Shown here piece by piece: positions 1-64,000 of a stretch of DNA of 64,000 nt. A program made the translations under genes and the position numbers. Numbering within the stretch: position 1 is the stretch's first letter; each line of letters begins with the position of its first letter. The notes below the pieces were generated by a model. The model ran no database searches, was not told the origin of the DNA, and worked only from the letters and a program-made list of their open reading frames with translations. Source of the DNA: Nitratiruptor tergarcus DSM 16512 (GTDB taxonomy: Bacteria > Campylobacterota > Campylobacteria > Campylobacterales > Nitratiruptoraceae); NCBI RefSeq assembly GCF_027946175.1, contig NZ_AP026671.1, forward strand, positions 1,302,001 through 1,366,000. Reading direction: 5' to 3'.

Positions 1-293
1 TAGCCAGTCTCTTCTTCTACCTCTTCAATAGCTATCTGCTCCAAGCTTTTCTCTTTATCTACTATACCAGCACACAATTCATAACTAAACTCAAAGCCGT
101 GCTGCATATATAAAGCCGGCCGAAACTGCTTGACAAGCACAAATACATCTTTTTGTGGATGATAGAGCAATATAGCCACACTATCATGCGCTTTTACTGC
201 TTCCCACCGCTTTGTCTTTCCATTTTGTTCATAAACAATTTCAACTGGCTCTATAAATTTTGGATTCTTTAAAACTTTAATCTCTTTTATCAT
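1..293 (-). CDS. Nudix hydrolase, 3' end beyond the window
   Basis: Reading leftward from an ATG at 291-293, the frame stays open to base 1, giving 97 residues of an incomplete protein. A QFRPALY segment is followed by a Nudix-like box ending EEVEEETGY. The family hydrolyses nucleoside diphosphates linked to another moiety; QFRP-type sequence is typical of ADP-ribose or UDP-sugar pyrophosphatases such as NUDT14, so a sugar-nucleotide substrate is likely but unproven. The canonical RE of the Nudix box reads EE here, and the preceding conserved Glu is shifted by one. The start lies 1 bp past the mgtE stop, so the two are probably co-transcribed. Confidence 0.8.
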   Translation of the reverse strand, partial: MIKEIKVLKNPKFIEPVEIVYEQNGKTKRWEAVKAHDSVAILLYHPQKDVFVLVKQFRPALYMQHGFEFSYELCAGIVDKEKSLEQIAIEEVEEETG

Positions 294-294
294 C

Positions 295-1653
295 TTAGTG
301 TACCAACATAACTTTTGCAAGTCCCAAAAATGCAAAAAATCCCACAACATCTGTGACAGTTGTAAGTAATACACTACTCCCCACTGCAGGATCTTGCCCA
401 ACTTTTTTGAGAAACAGCGGAATAACTGCACCAAAAAATCCAGCTGCCAAAAGATTGATAATCATTGCAAGAGCAATGACAACACCTAAAAGATGATTAC
501 CAAACCATATCCATGCAATCGCCCCCATAATAACAGCAAAAATGAGTCCATTCAACAATGAGACAACAGTCTCCTTCATGAGTGCCTTTTTTGCGTTTTG
601 CCAGTCAATCTCTCCAAGGGCAAGTTTACGTACAACTACTGTGAGTGTTTGCGTTCCAGCATTCCCTCCCATAGAAGCTACTATTGGCATCAATACTGCA
701 AGAGCTACATATTTTTGGATCGTCTCATCAAAAAGCCCAATGACAAAAGAGGCAAGTATCGCAGTACCTAAGTTTATAAGAAGCCACCAAGCTCTCTTTT
801 TTGTTACCTCTTTAATATCCTCTTCCTCTTCTGCTTCCTCTTCAAGACCTGCAAGGTTATAGATCTGCTCTGTTGCTTGCTCTTCAATCAAGTCTATAAC
901 ATCATCCGATGTGATACGCCCTAGCAATCTTCCTTCATCATCAACTACTGCCACAACAGCCAAGTCATAATCTTCAAACTTCTTAATAAGTTCAGCCACA
1001 GGTTCATTTACATGCACAGTAATAGGTTCATACTTTTTTTCATGAATAATGTCTGCAAATTTGGCATTAAAATCGTAAAGAATAAGATCTTCTAAAGGAA
1101 TAATTGCTTTGAGTTTCTCATCTTTATCAACTACATATACCTGGTGAATATTTGACACTTCACCCTCAGCCTTAAGCTTTCTGAGTCTCTCAATTGCATC
1201 TTTTACCTTTTCATCTACATAGGCTTTAAATACCTCTGTTTGCATATATGCACCGGCGGTAGATTCATCATAAGAGCTGAGAGTCTCAATCTCTTCTTTA
1301 TACTCTTTATCGATATTTTGTAAGACTTTTTGCTCTAAATCACTATCGATATCTTCAATATCTTTGACTAAATCCACCGCATCATCACTATCAAGCTCTT
1401 CTACCGCTTTTGCGAGCTTTTTGACTGAAAGCTGCTCGATCGCTTCATCTTTAATCGATTCTGGAAGCTCTAAGAGTACTTCACCAAGCACCTCTTCTGG
1501 AAGTTTGCGTAAAATCGCAAAAAACTCCTCTTTATTTTCACTATAGAGATATTTGAGAAATGCTGCTATTTCAGAAGGGTGGAGAGTAATTTCACCGCTT
1601 TTGAGCTCTGTTTCTAAAATATGTCGAATTTTTAGTACCTCATCCTTTTGCAT
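295..1653 (-). CDS. mgtE: Magnesium transporter MgtE
   Basis: The 452-aa length is normal for MgtE. The first ~130 residues form the acidic helical N domain, followed by two CBS domains (about 137-260) and then five hydrophobic segments from about residue 285. The pore-region motif MGGNAGTQ is present near residue 330. MgtE is an inner-membrane Mg2+ channel that the cytoplasmic N and CBS domains close when Mg2+ is high. The 5' end overlaps the M23 peptidase stop by 14 bp and the 3' end is 1 bp from the Nudix gene, indicating one leftward transcript. Confidence 0.95.
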   Translation of the reverse strand: MQKDEVLKIRHILETELKSGEITLHPSEIAAFLKYLYSENKEEFFAILRKLPEEVLGEVLLELPESIKDEAIEQLSVKKLAKAVEELDSDDAVDLVKDIEDIDSDLEQKVLQNIDKEYKEEIETLSSYDESTAGAYMQTEVFKAYVDEKVKDAIERLRKLKAEGEVSNIHQVYVVDKDEKLKAIIPLEDLILYDFNAKFADIIHEKKYEPITVHVNEPVAELIKKFEDYDLAVVAVVDDEGRLLGRITSDDVIDLIEEQATEQIYNLAGLEEEAEEEEDIKEVTKKRAWWLLINLGTAILASFVIGLFDETIQKYVALAVLMPIVASMGGNAGTQTLTVVVRKLALGEIDWQNAKKALMKETVVSLLNGLIFAVIMGAIAWIWFGNHLLGVVIALAMIINLLAAGFFGAVIPLFLKKVGQDPAVGSSVLLTTVTDVVGFFAFLGLAKVMLVH

Positions 1654-2815
1654 TATCCCCTCCTTCTATACTTTTAAGCACTTCTAAAATTTTTGGTTTC
1701 TCTCTTTTTTGTACAAGCTCATTGAGTTCCTCTTTATATCTATTGACAATCTTTTTAAATTTTCTCAGCTCTTTGCCACTTAGCCTACTTTTGGTGATAC
1801 GTACCACTTTGAGAGGATTTATAGCTCTACCATTTTTATAGAGCCCAAAGTGCAGATGTGGTCCAGTACTCAGCCCCGTACTTCCCACATATCCAATAAT
1901 CTGTCCTTGCTTTACATATTTTCCAGCACGAATATTCCTGCGAAATTTTGATAGATGAGCATAGAGTGTTTTATACCCATCTCTATGGGCAATAATGATT
2001 ACATTGCCATATCCACCCTTACGCCCAGCAAACACTACTCTCCCGCTGCCAGCAGCCATCACAGGAGTTCCCCGCCTTGCTCCAAAATCCACACCAAGAT
2101 GCGCTCTATAGCGATGTAGTATTGGATGCCATCTACGAAGCGTAAAACGTGAAGTTATGCGTGCATGGCGCACAGGACGCTTGAGTAAAAAGCTCTCAAG
2201 CTCTTTACCATTTTGGTCATAATATCTTCCATTGTAATTAAAAACATAGTTTTTCTTTCCTCTTGTCTCTACTAAAGCAGCCTTAATCACAGGCATCCCA
2301 AAGAGCTCCCCTAGTCGCACTTTTTGCTCATAGATAATAGCCAGAGCATCATTTTTGCGAATCGAGTGAGAAAAATCGAGACTATTTTTAAAAGCTGCAA
2401 CAAATTCGTGCGCTAAACGTAGATTTTTTGTTGCTTTAAGGATCTCGCTGTAAGGGTTACTTTGGATTGCAAGACTGAATCTATCACGAAAATTTTGATA
2501 AAAAATTGGCAAAAACTCCAACTTATAGCTGGTATCATCTTTGTAGATATGGATCTGCAACTCTTCATTTATTGGAATGAGAAGATGTTTAATGGCACTG
2601 CTGTTGTTATCTTCGTTTACTACAAAATATTTTACACCAGCATGGATCTCATCTGCTAGCTCTTTATCTTCTCTATCAAGATTGTAGTACAAGCTCGCAT
2701 CGATCCCATGCTTGGCAAAAAAACTCAAAAGAGTCTCGCCCTTTTGCCAAATTGCCTCTTGTACAGTATCTGCTTGCAGTATCAATGCTATGAGCAATGC
2801 TAGCAAAATCCTCAT
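1640..2815 (-). CDS. M23 (LytM-type) peptidoglycan peptidase, Csd3-like
   Basis: This is a 391-aa exported protein with a short hydrophobic signal sequence at residues 1-15. The C-terminal LytM domain (about 225-345) has the zinc and catalytic residues H239-x3-D243, H287 and H320-L-H322 (GPHLHFG). The N-terminal region, with a GETLLSFFAKHG segment, resembles the Csd3/HdpA cell-shape peptidases of Helicobacter, which trim peptidoglycan crosslinks or stem peptides in the periplasm. The Csd3 assignment rests on overall architecture and length (about 400 aa) and is less certain than the M23 family. It is first in a leftward run with mgtE. Confidence 0.85.
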   Translation of the reverse strand: MRILLALLIALILQADTVQEAIWQKGETLLSFFAKHGIDASLYYNLDREDKELADEIHAGVKYFVVNEDNNSSAIKHLLIPINEELQIHIYKDDTSYKLEFLPIFYQNFRDRFSLAIQSNPYSEILKATKNLRLAHEFVAAFKNSLDFSHSIRKNDALAIIYEQKVRLGELFGMPVIKAALVETRGKKNYVFNYNGRYYDQNGKELESFLLKRPVRHARITSRFTLRRWHPILHRYRAHLGVDFGARRGTPVMAAGSGRVVFAGRKGGYGNVIIIAHRDGYKTLYAHLSKFRRNIRAGKYVKQGQIIGYVGSTGLSTGPHLHFGLYKNGRAINPLKVVRITKSRLSGKELRKFKKIVNRYKEELNELVQKREKPKILEVLKSIEGGDNAKG

Positions 2816-2959
2816 TGCAAAAAAATCCCTTATGATGATGTAAAAAGGGTTTAATTTTATCTAAAAAAGGCTTAATATAGAGATACTTTAGTTGCAATTG
2901 CTAGCTAGATTTTATAAAAGTTTGGTATTATTATACAAATTCATAAAAGGAGATCTCTT

Positions 2960-3643
2960 TTGATACGTATACTTTTTTTTGCTTTTACAGCTCTTGTTTT
3001 ATATGCACAAACCACTACACTTGTCAAAGTAGAGAAAAATCGAGGTATCATTGAGCCTGTGGCACTTCCAAAGGGCACGAGTGGGATTGTCGTTCACCAC
3101 TATGATAAAAATCATACAAGTATAGTTGCTCGCGCTATTCTTGAAAAGAGTAATCAGATCCGTTTTGAAGTCTTTGATGCACTAGCACAAGAGGCTCTTC
3201 CTAAACCAAAAACACTGCCAGCTTCTGGTGATGAAGTGATATTAGGATACCTCTACGATAGAGCTACTATTATCGCACCAAATCTTACTACCTATCAGCA
3301 AATAGCAAAAGAGGTGCAGGAGGAGATTCTCCATCCAGATCTTTTTGCAACAGAACTCTCAAAAGCCAAACATCCAGCACCAAGTTATGAAGATTTCAAA
3401 AATTTTTGCAATAAATATGCCCTTGCAAAAATTTATTTAGCTCTTAAAGATGAAGTAGCAATAGTTGATTGCTATAGCTTTGAAAAAATAGATGCATTAC
3501 CTCTACATAGCCGAAGTAAAAAAATCAAACTCCCTTTTTACTCAAGAATTAAGGAGATAGAGACATCAATATTCGATTTTTTTGGAACAAAAGAGATTGA
3601 CAACTATTATAGCTACTATAAAAAACTGTTGGAGAAGAGATGA
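2960..3643 (+). CDS. Periplasmic protein with plasminogen-binding (PgbA) N-terminal domain
   Basis: The 227-aa product has a signal peptide (residues 1-16, cut after LYAQ). A basic-acidic region then begins LVKVEKNRGIIEPVALP, resembling the N-terminal domain named after Helicobacter PgbA/PgbB. In free-living Campylobacterota the role of this domain is unknown; plasminogen binding is not implied here. The start is TTG at 2960, preceded by AAAGGAGA at good spacing. It overlaps glcD by 4 bp (ATGA), so the two are translationally coupled. Confidence 0.75.
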   Translation: MIRILFFAFTALVLYAQTTTLVKVEKNRGIIEPVALPKGTSGIVVHHYDKNHTSIVARAILEKSNQIRFEVFDALAQEALPKPKTLPASGDEVILGYLYDRATIIAPNLTTYQQIAKEVQEEILHPDLFATELSKAKHPAPSYEDFKNFCNKYALAKIYLALKDEVAIVDCYSFEKIDALPLHSRSKKIKLPFYSRIKEIETSIFDFFGTKEIDNYYSYYKKLLEKR

Positions 3644-5016
3644 AAAAACATATCAAGGCACTGCAAAATCTTATAGGACAAGAAAATGTGAAAGCAGATA
3701 AACCCCATAGACTTGCCTACTCCTATGATGCTACGCGAGAGCATTTTGAGCCTGATGTTGTAGTTTTCCCAAAAGATGAGGAAGATGTAAGTAAAATTTT
3801 GCGCTACTGTAATGAGCATAAGATTCCAGTAGTGCCAAGAGGCGCTGGCAGCGGTTTTACAGGCGGGGCTCTTCCTGTAGGTGGTGGTGTTGTGCTAGCA
3901 GTTGAAAAATATATGAATAAAATTTTAGAGATTGATACCAAAAATATGGTAGCAGTAGTGCAACCTGGCGTCATCAATAAAGATCTCCAGCGTGAAGTAG
4001 AAAAGCATGGACTTTTCTATCCACCAGATCCTGCGAGCCAAGACTACTCAACTCTTGGAGGCAACGTGGCTGAAAATGCTGGAGGTATGCGCGCAGCAAA
4101 ATATGGTATCACCAAAGATTATGTTATGGCACTGCGTGCCGTTTTGCCAAATGGAGATATTATAAGAGCTGGTAAAAGAACAATCAAAGATGTAGCAGGC
4201 TATAACATTCCTGGTATTCTCATTGCTAGTGAAGGGACATTGGCAGTTATTACTGAAATCACCCTCAAACTCCTCTCCAAACCAAAACTTACTAAAACTG
4301 TCATGGGCGTTTTTCCTACAGTTACTGCAGCAATGAATGCCGTCTATAAATCTTTAGCAGGTGGTGCAAACCCTGTCGCAATGGAGTTTTTGGACAATCT
4401 CACAATCCGTGCAGTAGAAGAGAAGTTTCATAAAGGCTTGCCAGTAGAAGCTGGAGCAATCCTTATCAGTGATATCGACGGAAACGTGGAAGAGGAGATC
4501 GACTACCAAATAGGACTGCTTGAAAAATTTTTCAAACAGAATGGTGCAACTGAATTTCGCATAGCAAAAGATGAGAAAGAAGCAGCTGATATCTGGTTTG
4601 CAAGGCGCAATGCAAGCCAAAGTATCACTATCTATGGAAGTAAAAAAATAAACGAAGATGTTACAGTCCCTAGAAGTGAACTCCCACGCTATCTTGAAGA
4701 GGTTGAAAAAATTAGTAAAAAATACAACGTCAAAATCCCATGTTTTGGTCACACTGGTGATGGTAACGTGCATACTAATGTGATGGTTGATGGAAGCGAT
4801 CCAAAGCAAGTAGAGATTGGCTATAAAGCGATTGAAGAGATATTTCAAATGACTATTGATATTGGAGGTACTTTAAGCGGAGAGCACGGTATAGGACTGA
4901 GCAAAGCTCCTTTTATGAAGATGGCCTTTAGTGAAGCTGAGCTGGGTCTTTTTCGCCGCATCAAAGAGGCATTTGATCCCAATAATATTCTCAATCCTGG
5001 TAAGATGGGACTATAG
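3640..5016 (+). CDS. glcD: FAD-linked oxidase, GlcD-like (glycolate/D-lactate dehydrogenase family)
   Basis: The protein is 458 aa, the standard GlcD length. The N-terminal PCMH-type FAD-binding domain carries PRGAGSGFTGGALP (about residues 65-78) and PPDPAS, and the C-terminal domain has GHTGDGNVH and GEHGIGLSK. The family oxidises 2-hydroxy acids (glycolate, D-lactate) and passes electrons on, often through a GlcE/GlcF-type partner, but no such partner lies next to it. The true substrate cannot be read from sequence. It is coupled to the upstream PgbA-like gene. Confidence 0.85.
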   Translation: MKKHIKALQNLIGQENVKADKPHRLAYSYDATREHFEPDVVVFPKDEEDVSKILRYCNEHKIPVVPRGAGSGFTGGALPVGGGVVLAVEKYMNKILEIDTKNMVAVVQPGVINKDLQREVEKHGLFYPPDPASQDYSTLGGNVAENAGGMRAAKYGITKDYVMALRAVLPNGDIIRAGKRTIKDVAGYNIPGILIASEGTLAVITEITLKLLSKPKLTKTVMGVFPTVTAAMNAVYKSLAGGANPVAMEFLDNLTIRAVEEKFHKGLPVEAGAILISDIDGNVEEEIDYQIGLLEKFFKQNGATEFRIAKDEKEAADIWFARRNASQSITIYGSKKINEDVTVPRSELPRYLEEVEKISKKYNVKIPCFGHTGDGNVHTNVMVDGSDPKQVEIGYKAIEEIFQMTIDIGGTLSGEHGIGLSKAPFMKMAFSEAELGLFRRIKEAFDPNNILNPGKMGL

Positions 5017-5021
5017 CCCAT

Positions 5022-5046
5022 TTGAGAGTGCTTCTAGCACTCTCTC
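5022..5046 (+). other. Stem-loop after glcD
   Basis: GAGAGTGC at 5024-5031 and GCACTCTC at 5037-5044 form a perfect 8-bp stem with a 5-nt loop, 8 bases past the glcD stop. No T-run follows, so it is not a textbook intrinsic terminator; it could stabilise the upstream mRNA end. Confidence 0.5.
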
Positions 5047-5082
5047 AATAAAGCATTCTGCCCGTAGTAAAAAGGGAACTTC

Positions 5083-5907
5083 ATGATTCAAAAAAGCAAA
5101 AAATTTTTTCAATCACTTTATGATCCTGATATCACAATGTACGCCTCTTCTTTGAGTTTCCATACCATTTTTTCCATTATTCCACTCCTGCTTGTTTCAT
5201 TTTCTATCTTTATACGTTTGCCTAGTTTTGAAAAACACTATGGAAAAATCAAAGAGTTTATTTTCTCTAGCCTCATCCCAACACAGCAAGAAGCAATTAC
5301 CCAACATATCGATACTTTTTTGCAAAACAGCTCAAAGCTAGGCTTTATAGGATTTGTCTTTATTCTCTTTGCCTCAATTATGTTTTTTCAAAACTACGAA
5401 TATATTGTAAATAAAATATTCAAATCCAAACCACGCGGTTTTTGGAGCTCTTTGACAATTTACTGGACACTCATGACATTAGCCCCTATTGGATTAGCCC
5501 TTTCATTTTTTCTCTCTAGCAAACTCCAAGCGCTACTTAATAGTACCAGCTATACTAGTTGGATCGATTTTTTAACAATCTTTCCCTATCTTATTATCTG
5601 GATAATCTTCTTTCTTACATATAAAATCTCATCTACTGCTCTTATTAGTTTTAAGGCAGCTTTTGTATCTTCATTTATAGCTTCACTTATCTGGGATATC
5701 AGTAAAAATCTCTTTGTCTACTATGTCATACACAATAAAACATACGCGACAATTTATGGATCTTTTAGTGCAATCCTCTTTTTCTTTTTGTGGATCTATA
5801 TCTCTTGGATTATTTTTCTCTATGGACTCAAACTATGCTATTTGATAAACAAGAATCAGCCCCACAATCAAAGCAGCTCCCCAGATAAATGCACGCCTAT
5901 AAATTGA
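5083..5907 (+). CDS. YihY/BrkB-family inner-membrane protein
   Basis: The 274-aa protein has about six membrane segments and the family signatures SLSFHTIFSIIPLL near the N-terminus and YGSFSAILFFFLWIYISW near the C-terminus. The family was once called RNase BN, but that activity belongs to a different protein; its function is still unsettled. The last 75 bp overlap the 3' end of comEC on the other strand, a tail-to-tail overlap that encodes the hydrophilic tail of this protein. Confidence 0.85.
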   Translation: MIQKSKKFFQSLYDPDITMYASSLSFHTIFSIIPLLLVSFSIFIRLPSFEKHYGKIKEFIFSSLIPTQQEAITQHIDTFLQNSSKLGFIGFVFILFASIMFFQNYEYIVNKIFKSKPRGFWSSLTIYWTLMTLAPIGLALSFFLSSKLQALLNSTSYTSWIDFLTIFPYLIIWIIFFLTYKISSTALISFKAAFVSSFIASLIWDISKNLFVYYVIHNKTYATIYGSFSAILFFFLWIYISWIIFLYGLKLCYLINKNQPHNQSSSPDKCTPIN

Positions 5908-7074
5908 TAGTAGTGTTAACAAAAGAAAAAGAGCAGTTTGCCATAATGGTACATCAACTCTAAAAGATGTAACATCACTCTCTAAAAAATATAGCATCCA
6001 ATCCAAACTTCCTCCAATACCAATTATGTGCAACAATAGAGCCAAAGGATAGAAAACTGCAAAAGCCATACTAAGAAGTGGCGAGAGGAGCTGCAAAGGA
6101 GAAAACTGCCCAAAAATAGCTAAACTTAGAGGCAACATAAACCAAAATACCCAAAAATTGAGTGCTATAAAAAGTAGTAAAGGTGAACGAATTTTCACAT
6201 GATACAAAAAGAGATATATCATATAAACTCCACTCACAGAAAGCCAAAAACCGTAACTAAAAACAAACCTTGGAAAAAGTGCTAGGACAATGAGCACAAT
6301 CCAAAATAGCGTCTCAAAACTAAGAAGTTTTATATGCCTATCAAAAAGAATAAATCCCACTATCGCCATAATAAATGCTCGGGTTACTGATGGAAGATTG
6401 CCTAAAAGCAAAAAATAGCCACCAGCTACAAAGAGTGCTAAGAGTGTAGCAAAAGTGTAGATATTGCGATGAGGCAAAAATCGTTGCCATATACTGCGAA
6501 ATAAAAAGAGAAAAATTGTCACTACAATGGCAACAAGAAAACCAATATGAAAACCGCTAATTGCTACAAGATGACTTATACCAAAAGAGGAGAGTTTTTG
6601 CCTAGTATTGTAATCAAGAGATGTAGCTAAAAAGAGTGCTCCAAAAATCTCTTTTGCTATTTTTGAGCTATGCTGCCTTACTATAAGATCTTTTAGCTTC
6701 AAAAACCTATCTTTTGGCAAAACTGCGATAATATATGCTGGAATATAAAAATTGTGAAGAAACTCTATAAATGAGACACGCTTTTTAGATGAGAAAAGAA
6801 GAACTTTCACTTTTCTATCACGCAAATCGCGCAACTGCTCATAACTTGTCGTATAAAATGTAAATCCATCCAAACTTTGCAGTTTGAGCACCTGCTTTTT
6901 GCCTTTTGCATACTGGTTTTTCACAGTAGCAGTTGTAAAATAGCGCTTTTTGGAAAAGATCTCATTATACTGGCGATACTCCCAAAAAAGATTGAAGCAA
7001 AAAAGTAAAAATACGAGGAAAAAGGCGATGAGACGCTGGGAGACATTGGAAAAGAGAGGGGTAGCTGCAAGCAT
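5833..7074 (-). CDS. comEC: ComEC/Rec2-type DNA-uptake channel
   Basis: This is a polytopic membrane protein of 413 aa with the competence-domain signature HLVAISGFHIG. ComEC conducts single-stranded DNA across the inner membrane during transformation. It is shorter than the classical ~750-aa protein and lacks the C-terminal beta-lactamase-like domain, as is usual in this phylum. The ATG at 7072-7074 overlaps the dnaB stop (TGATG), so it is probably translated from the dnaB transcript. A TTG codon directly upstream would add one residue. Confidence 0.85.
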   Translation of the reverse strand: MLAATPLFSNVSQRLIAFFLVFLLFCFNLFWEYRQYNEIFSKKRYFTTATVKNQYAKGKKQVLKLQSLDGFTFYTTSYEQLRDLRDRKVKVLLFSSKKRVSFIEFLHNFYIPAYIIAVLPKDRFLKLKDLIVRQHSSKIAKEIFGALFLATSLDYNTRQKLSSFGISHLVAISGFHIGFLVAIVVTIFLFLFRSIWQRFLPHRNIYTFATLLALFVAGGYFLLLGNLPSVTRAFIMAIVGFILFDRHIKLLSFETLFWIVLIVLALFPRFVFSYGFWLSVSGVYMIYLFLYHVKIRSPLLLFIALNFWVFWFMLPLSLAIFGQFSPLQLLSPLLSMAFAVFYPLALLLHIIGIGGSLDWMLYFLESDVTSFRVDVPLWQTALFLLLTLLSIYRRAFIWGAALIVGLILVYQIA

Positions 7075-8492
7075 CAAACGATATTGTCTGGAATCTCTAT
7101 AGTACTTTCTCTAGTGTCATACTCTCTAATTGTCTCAGCAGCCTCCTCGGCAAATTTGACGTAATCTTTATGAAACCAGAGTTTTACTACCCCTGTAGGG
7201 CCATTTCTCTGTTTTCCGATGATGATTTCAGCCTCTTCTACCCTTTTTTCTTCTATTTTAATATCTAATAGCTCTCCTCTTGCCTGTGCCTCTTTCATCT
7301 TCTGCTTTGCCTCTTTGATTTTATACACATCATCACGATACACAAACAAAATCACATCTGCATCTTGCTCAATAGCACCAGACTCTCTTAAATCACTCAA
7401 CATTGGCCGTTTATCAACGCGGCTCTCAAGAGAACGATTCAGCTGTGAAAGGGCAATAATTGGAATTTGTAATTCTCTTGCAAGGAGTTTGAGACTTCTA
7501 CTAATTTCACTGATTTCTAAATGTCTATCTTTAGTTCCACTTCCGCTCATGAGCTGCATATAGTCAATAATTGCTAGCTCAATCTCAGGATGTTGAGATT
7601 TGAGCTTTCGCAGCTTTGCTCTTAATTGATGCACATTGAGATTACCTTCATCATCAATAAAAAGCTTTTTTTTCTCATAGTAATCACTCAATCTACTAAT
7701 CTCATTCCACTCAATATCATTGAGATTTGCAACACGCAGTCTTTGCAGTGGAATGGAAGCTTTTGCACTAAGCATTCTTAACATCAACTGCTCTGCTGGC
7801 ATTTCAAGAGAGAATATTACCACTCCTTTATTTTGATCGAGTACAGCTTGGGCTAAATTAAGAGCAAACGCAGTTTTTCCCATCGAAGGACGGGCTGCTA
7901 TGATGATAAGATCCCCTGGATTAAATCCCGCTGTCTTTATGTTAAGATCATGAAAACCTGTATCAAGACCAATGAGAATAGAGTTACCCTTCTCTTTCAT
8001 TCTTAAAAGATGTTGGAGGGTATCATACATTACCTCATCGGAGCTTTTGAAATCTTGTGAGCTTGTTTCTGTAGTAATTTTATAGAGTTTTGATTGGATT
8101 TCATCAATCACATCAGCTACAGGAAGATCCTGCTCAACTGTAACTTTTTTTATGTCAGTAGTGAGATGTACAAGCTCTCGCTTTAAAGCTTTCTCTTTGA
8201 TCTCTTTTACATAAGAGGCGGTGTTTGAGAGGGGATTTGCAGCTAAAATATCTAAAAATGCAGCTTCATCAAAGCTCTTTTGTAGCTCCAACTTCTCTTT
8301 GAGAAACTCTTCATCAATGGGTTGATCCTCATTTGCTAGAGCTAACATCGCTTCAAAGAGCTTTTGATGAAAAGGGTGATAAAAATCTTTCGGCTGTAAT
8401 ACTGATGCTACCTCTTCAAAGATTTTTGGATCAAAGAGAATAGAGCTTAATACCGCTCGCTCTATGTTGAGATTATACAGATGTGCTTCCAA
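7074..8492 (-). CDS. dnaB: Replicative DNA helicase DnaB
   Basis: The 472-aa hexameric helicase unwinds DNA at the replication fork. The N-terminal domain (about 1-110) begins YNLNIERAVLSSIL and the RecA-type C-terminal domain has Walker A ARPSMGKTA near residue 205, Walker B LAIIDYMQL and a DLRESGAIEQDAD motif. There is no intein. The start codon appears to be TTG at 8490-8492, preceded by GAGGT. It sits between ispG and comEC in a leftward cluster. Confidence 0.97.
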   Translation of the reverse strand: MEAHLYNLNIERAVLSSILFDPKIFEEVASVLQPKDFYHPFHQKLFEAMLALANEDQPIDEEFLKEKLELQKSFDEAAFLDILAANPLSNTASYVKEIKEKALKRELVHLTTDIKKVTVEQDLPVADVIDEIQSKLYKITTETSSQDFKSSDEVMYDTLQHLLRMKEKGNSILIGLDTGFHDLNIKTAGFNPGDLIIIAARPSMGKTAFALNLAQAVLDQNKGVVIFSLEMPAEQLMLRMLSAKASIPLQRLRVANLNDIEWNEISRLSDYYEKKKLFIDDEGNLNVHQLRAKLRKLKSQHPEIELAIIDYMQLMSGSGTKDRHLEISEISRSLKLLARELQIPIIALSQLNRSLESRVDKRPMLSDLRESGAIEQDADVILFVYRDDVYKIKEAKQKMKEAQARGELLDIKIEEKRVEEAEIIIGKQRNGPTGVVKLWFHKDYVKFAEEAAETIREYDTRESTIEIPDNIV

Positions 8493-8540
8493 TGCTACCT
8501 CTTTTTTATTTCATTATACTTCAAAAAAGTTAAATTCTCA

Positions 8541-9593
8541 TTACTCTTTTGCTGCTTTTTCTACTTCCTGAATAAACCTCTCAACCAGTTTTTCTTCAGG
8601 AAGTTTTGCCACAACCTCTCCCTTCACCATAATAAGGCCACTGCCTTTTCCATAGGCTATTGCAACGTCTGCATGCTTAGCCTCTCCAATAGCATTAACC
8701 ACACACCCCATTACTGATACATTAAGTGGCTTTTTGATATGTTTAATGCGTTTCTCTACTTCTGCAACTGCTTTAACAAGATTTGCTTCAATGCGGCCAC
8801 AAGTAGGACAACTAATAATATTTACACCCTCTTTTGATCTTCCAGCATCTTTTATAATAGCTCGACCAACCTCTATCTCTTTTTCTAATTCCCCTGTAAT
8901 AGATACCCGTATAGTATCACCTATACCATCAAGAAGTAAGGCTCCTATCCCAATAGCTGATTTAATGGTCGCATGAAAGACTGTTCCAGCCTCTGTAACA
9001 CCAAGATGAAAAGGGTATGGCACAAGTGGGCGCAGTTTTCTATATGCTTCGACTGTGCGCTCTACATCACTCGCTTTCATACTTACTTTAATATCTGTAA
9101 AATCGAGATCTTCTAGTAACTTTATGTGATAGAGAGCACTTTGCACCATAGCCTCACTTGTAGCACCATACTTTGCTTCTATCTCTTTTTCAAGGCTTCC
9201 TGCATTAACTCCTATGCGTATAGGAATATTTCTCTCTTTGCAGGCTTTCACAACCTCTTTAATGCGCTCTTTACTTCCTATATTGCCGGGATTAATACGA
9301 ATGCAATCTACAACTTCTGCTGCAATGAGAGCAAGGCGGTAGTTAAAATGGATATCTGCAACAAGAGGTAAGGAGATTTGTCGCTTAATCTCTTTGAGGG
9401 CTCTTGCATCCTCTTCTTCTGGAACCGCTACACGAACAATATCAGCCCCTGCAAAGTGTAGTCTTTTTATCTGCTCTACTGTTGCTTCTACATCAGCTGT
9501 GCGACTAAAGGTCATTGATTGCACAGAAATCGGAGCATCTCCTCCAATTGCTACATCACCAACGTAAATCTTTTTTGTAGGATAGCGCTGCAT
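8541..9593 (-). CDS. ispG: 4-hydroxy-3-methylbut-2-en-1-yl diphosphate synthase (flavodoxin/ferredoxin)
   Basis: The protein is 350 aa and converts MEcPP to HMBPP in the MEP isoprenoid pathway. The TIM-barrel part starts [19 protein letters not shown], and the C-terminal [4Fe-4S] domain supplies the cysteines of CPTCGR and [10 protein letters not shown]. The length matches the short bacterial IspG form. MiaA and the polyprenyltransferase nearby both use isoprenoid substrates, but they are not in the same operon. Confidence 0.97.
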
Positions 9594-9662
9594 CTTTTCC
9601 TCATTCTTTTTTTGGCAATTATACAGAGCTTGAGGATTTTGTGCAAGTTTTTGGGGATATAG

Positions 9663-9739
9663 TGGCGCGCCCGCCAGGATTCGAACCTGGGGCCTTCAGA
9701 ACCGCAATCTGATGCTCTATCCAGCTGAGCTACGGGCGC
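9663..9739 (-). tRNA. tRNA-Arg (anticodon GCG), CCA encoded
   Basis: On the minus strand the cloverleaf has acceptor arms GCGCCCG/CGGGCGC. The anticodon stem TCAGA/TCTGA encloses loop TTGCGGT, giving anticodon GCG (codon CGC), and the T-loop is TTCGAAT. The CCA end is encoded (TGG at 9663-9665 on the plus strand). A TATAAT box lies 12 bp upstream of the 5' end, with TTTGCA 17 bp further up. Confidence 0.95.
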
Positions 9740-9751
9740 AAATTTTGTGGA

Positions 9752-9780
9752 ATTATATCATATAATAAAAAAAATGCAAA
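9752..9780. promoter_or_regulatory. Divergent promoter: palindromic double -10 box
   Basis: ATTATATCATATAAT at 9752-9766 is a perfect palindrome around a central C. Its left half is the -10 box (TATAAT on the minus strand) of tRNA-Arg, with a TTTGCA -35 (9775-9780) at 17 bp. Its right half is a TATAAT on the plus strand 25 bp before the phosphoribosyltransferase start. Confidence 0.6.
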
Positions 9781-9791
9781 TGGAGAAGAGT

Positions 9792-10442
9792 ATGTTTTAT
9801 GACAGAAAAGATGCCGGTAGAAAGTTAGCTCTTACACTCGAAAAATATAAAAACAGAAACGATGTGATTGTCTTGGCAATTCCAAGAGGTGGCGTAGAAG
9901 TGGGAGCCGAAGTTGCAAAGTATCTTCATAGTGATTTTGATCTTGTAATGTGCAGAAAGCTGCAATATCCTTATACCACTGAAAGTGGCTATGGAGCTCT
10001 TTGTGAAGATGGGACAGTCTATATTAACGAATATGCTCTTGATGGCGTGACAGAGGAGGATATAGAAAGAGAAATTGCGCGTCAAGCAAGAGAGATTCAG
10101 CACCGCATCACAGTTTTGCGCGGTGGGAGAAAACTCAAAAATATAAAAGATAAAATTGTAATTTTGGTTGATGATGGTATCGCTATGGGATCGACTATGA
10201 TCGCTGCACTATCTATGCTCAAAAAACTCTCACCGAAAAAAATAGTCGTAGCTGTATCTACAGCCTCTCCCCAAATTGTATCGTATTTGCAAGAAATTGC
10301 AGATGAAGTAATTGCTCTTTACACTCCATCACCATTTTATGCCGTTGCAGATGCATATCGCAACTGGTACGATGTAAGTGATGAAGAGGTGCTTGCAATT
10401 TTACAAGATTTAGAAAATTTCATCCAAAATGATAAAAAGTAA
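9792..10442 (+). CDS. Phosphoribosyltransferase domain protein
   Basis: The protein is 216 aa counted from the ATG at 9792, chosen because GGAGAAG precedes it; upstream in-frame ATGs lack a ribosome site. The PRPP-binding loop reads VILVDDGIAMGSTM (acidic pair then GxxxGST), and the N-terminal FYDRKDAGRKLA and IPRGGVEVGAEVA segments are typical of stand-alone PRTases often found with erythromycin-esterase-like proteins. The substrate is unknown. Its 3' end overlaps the prenyltransferase 3' end by 33 bp on the opposite strand. Confidence 0.8.
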   Translation: MFYDRKDAGRKLALTLEKYKNRNDVIVLAIPRGGVEVGAEVAKYLHSDFDLVMCRKLQYPYTTESGYGALCEDGTVYINEYALDGVTEEDIEREIARQAREIQHRITVLRGGRKLKNIKDKIVILVDDGIAMGSTMIAALSMLKKLSPKKIVVAVSTASPQIVSYLQEIADEVIALYTPSPFYAVADAYRNWYDVSDEEVLAILQDLENFIQNDKK

Positions 10443-11267
10443 AAAGATGATACCTAAATAGCCATTGACGGTAAAAAAAGCTCTATCTATTTTTGTAAAA
10501 TCTTTATCTACAATTTTATGTTCATAAGTGAGCATAATTGTAGCTACTGCTACTGCACTGTATGCAAAAAAGCCAAGGTGAGCTTCTATAACAAAAAATA
10601 GCCAAAAGAGAATTGTAAGGGCATGAAAAATTTTTGCAATAAAGAGTGTACATGCAGCTCCATAGCGTGATGGGATAGAAAAGAGTCCCTTTTGCTTGTC
10701 AAACTCCATATCTTGTAAGGAGTAGAGAAGATCAAATCCAGCAACCCAAAACATAATACCAAGTGATAAAAATATACTCCACATTGTGATAGTACCTTTG
10801 ACAGCTATAACACCCGCAATCGGCGCAAGAGCCAAAGCTACTCCTAAAACGAGATGAGCCAATTCGCTAAAACGTTTAAAGTAACTGTATCCACCTAAAA
10901 TGAGTAAAAAGAGTGGAGAGAGAATAAAAGCTAACGTATTAATAAAAGAGGCAGTAACAATAAACCCTATTGCATTAACTATAATAAAAAAAATTTGTAC
11001 CTTTTCTGGAATTCTTCCATCAACACTTGGACGATTTGCAGTGCGTGGATTGAGTCTGTCAATGTCACGATCGAGGTAGCGATTCACACCCATTGCAAAA
11101 TTTCTTGCAAAAATTGCTGCTAAGAGGCCTAAGAAAAAGAGTCTCCAACCAAACCAACCATCAGCTGCCACAATCATTGCAATAAAAATAAATGGAAGGC
11201 TAAAAATTGTGTGCTTAAACATTACAAATTCATTAAAATCGGAAAGAATCTTACGCAATTTGTTCAT
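10410..11267 (-). CDS. mqnP: UbiA-family prenyltransferase, probable menaquinone MqnP
   Basis: The 285-aa membrane protein has about eight hydrophobic helices and both Asp-rich prenyl-diphosphate motifs: NRYLDRDIDRLNPRT (about 62-76) and DLLYSLQDMEFDKQ. UbiA enzymes attach a polyprenyl chain to an aromatic acceptor. Campylobacterota make menaquinone by the futalosine route, where this family member is MqnP; the symbol is an inference from that. Menaquinone would be the quinone used by the neighbouring complex I. Confidence 0.75.
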   Translation of the reverse strand: MNKLRKILSDFNEFVMFKHTIFSLPFIFIAMIVAADGWFGWRLFFLGLLAAIFARNFAMGVNRYLDRDIDRLNPRTANRPSVDGRIPEKVQIFFIIVNAIGFIVTASFINTLAFILSPLFLLILGGYSYFKRFSELAHLVLGVALALAPIAGVIAVKGTITMWSIFLSLGIMFWVAGFDLLYSLQDMEFDKQKGLFSIPSRYGAACTLFIAKIFHALTILFWLFFVIEAHLGFFAYSAVAVATIMLTYEHKIVDKDFTKIDRAFFTVNGYLGIIFLLFIILDEIF

Positions 11268-11321
11268 TTACTTCCTCTTATAAAAGTTTTGCAATTATAC
11301 AAAAACTAGTATAATTTCTTT

Positions 11322-12215
11322 ATGAAAGAGATAGCAATTATTGGACCAACTGCAAGCGGAAAGAGCTCTTTAGCAATTGAAATAGCAAGCAAATTTAATG
11401 CATATATTCTCTCGGTAGATAGCCTCTCTGTTTACAAGGAAATAGATATTGTTTCTGCAAAACCTTCAAAAAAGGAGCTGAGGAAGATCAAGCATTTTGG
11501 AATTGATATATGCAGCGTAGATAAGCATTTTAATGTAGAGCAATTTTTAGGAGTTTACAAGGAAGCTAAACAGACATGTAAAAAAGAGAACAAAAATCTC
11601 ATCATAGTTGGAGGAAGTAGTTTTTATCTCAAAACACTCCTCACTGGGCTTTCGCCAATGCCTAAGTGTGATAGAGTAACTATAGAAAAATGCGAAAAAA
11701 TGCTTACTGATATAACAGGTGCATACCAGTTTTTGCAAAATATTGATCCTGCCTATGCTAAGAAAATTACACAAAGAGATAGGTATCGAATCCTCAAGGG
11801 ACTGGAAATTTACTTTGCAACAGGTATGAAACCAACTGAATATTTCTTACAACATCCCCCGCAAAAAATTGCAGATGTAAAAATATATGAAATAGTAATA
11901 CAAAGAGATATTTTACGCAAACGCATAGCTGCACGAACAGAAGCTATGCTTCATTTGGGTCTCATCGATGAAATTTGTTATCTTGAAAAAAAATATACAA
12001 GAGCACCAAATCCTATGAAAGCAATAGGAATCAAAGAGACACTTGCATACCTCGATGGAAAAATTAAATCAATTGAAGAATTGGTACATAGTATTAATGT
12101 TCATACAAGTCAGCTAGCAAAGAGGCAACAAACATTCAATAAAACACAATTTGCGAATAAAATATCTCTTCCTCTGGATAATCTAAAAAAGAAGTTAGAA
12201 GAAGAGTTAGCTTAA
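11322..12215 (+). CDS. miaA: tRNA dimethylallyltransferase MiaA
   Basis: The 297-aa enzyme prenylates A37 of tRNAs reading U-initial codons. The P-loop GPTASGKSS lies at residues 8-16, with [12 protein letters not shown] and [12 protein letters not shown] following. TATAAT at 11310-11315, 7 bp before the ATG, would leave a very short leader. The stop lies in the loop of a stem-loop shared with the 3' end of nuoN. Confidence 0.95.
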
Positions 12216-12230
12216 AAGCCGCTAACTCTT
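12202..12230. terminator. Stem-loop between convergent miaA and nuoN
   Basis: AAGAGTTAGC at 12202-12211 pairs perfectly with GCTAACTCTT at 12221-12230 around a 9-nt loop. The stop codons of miaA (+) and nuoN (-) both lie in or beside the loop, so the stem codes for the ends of both proteins. It is placed to end both transcripts, but T-runs are weak on either side. Confidence 0.5.
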
Positions 12231-13696
12231 ACAATTTGTGTAATATAGCCAAGAATAGGCGAGATAAAAAATGAAGAGAGTATAGTAAATGTCGCAGAGA
12301 TACCTACAATAGTTTTGAGTGAAAGAGAAGTGTTTTTAAAGTAAATAACTTGCTTTCCATCAATAGGATCTCTCATAAACATATAAACAATGAGTTTTAA
12401 ATAGTAGTATGCACTGATAGCACTATTGATAGCCATAATAATTGCTAAAATTATGTATCCTGCATTGACAGCTGCACCCATAATGTAGAGTTTACCCCAA
12501 AAGAGACTAAAAGGTGGAACACCCGCAAGACTTAACATAAAAATTGCCATTATTGTAGCTGCTACTGGCATTATCTGTACAAGACCAGAAAATTTTTCAT
12601 ACGGATGATCAAATCTCGTATCCCATATATTTTTCTTATGGCGAGAAATCCAAAGCATTGTAAATGCACCGAGGTTTGTAAACAAAAAGAGAATCCAATA
12701 TAAAAAGAGACCACTGTTTGCTTGCGTTGTACCTATCATAATTGCAGCCATTACAAAACCAGCATGACTAATTGAGCTATAAGCAAGCATACGTTTTACA
12801 TCTTTTTGTACAAGTGCAACAATATTTGCAAAAGTCATTGTTACTACTACAGCTAGGTAGAGAATATCTCTCACCCATGTTACATCACTATGGATAAGAA
12901 ACTCAAAAAGTCTCATTGCAACAACAAAACCGGCAATTTTCGGCACTACCGACATATACCCTGCAAGTGCTGCACTTGCTCCCTCATACACATCTGGCGT
13001 CCATGTATGAAACGGTACCATAGAGAGCTTAAAACCTAATGCTGCAATCATAAATGATACTGCAGTCAAAACAACCCAAATAGGCTCATATCCTCTAGCA
13101 CTCAACACTTCAGCAATTTTATAGATCTCAACACTCCCAGTAAGACCATAAAATAGGGCCGCTCCAAATGCATAAAACCCTGCAGCTAACGCACCCATAG
13201 TAAAATATTTAATTGCAGCCTCAAACGATTTTTCTCTGTTATGCAATGCTATGAGAGTATAGAGCGAAAGACTTGCAGTCTCTAAACCAACAAAGATTAA
13301 AATCAAGTTATCAGATGCAACCATAAATTGGAAACCTGAAACCATAAATAAAAAGAGAGCAAAAAATTCAGGTAAACTAAACTCATGAAAACGTTTTGAC
13401 GTAAGAGCAAGTGGAATAAAAAGCATAGAGGCTACCACTATAATTATTTGTGACAGAATTGCTATTCCATCAACAAACATTACATCAAAAAAACCTCTTG
13501 TATTTATTTGCAGTCCAATTACTGCTCCCAGATCAAGTGCTAAAAAAAGCTCTGCTATCATGACATAGAGTGATTTATGGAGATTCTCTTTGATAAGATC
13601 TACTATGAGTATCGTCAGTCCTCCAGCTATCGCAATAAGCATTGGAAAGAGCGATGGGAGATAGAGAGATTCCAAACTTACAGTAATGGGCTCCAT
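12212..13696 (-). CDS. nuoN: NADH-quinone oxidoreductase subunit N
   Basis: The 494-aa antiporter-like membrane subunit is the last gene of the nuo operon. It has about 14 transmembrane helices, with the conserved [17 protein letters not shown] and [14 protein letters not shown] segments holding the Glu and Lys of the proton path. Together with NuoL and NuoM it moves protons when electrons pass to quinone. It shares one base with nuoM. Confidence 0.95.
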
Positions 13697-15222
13697 TATT
13701 TTGCCTCCAATTCAACTTTATTGTGAGAAAGAATATCTTTTGCCTCTTTTGTAATGGCCTTCTTCTCCATGAGTTGCAGCATATTTTCTACACTTTTATT
13801 AATCGGCTTTAACACTGGATTTGGATTAACCCCAAGCCATACAATAACAACTACTAATGACACGAGCGATGTCAACTCTTTCCAGTTCAGATCTGGGAGA
13901 TTTCTATTTTTTTCATTTGTAAGAGGGCCAAAAAAAGCCATTTTATAAAGTCTTAGCATATATGCTGCACCCAATATAATTCCTGTACCTCCCAGCAAAG
14001 CATAAGCAGTAGAAATTTTATAAACACCCATAAGACTTAAAAATTCACCTACAAATCCAATTGTTAGTGGCAAGCCAACAGACGCCATCAATACAATTCC
14101 AAAAATAGTTGCATATTTTGGCATAACAGAAGCAAGTCCTCCAAATTCAGTAAGGAGCTTTGTATGCCGTCTGTCATAGATGTTCCCTACGAGCATAAAC
14201 AGAGCGCCACTTACAATTCCGTGACTAATCATGAGAAATATTGAGCCTGCAATGCCCTCAACATTCATAGCGAATGTACCAAGAACAATTACACCCATGT
14301 GAGAAATTGAACTATATGCAATAACCTGTTTCATATCTTCTTGAGCATAGGCAACCATTGCTGTATAGATAACCATAACAATCGCTAAAAATGCAACCAC
14401 TGGAATTAGCGCAACTGAGGCATCTGGAAAGAGTGGTAGTGAAAATCGTACAAATCCATAAGTACCCATTTTCAAAAGCACAGCTGCCAAAATAACTGAA
14501 CCTATTGTTGGAGCTTGTCCATGGGCGTATGGAAGCCAAGTATGGAATGGAAACATTGGCACTTTGATAGCCATTCCCAGGAAAAATGCCAAGAAGAGCC
14601 AAATTTGATAATTGTATGGCAAAATGAGTCTATGCCACTCTGGAATAGAAAAACTAATAGTGCCAGTGGCTAGATAGTAGAGATATGCCATAAAAAGCAT
14701 ACCAACAAGCATGATCAATGAACCAAAAAAAGTATAGAGGAAAAATTTAATAGCTGCATATACACGCAGTTCACTTCCCCAATAACCTATGATATAGAGC
14801 ATTGGTACGAGAGAGAGTTCCCAAAAAACATAAAATACAACTGCATCAAGTGCAACAAAGACTCCCACCATAGTCATCTCAAGAAAGAGGAGGGAGATTA
14901 TTAAATTTTTAAGATTCTTTTCAATTGTAAGTGAGATAAGCCCTACCAACGTAATGAAAGTTGAAAGAACAATAAGAAATAGTGAGATTCCATCAACTCC
15001 TAATTGGTAGTTAATTCCATAATCTGGCACAAGCGGTATGCTTTCTGCAAATTGAAAGCCGCCATTAGAGTAATCAAAACTTAACCATAATACAAGTGAA
15101 AGGAGAAACTCAATGGCTGCTACAGTAATCCCATACACTTTAATATTGTCTCTTTTCACTACAAATCCCAGCATTCCTGCAAGAGCCGGGAAAAATATCA
15201 GTAATGATAAAATATGATCCAT
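13696..15222 (-). CDS. nuoM: NADH-quinone oxidoreductase subunit M
   Basis: The protein is 508 aa with about 14 membrane helices. Typical NuoM sequences are [20 protein letters not shown], which contains the membrane Glu, and [14 protein letters not shown] with its Lys. It is a proton-translocating subunit of the membrane arm. It lies 11 bp after nuoL. Confidence 0.95.
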
Positions 15223-15233
15223 AAACTCTCTCC

Positions 15234-17123
15234 TTACCTTACCGGGCTATAAATAATTACTAATACTAATAACACAAGCAGACCTATTACCATCCAACGA
15301 AGCATTTTGGATAGATTACCACTTTGAATAACACGGCCTGCAAAACCTGTCTTGTATATAACTGCTGCAATAAAATCGACTGTTGCATCAACTATACGTA
15401 AATCGAGTTGCTTCCAAGCTATTTGACTTAATTCTTTATAAGGCTGTGTAAAAACCTTTTCATAAATAATAGGAATATAGTATTGATTATAAAGAAGCTT
15501 ATATAGCGGATTTTCTTTCCATTTTTCACTAAACCCGCCATGGCTATATTTATATATAGCAAAAGCAATACCACTTAATGCAATGAGAGTTGTCACACCA
15601 ATGAGTGCAACTGTTGCAATACCGTGAACATGAAAATGGTATTCTGGCAAGATTTTTGTTACAAACTCTTCAAAAGCCTCTTCAAAAAAGCCAGCAATTA
15701 TTGCCAAAATTGCAAGTGGTGTCATAGCTGCTAACATATACCAGTGCGCTTCATGTGGATGAAAGCCATATTTTTTATAGCGCTCTTCTCCAAAAAACAC
15801 AAGCATAATGAGGCGGAAACTATAAAATGCTGTCATACCTGCACCCAACCACAGCATAAACCATAAGATATAGTGGTGTGAATCAAAAGCAACCTCTAAA
15901 ATTTTATCTTTTGAGAAGAATCCGGCAAAAGGATAGATACCTGCTAATGCCAATGAAGCTATTATCATTAATATAGCAGTCCATTTCATTACTTTATGGA
16001 GACCACCCATTTTGAAGATATTGAGTTCATCATCCATTGCGTGCATAACATTTCCAGCACCCAAAAAGAGCAAAGCTTTGAAAAAAGCATGTGTCATAAG
16101 GTGAAAGAGTGCTATCCAGTACACGCCCAGACCAGCTGCAACAAACATATAGCCAAGTTGTGAAAGTGTTGAGTATGCAATAATTCTTTTAAGATCTGTA
16201 TTGACCAATGCCATTGATGCAGCAAATACTGCTACAAAAGCACCAAGACTTGCAATAAAGAATCCTATATCCGGTATTTGTGAATAGATTGGAAATGCTC
16301 TCACTACAAGATATACACCTGCTGTAACCATTGTAGCAGCATGGATAAGAGCAGAAACTGGTGTAGGACCTTCCATAGCATCAGCGAGCCATGTATGAAG
16401 TGGAAATTGGGCAGATTTTCCCATTGCACCTATAAAGAGGAAGATACCCATAAGAGTAATTACTGATACATTAAACAAATCAACATGAGCAAATACTACA
16501 TCATATTGCAATGAGCCAACATTCCAATAGATGAGAAAAAGGCCAATGAGCATACCAAGATCTGCAATCCTATTCATAATAAACGCTTCATTCGCAGCCC
16601 ACGATGGACTAATAGAAGGATTGACATCACGTGACTCATCTTTCTTGTGATACCAAAATCCGATAAGAAGCCATGAGCAAAGTCCAACACCTTCCCAGCC
16701 AATAAAGAGGCCTGCAAAGTTATCACTCATAACTAGTACCATCATAGAAAAAACGAAAGCACTGAGATAACTAAAAAAACGATTAAAACCTTTGTCGTGC
16801 TCCATATAGCCAATTGAATATACATGTACAAGAGCAGATACTGTTGTAACAGTAACCATCATAATGACTGATACGTGGTCCGCTACAAAACCAAAAGGAA
16901 TATTGAGAGAACCTACAGTTATCCAGTCAAAGAGTTTTACATGAATAACTTCATCTGTTTCACTCAAATGGCCAAGAAGAATGAGTGAACTGATGAGTGA
17001 GACAAAAAGCAGTGCAGATGTCACTATCCCTGTTATAAGTTTTTTTGGTTTTGCACCAAAAATTGCTGCAAACAAAGAGCCAACAAGCGGCGCAAAGAGT
17101 GCTGTTAAAACTAATTTCTCCAT
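15234..17123 (-). CDS. nuoL: NADH-quinone oxidoreductase subunit L
   Basis: This 629-aa subunit is at the distal end of the membrane arm and carries the long lateral helix at its C-terminus. The signatures VGWEGVGLCSWLLIGFWY, LHTWLADAMEGPTPVSALIH and KRIIAYSTLSQLGYM are present. Length is normal. It is 9 bp after nuoK. Confidence 0.95.
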   Translation of the reverse strand: MEKLVLTALFAPLVGSLFAAIFGAKPKKLITGIVTSALLFVSLISSLILLGHLSETDEVIHVKLFDWITVGSLNIPFGFVADHVSVIMMVTVTTVSALVHVYSIGYMEHDKGFNRFFSYLSAFVFSMMVLVMSDNFAGLFIGWEGVGLCSWLLIGFWYHKKDESRDVNPSISPSWAANEAFIMNRIADLGMLIGLFLIYWNVGSLQYDVVFAHVDLFNVSVITLMGIFLFIGAMGKSAQFPLHTWLADAMEGPTPVSALIHAATMVTAGVYLVVRAFPIYSQIPDIGFFIASLGAFVAVFAASMALVNTDLKRIIAYSTLSQLGYMFVAAGLGVYWIALFHLMTHAFFKALLFLGAGNVMHAMDDELNIFKMGGLHKVMKWTAILMIIASLALAGIYPFAGFFSKDKILEVAFDSHHYILWFMLWLGAGMTAFYSFRLIMLVFFGEERYKKYGFHPHEAHWYMLAAMTPLAILAIIAGFFEEAFEEFVTKILPEYHFHVHGIATVALIGVTTLIALSGIAFAIYKYSHGGFSEKWKENPLYKLLYNQYYIPIIYEKVFTQPYKELSQIAWKQLDLRIVDATVDFIAAVIYKTGFAGRVIQSGNLSKMLRWMVIGLLVLLVLVIIYSPVR

Positions 17124-17132
17124 ACCTGTCCC

Positions 17133-17435
17133 CTATCCATGCATTGATTGTAGGCTATCAAGATCAAGCGTATTTCTTCGCTTATACCAGATAATCAAAA
17201 GCCCAAGTCCTACTGCTACTTCACTTGCCGCAATAGCAATTATAAAAAAGGCAAAAAGCTGTCCTGTTAAATCTCCATAATATTTAGAAAAAGCAGCCAA
17301 TGCAATGTTTACAGCATTGAGCGCAATCTCTGTAGCAAAGAAAAGCATGAGGAGATTTTTTCTACGCAATATACCTACTAAGGCTATACAAAACAGTATA
17401 GCTGCTAATACTAAATAGTGAGTGAGCGTAATCAT
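17133..17435 (-). CDS. nuoK: NADH-quinone oxidoreductase subunit K
   Basis: The 100-aa protein has three membrane helices, with the conserved Glu of helix 2 in LLMLFFATEIALNAVNIA. It is part of the quinone-proximal proton channel. It overlaps nuoJ by 4 bp (ATGA). Confidence 0.95.
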   Translation of the reverse strand: MITLTHYLVLAAILFCIALVGILRRKNLLMLFFATEIALNAVNIALAAFSKYYGDLTGQLFAFFIIAIAASEVAVGLGLLIIWYKRRNTLDLDSLQSMHG

Positions 17436-17992
17436 TGAGCAACCTTTTCATCTTGTTCAATCTCTTGATCTATTTTAAGTGTAATACTCTCATCCATTCT
17501 TTTGCTAGCAAGTATTATTCCTGCAATCATTGCAACTAAGAGCATAACCGCAGCAACTTCAAATGGAACAAGATACTTTGTAAAAAGCACAATACCAACA
17601 GCTTCAGCGTTGCCAATCTCATCGCTTATAGGATGTAAAGCTTGCACTTTATCAGATATTATTGGAGTCAAAAGAATAATAACAAGCAATAGAGCAATCA
17701 TACCGCTGAGAAAGAAAACAATCTTTTTAGATGGATTTTTCTCTTTAACATCTTTCGTGGTATCAAAAAACATCATAGCAAAGGCATAAAGTGCCATTAC
17801 AGCACCACTATAAACAATTATTTGTACAACTCCAAGAAAATCAGCATCTAGCAAGAAGAAAAAAGCAGATATAAATATCATTCCTGCTGCCAATGAGCTG
17901 AGCGCATAGAGAGCATTTTTTGTCATGACAGTAATTGTAAACATCACTATTGTCAACGCTGCAAAAAGATAAAATGCAATTGCTTCAACCAT
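17432..17992 (-). CDS. nuoJ: NADH-quinone oxidoreductase subunit J
   Basis: The 186-aa protein has five membrane helices, with the flexible helix-3 region GVVQIIVYSGAVMALYAFA that couples quinone reduction to proton movement. The C-terminal tail (after about residue 165) is charged. It lies 12 bp after nuoI. Confidence 0.93.
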   Translation of the reverse strand: MVEAIAFYLFAALTIVMFTITVMTKNALYALSSLAAGMIFISAFFFLLDADFLGVVQIIVYSGAVMALYAFAMMFFDTTKDVKEKNPSKKIVFFLSGMIALLLVIILLTPIISDKVQALHPISDEIGNAEAVGIVLFTKYLVPFEVAAVMLLVAMIAGIILASKRMDESITLKIDQEIEQDEKVAQ

Positions 17993-18004
17993 CTCTATAC
18001 CTTT

Positions 18005-18616
18005 TTAATACGCTAATGGCGTTTTTTTGATAAGTTTATCTGCAGCCGGCGTAGGCGCACCAAATCCAGGGTACTCTTTTTGTTCTTTAAGTTTATCAAG
18101 AGGTGTAAGCATGTCCTCTTTCAGTGCAAAATGAGCGCGCTGTTCACTTGCATTTTCATAATCTTGTCCATGGACAATTGCAAGCTCTGGGCACACTTCT
18201 GCGCAGTACCCACAAAAGATGCAACGTCCAAAATTGATTGTATATTCGGTAGGGATTTTTCTTCCAAATTCATCTACTTTTGTATCGATTCTAATACAGT
18301 TCGCAATACAGATCTTCTCACACAATCCGCATCCAATACAGCGCTCAGTCCCACTCTCAAGCAGTCGTAATAGTTTATGGACTGCTCTATAGCGTGGACC
18401 TATTGGTAATTTCTCTTTTGGATATTGAATCGTATGGATATTAAATCGCAACATCTCCATTAATGTGATTTTCAAACCTACAAAGAGCTCTAATTTTATA
18501 CTTCTTTTAACTACTCGTTTGAACTTTTCCCAACCAGTTTTTGGATATGGCTCAATTTTGACTTTATAGTAGTTTTGCGAAACATTTCTATCTTTAAACT
18601 GCTCTAATCCACTCAT
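18005..18616 (-). CDS. nuoI: NADH-quinone oxidoreductase subunit I
   Basis: The 203-aa ferredoxin-like subunit has two [4Fe-4S] motifs, CIGCGLCEKICIANC and CIFCGYCAEVCPE, which pass electrons towards NuoB. I chose the ATG at 18614-18616 (MSGLEQF) because a strong GGGGGA site precedes it. A longer open frame runs back into nuoH, but that extension is only an out-of-frame reading of nuoH. The C-terminal extension after the clusters (about 45 residues) is longer than in E. coli. Confidence 0.93.
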   Translation of the reverse strand: MSGLEQFKDRNVSQNYYKVKIEPYPKTGWEKFKRVVKRSIKLELFVGLKITLMEMLRFNIHTIQYPKEKLPIGPRYRAVHKLLRLLESGTERCIGCGLCEKICIANCIRIDTKVDEFGRKIPTEYTINFGRCIFCGYCAEVCPELAIVHGQDYENASEQRAHFALKEDMLTPLDKLKEQKEYPGFGAPTPAADKLIKKTPLAY

Positions 18617-18627
18617 CAATTCCCCCC

Positions 18628-19620
18628 TTAAAACATCATCACTATACCAGTGATGACCACATTTACAACAGCCAAAGGCATCAATACTTTCCAACATAGC
18701 CACATGAGTTGATCTGGTCTTACATGTGGCCAAGAAGCTCTTGTCCATAAGAAAAAGAAGAATATAAAAAATACTTTCAATAAAATCGCAATTGCGCCTG
18801 GGATAAACCAAAGATCGTTAAATCCTCCTAAGAATATAAGGCTAGCAAGAAATCCAAGCGTAAACATATTTGCATATTCACCTATAAAAAACATCCCCCA
18901 ACGCATTCCACTATACTCTGTGGCATAACCTGAAATCACTTCTGCTTCATGCTCAAGTAAGTCAAAAGGTGTTCTGTTAGTCTCAGCAAATCCTGCAATC
19001 AAAAAGAGAATAAATGCTATTGGCTGCTTCCAGATAAGCCAATTACTCACTCCTCCTGTTTGATAATTATTAAAATCGATCAAAGAAAGAGAACCAACTA
19101 TCATCACTGGTGCAAGGACAGACAAACCTGTCACAACTTCATAACTCAAAAACTGAATAGCAGTCCTTGCAGCACCAAGTATTCCCCATTTGTTCTGAGA
19201 AGCCATACCTGCTAGAAGTGGACCGTAAAGGCCTGTTGCCATTACACCCAAGACAAAGAGCAAACCTACATTTATATCAGAAATAATTGGTTTAACTGTA
19301 TAACCACCAACAGTAAATTCTGGAAACATCGGTATTGCTGCCATAGCAATAAACGCAGTAGCAGCTGTTATAACTGGTGCAATCATAAAAATCGGTTTTA
19401 CAGCACCCTGTGGAATAAAGTCCTCTTTAGTAAAAAGTTTGATACCGTCAGCCAATACCTGCAAAAGACCATATGGACCAACATGCATAGGTCCCAATCT
19501 TCGCTGCATAAATGCAAGTACCTTACGCTCTACATAGGTACCAAAACCGGCTAATGCCGAAAAGAGTCCTAAAACAATCAAGATCTTGATTATTGTCTCG
19601 ATTACAAATGCCCCTTCCAT
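18628..19620 (-). CDS. nuoH: NADH-quinone oxidoreductase subunit H
   Basis: The protein is 330 aa with eight membrane helices and forms the entry of the quinone chamber. The signatures ERKVLAFMQRRLGPMHVGPYG and ETNRTPFDLLEHEAE are both present; the latter includes the acidic loop near the quinone site. It lies 1 bp after the second nuoG. Confidence 0.95.
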   Translation of the reverse strand: MEGAFVIETIIKILIVLGLFSALAGFGTYVERKVLAFMQRRLGPMHVGPYGLLQVLADGIKLFTKEDFIPQGAVKPIFMIAPVITAATAFIAMAAIPMFPEFTVGGYTVKPIISDINVGLLFVLGVMATGLYGPLLAGMASQNKWGILGAARTAIQFLSYEVVTGLSVLAPVMIVGSLSLIDFNNYQTGGVSNWLIWKQPIAFILFLIAGFAETNRTPFDLLEHEAEVISGYATEYSGMRWGMFFIGEYANMFTLGFLASLIFLGGFNDLWFIPGAIAILLKVFFIFFFFLWTRASWPHVRPDQLMWLCWKVLMPLAVVNVVITGIVMMF

Positions 19621-19621
19621 C

Positions 19622-22108
19622 TTACACCTTTTGCAGTTTTACTTCTGTAAATCTATAGCCTTTAAATAAAGGCGCAATATCTATACTCTTATCAAAAGTC
19701 CCGATATATGCACCAGATCCAATTTTATCATCCAATGCTACTTCTACTGTTATGGTAATATCATCTTTTTGAATATTAACTTTATCACCCTCTTTCAGGT
19801 CAAATTCATGCAAAAATGTTTCACTTGCATACAACTTTCCGTGTTCTTGCAGCTGATGCGCTTTGTTCGTAAAAGGGCTAAACTGTAAAACAGGTTCACA
19901 TCTATAGATTACTGTACCATTAAATTCTGGCAACTCCTCTATTGGCTCTGCATTTTTTCTTGATAGATTCACTTTTTGTATCTTTAATACATACCCTCTT
20001 TGCTCTGTCCCATCATTCAAAAACTCATTTGGCAAGTCATCAAATGCAACTTCTTGATACCCTTTTTCTTGCGGAAGCTCCTGGGTAAACTCTATTGTAT
20101 ACTCTTTATCACTCACTCCCAAAGCTCGTGCTATATCATTAAGTACATACCCCTCATATGGCAATGCAACATTTGTTGGTACTACTCGCTTATCGATATT
20201 TGTAAATGTACCCTCTTGTTGATTGAGTGCTGGCATATCAAGATCCCCATCTCCCAAAGCACTCAATGTAAAATCGCCTTTTATGTTATAGCCTATTGTA
20301 TACTCCCCTGCCTCATCATCAAGTTCACATATTAATGCTACTCCCAAGCTATTTGTCTTTGGTGGTATAAGCATCACTTGAAAATCTGTAAATCTCTCTA
20401 TTATCCCAGCCAACTTCGCTATATTCTCTGCCCTCGGATGAGTGTAGAGATCCTCGCCAAGAATGAGTGCAGCCTTTTCCTTTTTAGCAAGTACTTTTTT
20501 AAGTTTTTCCATAAGATCTTCAGGTGCATCAATCATTTCATAGAGTTTACTCACCTGATACTCAATCTTTTTCTTTACTTTTTTTGGAACCTCTTTTGTA
20601 ATCTTTTTCTGTACCTTTTTCTCTTTTCCTGTTTTTTCATCTACAATGGTCTCTTCTACAACTTCAACAACTTTTTCTTTAATAGTCTCTTCAACCTCTT
20701 TCGTTTTCGTTGTCATTAGTGAATCAAGATATTCAGCAATATATTTTGGAAGTTCTTCTCTTTGGGCAAACTCTTGCAAAATAAAGTAAAGCACAGCCTC
20801 TTCTTTGAGAGGTTTATGGTAAACTGGAACTACTGTTTTTCCAAGAGCTTCGATAATAGGATCTTTTATTGGATGAAAATAGATACCACCACCTTTATTC
20901 ATCTTCACTGCATTGTTAAATGCATAGCGCACGCGAGGATTATCACTCTTGAGTGCTGTTCCCACTGATATGACAAAATTGCTTTCATGCACATCTTTTA
21001 CTTGAGCACTTGGTAGTGATTTGCCGCTGTAAGAAGAGTAGTTTTCTAAAAATCTTTTAAATCGTAATGCATCCTCATTGAGAAGTTTATAGCCATATTT
21101 TTCTTTGAGTTTTTGCAAAATGAGCGCTTCTTCATTAGTAACATAGGAATCAAAAGCGATAGTATCAGCTTTTTTAAACGCTTCTAATGCACTGTTAAAT
21201 GCCTTTTCATCTTTTTTAACTTGGCGGTTTTCAAAATCAAATCCAAATCTTCCTGCCCCACACAATGGTTGATAATGAAACTCATTTGTTACACGATAAA
21301 TCTTTGGCTCAGGATTTTCAATAGAGGTGTGTTTTGTCTCATAGTAGAGATGACATGCAGCACTACAGTGTGCACATGCAGCTGGGATTTTATTAAGCTC
21401 CCAAGAGTTTGTCGTATAGTGATAATCTTCGCTTACTAAAGCACCCACTGGACATACACTGATACACTCACCACACCAGGTACAATCAAGCTCATCACCA
21501 GCTACTGCACCAATGATTGATTTTTGGAGCTTATTCCACATGGCGTATGCATCTTTTGGCATCTGCTCTTTCCATGATTTATCAAGTGCATCACCACCTC
21601 GTGGAACAGTTTTGAGTGCTGCATCACCTATCATATCTTTACACACAGTTACACAACGCTCACATACAATACACAAAGAGGAGTCATAATGGATAAAGTT
21701 CCACTTTTTCACTGGGCGATATGTATCGCGTATAGCATAGTGCTGTTCATCCACTCCCATCTCAAGAGTATAATTTTGCAGCTCACACTCACCACTTTGA
21801 TCACACACACCACACTCAAGCGGATGGTTGACATCATACACTTCCATGATAGCGCGGCGCTCTTTAATGATATTTTCTGTCACTGTCACAATACTCATAC
21901 CATCTTTTGCTTTAGCGTTACATGCATATACCTGCTTACCATCAGCTTCTACAAGACAAAGCCTACAAGCAAGTGTTGGTGAGCAGTTTGTCAAATAGCA
22001 AATAGCCGGTATAAATATACCGTTAGCTCTTGCTACATTGAGTACATATTCACCTGCAACCGTTTCACACTCTTTACCATCTATTGTAATTTTAATTTTC
22101 TCACTCAT
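19622..22108 (-). CDS. nuoG: NADH-quinone oxidoreductase subunit G, second copy
   Basis: The 828-aa protein carries the full peripheral-arm set: a [2Fe-2S] site (CYLTNCSPTLACRLC), HPLECGVC, two [4Fe-4S] sites (CIVCERCVTVC, CTWCGECISVC) and the CAHCSAAC site of the molybdopterin-oxidoreductase-like domain. Residues of about 460-540 form a strongly charged Lys/Glu/Val repeat-like insert absent from the other copy. The segment coded by 19,851-20,469 appears identical to the first copy. It overlaps the upstream copy by 4 bp. Two NuoG genes in one operon are known in several Campylobacterota. Confidence 0.92.
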   Translation of the reverse strand: MSEKIKITIDGKECETVAGEYVLNVARANGIFIPAICYLTNCSPTLACRLCLVEADGKQVYACNAKAKDGMSIVTVTENIIKERRAIMEVYDVNHPLECGVCDQSGECELQNYTLEMGVDEQHYAIRDTYRPVKKWNFIHYDSSLCIVCERCVTVCKDMIGDAALKTVPRGGDALDKSWKEQMPKDAYAMWNKLQKSIIGAVAGDELDCTWCGECISVCPVGALVSEDYHYTTNSWELNKIPAACAHCSAACHLYYETKHTSIENPEPKIYRVTNEFHYQPLCGAGRFGFDFENRQVKKDEKAFNSALEAFKKADTIAFDSYVTNEEALILQKLKEKYGYKLLNEDALRFKRFLENYSSYSGKSLPSAQVKDVHESNFVISVGTALKSDNPRVRYAFNNAVKMNKGGGIYFHPIKDPIIEALGKTVVPVYHKPLKEEAVLYFILQEFAQREELPKYIAEYLDSLMTTKTKEVEETIKEKVVEVVEETIVDEKTGKEKKVQKKITKEVPKKVKKKIEYQVSKLYEMIDAPEDLMEKLKKVLAKKEKAALILGEDLYTHPRAENIAKLAGIIERFTDFQVMLIPPKTNSLGVALICELDDEAGEYTIGYNIKGDFTLSALGDGDLDMPALNQQEGTFTNIDKRVVPTNVALPYEGYVLNDIARALGVSDKEYTIEFTQELPQEKGYQEVAFDDLPNEFLNDGTEQRGYVLKIQKVNLSRKNAEPIEELPEFNGTVIYRCEPVLQFSPFTNKAHQLQEHGKLYASETFLHEFDLKEGDKVNIQKDDITITVEVALDDKIGSGAYIGTFDKSIDIAPLFKGYRFTEVKLQKV
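19851..20469. repeat. 619-bp direct repeat, copy in second nuoG
   Basis: This block matches 22,346-22,964 at a constant offset of 2,495 bp; I found no mismatch in the stretches I compared, and the encoded protein segments are the same. Outside the block the two genes diverge at once. Confidence 0.9.
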
Positions 22109-24381
22109 AGCTCATCTCTCTTTGTGATTTTTACTTTTTCATAGCGATATGAATCTTGCATTGCAAAATACTTCTCACCCATATCACTTACACCCAATAG
22201 TGCAATAGTCCCTTTGAGCTTTTTATCAATTTTAAATTTTTTATATATCTCTCCATGGCGTGAATGAATCACTACATGATCGCCATCTTCTAATTTCGCT
22301 GCTACACTAAACTGCTCAGAGCCTACTAAATCGCACTCCCATGCAAGCTGATGCGCTTTGTTCGTAAAAGGGCTAAACTGTAAAACAGGTTCACATCTAT
22401 AGATTACTGTACCATTAAATTCTGGCAACTCCTCTATTGGCTCTGCATTTTTTCTTGATAGATTCACTTTTTGTATCTTTAATACATACCCTCTTTGCTC
22501 TGTCCCATCATTCAAAAACTCATTTGGCAAGTCATCAAATGCAACTTCTTGATACCCTTTTTCTTGCGGAAGCTCCTGGGTAAACTCTATTGTATACTCT
22601 TTATCACTCACTCCCAAAGCTCGTGCTATATCATTAAGTACATACCCCTCATATGGCAATGCAACATTTGTTGGTACTACTCGCTTATCGATATTTGTAA
22701 ATGTACCCTCTTGTTGATTGAGTGCTGGCATATCAAGATCCCCATCTCCCAAAGCACTCAATGTAAAATCGCCTTTTATGTTATAGCCTATTGTATACTC
22801 CCCTGCCTCATCATCAAGTTCACATATTAATGCTACTCCCAAGCTATTTGTCTTTGGTGGTATAAGCATCACTTGAAAATCTGTAAATCTCTCTATTATC
22901 CCAGCCAACTTCGCTATATTCTCTGCCCTCGGATGAGTGTAGAGATCCTCGCCAAGAATGAGTGTAAAATTTGTTTCACGTAAACGTTTTTTTCTTTGCA
23001 GCCTTGCAATAATTTCACCAATCTCTTCTTCACCTACGCTTGACTCTGCACTCAAGTAGCCAATATCGAGACTTTCAAACCACTTTTTCCCTACTTTTTT
23101 CTTTGCTTCATTATCAAGCAATGCATCAAGTAGCATCGCCAAGACCGCTTCTTCACTTCCCACTTCATATTTGACAAATTTTGTCACAATAGGTTTAAGA
23201 AGATCATCTTCAATCGGATGCATATTGATAATTTCAGCTTTACGATGTTTATGAGCAACAGTATAAGCGTAGCGTACAGCAGGATTGTCTGAAGAGCTAA
23301 ATGTTCCAAGAAGTATAATAAAATCACTTTTCTTTATACTTTCTAAATCTGCTGTATAGAGGCTTTTCCCACTATAAGATCCGTAGTTTTGTAAAAATTT
23401 TTGATATGCACGTGCCTCTTTATTAATGAGCTTATAACCAAATTTCTCTTTCAATTTTTGCAAAATGAAGGCTTCTTCATTGGTAATGAAAGAAGTAAAC
23501 TCTATGGTATCTGCTTTTTGAAAAGCTGCTATTGCATTTTCGAATGCTTTTTCATCTTTTTTTGCTCTATTTTCAAAATCAAATCCAAATCTACCTGCAC
23601 CACAAAGCGTTGCAAATTCAAACTCATTTTTTACACGATAGATTTTTGGATCTGGGTTGAATATAGAATCGTGCTTAACTTCATAATAGAGATGGCAAGC
23701 TGCACTACAATGCGCACATGAAGCTGGAATACGTCTGAGTTCCCAAGCGTTTGAAGTGTATTTGAAATCTGAGCTAATAAGAGCTCCAACAGGACATACC
23801 GCTATACACTCTCCACAAAAAGTACAATCGAGAGTTTCGGCATTTTTTGGAATGATATGTGATTTATATCCCCCAAAGTAGATATCAATCGCATCATCAC
23901 CTATAACTTCGTTGCAAACATGCACACACTTTTCGCACAATATACAAAGACTTGGATCATACTGGATATATTTCCAATATTGTATAGGACGATACTGATC
24001 TTTTGCTGTAAATTCTTGTGAACCAACGTTAAATTCCAGAGTTTTATTCTGCAGATCACACTCGCCGCTTTTGTCACATACACCACACTCTAGTGGATGG
24101 TTGACATCATAGAGCTTCATAATATTTTGTCTATGCTCATACAGCTCGGGCGAGTTAGTTATTACATTAATATCTGGTGTTACAGGAGTTTGACAACTCA
24201 GTACAAATCCATCCACTCCCTCAACCTCTACAACACAAAGTCTACATGACTCAATTGGCTTCACTTTTGAGAGATAGCACATTGTAGGGATATAAATGCC
24301 TTCCCTTCTGGCTACCTGTAAAATAGTTTCGCCCTTTTGTGCTACAACCTCTTTGCCATCTATATAAAATTTCACCATCAT
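22105..24381 (-). CDS. nuoG: NADH-quinone oxidoreductase subunit G, first copy
   Basis: The 758-aa protein has a [2Fe-2S] domain (CYLSKVKPIESCRLC), HPLECGVC, two [4Fe-4S] motifs (CILCEKCVHVC, CTFCGECIAVC) and CAHCSAAC, followed by a molybdopterin-oxidoreductase-like domain. It carries electrons along the peripheral arm. Residues of about 473-679 appear identical to the second copy, while the N-terminal halves differ clearly. The gene starts 6 bp after the GltD-like gene; a second ATG follows the first, so either may be used. Confidence 0.92.
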   Translation of the reverse strand: MMVKFYIDGKEVVAQKGETILQVARREGIYIPTMCYLSKVKPIESCRLCVVEVEGVDGFVLSCQTPVTPDINVITNSPELYEHRQNIMKLYDVNHPLECGVCDKSGECDLQNKTLEFNVGSQEFTAKDQYRPIQYWKYIQYDPSLCILCEKCVHVCNEVIGDDAIDIYFGGYKSHIIPKNAETLDCTFCGECIAVCPVGALISSDFKYTSNAWELRRIPASCAHCSAACHLYYEVKHDSIFNPDPKIYRVKNEFEFATLCGAGRFGFDFENRAKKDEKAFENAIAAFQKADTIEFTSFITNEEAFILQKLKEKFGYKLINKEARAYQKFLQNYGSYSGKSLYTADLESIKKSDFIILLGTFSSSDNPAVRYAYTVAHKHRKAEIINMHPIEDDLLKPIVTKFVKYEVGSEEAVLAMLLDALLDNEAKKKVGKKWFESLDIGYLSAESSVGEEEIGEIIARLQRKKRLRETNFTLILGEDLYTHPRAENIAKLAGIIERFTDFQVMLIPPKTNSLGVALICELDDEAGEYTIGYNIKGDFTLSALGDGDLDMPALNQQEGTFTNIDKRVVPTNVALPYEGYVLNDIARALGVSDKEYTIEFTQELPQEKGYQEVAFDDLPNEFLNDGTEQRGYVLKIQKVNLSRKNAEPIEELPEFNGTVIYRCEPVLQFSPFTNKAHQLAWECDLVGSEQFSVAAKLEDGDHVVIHSRHGEIYKKFKIDKKLKGTIALLGVSDMGEKYFAMQDSYRYEKVKITKRDEL
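22346..22964. repeat. 619-bp direct repeat, copy in first nuoG
   Basis: Partner of 19,851-20,469. It codes for the C-terminal part of the molybdopterin-oxidoreductase-like domain, from GEDLYTHPRAENIAKL to SPFTNKAHQL. Confidence 0.9.
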
Positions 24382-24387
24382 CAGCCC

Positions 24388-26430
24388 TTACACTGCAACC
24401 ATTGCTATATAATAACACCGCATGCATCGCTCTGCTTCGGCGATCGCTTGCTCTTGTGTAAAACCGAGATTGACCTCTTCATTTGTATATTTACGTTCAT
24501 CAACTGTGAGTTTTTCGCTCACTTGGCGAGGAATTCCAGGCAGCCAGCCTCGAATCTTCTCTTTTTTATCATAAACTTTGAGTGCTCTGAGATGATCTTC
24601 CATAATTTCCTCATCAGTTAAACTCACCTCACCTGTGAGAACATATCTGCTTATAACACTTGCAGCTCTCTTTGCCTGCCCCACAGCGTTAACAATTGTC
24701 ATTGGGCCATATTCGCAATCACCTGCTGCAAAAACGCCTTTACGTGAACTCATATAGGTTTTACCATCTGTTTTTATTGTACCCCAACTTGTAAGCTCTA
24801 TCTCCCACTCTTCTGGAAGGTGTGAGAGATCTGCACTCTGGCTTACTGCAGGCACCAGATAGTCACACTCAATAGTAAAATCTGCACCCTCAATTTTTTG
24901 TAGTTGCGGCCTTCCACCGTTTGGATCAGGGATGAGCTCAAAGCGGTTAACTTTTAATGCTTTGAGATTATCATTTTCATCAGTAATAATCTCTTCTACT
25001 GCAGAGTAAAATATAAATTCAACTCCCTCTTCTACAGCTTCATGGTACTCTTCATATGTTGTGTTACGAATAATTGTAGCTTCATCACGGCGATAGAGCA
25101 TAATTACTTTTTTCGCATTAGCTCTTACCGCACAACGTACAACGTCCATAGAAGTAAATCCCCCACCAACACACACAAGGGTTTTTCCAGTCAGATCCAC
25201 ATACTCTTTATCGAGATGCTGCTGTTTTCTAATCTCCTCAGGGACTGGTATTCCATACTTCACATAGAGATTGATACAGTCAAGAAAGTTAATAGCCGGC
25301 CAGTATCCTTTGATTTCTGGGCGCTCATTTTTTGCTCGCACTTTTTTACTAATTCTCGTTCCAGTGGCAACCAATATAGCATCATACTCTTTTTCAAATT
25401 TTCTCATATCCTCAGCAGTAACGCGTTTACCTGTGATAAACCGCACACCTTCAAGGGAATGAACCGCTTCGATATCTTTGTTGTATTTATCAACAGGCAT
25501 ACGATACTCTGGTACCCCAACAGCAACTTCGCCACCTAGTACCGGTAACTCTTCATATACATCGCATGCTACACCTTCAAGCGCCATATAATATGCACCT
25601 GCTAATCCTGCAGGGCCTGCTCCAATGACAGCAACCTTTTTGCCATTAAGCGGCTTTTGCTCCTTTGGATGAAGCCAGAAAAGACCATGCTCATCCTCAA
25701 AATCAGCCCCAATTCTTTTGAGTTCCATAATAGAAATAGGCTCATCAAGATTGGCTCGCCTACACTCATCTTCACATGGATGGGGGCAGACGCGCCCACA
25801 TGTATGTGCTAGAGGCATAGTCTTTCTTGTTGCTTTGAGACTATCGTCATAGCGCAAATCGCGAACACCCTCAATGTAGGCTGGAATATCAACATGAGCA
25901 GGACATGCATCCATACAAGGTGCAGTAACTTTTGCAATATAGCTAATCTCAGGATTGTTATAGTACTTTGATGGTTTTTTATTTGTTATAAGATCATAAA
26001 TCTCATCAGAAAAGTGTGTCAAAATATCAAGAAGCGGCTTTGGAACAGTGCGTCCAATTTCACATTTACTTGTCTCCATCATAGTGCGAGAGACCTCTTT
26101 GAGGTGCTCTACGTCGCTCTCTTCGCCCTCACCTCTTGCAATCTTGTCAAAAAGATCATATAAAATTCTTCCACCCCATCTTCCTGGAGCACATCTTCCA
26201 CAAGCTTCAGAATAGATTTGATATTGGGCAGCATATTCAGTTGCGAGTTTTACCACATCTACATCTTCATCGAAAAGAGCAAAACCTGCCCATCCAATAA
26301 ATGCTTTGGATGCAAGATCAATATTGTAGTTGACCGGAAAATTATAAGCAGATTCTGCCCACTCTTCCTGTGGTTTTCCTCTGTTGTCGATCAACTCATC
26401 TTTCCAGCATGAAAAGTATACTTTACTCAC
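24388..26430 (-). CDS. GltD-like FAD oxidoreductase with NuoF-type Fe-S domain, in the NuoF position
   Basis: The 680-aa protein occupies the slot where nuoF normally lies. Residues ~60-150 resemble the C-terminal [4Fe-4S] (N3) domain of NuoF, with C77, C80 and C123, but the third Cys of the usual CxxCxxC is Gly83. Residues ~165-680 resemble the small subunit of glutamate synthase: a Cys-rich bis-[4Fe-4S] region (CMDACPAHV, CGRVCPHPCEDEC), FAD motif GAGPAG at 270-275 and a second dinucleotide motif (VCVGGGFTSMDVV). No NuoF FMN/NADH domain is present. It probably feeds electrons from NAD(P)H or another carrier into NuoG; the donor is unknown. Confidence 0.8.
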   Translation of the reverse strand: MSKVYFSCWKDELIDNRGKPQEEWAESAYNFPVNYNIDLASKAFIGWAGFALFDEDVDVVKLATEYAAQYQIYSEACGRCAPGRWGGRILYDLFDKIARGEGEESDVEHLKEVSRTMMETSKCEIGRTVPKPLLDILTHFSDEIYDLITNKKPSKYYNNPEISYIAKVTAPCMDACPAHVDIPAYIEGVRDLRYDDSLKATRKTMPLAHTCGRVCPHPCEDECRRANLDEPISIMELKRIGADFEDEHGLFWLHPKEQKPLNGKKVAVIGAGPAGLAGAYYMALEGVACDVYEELPVLGGEVAVGVPEYRMPVDKYNKDIEAVHSLEGVRFITGKRVTAEDMRKFEKEYDAILVATGTRISKKVRAKNERPEIKGYWPAINFLDCINLYVKYGIPVPEEIRKQQHLDKEYVDLTGKTLVCVGGGFTSMDVVRCAVRANAKKVIMLYRRDEATIIRNTTYEEYHEAVEEGVEFIFYSAVEEIITDENDNLKALKVNRFELIPDPNGGRPQLQKIEGADFTIECDYLVPAVSQSADLSHLPEEWEIELTSWGTIKTDGKTYMSSRKGVFAAGDCEYGPMTIVNAVGQAKRAASVISRYVLTGEVSLTDEEIMEDHLRALKVYDKKEKIRGWLPGIPRQVSEKLTVDERKYTNEEVNLGFTQEQAIAEAERCMRCYYIAMVAV

Positions 26431-26442
26431 AATACTACCCTC

Positions 26443-26685
26443 TTATTTTTTTCTGACAACTATCGTCCAGTCAACCTCATTGAATTTCAATGAATTAAGA
26501 AGTTCATGCCCTTGCTCTTTGATAACATCAGCACTTTTTTGTACTGCATCAAAATTGCTTTTGCCATTTGTTACTACTTCAAAGAGAAAAATTGCTACTT
26601 CTCCACTCTTTACATTTTTATCAAGAAGTTCTACCATACGATCATAAAAGTCCTCATGGAGATGTCTCAAATCATATCTGACCAT
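26443..26685 (-). CDS. Small NuoE-position protein of Campylobacterota complex I
   Basis: The 80-aa soluble protein lies between nuoD and the GltD-like gene. It has no cysteines, so it cannot hold the [2Fe-2S] cluster of true NuoE. A similar small protein (HP1264-type) stands here in Helicobacter and Campylobacter and is probably a structural adaptor for electron input. The start ATG at 26683-26685 is 18 bp after nuoD. Confidence 0.75.
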   Translation of the reverse strand: MVRYDLRHLHEDFYDRMVELLDKNVKSGEVAIFLFEVVTNGKSNFDAVQKSADVIKEQGHELLNSLKFNEVDWTIVVRKK

Positions 26686-26703
26686 AACTGTTCCTTATGC
26701 GCT

Positions 26704-27942
26704 TTATCTATCAATCTCACCAAATACTATATTAGTCGAACCAATAATTGTTACCACATCTGCAAGATAGTGCCCAGGTAAGAGATCTTGTAAAATACCT
26801 GTATGCCAAAAGCTTGGTGCTCTAATTTTTAAGCGGTAAGGATATGGCTCTCCTTCACTACGTATAAAAAATCCAAGCTCTCCTTTAGGCGATTCTGTTG
26901 GTACATAGACCTCTCCCACTGGTGGACGCATACCCTGCGTCACCAATACAAAGTGCTGCATCAAAGAGTAGTTCTGCGTCATAATGTCCTCTTTTGGAGC
27001 ACTTATATATTGTGGTACATGCGCCATGAGTTGCGGCTCTGTATCTTTATACATTGGGATGAGTTGGCGAATAATTTTTATACTTTGACGCATCTCTTCC
27101 ATATAAAGAAGGTAGCGGCCATAGCTATCGCATCTATCACTTACAGGAATATCAAAATCAACTTCATCATAGAGCTCATACGGCTCCTCTTTGCGTATAT
27201 CATACTCTATTCCACTTCCTCTGAGCATAATTCCACTACATGCCCACTGCTTTGCCATTTCTGGTGGAATAACTCCCACCTCTTCAAGACGCATTCGCCA
27301 GATGCGATTTTGTGTAAGGAGTCCTTCATAGAGTTCAATCTGCTCAGGAAGTTTATTTAAAAACCAATTAAGACGTTCCATCCAGCCTTCTGGCAGATCA
27401 AGAGGTACTCCTCCAATGCGTACAGAACTGTGAGTAAGCCTTGCACCACAGTAATCTTCGATTAAATCCATTGCATGTTCACGCTCTCTAAAACAGTACA
27501 AAAAGACACTCATCGCACCTACATCAAGGGCATGTGTTGCAAGCCAAAAAAGGTGTGAAATGATTCTATTGAGCTCAAGCAAAATCATTCGGATAACTTT
27601 AGCTCTGCGTGGCACCTTATCTTCTATACCAAGCAGACGCTCTACTGCTAATGCAAAAGCGTAGTTATTGGAAGTTGCAGCAATATAATCCATACGATCT
27701 GTTGTAGGCAAAAACTCATTGTAAATCATGTTTTCGCCCATCTTTTCCATACCACGGTGCAGATATCCAATATCAGGAACTGCCTTGGTTATCTGCTCTC
27801 CATCCATCTCAAGAATGAGTCTGAGCTGTCCGTGGGCAGATGGATGCTGTGGTCCAAAGTTTATGATCATTTTATTGTCATCACGCTCGAAAACCAGGTT
27901 TTCAAAATATGGCTCTAATCTATTTCTTTGTTGCATATTCAA
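26704..27942 (-). CDS. nuoD: NADH-quinone oxidoreductase subunit D
   Basis: The 412-aa 49-kDa-type subunit has the quinone-site loop [13 protein letters not shown] near residue 30, [11 protein letters not shown] and a C-terminus ending [18 protein letters not shown]. Together with NuoB it forms the quinone-reducing site. NuoC and NuoD are separate genes here, not fused as in E. coli. It lies 4 bp after nuoC. Confidence 0.95.
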
Positions 27943-27946
27943 GCCC

Positions 27947-28738
27947 TTATCGTGTTTTATCTACTATTTTTGCTTTTTTAAGATCAAATGTCTCAACAAG
28001 TGGCGCATCCTCATTGAAACTCTCAATCTGCTCTGGCTCACTATTTGGATCTGCACATCTTGGCACTTCATGATAGATTCGTGCAAAATTGCAGGTATCT
28101 GTTGTGCTGATATAAGCCGGATCTCTTTGCTCCGGACCGATTACATCTCGATACTCTTTTCCAAAAATCTTATCCACTTCATACCATTGTGCTGCCTCAT
28201 CACCATGGAGTGGATATGCTTTGCGTAAAGGATGACCAACCCAATCTTCAGGCATTAAGATGCGTTTGAGATATGGATGGTTGTTGACTTTGATGCCAAA
28301 CATATCATACATCTCTCGTTCACTCCAGTCTGCACTGCGAAAAAGAGGCTCGACACTCTCAATGGCCTGATCCTCTTTAATACGACATTTTACGCGCACA
28401 CGTTTTCGCTTACTCATTGCAAGAAGTTGATAAAAAATCTCAAACTCTCCATCTTTTGCTAAGTAATCGATTGCGCTCATTTCAGAAAGAACATCATAAC
28501 CACACTCTTCTTTGAGATGTTTAAGCGTAGCTACATTATCCTTTGCATCAACAATGATTACCATCTGCCCCCGTTCAATATAGGCATCTTTGACTTTTAC
28601 ACTTTTTTTGAGACTTGCTAAATCAGCTTTAAAAACTTCATCTTCTACCGGCTCATGAGGAATTTTTGGAGCCACCCAAAAGCGATCGGTATAGTACGAT
28701 TTTTTTTGTACGTTATCTTTTGGTCTATAAGGTCTCAT
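27947..28738 (-). CDS. nuoC: NADH-quinone oxidoreductase subunit C
   Basis: The 263-aa 30-kDa-type subunit has the signatures [20 protein letters not shown] and [18 protein letters not shown]. It has an N-terminal extension and a C-terminal acidic tail compared with short NuoC proteins. It overlaps the last base of nuoB. Confidence 0.93.
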
Positions 28739-29247
28739 TATACAAGCCTTTTAGGTTTTTGTTTTTGAAAAATAGAGCGCTTGCGCAATTTTTTTTGTAA
28801 AAGCATTACAGCGTACTGCAACGTTTCTGGTCTTGGAGCACAGCCAGGAAGATAGATATCTACAGGGATTACTCTATCTACCCCTTGTACAGTTGCATAA
28901 GTATTAAACATCCCACCAGTATTTGCACAGCTACCCATAGATATAACCCATTTTGGCTCTGCCATTTGATCGTACAGTCTACGAATAAATTCAGCATGCT
29001 TTTTCGTAAGTGTTCCAGCAACAATCATAACATCAGATTGGCGAGGACTAGCCCGAAAGATTACACCAAATCGGTCAAAATCGTATCGGCTTGCACCACT
29101 TGCCATCATCTCGATAGCACAGCACGCAAGTCCATAGGTAAGTACCCAAAGAGAATTGGTACGTCCCCAATTGACTAATTTGTCTACAGTTGTGAGTGCA
29201 ACGGGTAAACCCGCATTTGAAGCAAAATTTACTTGATGCTGTGCCAT
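28738..29247 (-). CDS. nuoB: NADH-quinone oxidoreductase subunit B
   Basis: The 169-aa subunit holds the terminal [4Fe-4S] cluster N2, with ligands in [23 protein letters not shown] and [11 protein letters not shown] chose the ATG at 29245-29247 (MAQHQ), which has GAAAGGAG seven bases upstream; an ATG 21 bp earlier lies in the same frame. It overlaps the end of nuoA. Confidence 0.95.
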
Positions 29248-29621
29248 TCCAAAGCTCCTTTCTTCCATGCATATACAAAACCTATAGCCAAAAGCAAAAT
29301 AAAGAGTATCATCTCAGCAAACCCAAACCAACCAAGTATTTTAAAGTCTATCGCCCAAGGAAACATGAATATAATCTCAACATCAAACAGAATAAAAAGA
29401 AGTGCAATGAGATAAAATTGCGCAGAGATTCTGTTTGGTTGCTTATCGGGCTCAGGACCACACTCATATATTGCAACTTTGAGTTTTTCTGTATCAAGAC
29501 GTGCCAATCTTCTACTGACAAATCTCGCAGCTGCAGTTGTGGCCGTAAAGGCTATAGCTGTTATAACAAAGAGTAAAAACGCACCAAAATAGGGATGCGC
29601 CACATCCATATGACTCATCAT
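29229..29621 (-). CDS. nuoA: NADH-quinone oxidoreductase subunit A
   Basis: The first gene of the operon codes for 130 aa with three membrane helices and the conserved YECGPEPD loop. AAAGGAG lies five bases before the start. The 136-bp gap upstream (29,622-29,757) must hold the operon promoter; I see only a weak candidate (TTGTTA followed by a TATATT-like box) there. Confidence 0.93.
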
Positions 29622-29757
29622 CTATGCTCCTTTAGTAAATGGGCAGTCGCCTAATATATCTATCTGCAAGTGTAACAAAAAGAATTTTAAAAGAGTTTGA
29701 GCATTCTTTTCTATTCAAAAAGATAATATTGTCTGTTTCTGAATGTTACATAGATTA

Positions 29758-31491
29758 CTATCTATGCAAAAACCCCATCGATTTTTCATCACCAAAAGCT
29801 GAGATTTTCTCTTTTTGGATCTCTTCTATAAAATCACTCATAGTAAAAATCGGCTCCTCTTTGATAGCCACTTTATATGCAGTATTTTTTATAATGATAT
29901 TAATTTGTCCACCAGTAAGATCATATTGTGCCAAAGTATTTATATCAAACCCTTGCTCATAATCTGCTTCTTTGGGTAACATCATCTCCCACAGCTTCAC
30001 ACGCTCTTGAAAACTTGGTTTTTTAAACTCTATTTTATAGTTAAAACGGCGAGAAAATGCACTATCGATTGTCTCAAGCAGATTTGTTGTAGCAATAAGC
30101 ACTCCTTCAAAATTTTCAATCTGCTCTAAAAAGATGTTTTGCATCTGGTTATGCATTTTATCAGCACTGCTTCCAGGAGATTGGCTACGAGCACTTAAGA
30201 ATTGATCTGCTTCATTGAGTAGAAGTACCGGCTCACTTTTGGCTTTTTGACTAAGATCCCTATAGGTATCAAAAATCTTGCGTACATTTTTTTCACTCTC
30301 ACCCACATACATAGAGAGAATTTTAGAGCAATCAAAACTAAGAACTGGCTTTTTAAGAGATTTTGCTAGTGAAAGCGCTGTAAGCGTCTTTCCCGTTCCT
30401 GGAGGACCATAAAAAATGATCCTTGCATCAACGCCTCGTTTTTTTGTTTTAATACCCCACTTTTTGAGTCTCTCAGCTACGCGTCTATCCATCTGTCGCA
30501 AAAGGGCATCGAGAGTTTTTCTCGTCTCGGGATGCAATACCACATCATCGAGGGTAGTTTTTGGCTCAATGAGCTCAAAAATATCTTGCTCTTTTATGAG
30601 GTTTTGGAGTTTGAGTTTTTTACTACGCTTACGATCTGGATGGACTATGCGCTGCATGATATCTTCTACAACAAAAAAGCTTCGAGAGAGATTACCAAAA
30701 GGGGTAAGCACCTCATCATAATCAATGAGCCCATTGGCTATAAGTTTTGCATGCTCTTCAAGAAGGGATCTATTTTCTATACGTTCATACTCATTAAAAC
30801 TAATAAGATCAATAAGTGCATTCATCTCTCTTAAACCACCCTCGTTCCCTGCATACTCCTCTTTAAGTAGAGCCAAAAAAATAATCTGCTCTTTTTGTGA
30901 AAGAGCATACTCTTGGAAGAGTTTTTCTACCTCAAGCTCTTTTGTTGTTACTTGCAATCTCTCTTTGATACGGTTTTCTAAAAGATTGAGTTTGTTTTTG
31001 AGTCTATTAATTGTAGGAGCATCTGTGCTGTAATTTTGGCGTGCCTGTGCAATTTTTTGATAGATCTCTATGCGAAAAAATTGATCCTCAAAATATTCAA
31101 GATGATCCTCATAAGGCTTTATTTCAGGCAAAGCAAGCTCTACATTACCCTCTTCCAAAAGACGCAAAAAGGGAACACTCAGAGCAATTTCACTATGAAG
31201 AAGCTCTAACTTCGTAAAGTCATTGGATTTGAGTGAGCCAAACCCACCTTGTACTATCCATCCTAAATCTAGTAGATTTTTTATCAAATGGAGCTTATCA
31301 AGATAGATAAACCTCTCCTCTCCATAAATGTCATTCAAAACATCAAAAACATTTACCTCATCTTCACCATTGATGTACTCTTTGGTAAGATATTGCAAAA
31401 TTTTCGCTTCCTCTTCACTCACCTTGAGGTGCGGGAAAATTTTGGCTTTTTTTACATCTTTGACCTGTAAAAAATCTTTCAAAAATTCCAT
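29758..31491 (-). CDS. AAA+ ATPase
   Basis: The 577-aa protein has an N-terminal, mostly helical region of about 310 residues, unlike anything I can name, and a C-terminal AAA+ domain: Walker A YGPPGTGKTLTA, Walker B VLLLNEADQF with Asn in place of the usual Asp before Glu, sensor-1 IATTNL, and arginine fingers in SAFSRRFNYKIEF. It resembles FtsH/spastin-type ATPases acting on proteins, but there is no protease or membrane segment. The substrate is unknown. Its stop and nfo share the base at 31491. Confidence 0.8.
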   Translation of the reverse strand: MEFLKDFLQVKDVKKAKIFPHLKVSEEEAKILQYLTKEYINGEDEVNVFDVLNDIYGEERFIYLDKLHLIKNLLDLGWIVQGGFGSLKSNDFTKLELLHSEIALSVPFLRLLEEGNVELALPEIKPYEDHLEYFEDQFFRIEIYQKIAQARQNYSTDAPTINRLKNKLNLLENRIKERLQVTTKELEVEKLFQEYALSQKEQIIFLALLKEEYAGNEGGLREMNALIDLISFNEYERIENRSLLEEHAKLIANGLIDYDEVLTPFGNLSRSFFVVEDIMQRIVHPDRKRSKKLKLQNLIKEQDIFELIEPKTTLDDVVLHPETRKTLDALLRQMDRRVAERLKKWGIKTKKRGVDARIIFYGPPGTGKTLTALSLAKSLKKPVLSFDCSKILSMYVGESEKNVRKIFDTYRDLSQKAKSEPVLLLNEADQFLSARSQSPGSSADKMHNQMQNIFLEQIENFEGVLIATTNLLETIDSAFSRRFNYKIEFKKPSFQERVKLWEMMLPKEADYEQGFDINTLAQYDLTGGQINIIIKNTAYKVAIKEEPIFTMSDFIEEIQKEKISAFGDEKSMGFLHR

Positions 31492-32339
31492 TAACTCTCC
31501 ATAAAAGAATATAAAAGTGCTATCTCTTTGTCCCAGATAGTATCATCAATCGTTTCTAAAATCAAGGGGATATCTTTGATGCGCTCATCTTGCATGATAA
31601 AACGAAATGCATCAAGACCGATCTCCCCTTTGCCAAGAGAGTGGTGGCGATCTACTCGGCTTGCAAATTTGGCTTTAGAATCGTTAATGTGCATTCCCCG
31701 TAGATACTGAAATCCAACAATCTTATCAAACTCTTGCATTGTCTTTTCATAAGCCTCTTTTGTGCGCAAATCATACCCAGCTGCAAACATATGCGCAGTA
31801 TCAAGACATACTCCAACACGTGATTTATCAATAGATTTATCGATAAGATAGCGTAGATGTTCAAATTTGTATCCTAAATTGCTTCCCTGTCCCGCTGTAT
31901 TTTCAATCACAAGTGTCACAGAGCTACTTTGCTTGAGCGTCTCATTCATAGCCTCACTAATACGATCCAAACACTCCTCTTCACTTATCTTTTTAAGGTG
32001 ACTTCCGGGATGAAAGTTGAGCTTATCAAGTCCTAACTGCTCGCAACGTTGTACTTCATCTATAAATGCATCTAAGCTCTTTTGCCACTTCTCATCTTCT
32101 GGATGGCCTAGATTAATGAGATAACTATCATGTGGCAATATATGTTTTTTTTCAATACCAACCTTTTCCACATACTCATTAAATTTTTCAATACTCTCAC
32201 TTGTCAAAGGTTTAGCTTTCCACTGTCGCTGATTTTTTGTAAAGAGTGCAAAGGCTTTCGCACCTATCTTTTGTGCATTTTTAGGAGCATTTTCTACTCC
32301 TCCACTGGCACTTACATGCGCACCTACAAATTTACTCAA
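31491..32339 (-). CDS. nfo: Endonuclease IV
   Basis: The 282-aa zinc-dependent AP endonuclease cleaves at abasic sites in base-excision repair. Metal-ligand segments are visible as [45 protein letters not shown] and MHINDSK, in the normal family order and length. It overlaps the lipoprotein gene by 4 bp. Confidence 0.96.
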
Positions 32340-32836
32340 TCCAACTCCTTTAGCTTTATCAATATTTTATTTTTACTATCTTTAAAATACACACCCTTTT
32401 TAGTGACCCGGTAGATTATAGCAAAGCGCTCATCCAAGATCTCTTGGAAAAATCCATCACCTCTTTTTTCTAAGTTTTTACCAGCAAATATTGGCTTACT
32501 TTCTAGAATATTACGTATAATATAAGACGGATAAAAGGGAGAAAGCACTTTTTCATTAAACATCGCATAGGACATGCACCGTCCATTTATACAGACTCTT
32601 TTACCTAAAATAAGCTCAAACAGAGGCTGTCCAGCACCATATGCTTGGAGTTTGAGACTTCTTCCTCGTTGCAAAAAACCACTAGCAGCAACTTTTATAC
32701 TTTTCGTTTTAAAAACAAAACGCACTGGCTCACTTGTAAACTTTTGCTTTATAGCACATCCACTAAAAAATAAAACAATTATCATCAATATATTGAGAGA
32801 GTTTTTGCTATAATGCGAAGAAAAAAGATGTGGCAT
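32336..32836 (-). CDS. Small putative lipoprotein
   Basis: About 166 aa from the ATG at 32834-32836. A hydrophobic stretch ends in a lipobox-like FFSGC, so the mature protein would be lipid-anchored at the Cys. The rest ([11 protein letters not shown] onward) is basic and beta-rich with no recognised domain. The start is uncertain, since the signal has an unusually long N-region. The 5' end overlaps the divergent membrane gene by about 2 bp. It is coupled to nfo by a 4-bp overlap. Confidence 0.65.
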
Positions 32837-33143
32837 GAGCAACCTTGAGTTTTTTTTCTATCTCTTTGTTTATAGTTTCATTTTAACATATCTTGTTTTA
32901 GGCTTTATCATTAGTTTTGAAGCAATGCTAGCCCTCTATAATGTAAAAAGCGCAATTGAGTGGATACGCGAATGGCATAAACCTTCAACGTTTAAAACTA
33001 TGCTTATTATTTTTTTACCAATGCTCCATCTTGCCTACTTTTTTCTTGAACTCCTCCCATATCTTTTAGGAATCAATAAAGATATCCGCCCTTTTGATCT
33101 TGATCGCATTTTTAATATTGTTTTTCCCAAGGAGAGTTTTTGA
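32835..33143 (+). CDS. Small integral membrane protein
   Basis: The 102-aa protein has an N-terminal hydrophobic helix (about 5-35) and a second one around 55-78. No family recognised. It overlaps the TTG start of the sugar dehydrogenase by 4 bp, so it is probably part of the same rightward operon; a role in envelope polysaccharide work is only a guess from position. Confidence 0.65.
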
Positions 33144-34390
33144 AACTGGCCATCATCGGCCTCGGTTACGTAGGCCTGCCATTAGCAGTAGAGTTTGGCA
33201 AAAAGTATAAAACTATTGGATTTGATATTAATGTCAAGAGAATCGAAGAGCTACAAAACGGCATAGATAGAACATTAGAAGTAAGTAAAGAAGAACTCCA
33301 AGAAGCTAAAAACCTCTCATTTACCTCTTCAATAGATGAGATTAAAGATGCAAATATCTATATCATCACTGTTCCAACCCCCATAGATGAGCATAAAAAT
33401 CCAGATCTTACTCCTCTCATCATGGCTAGTAGAACAGTTGGCAGAGTATTGAAAAAAGGTGATATTGTTATCTATGAATCTACTGTCTTTCCAGGATGTA
33501 CTGAAGAGGTGTGTGTACCAGAATTAGAGCGTGAAAGTGGTCTTATATTTAATAAAGATTTTTTCTGTGGCTACTCTCCAGAGAGAATCAATCCAGGAGA
33601 TAAAAAACATCGCCTTCCAACTATTAAAAAGGTAACAAGTGGCAGTACTCCAGAAATTGCAAAAAAGGTAGATGAGCTCTATAAAAGTATCATCACAGCC
33701 GGAACTCATCTAGCACCAAGCATCAAAATAGCAGAGGCTGCAAAAGTGATAGAAAATGCTCAAAGAGATATTAATATCGCATTTGTTAATGAACTGGCTT
33801 TAATTTTTGATAGATTAGATATAGATACACTCGATGTATTAGAAGCTGCTGGCACAAAATGGAACTTTCTACCCTTTCGTCCAGGTCTTGTTGGAGGACA
33901 CTGCATTGGAGTAGATCCCTATTACTTGGCTTATAAAGCAAAAGAGGTAGGATACCATCCACAAATAATACTTGCTGGTAGAAGAACCAACGATGAGATG
34001 GGCATCTTTGTAGCCAATAAAGTAGTAAAACTCCTCATCCATAAAGGACACAAAGTAAAGGGGAGCAAAGCATTAGTACTTGGAATAACCTTTAAAGAGA
34101 ACTGTCCGGATATTAGAAATAGTAGAGTCATTGATGTCATTAACGAACTGCAAGATTTTGGCATTGAAGTAGATGTATATGATCCTTGGGCAGAGAGTGA
34201 GGAAGTCAAAAGAGAATATAACCTTGAGCTTTTAACAAACGAGCCAAACTTTGCAGAGTATGACTCAATTGTTTTAGCTGTAGCCCATGAGCAGTTTAGA
34301 AAGCTTGATTATCAAAAGATACCGAAATCAAGTGTGGTTTTTGATATTAAGGGTGTGCTGCCAAAAGATATAGTGGATAAAAGGCTTTGA
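33140..34390 (+). CDS. Nucleotide-sugar dehydrogenase (UDP-HexNAc 6-dehydrogenase type)
   Basis: The 416-aa enzyme oxidises the C6 hydroxyl of a UDP-sugar to a carboxylate with NAD+. The Rossmann motif [14 protein letters not shown] lies at residues 7-20, and the catalytic Cys is in [12 protein letters not shown]. The [23 protein letters not shown] C-terminal region fits the WbpO/TviB subgroup, which acts on UDP-N-acetylhexosamines. The start codon is TTG at 33,140, preceded by AAGGAG. Confidence 0.88.
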
Positions 34391-35472
34391 TGAAAATCTA
34401 TCTCTCCCCTCCTCACATGAGCGGTAAAGAGCTTGCATATATTGAAGAGGCTTTTGCAAGTAACTACATTGCTCCAGTGGGAGAATTTATCGATCGATTT
34501 GAAGAAGTAGTCAAAAAATATACAAAAGCTCCTCATGCTCTTGCACTTTGCAATGCTTCTGCTGGCATTCATTTAGCTCTTAGAACTCTTGGAATCAAAG
34601 AGGGTGACAAGGTAGCAGTAAGCGATTTTACATTTATAGCATCTCTCTCACCAATTCTTTACCAAAAAGCTACACCAATCCTCATAGACTGCGATACAAG
34701 CTGGCAGATGGATCCAGAAGCACTAGAAATAGCACTCAAACGTGAGCACCCCAAAGCTGTGATAGTTACCCATCTCTATGGGCAGAGTGCAAATATAGAA
34801 GAGATTGCGAATCTATGCCAAAAGTATGGCGCGTACCTCATCGAAGATGCCGCAGAATCACTCGGTGCAACATATAAAGGCAAGCACACAGGAACGTTTG
34901 GAATCTTTGGAGTCTATTCTTTCAATGGCAATAAGATCCTCACAACCAGTGGTGGAGGCATGCTAATAGGAAAAGATGAAAAATTGATGCAAAAAGCCAG
35001 GTTCTTCTCCACACAGGCAAAAGAACCAGGATATCCATGGTATGAGCATAAAACCTATGGATATAACTATCGCCTTAGCAACATTCTTGCAGCAATTGGT
35101 GTAGCGCAAATGGAAGTATTAGATGAGCGCATTGCAAAAAAGAGAGAAATTTTTGCTTGGTATCAAGAGTATCTTCAAGATAGCGCAACTTTTATGCCAG
35201 AACTCCCTGAAAGCTTTGGTAATAGATGGCTTACAACTGCACTCTTTGAAACTGATCCGTTACGTATCTATGAATACCTTTTAAGCAAAGGTATCGAATC
35301 GCGTCCATTATGGAAGCCTATGCATCTACAACCACTCTGTAAAGATTATAAATTTTATGGAAAAGGAATGAGTAAACAACTCTTTCAACAAGGACTCTGT
35401 CTTCCTAGCGGTACACAACTCACAAAAGAGCAGGTAGAGGATATATGCGAAAAAATCATAACAGTTTGTTAA
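34390..35472 (+). CDS. DegT/DnrJ/EryC1-family sugar aminotransferase (PglE-like)
   Basis: The 360-aa PLP enzyme transfers an amino group to a 4-keto nucleotide sugar. The cofactor Lys is in FNGNKILTTSGGG; LIEDAAESLGA and the N-terminal YIAPVGEFIDRFE segment are typical. The ATG at 34,390 overlaps the stop of the dehydrogenase (TGATG). The downstream dehydratase makes exactly this kind of 4-keto substrate, as in the PglF-PglE step of bacillosamine synthesis. Confidence 0.87.
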   Translation: MKIYLSPPHMSGKELAYIEEAFASNYIAPVGEFIDRFEEVVKKYTKAPHALALCNASAGIHLALRTLGIKEGDKVAVSDFTFIASLSPILYQKATPILIDCDTSWQMDPEALEIALKREHPKAVIVTHLYGQSANIEEIANLCQKYGAYLIEDAAESLGATYKGKHTGTFGIFGVYSFNGNKILTTSGGGMLIGKDEKLMQKARFFSTQAKEPGYPWYEHKTYGYNYRLSNILAAIGVAQMEVLDERIAKKREIFAWYQEYLQDSATFMPELPESFGNRWLTTALFETDPLRIYEYLLSKGIESRPLWKPMHLQPLCKDYKFYGKGMSKQLFQQGLCLPSGTQLTKEQVEDICEKIITVC

Positions 35473-37211
35473 AACCAACAACAGCTAAGAGAGTCCTTTT
35501 TTTTATAATTGCAGATGCAATTTTTTCACTTTTATCTCTTCTTTTAGCCTATACTCTCCGTTATAGTTTTTCTATTCCTCCTATTGCTTGGCACGATTTT
35601 TGGAAGATCTATCTTGTTATAACTTTCATAAAAATTGTTTTTCTCTACCTCTTTAAGCAGTACCACTTTACTTGGCGCTACTATGGTCTTAGTGAAGCGC
35701 GCAAACTTCTATTAGCACTCATAGGAGCGTACAGCGTTGCTATTTTCCTTCTTTTTCCTTTACATGAAAAAGTATTGCTTTTCCCTCGCAGCGCACTTTT
35801 TATAGATTTTTTCCTCTCCCTTGTCTTTTTAGCAGCTGTTCGCATTGCAAAAAGAGTATGGATAGAATCGACAAAACATAAAAGTATCAAAACATGTGCC
35901 ATTTATGGTATATCACCCAACACAAAAAACCTCATTGATGCATTCTTTAGTGGTGAACTTGACTACAAACCCCTTGCAATCATCGATAATAACAGATCTG
36001 GCAACTTCCTTAGCTCTATACCGATTCTCTCTGAAGAGAAATTTTGGCAGCATCTCACTCCAGATGCACTTATAATTGCTACAAAACTGGAGCCTAAAAA
36101 ATTACAAGATCTTGAAAAAAAAGCAAAAGAGCATGGTATTGATGAGATAAAGATCGCAACTCTTACAAAAGAGCCTCTACGTAATCTTGAAATTGAAGAT
36201 CTCCTTGCAAGAAAACCGAGAGATTTGGACAGTAAAGCAATTGGAGAGTTTATAAAAAACAAGCGCGTGCTCATCACAGGTGCTGGCGGGAGTATCGGAA
36301 GCGAATTAGTGCAACAATGTTTTGCATATGGAGCAAAAGAGGTAATAGGTGTTGAAATAAGTGAATACAATCTCTATGTAATTAGTGAAAAACACCCTTC
36401 ACTTATTCCATATCTATGCGATGTGACACAGTATAATGAAATTGCATCTATCATTCAAAAGTACAAACCTGATATTATTTTACACGCTGCAGCTTATAAG
36501 CATGTTCCCCTTGCTGAACTTAACCCCCAGGCAACTGTGAAAAATAATATTTTAGGTACTAAAAACTGTATTGATGCTGCAATTGCGCATGAAGTACCCC
36601 ATTTTGTACTCATCTCAACAGATAAAGCTGTTAATCCAACAAATATCATGGGAGCTACAAAACGTGTTTGTGAACTTTATGCTCAAAGTGTACCATCACA
36701 CAATACTACAATCTGCGCTGTACGTTTTGGGAACGTACTTGGCAGTAGTGGAAGCGTTATACCAAAATTTAAAGCCCAAATTGAGCAAGGAGGACCTATT
36801 ACTGTCACGCACCCAGAAATTACTCGCTACTTTATGCTCACAAGTGAAGCTTGCCAACTCGTTTTACAGGCTGCAACTATCGCAAAGGGTAAAGAGATAT
36901 TTATTCTAGATATGGGTGAGCCTGTTAAAATAGTAGATCTTGCAAAAAAGATGATGGAGATTTACAATAAAGAGGTACCTATCAAATTTATTGGACTTCG
37001 TCCAGGAGAGAAGCTTTATGAAGAGATTCTCTTAGAAGGGGCAGAAGAACCAACACGCTATGAATCAATCTATATTGCTAAACCAGATCCAATTGATTTT
37101 GCAAAACTTAAAGAAAAGATAGAAAAGCTGCTACAAACACAGGATCCACAAAAAATTATCACTCTTCTACAAGAGCTCGTGCCTGAATTTCACCACACAC
37201 CTCATCGATAA
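35445..37211 (+). CDS. Membrane-bound nucleotide-sugar 4,6-dehydratase (PglF-like)
   Basis: The 588-aa protein is close in length to Campylobacter PglF. Four hydrophobic helices lie in residues ~15-140, followed by a linker domain and a C-terminal SDR domain (about 270 onward) with GAGGSIGSELVQQC, HAAAYKHVPLAE and STDKAVNPTNIMGATKR, where Met replaces the classical Tyr as in the FlaA1/PglF group. It would convert UDP-GlcNAc to the 4-keto-6-deoxy sugar. It overlaps the aminotransferase by 28 bp. Confidence 0.87.
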   Translation: MRKNHNSLLKPTTAKRVLFFIIADAIFSLLSLLLAYTLRYSFSIPPIAWHDFWKIYLVITFIKIVFLYLFKQYHFTWRYYGLSEARKLLLALIGAYSVAIFLLFPLHEKVLLFPRSALFIDFFLSLVFLAAVRIAKRVWIESTKHKSIKTCAIYGISPNTKNLIDAFFSGELDYKPLAIIDNNRSGNFLSSIPILSEEKFWQHLTPDALIIATKLEPKKLQDLEKKAKEHGIDEIKIATLTKEPLRNLEIEDLLARKPRDLDSKAIGEFIKNKRVLITGAGGSIGSELVQQCFAYGAKEVIGVEISEYNLYVISEKHPSLIPYLCDVTQYNEIASIIQKYKPDIILHAAAYKHVPLAELNPQATVKNNILGTKNCIDAAIAHEVPHFVLISTDKAVNPTNIMGATKRVCELYAQSVPSHNTTICAVRFGNVLGSSGSVIPKFKAQIEQGGPITVTHPEITRYFMLTSEACQLVLQAATIAKGKEIFILDMGEPVKIVDLAKKMMEIYNKEVPIKFIGLRPGEKLYEEILLEGAEEPTRYESIYIAKPDPIDFAKLKEKIEKLLQTQDPQKIITLLQELVPEFHHTPHR

Positions 37212-37641
37212 ATTTTTTCATCCTCAAAAAGTGGGTACCATGCCAGTAAATACGTCCACACACAGGGCATATCCAAAATTTATTACACCATCCAATTACT
37301 CTTTGAGGAAGTCTATCAATAATTTTTTCTTTTGATACAGGTTGCAAAAGAGCATTATCTACCAAACATCTCGTAAATGGCTCACACTGCTTTACTGCAA
37401 AATGGCGCAATATTTCATAGATTTGCCCTTTTATCTCTTTTTCTTTTACCAAATAAACCCTGTCACTACGCTGCGCTAATCCTCTATCTTTTGTCAAGAT
37501 ATATCTCTTTTCCTTCGCAGCAATTTGGAGTAATGTACTATCATCTATTTGGTTGAAATAGAGTGTATCAAATCCCAAGAGACGCATATATTTTGCCACT
37601 TTTGCCAAATGCACATCGGCTATAAATCGGATACTATCCAC
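37159..37641 (-). CDS. Mut7-C RNase-domain protein with zinc ribbon
   Basis: The 160-aa protein has a PIN-like N-terminal part (RFIADVHLAKVAKYMRLLGF, ILTKDRGLA) with acidic residues placed for metal binding, and a zinc ribbon whose CPVCGRIYWHGTH motif is near residue 124. The Mut7-C family is predicted to be an RNase, but function is not established. The last 53 bp overlap the 3' end of the PglF-like gene on the other strand. Confidence 0.8.
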   Translation of the reverse strand: MDSIRFIADVHLAKVAKYMRLLGFDTLYFNQIDDSTLLQIAAKEKRYILTKDRGLAQRSDRVYLVKEKEIKGQIYEILRHFAVKQCEPFTRCLVDNALLQPVSKEKIIDRLPQRVIGWCNKFWICPVCGRIYWHGTHFLRMKKFIDEVCGEIQARALVEE

Positions 37642-38357
37642 GGTTTGCTCTTTTTTGCATAAGTTTGAGATGGTACATCAAAAAGCTCATAGCAAAAAGG
37701 AGTTTTAGCATCAGCAAAAACAATTGCTGTGAGTCTATTACCATATACTGCTCCAGTATCTATGCCAAAGCTCCAGCGATCAACTCTAGGGTATAAGAAG
37801 GGTTGATGCCCATATACTACATACCCATATCTTCCATCATAGAGTTCACTCCACCAAAAGTGTATATGGGGATCAGCATCATCGAGGGCAACAAATCTTC
37901 CATGAACATCAAGATAACGCACACGCATCACTTGTGCTGCACTTTTTTTATCAAGCTTTGCAAGATTTGTTGATGGCAAAATCCCACCATGTATAACTGT
38001 TAATGCATTAAATTGGAGAAAAAGTGGTAGACTTTGCAAAAATACAAAATCCTCTTTATCAAGACTTTTATAGATCTCTTGCTCTTTGGCAGAGAGCTGC
38101 ATCGGATTTGCAATCCCTTGAGTTAAAAAACGCTGTTCGTGATAGTAGTATCGTAAAAATTTATCTTCGTGATTTCCTCTTATAGCTTTAATGGAGTGTT
38201 CTTGCAAGTAGCAAAGAGTCTCTTTGGAGTATTGACCTTTTCCTATAAAATCCCCTACACTTACCTCAATATCCTCTTTTGTAACTCCTATTTTTTTGCG
38301 TAATAGTTTTAGTTCATTTAAGCAGCCATGAATATCTCCATAAATAATAACTCTTAT
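37620..38357 (-). CDS. Calcineurin-like metallophosphoesterase, apparent ATA start
   Basis: Translation from ATA at 38,355-38,357 gives 245 aa starting (M)RVIIYGDIHGCL, exactly the expected first strand and metal-binding motif of the family, followed by VGDFIGKG, RGNHED, VIHGG and YGHQP. AAGGAG lies five bases upstream. No ATG, GTG or TTG in this frame precedes the GDIHG motif; the first TTG is at 38,207, past two metal-binding motifs. ATA overlaps the TAA of the GGDEF gene. Bacterial relatives hydrolyse phosphoproteins or dinucleoside polyphosphates. The 3' end overlaps the Mut7-C gene by 22 bp. Confidence 0.8.
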   Translation of the reverse strand: MRVIIYGDIHGCLNELKLLRKKIGVTKEDIEVSVGDFIGKGQYSKETLCYLQEHSIKAIRGNHEDKFLRYYYHEQRFLTQGIANPMQLSAKEQEIYKSLDKEDFVFLQSLPLFLQFNALTVIHGGILPSTNLAKLDKKSAAQVMRVRYLDVHGRFVALDDADPHIHFWWSELYDGRYGYVVYGHQPFLYPRVDRWSFGIDTGAVYGNRLTAIVFADAKTPFCYELFDVPSQTYAKKSKPWIVSDL

Positions 38358-39091
38358 ACCTTCTCCTTCACCCTATTTCTCCCATCATTTTTAGCCTCAT
38401 ACAAAGCCTCATCAGCACGTACTATGAAGCTTTTTATTGTATCATTGTTTTTTAGTGCTGTTACACCAAAACTACAGGTCACCTGTTCAACTTCAGGAAA
38501 TGTATATTCCTCTACTTTTCTCCGTAGCTTCTCAGCTACCATAAGAGCACCATTTAAATGGGTTCCTGGTAAAAGAACAATAAACTCTTCCCCACCCCAC
38601 CGTACAAAATATTCAGATTCACGCAGATTACTTCGCACAACTTCACTCAACTCTTTTAAGACCTGATCACCTACAATATGGCCATATGTATCATTGATCT
38701 TTTTGAAAAAATCGATATCAAATAGAATAAGTGAAAGGGGACTTGAAACATGTTTTGCTTCGATAATCTTTAGCCCTATTATCTCATTGAAAGCTTCTTT
38801 GCTAAGTGCCCCTGTTAGGGCATCTCTTTTGAGTCTTCCTCGTTGCGTGGACTGAATTGTCTCTTTGTATTTTTCACTATGCTCCTCTCTTTTTTTCATT
38901 TCTCTCATCTCTTGCAATCTATATTCTGCTCTTGCTGGAAAATAGGCAAACAAGAGTATCATTAAAAGAGGAAGCAGAAGATAGCGAGGGAATATTTCTA
39001 TTGGCTCCATAACCACATATATTTGTAAAGATCCAAGAATAATACCTATAAACAGATAGAGTAGAAAATATTTCGCATAGTATTTGAACAC
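38354..39091 (-). CDS. Membrane GGDEF protein, probable diguanylate cyclase
   Basis: 245 aa from the GTG at 39,089-39,091, which has AAAGGA upstream; a longer frame to 39,130 would overlap the repressor gene. Two hydrophobic helices (about 10-60 region) precede a short coiled linker rich in Glu/Arg and a GGDEF domain with active-site GGEEF, a form that normally retains activity. It would make cyclic di-GMP. No separate sensory domain is present beyond the membrane segments. Confidence 0.85.
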   Translation of the reverse strand: MFKYYAKYFLLYLFIGIILGSLQIYVVMEPIEIFPRYLLLPLLMILLFAYFPARAEYRLQEMREMKKREEHSEKYKETIQSTQRGRLKRDALTGALSKEAFNEIIGLKIIEAKHVSSPLSLILFDIDFFKKINDTYGHIVGDQVLKELSEVVRSNLRESEYFVRWGGEEFIVLLPGTHLNGALMVAEKLRRKVEEYTFPEVEQVTCSFGVTALKNNDTIKSFIVRADEALYEAKNDGRNRVKEKV

Positions 39092-39101
39092 AATGTATCC
39101 T

Positions 39102-39758
39102 TTAGATCTTTTCAATACTCCCAATAACACGGCCTACTACTATTACACTCTCTGGCTCAACCTCTTCTATAGCATAATTTGCATTATCAGAAACTAATTC
39201 TACCATTTTATCGGTTCGCAGACGAATTCTCTTTATAAATAATCCAGCATTTGTAGATATGAGAAAAAGTCCTCCTTTTTTAATATCTTGTTGTGAAGTA
39301 TCTACAAAAGCGATACTTCCGTCTTTCAATGTTGGTTCCATAGAATCGCCCAAAACATTGATGGCTTGAATATATTGCAACCCCTTTTTTCCTCCAAGAA
39401 TCTCCACAATCTCTTCATCCAAAAAAAGTTTTTGTGAAACCAATTCATAGTTAAAAGCCCCTCCCCCAGCACTTGCATTAACCTCTTTAAAATATTTCAC
39501 ATATGCAAACTTCTCTGTCTCTTTATGCAAAGATGCAGGATCTTGATCATAAAGAAGCCAGTTGATACTAATGCGCCTCTTAGCACAAAAGTCAAGTAAC
39601 TCTGGTAAAGGCAATCGCTTTCTTCTTTTGAGCATAGAAAAGTGCTCTGGCGTAAGACCGAGTACTGCTGCTACATCTTTATCATAAATTTTTCTCTCTC
39701 CAATCTCTTTTGAGATAATATCCTTTATCCGTTCCACAACTTCTTGAAAACCGAGCAT
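39102..39758 (-). CDS. S24-family self-cleaving repressor (CI/LexA-like)
   Basis: 218 aa from the ATG at 39,756-39,758, with GGAG upstream. The N-terminal helix-turn-helix (DKDVAAVLGLTPEHFSMLKRR) is followed by an S24 peptidase domain: cleavage-site-like NASAGGG, catalytic Ser in GDSMEPTL and Lys in FIKRIRL. Such proteins cut themselves when RecA filaments form. It faces a divergent Y-family polymerase gene across a 95-bp gap, so it probably represses that gene and itself. Confidence 0.85.
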   Translation of the reverse strand: MLGFQEVVERIKDIISKEIGERKIYDKDVAAVLGLTPEHFSMLKRRKRLPLPELLDFCAKRRISINWLLYDQDPASLHKETEKFAYVKYFKEVNASAGGGAFNYELVSQKLFLDEEIVEILGGKKGLQYIQAINVLGDSMEPTLKDGSIAFVDTSQQDIKKGGLFLISTNAGLFIKRIRLRTDKMVELVSDNANYAIEEVEPESVIVVGRVIGSIEKI

Positions 39759-39777
39759 ACCTACTCCAATAAACATT

Positions 39778-39816
39778 TTGTTAATTATTCTAACATCTAT
39801 TTAATAAATTGTTAAT
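39778..39816. promoter_or_regulatory. Candidate operator repeats between repressor and polymerase genes
   Basis: TTGTTAAT occurs at 39,778-39,785 and 39,809-39,816, 31 bp (about three helical turns) apart in the same orientation, in the AT-rich gap between the divergent genes. They are plausible repressor sites; A+T richness makes chance occurrence possible. Confidence 0.4.
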
Positions 39817-39853
39817 ATTTTTAATAAGACTAAACAACTATAGGAGAAATACC

Positions 39854-41134
39854 ATGAAAATCCATCTCGATCTTGATGCATTTTTCATATCAGCTGAACG
39901 CATTCGTAAGCTAAGTCTACGTAATATCCCTGCAGCTGTGGGAGGAAGGGGAGATCCCTTTATATTTAATAGTTTTAATAAAAATATAGATACAACCCAT
40001 GCTAATAGTGGTGCCTTTGTGCCTTCTATTATGTATGATGCTAAAAACAGTTTTGAAGAGTATTTTATTGAAGGAGAGAAAATTCGAGGTATTATCATCA
40101 CTGCAAGTTATGAAGCAAGAAAATATGGCATCAAAACCGGTATGACTATACGAGAAGCTCTCCAGATATATCCTTCGTTGCAAGTAGTCCCACCAAATCA
40201 TCTCTACTACCATGAACTCTCACACAAACTCCATCTATTTCTCAAAAAAGAGCTCCCAGCAGTTGAGCAGTTTAGCATTGATGAGTTTTTTGCAGATCTC
40301 AGTGGGTGGGTAGATGAGAGTGAAATAGAGCCATTTCTCCACTCTCTCCAACAAAAAATTTTTAAAACCTTTCATCTTCCTATCTCCATAGGAGCTGCTA
40401 AGAGTAAATGGACAGCAAAACTCGCTACATCTTTTGCCAAACCTCACGGCATAAAAGTAGTGCGTGATGTAGAGCAATTTATATCTCCTATTCTTATCGA
40501 TCAATTTCCAGGTATTGGAAGAGGCTATTGCAAACGCCTACGCAATTACGGTATTAAGACTTTAGGAGAGACAAAGGAAATAAAAGATCTCTTTTACAGC
40601 TGGAAAAAACCGGGTATCACCCTTTATAAAAGAATATGGGGTATTGATAACGAGCCAATAAATCACAAAAGCCCTAAAAAGTCTGTCGGTATATCGCGTA
40701 CCATCGATCCACTCATCGATCGCCAAGAGCTGCAACGCCGTATAATTATTCTGGCTCGCCATTTAGCTTTTAGTGTCGCAAAACTACGTCTTACACCAAA
40801 GTTTTATCTTTTAAGCTTGAAATATGAAAATGGAAGCAAAGCAAAAGCTCATACTCTCTCACACAAAATCTTTAGCGAGCAATTACTCAAAAACATCGCT
40901 TTAGAACTTTTAGCTGTGTGTGACATATTACCAGTAGAGCCAGTTATTCGGATATCTTTGCACTGCTCGAGATTTTACGATCAAAAACTCTACAATATTT
41001 TCACATATGAGGGTGATAAAAAGTTGTACAATCTCTTCAATTCTACCAATATCATAAGAAAAAAGTTTGGAATAGATAAGATAATGTGGGGGATAGAGAT
41101 GCAAGGCGGCAAAGCCGCCATGGAGAATAGTTAG
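39854..41134 (+). CDS. Y-family DNA polymerase (DinB/UmuC type)
   Basis: 426 aa from the ATG at 39,854, with TAGGAGA upstream. The catalytic motifs are HLDLDAFFISAE at the N-terminus and SIDEFFADLSGW, and a helix-hairpin-helix-like FPGIGRGYCKRL segment follows. Y-family enzymes copy past damaged bases with low fidelity. It carries no obvious beta-clamp motif that I can name. The divergent S24 repressor suggests damage induction. It ends 4 bp inside the RRM gene on the other strand. Confidence 0.87.
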   Translation: MKIHLDLDAFFISAERIRKLSLRNIPAAVGGRGDPFIFNSFNKNIDTTHANSGAFVPSIMYDAKNSFEEYFIEGEKIRGIIITASYEARKYGIKTGMTIREALQIYPSLQVVPPNHLYYHELSHKLHLFLKKELPAVEQFSIDEFFADLSGWVDESEIEPFLHSLQQKIFKTFHLPISIGAAKSKWTAKLATSFAKPHGIKVVRDVEQFISPILIDQFPGIGRGYCKRLRNYGIKTLGETKEIKDLFYSWKKPGITLYKRIWGIDNEPINHKSPKKSVGISRTIDPLIDRQELQRRIIILARHLAFSVAKLRLTPKFYLLSLKYENGSKAKAHTLSHKIFSEQLLKNIALELLAVCDILPVEPVIRISLHCSRFYDQKLYNIFTYEGDKKLYNLFNSTNIIRKKFGIDKIMWGIEMQGGKAAMENS

Positions 41135-41400
41135 TTAAATGTTCTTCGAGGTCTCTCTTCTCTTGGTCGAGCCTCGTTTACTTTTAGAACTCTTCCTTCA
41201 AATTCTTTCCCGTCTAGCGCTTCTATAGCTGCTTGTGCACTGCTATCATCCATTTCAACAAAACCAAAACCTCTTGCACGTCCTGTTTCTCTATCTGTTA
41301 TAAGCTTAACAGAATTTACATCGCCATATTGAGCAAAAAGCTCTCTGACATCCTCTTCACTTGATCTGTACGGGAGATTCCCTACATAAATTTGCTTCAT
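41131..41400 (-). CDS. Single-RRM RNA-binding protein
   Basis: The 89-aa protein has RNP2 IYVGNL and RNP1 RGFGFVEM, followed by a short Arg-rich tail (RPREERPRRTF). Bacterial RRM proteins of this size are RNA chaperones, sometimes cold-induced. I chose the ATG at 41,398-41,400, which has AAAGGA upstream. A perfect 16-bp palindrome lies in its leader. Confidence 0.92.
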   Translation of the reverse strand: MKQIYVGNLPYRSSEEDVRELFAQYGDVNSVKLITDRETGRARGFGFVEMDDSSAQAAIEALDGKEFEGRVLKVNEARPREERPRRTFN

Positions 41401-41426
41401 CGATTGTTCCTTTGAAAATAATGCAT

Positions 41427-41455
41427 CCCAAAAATTTTTGGGTAAAAACATTATA
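41427..41455 (-). promoter_or_regulatory. RRM-gene promoter and palindromic leader
   Basis: TATAAT (minus strand, 41,450-41,455) is the likely -10 box. Just downstream in the leader, CCCAAAAATTTTTGGG at 41,427-41,442 is a perfect palindrome that can form a hairpin with AT-only core, 26 bases before the start codon. Confidence 0.6.
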
Positions 41456-41483
41456 GCTGTTTTTTAAAAAAAAAGATAGGGTA

Positions 41484-41510
41484 TGTATAAGTCCAATACA
41501 TATGGCACTC
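41484..41510. repeat. Solitary IS end, exact copy of the IS right inverted repeat
   Basis: These 27 bases equal the reverse complement of 56,397-56,423, the right end of the IS481-like element, without mismatch. No transposase and no second end lie nearby; the sequence after it does not match the inside of either IS end. It starts about 30 bp upstream of the RRM promoter. Confidence 0.9.
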
Positions 41511-41682
41511 TTTGCATTTTTCTCTATCATTATGTAAAAAATTATAGCAATAAGTCTATCTCTTAATATGAAATTTATTTTTTTCTATATACTCATTTTT
41601 TTTAAAAAATATTCGATAATAATAAATAGCTTAAATTTATAAGCATATTTCATACATTAAAGTTCTATGAAAAGGTATGGTT

Positions 41683-43572
41683 ATGGCATTTAAACAACAT
41701 CGAAGTTATGAAACAAATCATGAGCAAGAAGAACAAATAGCACAGACACAGCAGGTAATAAAAGAGACTCCACAATCTGTGCAAACATCATCTATAGGAG
41801 ATGAAACAGTACAAGAAGAGCTTGCTCGCATCTCACAAAACTTTATGAAAGAGATCGCAGAAGGATACACAGCTATTGAAGAGCTCAAACAGACTATGGA
41901 ACAGATTGCCGCAGCTGCAGAAGAGAGTGCCGGTGCAGCAGAAGAGAGTCTTAGTGCTATTACGCAAATCAAAGAGAACTCTATAATGCTTGAAAAAGAG
42001 ACAAATAAAATTGTTGGTATATCAAATGATTTGCAAGAGGTATTTTTAGAGACGCAAGAGAGTATTGGTGATACAAAAAATGGAATGGAGCAAGCCTCTG
42101 GGTGGGCCAATAACATTGTACAAAAGAGTCAAGAGCTTTTTGAAACATCGCAAGAGATCACAGAAGCAGTCAATATCATTCGCAATCTTGCCCTCATCGC
42201 CCTCAATGCAGCAATTGAAGCAAGTCGTGTAAAAGAAGAGGGAGAGTCATTTAATGTGATGGCACGTGAGATCCGCCTGGTCGCTTCAAAATCGAATGTC
42301 TATGCTCATAAGATTGAGCAGGTTGTTGATATTATTAAAGACAAAGTCGAAAAGAGCAAAAACGATATTTTGCAAGTAAAAGATGAGATGGAAAATTCAT
42401 CCCAAAAAGCTGATAGTTCCCATCAAAAAATAGCTACTATGGTACAAACAATGGAGCAGTTTGTCAACGATATCGATGCACTGCTACAAAATATCCAAGA
42501 AGTAGTCAAAGAGATAGCTATATTACACAGAGGAGCAGAAACGATAGCTAGTGCAGCAGAAGAGAGCGCGAGTGCAGTAGCACAAGTCACAAGTACAATC
42601 AGTATGCAAAATACCGCTTTTTCTCAGATCGAAGAAGCAGCAAAAATGATAGATAATCTTATAGAGTCTATGCACACAAATGATAAAGAAGCAATAAAGC
42701 ATGAACTCGCTACCGCCTCAGAAGAGCTTTCCAGCTCTGTTTTTGAACTCAACAACTCTATGGAGCAGGTATTGGAAGCCCTCATGCAGATAGAGACAGC
42801 TGCAGAACTTGCTAAAAACGATGCACAAACAAATGCACAAGTTGCCCAAAAATGTCTAGGACACATTAAAGATGGAGTGGATAAAGTAGAAAACATTTAT
42901 GATGAAATTCAAAATGTACAAAAAGAGTTTCAAGAAATTATAGAACTCATCTCTAATGTACAGAATTCGACAAAACAAAACTATGGTCTTGCCAATGAGC
43001 GGAAAAATGATTTACAGTTTATCAAATCAAAAATTTTGACACTGAGTAATCTTATTAGAAAAATAGAGCTTGCAATTGTGCAGGTTGCTAGTATCTCTAT
43101 TAATGGTGCATTAGAAGCGATAAGACTTGGCGAAAAGGGCAAAGGATTTCGAGAGGTCTCTAACGATATCCGTAATCTCGCTATCGATTCTGAAAACGAT
43201 CTGGATAAAATTATTGAAATCATCGATGAAATTCAAGATCAAAATGACACAATGCTCGTTGATATAAACAATATTATTCTCATTCAAGATCGAGAGCTCA
43301 ATAAATTAGAAAAATTAAAAACAGAGCTTTCAAGAAATATGCAACAACTTGAACACGTTCAAAAAACTATTGAAACTTTCTCTGAAGCAACAAACCAGAT
43401 GCTCCAAGCTCTCGAGCAATCCCTCATAGCATCACAGCAGATACAAGAGGCAGCTGAACTTAGCTTTACAAACTCAACCCAATCAAAAGAAGCAGCGCAA
43501 ATTATCAAAAATATTGCCAATCAGATGCAAAATGATATAAACCAGATCAATCTTGTTACCCAAAGGCTGTAG
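41683..43572 (+). CDS. Soluble double-module methyl-accepting chemotaxis-like protein
   Basis: 629 aa from the ATG at 41,683. There is no transmembrane or ligand-binding domain; nearly the whole chain is heptad-rich coiled coil. Two receptor-tip-like segments occur, ALNAAIEASRVKEEGESF and INGALEAIRLGEKGKGFR, each flanked by Glu/Ala-rich methylation-type helices (AAAAEESAGAAEES, ATASEELSSS). This suggests an internal duplication. It would sit in a cytoplasmic signalling array. It is followed 2 bp later by the CheW-like gene. Confidence 0.8.
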   Translation: MAFKQHRSYETNHEQEEQIAQTQQVIKETPQSVQTSSIGDETVQEELARISQNFMKEIAEGYTAIEELKQTMEQIAAAAEESAGAAEESLSAITQIKENSIMLEKETNKIVGISNDLQEVFLETQESIGDTKNGMEQASGWANNIVQKSQELFETSQEITEAVNIIRNLALIALNAAIEASRVKEEGESFNVMAREIRLVASKSNVYAHKIEQVVDIIKDKVEKSKNDILQVKDEMENSSQKADSSHQKIATMVQTMEQFVNDIDALLQNIQEVVKEIAILHRGAETIASAAEESASAVAQVTSTISMQNTAFSQIEEAAKMIDNLIESMHTNDKEAIKHELATASEELSSSVFELNNSMEQVLEALMQIETAAELAKNDAQTNAQVAQKCLGHIKDGVDKVENIYDEIQNVQKEFQEIIELISNVQNSTKQNYGLANERKNDLQFIKSKILTLSNLIRKIELAIVQVASISINGALEAIRLGEKGKGFREVSNDIRNLAIDSENDLDKIIEIIDEIQDQNDTMLVDINNIILIQDRELNKLEKLKTELSRNMQQLEHVQKTIETFSEATNQMLQALEQSLIASQQIQEAAELSFTNSTQSKEAAQIIKNIANQMQNDINQINLVTQRL

Positions 43573-43574
43573 TT

Positions 43575-44882
43575 ATGAAAACAACAGTTATAAAATTTCG
43601 CATAGATAATCAAGTATATGTCATTCCAACTGATTATATAAAACAGATCTTTTATGCACAAAAAATCGTCTCTATGCTTCACATGAATGATTATGTAATT
43701 GGCAGCGTACAGCAAGGTATCTCACACTATCTTCTTCTTTGCCTTAAAAAGATTCTTAATATAAATGAATGTAAGGAGATAATAAATAAACCTGTATTGC
43801 TTTTAGAGTTCCAAAATAATGCTTATGCGTTTTTGATTGATGAAATTTTAGCCTTAGAAGAGTTTGATCAAAATAGCTCGAGAGCAGGTAGTCTTTATGA
43901 AAAAGATGATGTTGTGTTTCAGGAACTACCTCTCCAACATATCCTTCAATCTCTTACTTTTCCACCGCTGCAGCAAAGCGAAGAAAAAAAAGTTTCCCAA
44001 AATACAAAAGAGCATTTTCGGCCACTGCTTCTTTTTACTTTACAAAACAGACTCTATGCTATAGATAACAGTTTTATTCACTCTATTGTTCCTATAACAA
44101 ATATAGATCTCGTACAACAATTTCAACAAGAATGGATAGCTGGAATCTATAATTTTAAAAATAGCGCTCTTAAAGTTGCTGATTTGGCTAAAAAACTCTC
44201 TTTAGAGTCATCAAAAGAGGGTTCTGTCATCATTTTACAAGATGATTCACAAGTACTTGGACTTTTAATAGAGCGAATTGAAGGGCTTTTAGATATCGCT
44301 TATGAAGATATTATAATTGAGAGCGATCCACAACAACTCTTTGAAGGGTATTTTCACTATCAAAACAGTATTATTCCAATTATCTCTTCATCTATTATTC
44401 AAGATAGTATTAAAAAGTATGGACTTTTAATAAATACCCATAACACTTCTGTAAAAAAAGAGTACAGGTATGAAGAAGATTTTCTACTTATTTCACTCTT
44501 TCAAGAAGATTATGCTGTACCTATTGATAATATTATCACTATTTTAGAGCTTTCCAAAACTGATATCACCAATAATGCATTAACTACACATGAAAATATA
44601 CAAGGACTTATACTCTATAAAAACAAAACCTACCATCTCTTAAATATTGCAAAAATGCTCAAAAAAGATTTTATCCCAACTGATGAATCAAAAATTTTAA
44701 TTATTAAGACTAACGAAAGACATGAATACGCTATTATTGTTGATAGTATCAAAGATATTGTCTCTGTCTCTAAAGCACATATTGCTTATCTTCCAAATAC
44801 AACATCACTGAGTGCAGGTATTGTTACTTTAGATACCAAATCATTCAATCTCTTTAATATAGGGTGGAAAACATTCAATTAG
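43575..44882 (+). CDS. Triple CheW-like domain protein
   Basis: The 435-aa protein reads as three consecutive CheW-like folds, starting near residues 3 (VIKFRIDNQVYVIPTDYIK), 150 (LLFTLQNRLYAIDNSFIH) and 305 (LISLFQEDYAVPIDNII). Each has the hydrophobic strand pattern of receptor/kinase-coupling proteins, and the final domain is closest to classical CheW. It probably couples the upstream soluble receptor to a kinase elsewhere in the genome. It converges on cheR with a 4-bp overlap. Confidence 0.75.
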   Translation: MKTTVIKFRIDNQVYVIPTDYIKQIFYAQKIVSMLHMNDYVIGSVQQGISHYLLLCLKKILNINECKEIINKPVLLLEFQNNAYAFLIDEILALEEFDQNSSRAGSLYEKDDVVFQELPLQHILQSLTFPPLQQSEEKKVSQNTKEHFRPLLLFTLQNRLYAIDNSFIHSIVPITNIDLVQQFQQEWIAGIYNFKNSALKVADLAKKLSLESSKEGSVIILQDDSQVLGLLIERIEGLLDIAYEDIIIESDPQQLFEGYFHYQNSIIPIISSSIIQDSIKKYGLLINTHNTSVKKEYRYEEDFLLISLFQEDYAVPIDNIITILELSKTDITNNALTTHENIQGLILYKNKTYHLLNIAKMLKKDFIPTDESKILIIKTNERHEYAIIVDSIKDIVSVSKAHIAYLPNTTSLSAGIVTLDTKSFNLFNIGWKTFN

Positions 44883-45700
44883 GCTTTTTGATAAATGATA
44901 CTCTCTCCTTTTTTCACCCTTTTAAAAATCTCCATCTCTTCTGGGACCTTTTCGGCATGTCCCAAAAAGAGATATCCATGAGATTTTAAGAGAGCATGAT
45001 ACGTTGCTAATATCTCTTTACGTGTCTTTTCATCAAAATAGATAAGCATGTTGCGTGAAAAGATAGCATCAAACTTTCCTAGTTTTTTCATAGCATAAAA
45101 GTCCATCACATTCACAACTTTAAAAGTAAGCCCTTTACGAATTTCATCAATAATTCTATATTGCTTGCCATCTTGTATGAAATATTTTTGCAATAGATGA
45201 GGAGGGATCTTACTGATACTTCTTTGATTAAAAACGCCATTTCGAGCTTTTTTTATCATCATAGAGTCAATATCTATACCAATAAGCACAAAGTCTCTCT
45301 TTGCAAAAAACTCTTTAGTATACTCCATAATGTAGATTGCAATAGAGTATAGCTCCTCACCTGAAGAGCTAGGAGCTGTCAAAATATTAATTGAATCACG
45401 AGATGAGCGTAAAGAATCAAGTTCTGGCACAACCTCTTCCACGAGAGTTTTAAATTGATACTCTTCACGAAAGAAATAGGTCTCATTCACTGTTGAGAGA
45501 TTGATAAGTTCTTGCAGTAGATACTCATCTTTTCTAAAAACGAGATGGTGATAGAAACTCTCAAAATCTTCAAAGCCCTGTTTTTGTATAAAATCTTCAA
45601 ATTTTCTTTTATAGATTTTTAGGAGTTTATCATCATCTATAAAAATGCCCGTTTTTGCTGCTATAAAATCTCGAAGTTTTATCAAATCAAAATCATTCAT
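44879..45700 (-). CDS. cheR: CheR-type protein-glutamate methyltransferase
   Basis: 273 aa from the ATG at 45,698-45,700, which has AGAGGA upstream and overlaps the preceding stop by 8 bp. It has the all-helical N domain and a SAM-binding domain with LTAPSSSGEELYSIA (the usual CSTGEE motif has lost its Cys) and IFSRNMLIYFD. It would methylate receptor glutamates, with CheB as its partner. Confidence 0.88.
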   Translation of the reverse strand: MNDFDLIKLRDFIAAKTGIFIDDDKLLKIYKRKFEDFIQKQGFEDFESFYHHLVFRKDEYLLQELINLSTVNETYFFREEYQFKTLVEEVVPELDSLRSSRDSINILTAPSSSGEELYSIAIYIMEYTKEFFAKRDFVLIGIDIDSMMIKKARNGVFNQRSISKIPPHLLQKYFIQDGKQYRIIDEIRKGLTFKVVNVMDFYAMKKLGKFDAIFSRNMLIYFDEKTRKEILATYHALLKSHGYLFLGHAEKVPEEMEIFKRVKKGESIIYQKA

Positions 45701-46217
45701 GAGTCCTCTTTTGATCATATATCTCAAAAAACTCTTTTAAAATACGCAATCGTTCAAAAAGTTCCTCTTGCAACCTAATAGCATAGTTATGTACACTTTC
45801 ACAATCTCCATATTTAACCAACATCTTAAGCTCTTCTTTTGAGATGGGATAATTTTGCAATAATTTAGCTGTGTCATAATGCTCACAACATGCCAGTATA
45901 TATGCAATAGTATTATGTTGAATGCCTCTGTTTTGACATGCAAGTAGTTCTTGTAACAACTGCTGATCCTCTTCTCTTTTGAGGCAATTAAGTCGAGCAA
46001 ATATATAGCTTGAAAGTTTTTCTATATCTTTTTTTTGACACTGCTGCAAAAGTGTACGAAGAAGATAATGAAACTCTTTATGCACAAGCATATAATCTAT
46101 GGCAGCAAATACTTCTTCTTCACTATACTCTTCAAAGGCTTCAATATAGCGACTTGCCTCTTGAAACTCTTTAAATCGTGAAATTGGTATTTCAGCTTCT
46201 ACTTTTTTTAACGCCAT
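45693..46217 (-). CDS. Unknown protein between cheB and cheR
   Basis: 174 aa from the ATG at 46,215-46,217, with GGGAG upstream. It is helical and charged, with repeated helix pairs such as YSEEEVFAAIDYMLVHKEFH and LLVQ/Leu-rich stretches that suggest a HEAT- or TPR-like fold. No family recognised. Overlaps with both cheB (26 bp) and cheR (8 bp) tie it to the chemosensory unit. Confidence 0.7.
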   Translation of the reverse strand: MALKKVEAEIPISRFKEFQEASRYIEAFEEYSEEEVFAAIDYMLVHKEFHYLLRTLLQQCQKKDIEKLSSYIFARLNCLKREEDQQLLQELLACQNRGIQHNTIAYILACCEHYDTAKLLQNYPISKEELKMLVKYGDCESVHNYAIRLQEELFERLRILKEFFEIYDQKRTHE

Positions 46218-47274
46218 TACTACTCCCAAATGCAATTATCTCTTGTAAAATCTCATCAAAATGGAGCACTTTTACAGCTCCGCCTCTCACATAAGCCTCT
46301 TTTGGCATTCCATAAACTGTTGCACTCTCCTCACTCTCTGCAATGGTATAAGCTCCAGACTTTTTGAGTGCAACCATTCCATCTGCCCCATCATCACCAA
46401 TACCTGTTAATAACATGGCCATAATATTTTTTGGATTCATAACCTCCAATGCACTCAAGAACATCTCATCCACACTAGGTACAAAAAAGCGATTACTAAA
46501 ATTTGGAACCAACTTGCATACAATTTTACTCCCATCTCTACGAAAATGAAGATGCCTACCACCTTTGCCAATAATTATCTTTCCTGGCGTAAGTTCTTCG
46601 CCATTATTTGCTTCAACTACGCTATTTTGACTTATAGTATTTAGCCTTTGAGCAAATTTTTCTGTAAATGTATCTGGCATATGCTGCACAACACATACTG
46701 GATATGGATATGTTGCAGGAAGAGACCTTACAATAGCTTCAATAAGTTTTGGACCCCCAGTAGATGCACCAATGAGGACATATTTTTTGTCCTCATTTGG
46801 TAAAAATTTTGCAGGCTTTTCTATAGAATTTGGTTGGCGTAATGGCTTATTTTTCCTTCTTAAAAGAGATAGCTTATTGATCTTCATACTATCTCGCACT
46901 TTATTCTCAAGCTCTTTTATAAAACCCTCTTCCCCAGTTACAACCTTTGAATTTGGCTTTTTGATATAATCAAGCGCACCTAATTCAAGCGCTCTCATTG
47001 CAATCTCACCGTTTTCAATTACATAAGCACTAATGACTAAAACCCGTGTGGGGTTTTCTTGCATTATGGACTCTAAAACTTCAAGTCCACTTTTTCTAGG
47101 CATTTCGATATCAAGAGTTATAAAATCATATCTATTTGCTAAGGCTTTTTTTTCACCCTCTTCTCCATCTTTTGCTACTTCCACTTCAAATCCAAGCCTT
47201 TCTAGCTCCTTTTTTAAAAATCTGCGCACTAATGCTGAATCATCAATAACAAGCGCCTTTTGGCCCTTTTTCAT
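46192..47274 (-). CDS. cheB: CheB-type receptor methylesterase
   Basis: The 360-aa protein has an N-terminal receiver domain with acidic pair VIDDS and phospho-acceptor Asp in ITLDIEMP, and a C-terminal esterase domain with the triad Ser in GASTGGPKL, His in VVQHMPDTF and Asp in GIGDDGADGM. It removes methyl groups from, or deamidates, receptor glutamates. AAAGGA precedes the start. Confidence 0.92.
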   Translation of the reverse strand: MKKGQKALVIDDSALVRRFLKKELERLGFEVEVAKDGEEGEKKALANRYDFITLDIEMPRKSGLEVLESIMQENPTRVLVISAYVIENGEIAMRALELGALDYIKKPNSKVVTGEEGFIKELENKVRDSMKINKLSLLRRKNKPLRQPNSIEKPAKFLPNEDKKYVLIGASTGGPKLIEAIVRSLPATYPYPVCVVQHMPDTFTEKFAQRLNTISQNSVVEANNGEELTPGKIIIGKGGRHLHFRRDGSKIVCKLVPNFSNRFFVPSVDEMFLSALEVMNPKNIMAMLLTGIGDDGADGMVALKKSGAYTIAESEESATVYGMPKEAYVRGGAVKVLHFDEILQEIIAFGSSNGVKKSRS

Positions 47275-47463
47275 CTATTTCCTTTTAAATTTTACTTACA
47301 TAATATTATATCTTTAAAGAGCTATTTAAACAATGATGATTGTTCAGTTTATTGCTAAATTTTCTGTGAACCATAATTGAATGTAAAAAATTAAACTAAA
47401 AACGATGAGGAATTTCTGAAAATGTCAAAGAGAATGCGCAAAATTTTCCAAGATTTAAATTAC

Positions 47464-47506
47464 ATGTCCCGAGTGGGATTCGAACCCACGACCTTCGGAT
47501 TAGGAA
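47464..47506. repeat. Left att site (displaced tRNA-Arg 3' half)
   Basis: 43 bp match 57,591-57,633 with two differences; the inner 32 bp (47,475-47,506) are identical. It encodes the anticodon-to-3'-end half of tRNA-Arg only, so it is not a working tRNA gene. Confidence 0.92.
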
Positions 47507-47613
47507 AATTAAGGTCTACCTAAGATTAAGATTGATTTCACTTGATGATAACGTATTTATGGGGATTCTTATTTTCTTATAGATTGCTTAAAATGGATAT
47601 ATTTTGACCAAAA

Positions 47614-47636
47614 GAGGTCACCCAAGAGGACACCCA
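47614..47636. repeat. Left arm-type direct repeats
   Basis: GAGGTCACCCA (47,614-47,624) and GAGGACACCCA (47,626-47,636) are spaced 12 bp apart, matching the pair at the right end in sequence, spacing and orientation. Likely integrase or excisionase arm sites. Confidence 0.7.
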
Positions 47637-47805
47637 TTACAAAACTTAAATACTAAATTGCTACATTTTCTACCTATAAGATGAGGTGATATCAGCCTTC
47701 CTTAAATCTATAAAGAATCACAATGTACCATACCGCAAACTTTGCCCAATCGAGTATTTAACCTTAAAGGATATCCATACATATCAATGCAAATCAATCG
47801 TATGA

Positions 47806-47811
47806 TATAAT
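47806..47811 (+). promoter_or_regulatory. Candidate -10 box for toxin-antitoxin operon
   Basis: TATAAT lies 31 bp before the antitoxin ATG. A CATAC/GTATG inverted pair in the preceding 30 bases could be an autoregulatory site. Confidence 0.45.
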
Positions 47812-47842
47812 AGATTAAAAGTGCGATTATAAAGGATAAACA

Positions 47843-48103
47843 ATGATAAGCGCAAATGATTTAAAAGTAAAAGGCATCAAAGCAATAGAAGCTGAACTCA
47901 AAAAGAAGCACGAGGCTATTATCACTTTTAGAGGGAAGCCAAAGTTTATTGTTTTGCCTTTAGAGGAGTATGAAAGAGCCAAAGAGCTTGATAAGCGCTA
48001 TATTGAGTTTTTAGAAGAAAGAGCATTGGGAAAAGTCAAAGAGGTAACAGCAAAAGAGCATATACAAGAGCTTATGAATGAAATACAAAATACTACAGAG
48101 TGA
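47843..48103 (+). CDS. Phd/YefM-type antitoxin
   Basis: The 86-aa protein has the Phd/YefM pattern: N-terminal ISANDLKVKGIKAIEAEL, then a beta strand with FRGKPKFIVLPLEEYERAK, then an acidic C-terminal tail that would wrap the toxin. It likely also represses its own promoter. It overlaps the toxin start by 26 bp. Being just inside the att site, the pair may stabilise the element. Confidence 0.85.
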   Translation: MISANDLKVKGIKAIEAELKKKHEAIITFRGKPKFIVLPLEEYERAKELDKRYIEFLEERALGKVKEVTAKEHIQELMNEIQNTTE

Positions 48104-48353
48104 AAAATACCTCAAAAGGGCTGCAAAGTTTTTTAAAAAGCATCCCAATCTTTTACCAAAATACCAAAAGGTCATAGAACAGCTGGAAAATGACCCATAC
48201 TATCCCTCTTTGAGACTACATAAGCTCAAAGGAGATCTCAATGAGTACTACAGCGTATCGATAGATATGCGCTATAGGATTGTTATAGACCTCATTATCA
48301 CAGATAAAGAGATAATCTTACTCGATATAGGAAGTCACGATGAGGTGTATTGA
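48078..48353 (+). CDS. RelE/ParE-superfamily toxin (YafQ-like)
   Basis: The 91-aa protein has YKILQSEKYLKRAAKFFKKH at the start, a central LHKLKGDLNEYYSVSI strand pair, MRYRIVIDL and a C-terminal DIGSHDEVY, the usual ending of RelE/YafQ-type mRNA interferases. RelE-type members cut mRNA on the ribosome; I infer the same here but ParE-like gyrase inhibition cannot be excluded. Confidence 0.85.
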   Translation: MKYKILQSEKYLKRAAKFFKKHPNLLPKYQKVIEQLENDPYYPSLRLHKLKGDLNEYYSVSIDMRYRIVIDLIITDKEIILLDIGSHDEVY

Positions 48354-48388
48354 TAACGGCAACATTACGGCTACACAAGAGGTAAACA

Positions 48389-49494
48389 TTGGCAATAGAT
48401 AATACAGCTAAAACGAAAATAGCCCCTAACCTTTATCTTATTGGAGACTACAAAAAAGAGCAGCCTACCAAGTTTGTATTGGACTTTAGACACCTCAAAA
48501 AGAGATACCGCAAGGTGGTCACTATCAATAATCCTCTATGGGATAAGCGCACACGCATAAATGAAGCTAAAAGACTGCTGCAAGAGTATAAAGAAGAAGT
48601 AAGACAGGAACGCAGACCAGATGAAAAAATAACCATTACACAGCTATTTAATCTCTACATATCGCAAAAACCGTCCACTTCATGGACGCAAGAGCAAAAG
48701 CGGTTTTTTGATAATCATATCCAACCGCATATTGGAAGCAGACGAGCCATTGACCTTAAGCCTTTTGAAGTAAGAAAAATAATAGCCAAAATGGATGCTG
48801 ATGGATACTCTAAGGCGCATCAGGCAAAAGTTAAGCGTATTCTCAATCCTATGTATAAATTTGCCATAGAAAACGACATACTCATTAAAAATCCTATAGA
48901 AAGGATTATTATAAAAGTCCCGCTACAACGCAAAACCATTACGAATGCTGCCCAAAAGTTTATCGCAGTATATGACGCTATTAAATCTATCTATAAAGAC
49001 GATCCATACTATCAGGCTATCTTTTTATTTGGACTATTTGGCAGACGCAAAAATGAAGTGCTGCATCTCAAATGGGAAGATGTAGATCTCATCAATGGCT
49101 ACTATTGGCTACAAAAGACCAAAGCAGAGTAAAGCAGCGATTTAATCTACCACCAGTCATAATGGAGCAGCTGCTGCGGATACCAGATGAGCGGAAAAGC
49201 TATATATTCAAGTCACCTATCAAGCCAGATCAACCTATACAGGAGATAAAGAGACAGATTAAAAAGGTAAGAAAAGCAAGCGGTATAGAAGAGTATAAAT
49301 TTCATGCCATGAGAAATTATCTCGTAACAGCTCTTTACGAAAAAGGTATACCTACTCCAATACTTAGCCAGCTACTGGGACACCTCAGCCCCGACACACT
49401 CAAACACTATTTGAGTATAGACACCTATAAAGCGAGTGAAGAGGGTAATAAAGAGGTTTATAAGCTATTAAATTTAGATGAATTTGGATTGTAA
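48389..49494 (+). pseudogene. Tyrosine-recombinase integrase, frameshifted
   Basis: The TTG start at 48,389 has GAGGT upstream. The first frame (to 49,132) holds the DNA-binding and core-binding domains and the first catalytic Arg (GRRKNEVLHLKW). The rest, with HAMRNY and LGHLSPDTLKHY (His, Arg, His, Tyr), continues in the -1 frame from about 49,126 to 49,494. A one-base deletion near 49,129 explains both frames. No slippery heptamer is apparent at the junction. Either the element can no longer move by itself or the read has an error. Confidence 0.88.
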
Positions 49495-49510
49495 AGAAAG
49501 CGAGGTAACG

Positions 49511-50458
49511 ATGACTAATAAAGAACTCAAAAAGCTAAAAGAGAATTTATTTAAAAGGGATCTATGTATCTATAAGGATATTGAGAAAGAATTAAAAAGG
49601 CTACAAAGCAAAGAGCTACGAGTAAGCTATTTTTACCAACAAATAAGGGATAGGAAACAATTAGAATTTTCTCTTTCATTTAGAGCCTCAGATACCAAAG
49701 AATTTAAAACAATTGCTGAACTTGCAACAAGATATTTAAATGAAAAATGCGAGGAGCTGCCATTAAGAAAAATTAATTTACTCCCTTTAGAGGATAAAAA
49801 ATACTTGCTTTTACTTTTAGAATATTTATTCTTAAAACATCATTATGAAGAAGAAGGGGCATACTTCGAGAGAAATATAGCAGTTGATTTTATAAGTTTG
49901 CATCAAGATGTAATAGGTGATAAAAATATCAATTTAAAAAATATACAGGAAGTAGGAAATTTCTACAATACTTTATCCTATCCAATAGATGGTAAAGAAA
50001 ATTATAAAAAAATGGCAGACACATTAACCAATGTTAATTTTTTGAACCTTATAAAAGTAAGCATCTGGAGAGAATCAACACCCAAAAGTGCCTATGTAAA
50101 TATAGATTTTTCACAACCATTAGAGGTGATAATAGAGGTAATTAAAAAAATAAAAGAGAAAATAGACAATGACACTCAAAATACCCTAACACCTAATATT
50201 TTTGAAGCATATTTAGGTAAAAAAATAACTCAAGAGCCAACACCTCTTAATGAATTACTTTCATCACGAGAGACAATTTTTACAATAGAAGAAAAATTAA
50301 CAGATTTAATTTATGTATTTGACTGCAAAAAGCTCAACATGACCCATGAATCCATTGCAAATAATTTATATGACTATTACCTCGATAAAGGCAAACAAAT
50401 AGAACTAACATCACAACTAAATAGAGTGCAAAAATACAATAACTTCCTCTTCAAATAA
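49511..50458 (+). CDS. Unknown element protein
   Basis: 315 aa from the ATG at 49,511, with GAGGT upstream; the longer frame from 49,478 overlaps the integrase. It is charged and helical, Lys/Glu/Leu-rich, with no motif I recognise. A possible role is replication initiation or regulation, suggested only by the repeat cluster directly after its stop (50,462-50,528). Confidence 0.7.
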   Translation: MTNKELKKLKENLFKRDLCIYKDIEKELKRLQSKELRVSYFYQQIRDRKQLEFSLSFRASDTKEFKTIAELATRYLNEKCEELPLRKINLLPLEDKKYLLLLLEYLFLKHHYEEEGAYFERNIAVDFISLHQDVIGDKNINLKNIQEVGNFYNTLSYPIDGKENYKKMADTLTNVNFLNLIKVSIWRESTPKSAYVNIDFSQPLEVIIEVIKKIKEKIDNDTQNTLTPNIFEAYLGKKITQEPTPLNELLSSRETIFTIEEKLTDLIYVFDCKKLNMTHESIANNLYDYYLDKGKQIELTSQLNRVQKYNNFLFK

Positions 50459-50461
50459 TTT

Positions 50462-50528
50462 TTTAATCGTAACTTTCAATCTTACGATTAAATCCTAACT
50501 CTCCATCTTATGATTAAATCCTAATCTC
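50462..50528. repeat. Three-copy repeat after the unknown gene
   Basis: TTTAATCGTAA (50,462-50,472) is inverted against TTACGATTAAA (50,482-50,492). A 24-25-bp unit, starting ATCTTACGATTAAATCC, repeats at 50,479-50,503 and 50,505-50,528 at 26-bp period. This could be a protein-binding array or a hairpin terminator. Confidence 0.7.
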
Positions 50529-50602
50529 AAAAAATAGAAGTTTAAAATTCCTTTGCCTTTATTTCATAATAGCTCTATCAAAATCAAAATAAAGGAGCTA
50601 TT

Positions 50603-50818
50603 ATGACAACTATTCCAAACACATCTACAAACATACAAGACCTACAGGCTAAAGAGTTTCTATCACCAAAAGAAGTGGAGCTACTTTATGGCTTCAAAGA
50701 GAACACACAGGCTAAGTGGCGTATGCAAGGACTTATCCCTTATAGGAAGATTGGCAAGTTTATCAGATACCACCATCAAGAACTTAAAGAGTGGATGAAT
50801 AAAGGGCGGATAGCCTAA
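50603..50818 (+). CDS. AlpA/excisionase-like helix-turn-helix protein
   Basis: The 71-aa protein has a MerR-like winged HTH of the small excisionase type: FLSPKEVELLYGFKENTQAK, then IPYRKIGKFIRYHHQELKEW. AAAGGAG is upstream. Such proteins bend att DNA for excision or activate integrase and replication genes of satellites. Confidence 0.85.
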   Translation: MTTIPNTSTNIQDLQAKEFLSPKEVELLYGFKENTQAKWRMQGLIPYRKIGKFIRYHHQELKEWMNKGRIA

Positions 50819-50934
50819 TTTACAGTTTCATATTTCAACGTAGAGCAATTTTTACGATGAGGTAACTAATGATAAGAGCTAATAGGATACAAGGCAATAG
50901 AAGCGATTTTAGAGGGGATTATGAAGATATCCAA

Positions 50935-51198
50935 TCAATTATTTTCACCTTCTACAGGATTGTCTCTTTTTACTATATCGGTTTGAGAGGTGCTATTGAC
51001 TGGATCATCACAAATAACATCTTTAACGTTATCAAGAGTTTTGGCTTTGATGTAGTTTTGAAGCCAGGACTCTACCCACGACGGAATGTTATCGCCCCAG
51101 TTTCTAACGGTGCTATAACTGATGCAGGCAGCAACTGCAAATTCTTTTTGATTCAATCCAGCTTTTTTGAGAAGTTGTTTGAATCGTTCTTTAGTCAT
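50935..51198 (-). CDS. CI/Cro-type element repressor
   Basis: The 87-aa protein has an N-terminal HTH (LKKAGLNQKEFAVAACISY, STVRNWG) and an acidic tail; no peptidase domain. AAGGG precedes the ATG at 51,196-51,198. It is the only leftward gene of the element and faces the replication operon, with three GTGCA-containing sites in between. Confidence 0.85.
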   Translation of the reverse strand: MTKERFKQLLKKAGLNQKEFAVAACISYSTVRNWGDNIPSWVESWLQNYIKAKTLDNVKDVICDDPVNSTSQTDIVKRDNPVEGENN

Positions 51199-51215
51199 AT
51201 TGTGCCCTTAAAGTA

Positions 51216-51329
51216 CGGATTTAATGCACATTATAGCAAAAAATGCACTAAATCAATACGGATAAAAATTGACAATAATGTACTTGTTTATTACAATATC
51301 TTTTAAATATGCACGGATTAAGTGCATAT
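51216..51329. promoter_or_regulatory. Divergent promoter/operator region
   Basis: Rightward promoter: TTGACA (51,269-51,274), 17-bp spacer, TACAAT (51,292-51,297). Leftward -10 TATAAT is at 51,230-51,235 (minus strand). Sites: CGGATTTAATGCAC (51,216-51,229), its inverted relative TGCACTAAATC (51,244-51,254) and a perfect ATATGCAC-N7-GTGCATAT palindrome (51,307-51,329) just after the predicted rightward start of transcription. Confidence 0.75.
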
Positions 51330-51355
51330 TGCTACAAAACTTCAAAGGAGCAACC

Positions 51356-51784
51356 ATGACAAAATCACAAGCATTAGCAAAACTCTTGGATTTGCAAGAG
51401 GAAAATCACATCTTAAAGGATGAGGTGCGAGAGCTGCAAGAGGAATGCAAAGAGAAACAGGCGGTAATCGATGGCTTACTGGACAAGATGGAGTATCTCG
51501 AACGATTAGAAAAAGAGAATGAGGAGCTAAAGGCAAAGCTTGATTTAGCTTCAAATAGTGTAAAGGTAATGGAGGCTTATAGGGAGATTCAAAGATTGAG
51601 ATTTGATTACCACTTCAAAGCAGAGGACTTTTTAGACCAGTTTGGAGCTATCAAAAGAGCTATAAAAGAGCTTGGAAAACTCCGAGACGAAACAGAGGAT
51701 CTCTTTGTAAAACTTAATTTCGCAATACACGATGCAAGTCTTAATGAATCCAATAAAAAGGAAGGTAACAATGAAAACACCTAA
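51356..51784 (+). CDS. Coiled-coil protein, first gene of replication operon
   Basis: 142 aa from the ATG at 51,356, with AAAGGAG upstream. Residues ~8-75 are a continuous heptad coiled coil (LLDLQEENHILKDEVRELQE). No family recognised; it might oligomerise or act as an accessory to the replication proteins. It overlaps the next gene by 14 bp. Confidence 0.75.
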   Translation: MTKSQALAKLLDLQEENHILKDEVRELQEECKEKQAVIDGLLDKMEYLERLEKENEELKAKLDLASNSVKVMEAYREIQRLRFDYHFKAEDFLDQFGAIKRAIKELGKLRDETEDLFVKLNFAIHDASLNESNKKEGNNENT

Positions 51785-51995
51785 CCTCAACAGCCTCATT
51801 GAGGCAAGAGGCGATATAGAATTTACAGCTGAGACTATCAAAATGATAGTGGCAAAGATGGAAAAAGAGAATGTCAAAGTAAGCTATCGCCTTGTATTGG
51901 ATAGATTAGCCGATATGCTCGATAGAGCCTCATTAACACTATGGAACATAGAATCAAATGAGATGGAGAGAGACAATGAATCTCAAAGAGTTTAG
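51771..51995 (+). CDS. Small unknown protein of replication operon
   Basis: 74 aa from the ATG at 51,771, with AAGGAAGG upstream. Helical, no Cys, no known motif. It overlaps both neighbours, so it is translated as part of the operon. Confidence 0.65.
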   Translation: MKTPNLNSLIEARGDIEFTAETIKMIVAKMEKENVKVSYRLVLDRLADMLDRASLTLWNIESNEMERDNESQRV

Positions 51996-52257
51996 AGAGC
52001 AGATAAAGCAAAGCTTGGATCGTGAAAAAGTGGCGGCGATGCTGCAAGCATTAGGATATGAGGTTAACAGAGATTACAAATTTAAAATCAGGGATGAAAG
52101 AACGCCATCATCCTCTATCAGGAGAGATGGCTACATCAAGGACTTTGGTAGCGGATGGGGAGGCGATATCGTTGCATTTATCCACGAACACCATAACACA
52201 CCACTAAAAGAGGCTACCCTTTGGGTGGCTCAATGTCTGGGGATAAAGTATGAGTAA
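51976..52257 (+). CDS. CHC2-like primase N-domain protein without zinc ligands
   Basis: 93 aa from the ATG at 51,976, with GGAGAGA upstream. The segment RDERTPSSSIRRDGYIKDFG followed by GGDIVAFI aligns with the DnaG zinc-finger domain (FHNEKTPSFSV ... CFGCGxxGNAIDF), but every zinc-ligand position is non-Cys; its only Cys, C87, lies outside. I infer a primase DNA-binding domain that has lost zinc. It overlaps the TOPRIM gene by 8 bp, as if a DnaG-like protein had been split. Confidence 0.75.
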   Translation: MNLKEFREQIKQSLDREKVAAMLQALGYEVNRDYKFKIRDERTPSSSIRRDGYIKDFGSGWGGDIVAFIHEHHNTPLKEATLWVAQCLGIKYE

Positions 52258-53098
52258 CCTACCTCATCCAATCGATCTCACCCAACCGCTACACAACACA
52301 ACACCGAGCCAAAATTATACCAATAAAGAGGAAAAGCCACGCTTTGATTTGAATGAGTGGCATAGCAATTTTAAAAAAGCGTTGCAAAAGCAAGATCATA
52401 TAGCAATCACAACACCTATACTGCCAGATGACTTTATCAACCCAACACCTATGATGTATGCGTTGATAGACAGAGACATTTGGAGACTGCCAGTAGGCAG
52501 AAAAATAAAGGATAAGTATTTGGGCTTTAGCAATAAATATAAGAGTTTAACCATATCTCTCTTTAGAGCTGATGAGGTGAAAGCAATCTGTATTAGAGAA
52601 GCAAAAGACAAAGATGGCAATCTTATAAAATGGAAAACCTATGGAAGCAAAAGATATATCCCTTATAGGATCTTTGATGAAGAAGATCCTACTATCTTTG
52701 TAGGATATGGCATTGGTGAGTTTTTGCTTTTTGAACTCCTGGAGCTTAACTACATGGTGCTTCAAAGCGACAGCATAGCTCATAGCCTTGCAAACAATCC
52801 ATATACGCCAGGTATCAAAGAGAGATACATATTTGCTTTGCTTGATAACGATGACAGCTGCAAAGCAACTATAGAGCATATTCAACATCACTATAGAAGC
52901 TGCAGAGTCTATCCCATCGATTTTGAGAATATTTTGGATAAAGAGCTGCCAAAAGGTTATGACTTCAGAGACTTTTGCAACGAAAAAGCAAGAGAGATAA
53001 GAGGTGATGAATATTTTGCCAATCCTATAGAAGTAAAAGAGGCAATTATCGAAACGTTGGCAAATGAAATTGAAATTCTTACAGGGGCGAGGAAATGA
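52250..53098 (+). CDS. TOPRIM-domain protein, primase-like
   Basis: The 282-aa protein has an N-terminal part of about 145 residues like the region before TOPRIM in phage primases, then a TOPRIM core: E157 in GYGIGEFLL and the D199-N-D201 pair in ALLDNDDS, followed by GYDFRDFC resembling the KDWND motif. It probably makes primers together with the upstream CHC2-like protein and downstream helicase. It overlaps the helicase gene by 4 bp. Confidence 0.8.
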   Translation: MSNLPHPIDLTQPLHNTTPSQNYTNKEEKPRFDLNEWHSNFKKALQKQDHIAITTPILPDDFINPTPMMYALIDRDIWRLPVGRKIKDKYLGFSNKYKSLTISLFRADEVKAICIREAKDKDGNLIKWKTYGSKRYIPYRIFDEEDPTIFVGYGIGEFLLFELLELNYMVLQSDSIAHSLANNPYTPGIKERYIFALLDNDDSCKATIEHIQHHYRSCRVYPIDFENILDKELPKGYDFRDFCNEKAREIRGDEYFANPIEVKEAIIETLANEIEILTGARK

Positions 53099-54597
53099 GT
53101 TTAAGACTAAAAGAAGCAATCAAAAAGGCACAATCATTAGAAGATTGTGCCTCTGATGTGCCAGTAGGCAAATCAAGCAAAACAATTGATAAAAGTATAC
53201 CGCATAAAAATCAAAACATCATCAAAAAAGAACTCATAGAAAAACTATTAAGCGATATTGAAAAGATTGATATTAATGAATTATGCAAAAAGTATGGATG
53301 GATACCAACCTATGATAAAGATGGCAATGAAAAGCCACCATTACAAAAACATATCAAAGTTGCAATTATTAAGCATTTGATAGATATTTCAAAGCGAAAA
53401 GATTGGAAAATAGCAAAGGATGGAGATTATATTTACATATATAACGGGCAATACTGGGTACCATTTATCAAGGACGATATCATTTACTTCTTAGAGCAGT
53501 TTGCTATAAAAGCGGGAGTTTCAATTATAGATGCTGCGGATGAGCAGTTTTTGGAAAAATTATATAAGCAGTTGCAAAAAGAGAGCTATTTTAATAATAA
53601 AAACTTGACTAACAAAAACCTCATCAATTTACAAAATGGAACATTCGATATTACAAAATTACAATTAAAAGGGTTTGATTATCAAGACTTTTTGACATAT
53701 CAGTTGCCTTATCCTTATAAAGAGGGAGCTACCAACACTTTATGGGAGAAGTTTTTGGATGAAGTATTACCAGATAAAGAGACACGAAGAACACTACAAG
53801 AGGTGCTGGGAAGCATATTTATCAAAGATATAAAGTTAGAGTATATCTTCTTTTTATATGGCAAAGGACAGAATGGAAAAAGTGTAGTTATGGAAATTCT
53901 CACTGCATTATTAGGAAAAGAGAATATTAGCAACTTTTCACTTGACCAGCTCATGGAAGAGCATAATAGAGCTATGATTAAAGATAAGCTTGTAAATTTT
54001 GGAAGTGAGACCGATCTTAAAAAAATCAATCCAAACATCTTCAAAGCCTTAGCAAGTAACGAGCCAATACAAGCGAGACTAAAATATGGTAATTCCTTTA
54101 TGATGGAAGATTACGCAAAATTGATATTCAATGTTAATAAATTCCAATTTAATGATATTGAGCATACAGAAGGATTTTTTAGGCGGTTTTTGATAATTCC
54201 ATTTGATGTAAAGATACCAGATGAAAAAGTGGATAGAAAACTCCATCTTAAAATCATCAATGCAGGCATGGAAGGAGTTTTGAATTGGATCATAGAGGGA
54301 GCTACAAGAGTAATAGAAAATGAAGATATTTTTATATCCGATAAGTGCAAAATAGCAAGGGATAAGTTTTTCAAAGAAATAGATAATGTAAGACAGTTTA
54401 TAGAAGATAACGGCTATCAGCCAAGTATCTATAATCGTATGAAAGCTTCAGAGCTTTATGGAGAATATAGAAACTATTGCGCACAAAATAATTTTAAAAG
54501 CGTTAGCAGCAGAACCTTTAAAGAGAGACTGCAAGCAATAGGTATTGAATGGAAAAAATTTAGCGATACAAATTACTATTTAATAGAAAAAAAATAA
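53095..54597 (+). CDS. SF3 (D5/P4-type) replicative helicase
   Basis: The 500-aa protein has a D5_N-like region (about 90-230), then the SF3 ATPase with Walker A GKGQNGKS (256-263), an acidic motif NFGSETD, sensor IFNVNKFQF and the arginine finger in FFRRFLIIPF, and a C-terminal winged-helix-like region ending SVSSRTFKERLQAIGI. It lacks the primase/polymerase half found in P4 alpha or in the primase-polymerase of the vent phage NrS-1; the priming activity seems to be on the separate TOPRIM protein. Confidence 0.92.
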   Translation: MSLRLKEAIKKAQSLEDCASDVPVGKSSKTIDKSIPHKNQNIIKKELIEKLLSDIEKIDINELCKKYGWIPTYDKDGNEKPPLQKHIKVAIIKHLIDISKRKDWKIAKDGDYIYIYNGQYWVPFIKDDIIYFLEQFAIKAGVSIIDAADEQFLEKLYKQLQKESYFNNKNLTNKNLINLQNGTFDITKLQLKGFDYQDFLTYQLPYPYKEGATNTLWEKFLDEVLPDKETRRTLQEVLGSIFIKDIKLEYIFFLYGKGQNGKSVVMEILTALLGKENISNFSLDQLMEEHNRAMIKDKLVNFGSETDLKKINPNIFKALASNEPIQARLKYGNSFMMEDYAKLIFNVNKFQFNDIEHTEGFFRRFLIIPFDVKIPDEKVDRKLHLKIINAGMEGVLNWIIEGATRVIENEDIFISDKCKIARDKFFKEIDNVRQFIEDNGYQPSIYNRMKASELYGEYRNYCAQNNFKSVSSRTFKERLQAIGIEWKKFSDTNYYLIEKK

Positions 54598-54621
54598 GTG
54601 AGAAAAAAAGTTTTTAAAAAT

Positions 54622-54893
54622 CGCCCATTTCGTCCACAATATATCTAAACAGCCCAATTTTAGGGCATTACTGATATGGATGTAAGATAAAAAAACGTCC
54701 ATAAATCGCCCATAATACACCCATAAACAATCCATATAGCCAACCTTCTATATGATGAAATCATTTCAATATAAATAAATGGACGTTTGCTGGATGATAA
54801 ATGGACGATTAATGGGCGCAAAAAATATGAATCGTCCATATTTAAAACTACCATAAAATCGGTATTTCAAAAGGTTTATGGACGATATGGACG
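54622..54893. repeat. Iteron cluster, candidate replication origin
   Basis: ATGGRCG-type motifs occur rightward at 54,779, 54,801, 54,812, 54,879 and 54,887, and inverted (CGYCCAT, one CGTCCAC) at 54,622, 54,631, 54,696, 54,707 and 54,833. Left copies are all inverted and right copies mostly direct, diverging from an AT-rich centre with the palindrome TGAAATCATTTCA (54,756-54,768). It lies just after the helicase gene. Confidence 0.75.
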
Positions 54894-55223
54894 CAAAAAA
54901 CAAAACATTTTTTCTATACTATAGTTTTAATCAATTTTCGTTTTATGTCTCATGGTATATTTATGTAAGGTATCAATCTCAAAAAAAGCGACATTTAGAA
55001 AAAAATTTGAATAATCGAGAGATGTTGGGGCGTTGGAGACCCCTAAGCTTATTGCAGCTGCAAAGAACCTAATTTCATTAGGATTTAACTCAGCTCATTC
55101 CACTTATTGGGTGAGTGTGTGCGTATTACTTCATGATTGATCCATCCAGTAGAACCGCAAGACATCGATAGTAGCTCACTCTTTATTGGATGAAATATGA
55201 AAGCCTTTTATTTGGATACTTAA

Positions 55224-55252
55224 CTAAAAAATGCCAGGGGCTTGCACCACCG
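55224..55252 (+). repeat. Long inverted repeat, left copy
   Basis: CTAAAAAATGCCAGGGGCTT and what follows is inverted at 56,723-56,752 with few differences; weaker similarity extends about 25 bp outward on both sides. The pair brackets the IS. Confidence 0.65.
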
Positions 55253-55322
55253 TCAAGCCCGATTATCCAGGAAGAACCTAAAGAGCTACAAACCGCTTTT
55301 AGGAATACTCCTATATGTGTCT

Positions 55323-55327
55323 TGATC
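55323..55327. repeat. Target-site duplication, left
   Basis: TGATC directly before the IS; the same five bases follow the right end at 56,424-56,428. Confidence 0.85.
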
Positions 55328-56423
55328 TGCATAAGTTCAAACACATATGGCACTCTGAGAGGGAGAGTGAGGAGTGCAAATCAAATACACGTTGCCAGGG
55401 CTCAAAGGATATAAAAGATTAGAGAGGATATACTACAATTCGCTTATGATAAGCGAAGAGGCAAAAAGAAGAAAAAAGATATTGGAGTTTTGGGAAAAAT
55501 ATGGACTAGCAGCAACAACTGAAGCTTTTGGAGTAAGCAGAAGAACACTCTTTCGATGGAAAAAGAGTTTCAATGATGCAAATGGCGATATAAAAGCCTT
55601 AAATCCAAAATCACGCAAACCAAAAAGAGTAAGAGAGTCAAAAGTACCAAGAGAAGTTATTAATGAGATAAAGAGATTAAGAAAAGAGTATCCCAATATC
55701 GGCAAAGCAAAACTCTACCACCTGCTTAAACCTTTTTGTGAAGAAAAAGAACTTAAAACTCCCTCGGAATCCACAATAGGAAGAATAATCGCAAAAGCAC
55801 CAGATACAATGAGACTTTTTCCCTACCGCATCGATACAAAAGGAAAAGTGAAACCAAAAAAGAAGACACAAAAAAACAGAAAACCAAAAAACCTCAAATC
55901 CAAACCATTTGAACTGTGGGCAGTCGATACCATCCAAATAGTATCAAACGGTATAAAACGATATATCCTTACTATGATTGACCCACTCACACGTATTGCA
56001 TTCGCAGTGGCGATTCCATCCAAAAGAGCAAGACATACTGCATATGCTCTTGAAGCTTTAATTGATGGAATAACTTCCATCAAACAAAAACGTAAACTTG
56101 CAATTCTTTCAGATAATGGCAGTGAATTTAAAAAAGAGTTTGATGCTCTGCTTGAACAAAAAGGCTTTACACACTACTGGACATATCCAAGGAGCCCTAA
56201 AATGAATGCACACAATGAAAGATTCAATAGAACAATTCAAGAACAATTTATTCAATACTATGAAGATTTACTCTTTACAGATTTGGATGAATTCAATAAA
56301 AAATTAGCAAAATGGCTCATCGATTACAATACCAAAATACCACACTCTTCTCTTAATTTTAAATCTCCGGTACAATACCTTCTTGAAAATCATTATGAGT
56401 GCCATATGTATTGGACTTATACA
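55328..56423 (+). mobile_element. IS481-like insertion sequence, complete
   Basis: 1,096 bp with TG-starting inverted repeats: left 55,328-55,355 (28 bp), right 56,397-56,423 (27 bp), about 24 matching positions with one gap; the inner 13 bp are identical. It is flanked by 5-bp TGATC duplications and carries one transposase gene. It sits in the non-coding part of the element, so is probably harmless to it. Confidence 0.9.
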
Positions 56424-56426
56424 TGA
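55374..56426 (+). CDS. IS481-like DDE transposase
   Basis: 350 aa from GTG at 55,374, with GAGGA upstream (an ATG at 55,446 would give 326 aa). An N-terminal HTH (GLAATTEAFGVSRRTLFRW) is followed by the integrase core with D185 (LWAVDTIQ), D247 (ILSDNGSEF) and E282 (NAHNERFNRT), a DD34E spacing. The frame runs through the right inverted repeat, and its TGA stop (56,424-56,426) belongs to the target duplication. Confidence 0.92.
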   Translation: MQIKYTLPGLKGYKRLERIYYNSLMISEEAKRRKKILEFWEKYGLAATTEAFGVSRRTLFRWKKSFNDANGDIKALNPKSRKPKRVRESKVPREVINEIKRLRKEYPNIGKAKLYHLLKPFCEEKELKTPSESTIGRIIAKAPDTMRLFPYRIDTKGKVKPKKKTQKNRKPKNLKSKPFELWAVDTIQIVSNGIKRYILTMIDPLTRIAFAVAIPSKRARHTAYALEALIDGITSIKQKRKLAILSDNGSEFKKEFDALLEQKGFTHYWTYPRSPKMNAHNERFNRTIQEQFIQYYEDLLFTDLDEFNKKLAKWLIDYNTKIPHSSLNFKSPVQYLLENHYECHMYWTYT

Positions 56427-56428
56427 TC
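56424..56428. repeat. Target-site duplication, right
   Basis: TGATC copy after the IS; its first three bases serve as the transposase stop codon. Confidence 0.85.
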
Positions 56429-56940
56429 TATTTCATTTGGCTTTGATACGTTACAATAATCTATTGTATATTACAAAGTGCGATATATTGATTTTACAGC
56501 ACAGTTTCATAGTATGTAAAGAGTTAAGCTAATGATTACAGCTGCAACGGTAAGCGATGCAAGGATCACTCCAGCTACTACCCCCTCGATAATTCCCTCT
56601 ATTGTCGCTCTCAATGTATTTATGGCTCTCATATCTGCATTATAGCGTAGTGCCTTGGATGTCCACATAATGGACACCATGAGGCGCATTTTTGCAAAGG
56701 TACTGAGTAAAAAACAACGAGGCGGGTAGTGCAAGCCCCGACATTTTTTTAGCTGAAGTAAAAAATAAAAAGGTGATATATGAAAGAGGTATATGGTACT
56801 GATGCTGATCTTGGATGGTAGTTATATTTAGTCAACTCTTGGACTCAACAACAGCATAGAAGCCCCTACATTATCGGCTTTTGCAGAAGTTTACTAACTA
56901 TAACCGAATTAACACTAACGCTATAACCAAAGGCAACGCA
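56429..56940. other. Mostly non-coding stretch between IS and small membrane gene
   Basis: On the minus strand a short frame ending at 56,507 codes for a hydrophobic 41-residue segment starting ATG 56,630-56,632 (GIIEGVVAGVILASLTVAAV); a TATAAT sits 8 bases before it but no ribosome site. A TGTCCA/TGGACA inverted pair is at 56,660-56,676. I do not call a gene here with confidence. Confidence 0.4.
56723..56752 (-). repeat. Long inverted repeat, right copy
   Basis: Inverted partner of 55,224-55,252. On the minus strand it opens a 34-codon frame from the ATG at 56,742-56,744. Confidence 0.65.
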
Positions 56941-57177
56941 ATGGAAGTTATCGTTTTGCTTATCATCTCCTACTTAATTGTGAGCATACTCCACGCAAGA
57001 GCCGAGTATGTACTTATCCCCCTGGTGTGGATCGTCTTGCTTGACTCCTCTAAAGAGGTAACTGCACTCACAATCTTTGCAGGAGTAACTCTATCCTTAT
57101 TGGTGCTGGGCTGCTGCAAGATGGCAGACGACATAAAAAAATCCATTAAAAGATGGATGGCAAAAAACTTTTTTTAA
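56941..57177 (+). CDS. Small membrane protein of the element
   Basis: 78 aa from the ATG at 56,941, with AAAGG upstream. Two hydrophobic helices (about 2-17 and 40-60) and a basic C-terminal tail (KKSIKRWMAKNFF). No family recognised; holin-like size but no phage lysis context. Confidence 0.55.
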   Translation: MEVIVLLIISYLIVSILHARAEYVLIPLVWIVLLDSSKEVTALTIFAGVTLSLLVLGCCKMADDIKKSIKRWMAKNFF

Positions 57178-57592
57178 CTCTATTTACCAACTTTATTCAC
57201 TCCTACTCTTTAAGGTTAAAAAAATAAAGATGTTTGAAAAGCATACTTTTCAATACTATTAGCCCCATTTTTTACCGCTTATAGACTTCAAAAATCTAAG
57301 TTTAAGGATACGAACCTTAAATGGATTGATTTTTATCTCTATTGATTAAGATTTATAACCATTTATAGATTTAGAAGCTTAATTCTTAAAAAAATGATAT
57401 AGCTCTTTTGATTTATGATAATTGCTTATGATGTATATGTATTGATTTCGTTACTAATAATAGCATAATTCTATAATCATAGGAAAAGTTTATGAGTAGT
57501 TACAAGTTGTGATTAAAAAGAGGACACCCAGGAGGACACCCACCGCTTTCTTAAACTTTTCAAAACCCTCTAAAATATCGATTTTATGGTAT
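57178..57592. other. Non-coding right end of the element
   Basis: Very AT-rich, no convincing gene. It contains a TTTAAGG/CCTTAAA hairpin (57,301-57,321) and the right arm-type repeats. Confidence 0.6.
57520..57542. repeat. Right arm-type direct repeats
   Basis: GAGGACACCCA at 57,520-57,530 and 57,532-57,542, again at 12-bp period, same orientation as the left pair. Confidence 0.7.
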
Positions 57593-57633
57593 GTCCCGGG
57601 CGGGATTCGAACCCACGACCTTCGGATTAGGAA
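57591..57633. repeat. Right att site
   Basis: Partner of 47,464-47,506. It forms the 3' half of the intact tRNA-Arg, from the anticodon to beyond the 3' end, and was therefore supplied by the element. Confidence 0.92.
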
Positions 57634-57665
57634 TCCGATGCTCTATCCTGCTGAGCTACCGGGAC
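57593..57665 (-). tRNA. tRNA-Arg (anticodon CCT)
   Basis: 73 nt on the minus strand, acceptor GTCCCGG/CCGGGAC, anticodon stem TCGGA/TCCGA with loop TTCCTAA (anticodon CCT, codon AGG), T-loop TTCGAAT. CCA is not encoded. The 5' half is host, the 3' half came with the element. Confidence 0.95.
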
Positions 57666-57946
57666 GCACAAACATATATTGTACCAGTAGGAGTAAAGGC
57701 ACTATGAGGAGTATTTGGCTCGCTCTCTAAGCGATCACCTGGCTGTAATCTTATCGTCTTACCATCTTGTGTAATTTCTAAAACACCATCAATTATCCAT
57801 CGCACTTCATAGTGTGGATGTGAATGCACTGGATAGCTTGTATGTGGCTCGTCATGCCATGTGAAGATATTGAAGAAACCCTCCTTTTGGAGAGTCTCTT
57901 TGATTGTTTTTTCGTCTCTTATACCGGTTTTTATAACCTTAGCCAT
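57656..57946 (-). CDS. Small cupin protein
   Basis: 96 aa from the ATG at 57,944-57,946, overlapping the fusA stop. The cupin motif reads [14 protein letters not shown] and [15 protein letters not shown], with the His/Glu set for a metal. Substrate unknown. The stop codon TAG lies inside the tRNA-Arg gene: the last 10 bases are also the tRNA 5' end. Confidence 0.85.
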
Positions 57947-60017
57947 TACGTTTTTTGATGATCTCATCTGCAACGTTTTTAGGTACCTCTTCATAATGAT
58001 CAAATTCCATAGAGTAAGTACCTCGACCCTGTGTGAAAGATCGTAAATCAGTTGAATATCCAAACATCTCTGCAAGTGGAACCATAGCAGTTACGATTTT
58101 GTTACCTGCTCTATCTTCCATGCTTTGTACTTGACCACGTCTTCTGTTGATATCACCAATCACATCACCCATGTACTCTTCCGGAACTTCGACCTCTACT
58201 TTCATGATTGGCTCAAGAAGTACCGGATTTGCTTTTTTCGCTGCTTCTTTAAAAGCCATAGATCCAGCGATTTTAAATGCCATTTCACTAGAGTCAACAT
58301 CGTGGTAGCTTCCATCATAAAGTGTAGCTTTTACATCAACTACTGGATATCCAGCTACAACACCGTTTTGCATTGCCTCTTGGATACCTTTATCAACTGC
58401 TGGGATATACTCTTTTGGAATAACACCACCGGTGATGTTGTTTACAAACTCATACCCTTTACCAGGCTCTTGTGGTTCAAGTTTGATAAATACATGACCA
58501 TATTGACCACGACCACCAGACTGTTTTGCATATTTGTACTCTTGATCAACAGGAGCTTTGATAGTTTCTCTATATGCAACTTGTGGCTGACCAACTTCTG
58601 CATCTACTTTAAATTCACGCTTCATTCGATCAACGATGATTTCAAGGTGCAATTCGCCCATACCAGAAATAATTGTCTGACCAGTCTCTTCATCAGTATG
58701 AACTCTAAAGCTTGGATCCTCTTCTGCAAGTTTCGCTAATGCTGTAGCCATTTTCTCTTGGTCTGCTTTTGTTTTTGGCTCAACTGCAACAGAGATAACT
58801 GGCTCTGGGAACTCCATCTTTTCCAAAATAACTGGATGATTTTCATCACAAAGAGTATCACCAGTTAGTGTATATTTAAGTCCAACAACTGCACCAATCT
58901 CACCTGCTGGAAGCTCTTTAATCTCTTCACGCTTATTTGCATGCATTTTGAGAAGTCGACCAACGCGCTCTTTTTTCTCTTTTGTTGAGTTAAGTACATA
59001 GCTTCCGCTAGCAATCTGTCCTCTATAGACTCGAATGAATGAGAGCTGTCCAACAAATGGGTCTGTCATAATTTTGAATGCAAGTGCAGCAAATGGCCCA
59101 TTGTCTGTAGATTCAACACTTACTTCCTCTCCCGTTTTTGGATCAATTCCTTTGATCCAGCTAACTTCTGTTGGGGCTGGAAGATAATCAACAACTGCAT
59201 CAAGGAGTGTTTGTACCCCTTTATTTTTAAATGCACTACCACAAAGCATTGGCGTGATAGTCATATCTAGAGTACCTTTTTTGATACCTTTTTTGATCTC
59301 TTCTATTGTAAGCTCTTCACCACCAAGATATTTATCTAAAAGCTCTTCATCAGTTTCAGCAACAGCTTCGATAAGTTTTTCTCTATACTCTTCTGCTTTT
59401 TCTTTAAGATCTTCTGGGATATCGATTACTTCATATTTTGCTCCCATTGTCTCATCATCCCAGACAATTCCTTTCATCTCTACAAGATCAACAACTCCAC
59501 GGAAGTTGTCTTCTGCACCTATAGGAATCTGAATAGGAACTGGATTAGCTTTGAGTCTTTCACGAATCTGATTTTCAACATTGAAAAAGTCTGCTCCAAT
59601 TCTATCCATTTTGTTTACAAAAACGATTCTTGGAACATGGTATTTATTTGCCTGTCTCCATACTGTCTCAGACTGAGGCTGCACACCACCAACAGCACAA
59701 AAAACTGCTACAGCACCATCAAGAACACGCATACTTCGCTCAACTTCAATTGTAAAGTCCACGTGTCCTGGAGTATCGATAATGTTAATTTGGTGATCTT
59801 TCCAAAAACATGTAGTTGCAGCAGAAGTAATGGTGATACCGCGCTCTTTTTCCTGATCCATCCAGTCCATTGTCGCAGCACCTTCGTGCACCTCACCTAT
59901 TTTATGAGAGATTCCTGTGTAGTAGAGAATTCGCTCTGTCGTAGTGGTTTTTCCTGCATCAATATGTGCAGCAATACCTATATTTCTAACCTTTTCTATA
60001 GGAGTCTTTCTTGCCAT
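57939..60017 (-). CDS. fusA: Elongation factor G
   Basis: The 692-aa GTPase moves the ribosome along mRNA. G1 is [20 protein letters not shown]3 [20 protein letters not shown] and G4 [11 protein letters not shown]; length and ending ([20 protein letters not shown]) are standard. It follows rpsG in the classical str operon order. Confidence 0.98.
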
Positions 60018-60116
60018 CTGTTATCCTTTATCGTTTTTGGAGAATTATGTTTTTATATGTGTAGTAACGAGAGAAGTTCTCTCGTTCTTTGAAGAAATCC
60101 GTAATATCGGTTTTTT

Positions 60117-60599
<483 letters not shown>

Positions 60600-60690
60600 T
60601 CAATTTTTTAATTTACTCAGACGACTAAGCCTCGCCTGTGGCTATGAGTGAGTCATTAAATCTCTTTAATTTCTCACTATTTTTTTACGA

Positions 60691-61062
60691 TTATTTTGGT
60701 TTTTTAGTACCGTATTTTGATCGTGATTTCTTTCTGTTTGCAACACCCGCAGTATCGAGTGCTCCTCTAACAATGTGATATTTCACACCTGGTAAGTCTT
60801 TTACCCTACCACCACGTACTAGAACAATAGAGTGTTCTTGGAGGTTGTGACCTTCACCTGGAATATAGCTAATTACCTCATATCCTGAAGTAAGTCTTAC
60901 CTTTGCAACTTTACGAAGTGCAGAGTTTGGTTTTTTAGGTGTAGTAGTATAAACTCTTGTACATACTCCTCTTCTTTGAGGGCATTTTACAAGAGCAGGC
61001 GATTTAGACTTTTTAATGACCTTTTTTCTCTCTTTTCTTACCAACTGGTTGATTGTAGGCAC
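60691..61062 (-). CDS. rpsL: 30S ribosomal protein S12
   Basis: 123 aa. The decoding-centre segments [14 protein letters not shown] and GHNLQEHS are present, including the Lys of TTPKKPNS linked to streptomycin response in other bacteria. It is 91 bp after rpoC. Confidence 0.98.
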
Positions 61063-61153
61063 GTTCTCTTCCTTTCTCTAAAATTAGTGGCTAATTATAT
61101 GGAAATTTAAATTATATTTAGCTTAAATTAAACTTTATATAAGTTTGACGAGG

Positions 61154-64000
<2,847 letters not shown>

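Follow-up and report, generated by a model that had tools for sequence, protein, structure and literature searches.

A candidate split DnaG-type primosome with exchangeable parts in a satellite-like element of Nitratiruptor tergarcus

Results

Three overlapping genes encode the parts of a split primase-helicase

The window, which is the whole 64,000-nt stretch of the Nitratiruptor tergarcus DSM 16512 genome analysed here (contig NZ_AP026671.1, positions 1,302,001 to 1,366,000), contains three overlapping genes on the plus strand, encoding a 93-aa CHC2-like protein (51976-52257), a 282-aa TOPRIM protein (52250-53098) and a 500-aa D5_N/SF3 helicase (53095-54597). The first two genes overlap by 8 bases and the last two by 4, and none of them carries a stop or a frameshift. 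The original prediction that these are the parts of a primase-helicase divided among three genes was confirmed by the coordinates, overlaps, profiles and predicted folds, and its wider interpretation was partly supported, as described below. Simple pairwise dN/dS estimates, in which part of the dS values are near saturation, placed the CHC2-like gene at 0.04-0.17 and the TOPRIM gene at 0.11-0.23, arguing against decay. Neither protein nor alignment searches of the IMG/VR viral contigs found relatives.

Residues 39-92 of the 93-aa protein matched Pfam Zn_ribbon_DnaG below the gathering cut-off (E 3e-4; 20.9 bits against 24.9). The profile of its family matched the DnaG zinc-domain structures 1d0q (1e-10) and 2au3 (2e-7), and the same two structures were the sole significant fold matches of its AlphaFold model (pLDDT 94, pTM 0.85; E 4.4e-4 and 7.4e-4, respectively, both with prob 1.00). 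The C-H-C-C ligand positions of DnaG (C-P-x-H...C-x-x-C) are occupied by F, R, D and S, indicating that the protein cannot bind zinc in the manner of DnaG, while the pattern around the lost ligands (E-R-T-P-S and D-F-G-S-G-W-G-G-D) is intact. The original prediction had described just such a zinc-domain pattern lacking its ligands, and had named the absence of a CHC2-like fold as grounds for its own refutation; the ligand-free pattern, the profile match and the fold were all found. An alternative assignment to Nif11 (24.1 bits, cut-off 23.8) was rejected as a helix look-alike, since it covers only residues 4-33, few family members match it and the protein has the DnaG zinc-domain fold. Phage searches with the 93-aa protein returned one weak, partial match, and plasmid searches pointed to proteins of Campylobacter fetus plasmids in which a zinc-free CHC2 is fused to a TOPRIM. 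The title of Corn et al. (2005), as cited in PMC10359460, points to a precedent for primase zinc domains acting in trans.

The 500-aa protein contains a D5_N domain (aa 101-225), a DUF5906 ATPase core (254-364) and a Pox_D5-type C-terminal domain (431-488) according to Pfam, and exceeds the cut-off of the P4-family primase_Cterm model TIGR01613 in NCBIfam (166.3 bits against 108.7). Its PHROG matches are DNA primase families, and phmmer against the PDB returned nothing. Pfam and NCBIfam detected neither a primase domain within its first 100 aa nor an AEP/PrimPol domain anywhere in the protein. Its domains identify it as a helicase of the SF3 initiator type that has no primase half, as had been proposed.

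The TOPRIM protein lacks the motif-I glutamate

The 282-aa protein alone gave no matches in Pfam, PHROG or NCBIfam. Its predicted model (pLDDT 88) was closest to the T7 primase fragment 1nui (E 3.6e-5, prob 1.00), followed by T7 gp4 and Twinkle structures, and the family profile matched 1nui weakly (E 0.048). The 1nui match assigns to the protein a TOPRIM fold with an N-terminal primase subdomain, and the second proposed ground for refutation, the lack of such a fold, was thereby answered. Searches with this protein matched only a chance-level piece in phages, and nothing in plasmids.

Motif I of this protein, which we call type A, reads Y-G-x-x-E (residues 153-157), with Y153 in place of the glutamate of EGxxD, and the DxD motif is present as D199-N-D201. 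The loss of the glutamate was absent from the original prediction. In a 16-row alignment, the split type A members have Y, F or S at the glutamate position, with the exception of L037 (EGMGE); the residue at +4, E157 in the window, is E in nearly all rows, D199, D238 and D241 are kept, and D201 is nearly so. The TOPRIM glutamate has been described as invariant and critical (PMC6755086), and published work considers it and DxD critical both to the binding of metal and to catalysis (PMC6755086; PMC5517523). In type A, catalysis is thus either altered, using the remaining E157, D199, D201, D238 and D241, or lost, and priming by the window copy is in doubt. The +4 glutamate also occurs in OLD nuclease, where, as E404, it supports the second metal (PMC6755086). 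Judged from these residues, the type A site is altered at the first metal site and not wholly lost, and E157 may compensate for the missing glutamate.

The trio lies in a small integrated element next to candidate iterons

The host is a vent bacterium with a 1.94-Mb genome. The insertion containing the trio spans 10,127 bp and is bounded by 43-nt direct repeats that are 95% identical: the left repeat (47464-47506) is a copy of the 3' part of a tRNA-Arg gene, and the right repeat (57591-57633) lies in tRNA-Arg(CCT) itself (57592-57665). Between them, on the plus strand, are genes for a Phd-type antitoxin and a YafQ/RelE-type toxin (47843-48353; NCBIfam), a tyrosine integrase frameshifted into 247-aa and 140-aa frames (48389-49494; Pfam, PHROG), and an AlpA/excisionase-like HTH_17 protein (50603-50818; Pfam 1.3e-9, PHROG excisionase/regulator 6.4e-7). 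The element also encodes an uncharacterised 326-aa protein, a coiled-coil protein and an IS-like transposase, and neither the list of open frames nor the domain searches contained a capsid gene. Apart from the frameshift in its integrase, which is intact in the related loci L030 and L077, the make-up resembles that of PICI/PICMI satellites, with an integrase, AlpA, primase/helicase and attachment repeats. L077 is a second complete example, an 8.3-kb element with a tRNA-Leu repeat as its boundary.

Directly downstream of the helicase gene, 11 copies of ATGG(A/G)CG or its reverse, with at most one mismatch, form a cluster in both orientations (54622-54893), which we propose as the replication origin. 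Seven of the 22 exact TGGACG/CGTCCA sites in the whole window fall within this interval, and a k-mer test of the region gave a P of 0.005. Most relatives have a cluster of short repeats at the equivalent place, with a motif that differs in nearly every element (GTGTATCGA, GGGTGGA, TAGTATCAC, AGACCCTA, TGGTGACAA, CGGGACA, GGGGACAAT and CACTCACCC), and control regions contained no comparable cluster. L034 and L076 give a weak signal here, which counts against the model proposed below.

TOPRIM and motor bodies are exchanged behind a constant CHC2-like subunit

Relatives are sparse across the order, within Campylobacterota. Among 399 genomes of the order, 13 have a type A TOPRIM, fused forms included, and more were found on contigs of Helicobacteraceae, Sulfuricurvum, Sulfurimonas and Campylobacterales MAGs. 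The gene order of CHC2-like protein, TOPRIM and ATPase does not change, and within the cassette it is the CHC2-like gene that stays constant. The ATPase is of the D5_N/SF3 type in the window and L030, VapE-like/DUF5906 in L010, L033 and L077, DUF3987 in L012, L034 and L075, and AAA_25/RepA-like in L014 and L037. Since the pairing recurs in many genomes with dN/dS of 0.04-0.23, it is not a chance one.

The TOPRIM body varies as well. L075, a second element in the window's own genome, has the same CHC2-like protein and a strongly diverged TOPRIM (type B; motifs EGFHD and DID), as does the similar element L076 of Nitratiruptor sp. SB155-2; in L077 the TOPRIM is of a third type, C, with EGLKN and DGD (Pfam Toprim_3, 1.4e-5). 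Both types occupy the gene slot of type A with the glutamate intact. Types A and B are homologous at the profile level (probability 97.3%); for type B, Pfam gave nothing useful and profile comparison found no PDB chain.

Single-chain forms also occur: the CHC2-like protein and a type A TOPRIM are fused in L006 (346 aa), a zinc-free CHC2, a canonical TOPRIM (EGEKDA, DYD) and an SF3 helicase in L040 (846 aa), and a zinc-free CHC2 and a TOPRIM with EGEKD on the C. fetus plasmids. The canonical TOPRIMs in the last two cases indicate that zinc loss alone does not mark a dead primase.

Short N-terminal tails are retained across the exchanges

Nucleotide homology between the compared cassettes runs from about the CHC2 start codon into the ATPase gene and ends where the motor changes, at +46 for the window and L010, +84/+78 for L010/L012, +100/+106 for L012/L011 and +114 for L030/L013. 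In closely related cassettes, ATPases of different families consequently have their first 16-38 residues in common. For the window helicase this tail comprises the first 16 aa (53095-53142, plus strand), which are common to the VapE-like ATPase of L010 (score 66, shuffle maximum 39). In all, the cross-family tail scores were 66, 88 and 166 against shuffle maxima of 39, 45 and 44, with the bodies at background.

The TOPRIM protein likewise has a tail (residues 1-29; 52250-52336, plus strand) that is common to types A, B and C. Types A and C coincide over the first ~30 residues (score 163 against 44), with the homology ending at +86 nt, and a type C search matched G003 in residues 1-31 only; types A and B have the tail MSxHLPPPIDLT...NYTS in common (z 5-12). 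Residues 1-5 and 12-29 of the window TOPRIM have pLDDT below 50, so most of the tail is disordered in the model. We infer that both tails are docking peptides. Two observations count against such a role: significant tail sharing is restricted to related cassettes of Nitratiruptor and a sister genus, distant members having at most the short LPxP start, and in L077 the tail-like peptide is separated from the ATPase by a stop codon.

Discussion

We lean, with some reservation, towards reading the trio and the iterons behind it as the module that replicates a small, satellite-like integrated element; it would be a split DnaG-type primosome with exchangeable parts joined by tails and acting at the adjacent iterons. 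In this module, the DnaG-type primase would come in two parts, a CHC2-like subunit that is constant and free of zinc and a catalytic TOPRIM subunit, whose flexible N-terminal tail would hold the CHC2-like subunit in place of the covalent linker of DnaG. The N-terminal tail of the helicase would in turn hold the primase pair to the initiator helicase, the C-terminal domain of which may bind the downstream iterons, so that the helicase opens the origin and loads itself. The docked pair would then make primers for the host polymerase. Attachment by short tails would make the TOPRIM and motor bodies exchangeable. The folds, gene order, element ends, iterons, swaps, tail retention and purifying selection are observed; docking, origin binding and priming are what the model adds to them.

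A close analogue of this arrangement, and one that counts in its favour, is the CCPol-MP-Cch2 operon of SCCmec, whose three proteins bind one another and whose helicase requires iterons just downstream (PMC7581432). It too is carried by a mobile island, with a split primase of polymerase and small partner followed by a D5_N/Primase_Cterm helicase and, just downstream, iterons, and its helicase type varies between elements (PMC7581432, PMC10061031). The origins of SCCmec and SaPI likewise have iterons behind the helicase (PMC7581432). The SCCmec primase, however, pairs an A-family polymerase with an SSB of the OB fold, unlike the CHC2 and TOPRIM folds of the window.

The main alternative for the window copy is a degenerate, Twinkle-like primase, in which the pair helps the helicase to load or hold single-stranded DNA while the host DnaG primes. 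We regard this as possible but unlikely. Both the zinc ligands and the TOPRIM glutamate are gone, an intact DnaG is present in the host, the fold matches of the TOPRIM protein include Twinkle, and animal Twinkle has lost its cysteines and primase activity with its domains kept (PMC3610141). Evidence against such degeneration comes from the persistence of the other acidic motif residues across type A (D201 nearly so), from the glutamate retained by types B and C, which occupy the slot of type A beside the same zinc-free partner, and from the canonical TOPRIMs adjoining zinc-free CHC2 domains in L040 and the C. fetus plasmids. Slightly less probable still is that tail sharing is a by-product of recombination whose breakpoints fell early in the genes by chance, the tails having no docking role. 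Because the tails adjoin the conserved gene upstream without a break, linkage would be enough to preserve them, and the few dN/dS estimates for the tails are widely spread, reaching 1.4 in a strongly diverged pair. However, the separate exchanges, at least three of the motor and two of the TOPRIM, all broke in frame within a short stretch past the tail, and the disorder of the TOPRIM tail in the model is as expected of a peptide that folds on a partner.

Two further readings have little to recommend them. We consider it very improbable that the trio is a defence or nuclease module; TOPRIM domains are known also from OLD nucleases and Gabija, but the CHC2-like partner, the SF3/VapE/DUF3987/RepA motors and the iterons all indicate replication, and the same set of motors is found behind the primases of other mobile elements (PMC5862659). 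The notion that the genes are decayed fragments of a once-fused P4-alpha-like primase-helicase in a dying element, for which the frameshifted integrase and the IS-like transposase speak, was rejected as the least probable of all: this split is found again in many genomes with its overlaps unchanged, purifying selection is strong, and the three genes contain no stops or frameshifts.

A bolder version of the tail-joined primosome is a combinatorial one, in which swappable TOPRIMs and ring ATPases dock by short N-terminal tails on the constant zinc-free subunit and one TOPRIM class primes without the invariant glutamate, via E157 at +4 and DxD. We offer this as a speculative and doubtful proposal.

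The suggestion that this is a distinct priming system holds in part. P4 alpha is a single chain. The window trio resembles it and its family in the order of zinc/primase, SF3 helicase and C-terminal DNA-binding domain, and in the TIGR01613 match of the helicase, but has three chains, no zinc ligands and a replaced TOPRIM glutamate. NrS-1 uses a PrimPol (AEP) domain, which is unrelated to TOPRIM. Like NrS-1, the trio is a priming system, here a putative one, of a Nitratiruptor mobile element, and DUF5906-type motors occur in the family described here, which nevertheless has TOPRIM and no PrimPol. The trio is not, however, an isolated oddity or an unrelated chemistry, because it is a DnaG-type primase in two genes, found in many Campylobacterota elements and represented within the same order by single-chain forms in L006, L040 and the C. 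fetus plasmids. With DnaG it has in common the CHC2 and TOPRIM folds and a helicase on a separate protein; in DnaG the two domains are joined and zinc is bound. T7 gp4 and Twinkle provide the best fold match of the TOPRIM protein, and metazoan Twinkle is likewise without zinc ligands, but both are single chains with a RecA-type (DnaB-like) helicase. PICI/PICMI satellites are defined by an integrase, AlpA and a DUF3987/DUF5906 'primase' (PMC10803314); the element in the window is similarly small, integrated and free of capsid genes, but integration here is at tRNA genes and not at fis, and the CHC2-like and TOPRIM proteins have a gene each. Neither splitting nor motor exchange is new, the former being known from SCCmec CCPol-MP-Cch2 and the latter from AEP primases, where RepA, DUF927, DUF3987, VirE and D5 motors alternate (PMC5862659). 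For a split CHC2/TOPRIM pair with retained tails, we found no description in the open-access literature.

How the primases and helicases of mobile elements pair and re-pair is poorly understood. In these elements, natural swaps have apparently already been made, combining one small subunit with TOPRIM bodies of three kinds and motor bodies of at least four, with the tails kept in close cassettes. They make it possible to test whether short N-terminal tails specify primosome assembly, and whether the TOPRIM motif-I glutamate is indispensable for priming, since the window's own genome has a type A TOPRIM that lacks the glutamate and a type B TOPRIM that bears it.

Variant TOPRIM motifs and ATPase-position proteins in related loci

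Among the related loci, L039:3905-6766 encodes zinc cysteines, a TOPRIM-like domain and an SF3 helicase in one chain, the TOPRIM motifs of which appear degenerate (FGEKD and ADN); judged from these motifs, it looks like a further example of altered TOPRIM residues. The 915-a.a. product of L038:4830-7577 combines a CHC2 domain bearing zinc ligands with a TOPRIM that resembles type A (SGIAE); its C-terminal half is of ambiguous helicase type. The split pair at L037:7340-8412 has an intact EGMGE motif, and is possibly an intermediate in which the +4 D would have changed to E first, with the first glutamate lost later.

The ATPase-position genes L035:6505-7884 (460 a.a.) and L036:3109-4497 (463 a.a.) are each preceded by a type A TOPRIM gene and accompanied by strong GGGGACAAT repeats. 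Pfam gave no matches for either protein, and they possibly represent an undescribed initiator family. In L077, an 8.3-kb element with a type C TOPRIM, a stop codon lies between a 37-a.a. tail-like peptide (9044-9160) and the downstream ATPase, which may reflect a frameshift, a nonsense change or a separate peptide.

Transposases, end repeats and integrase

A second element of the window's own genome, L075 (G000:C1:244000-262000), which carries a type B TOPRIM and DUF3987, has transposase genes immediately behind the ATPase gene, at the expected origin position. The window's element harbors an IS-like transposase with an rve domain (55374-56426), flanked by the iterons on one side and the right attachment site on the other. 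A 326-a.a. protein without a named family is encoded 3' of the integrase gene (49478-50458); by eye, its C-terminal part resembles L032:1572-2552.

Paired GAGG(A/T)CACCC repeats lie just internal to each attachment site (47600-47650 and 57520-57550), and both ends of L077 carry GGACGACACCC pairs; both sets are likely integrase arm sites. The integrase reading frame (48389-49494) is disrupted by a frameshift near 49130 and is intact in the relatives L030 and L077, so the element present in the window is probably unable to move.
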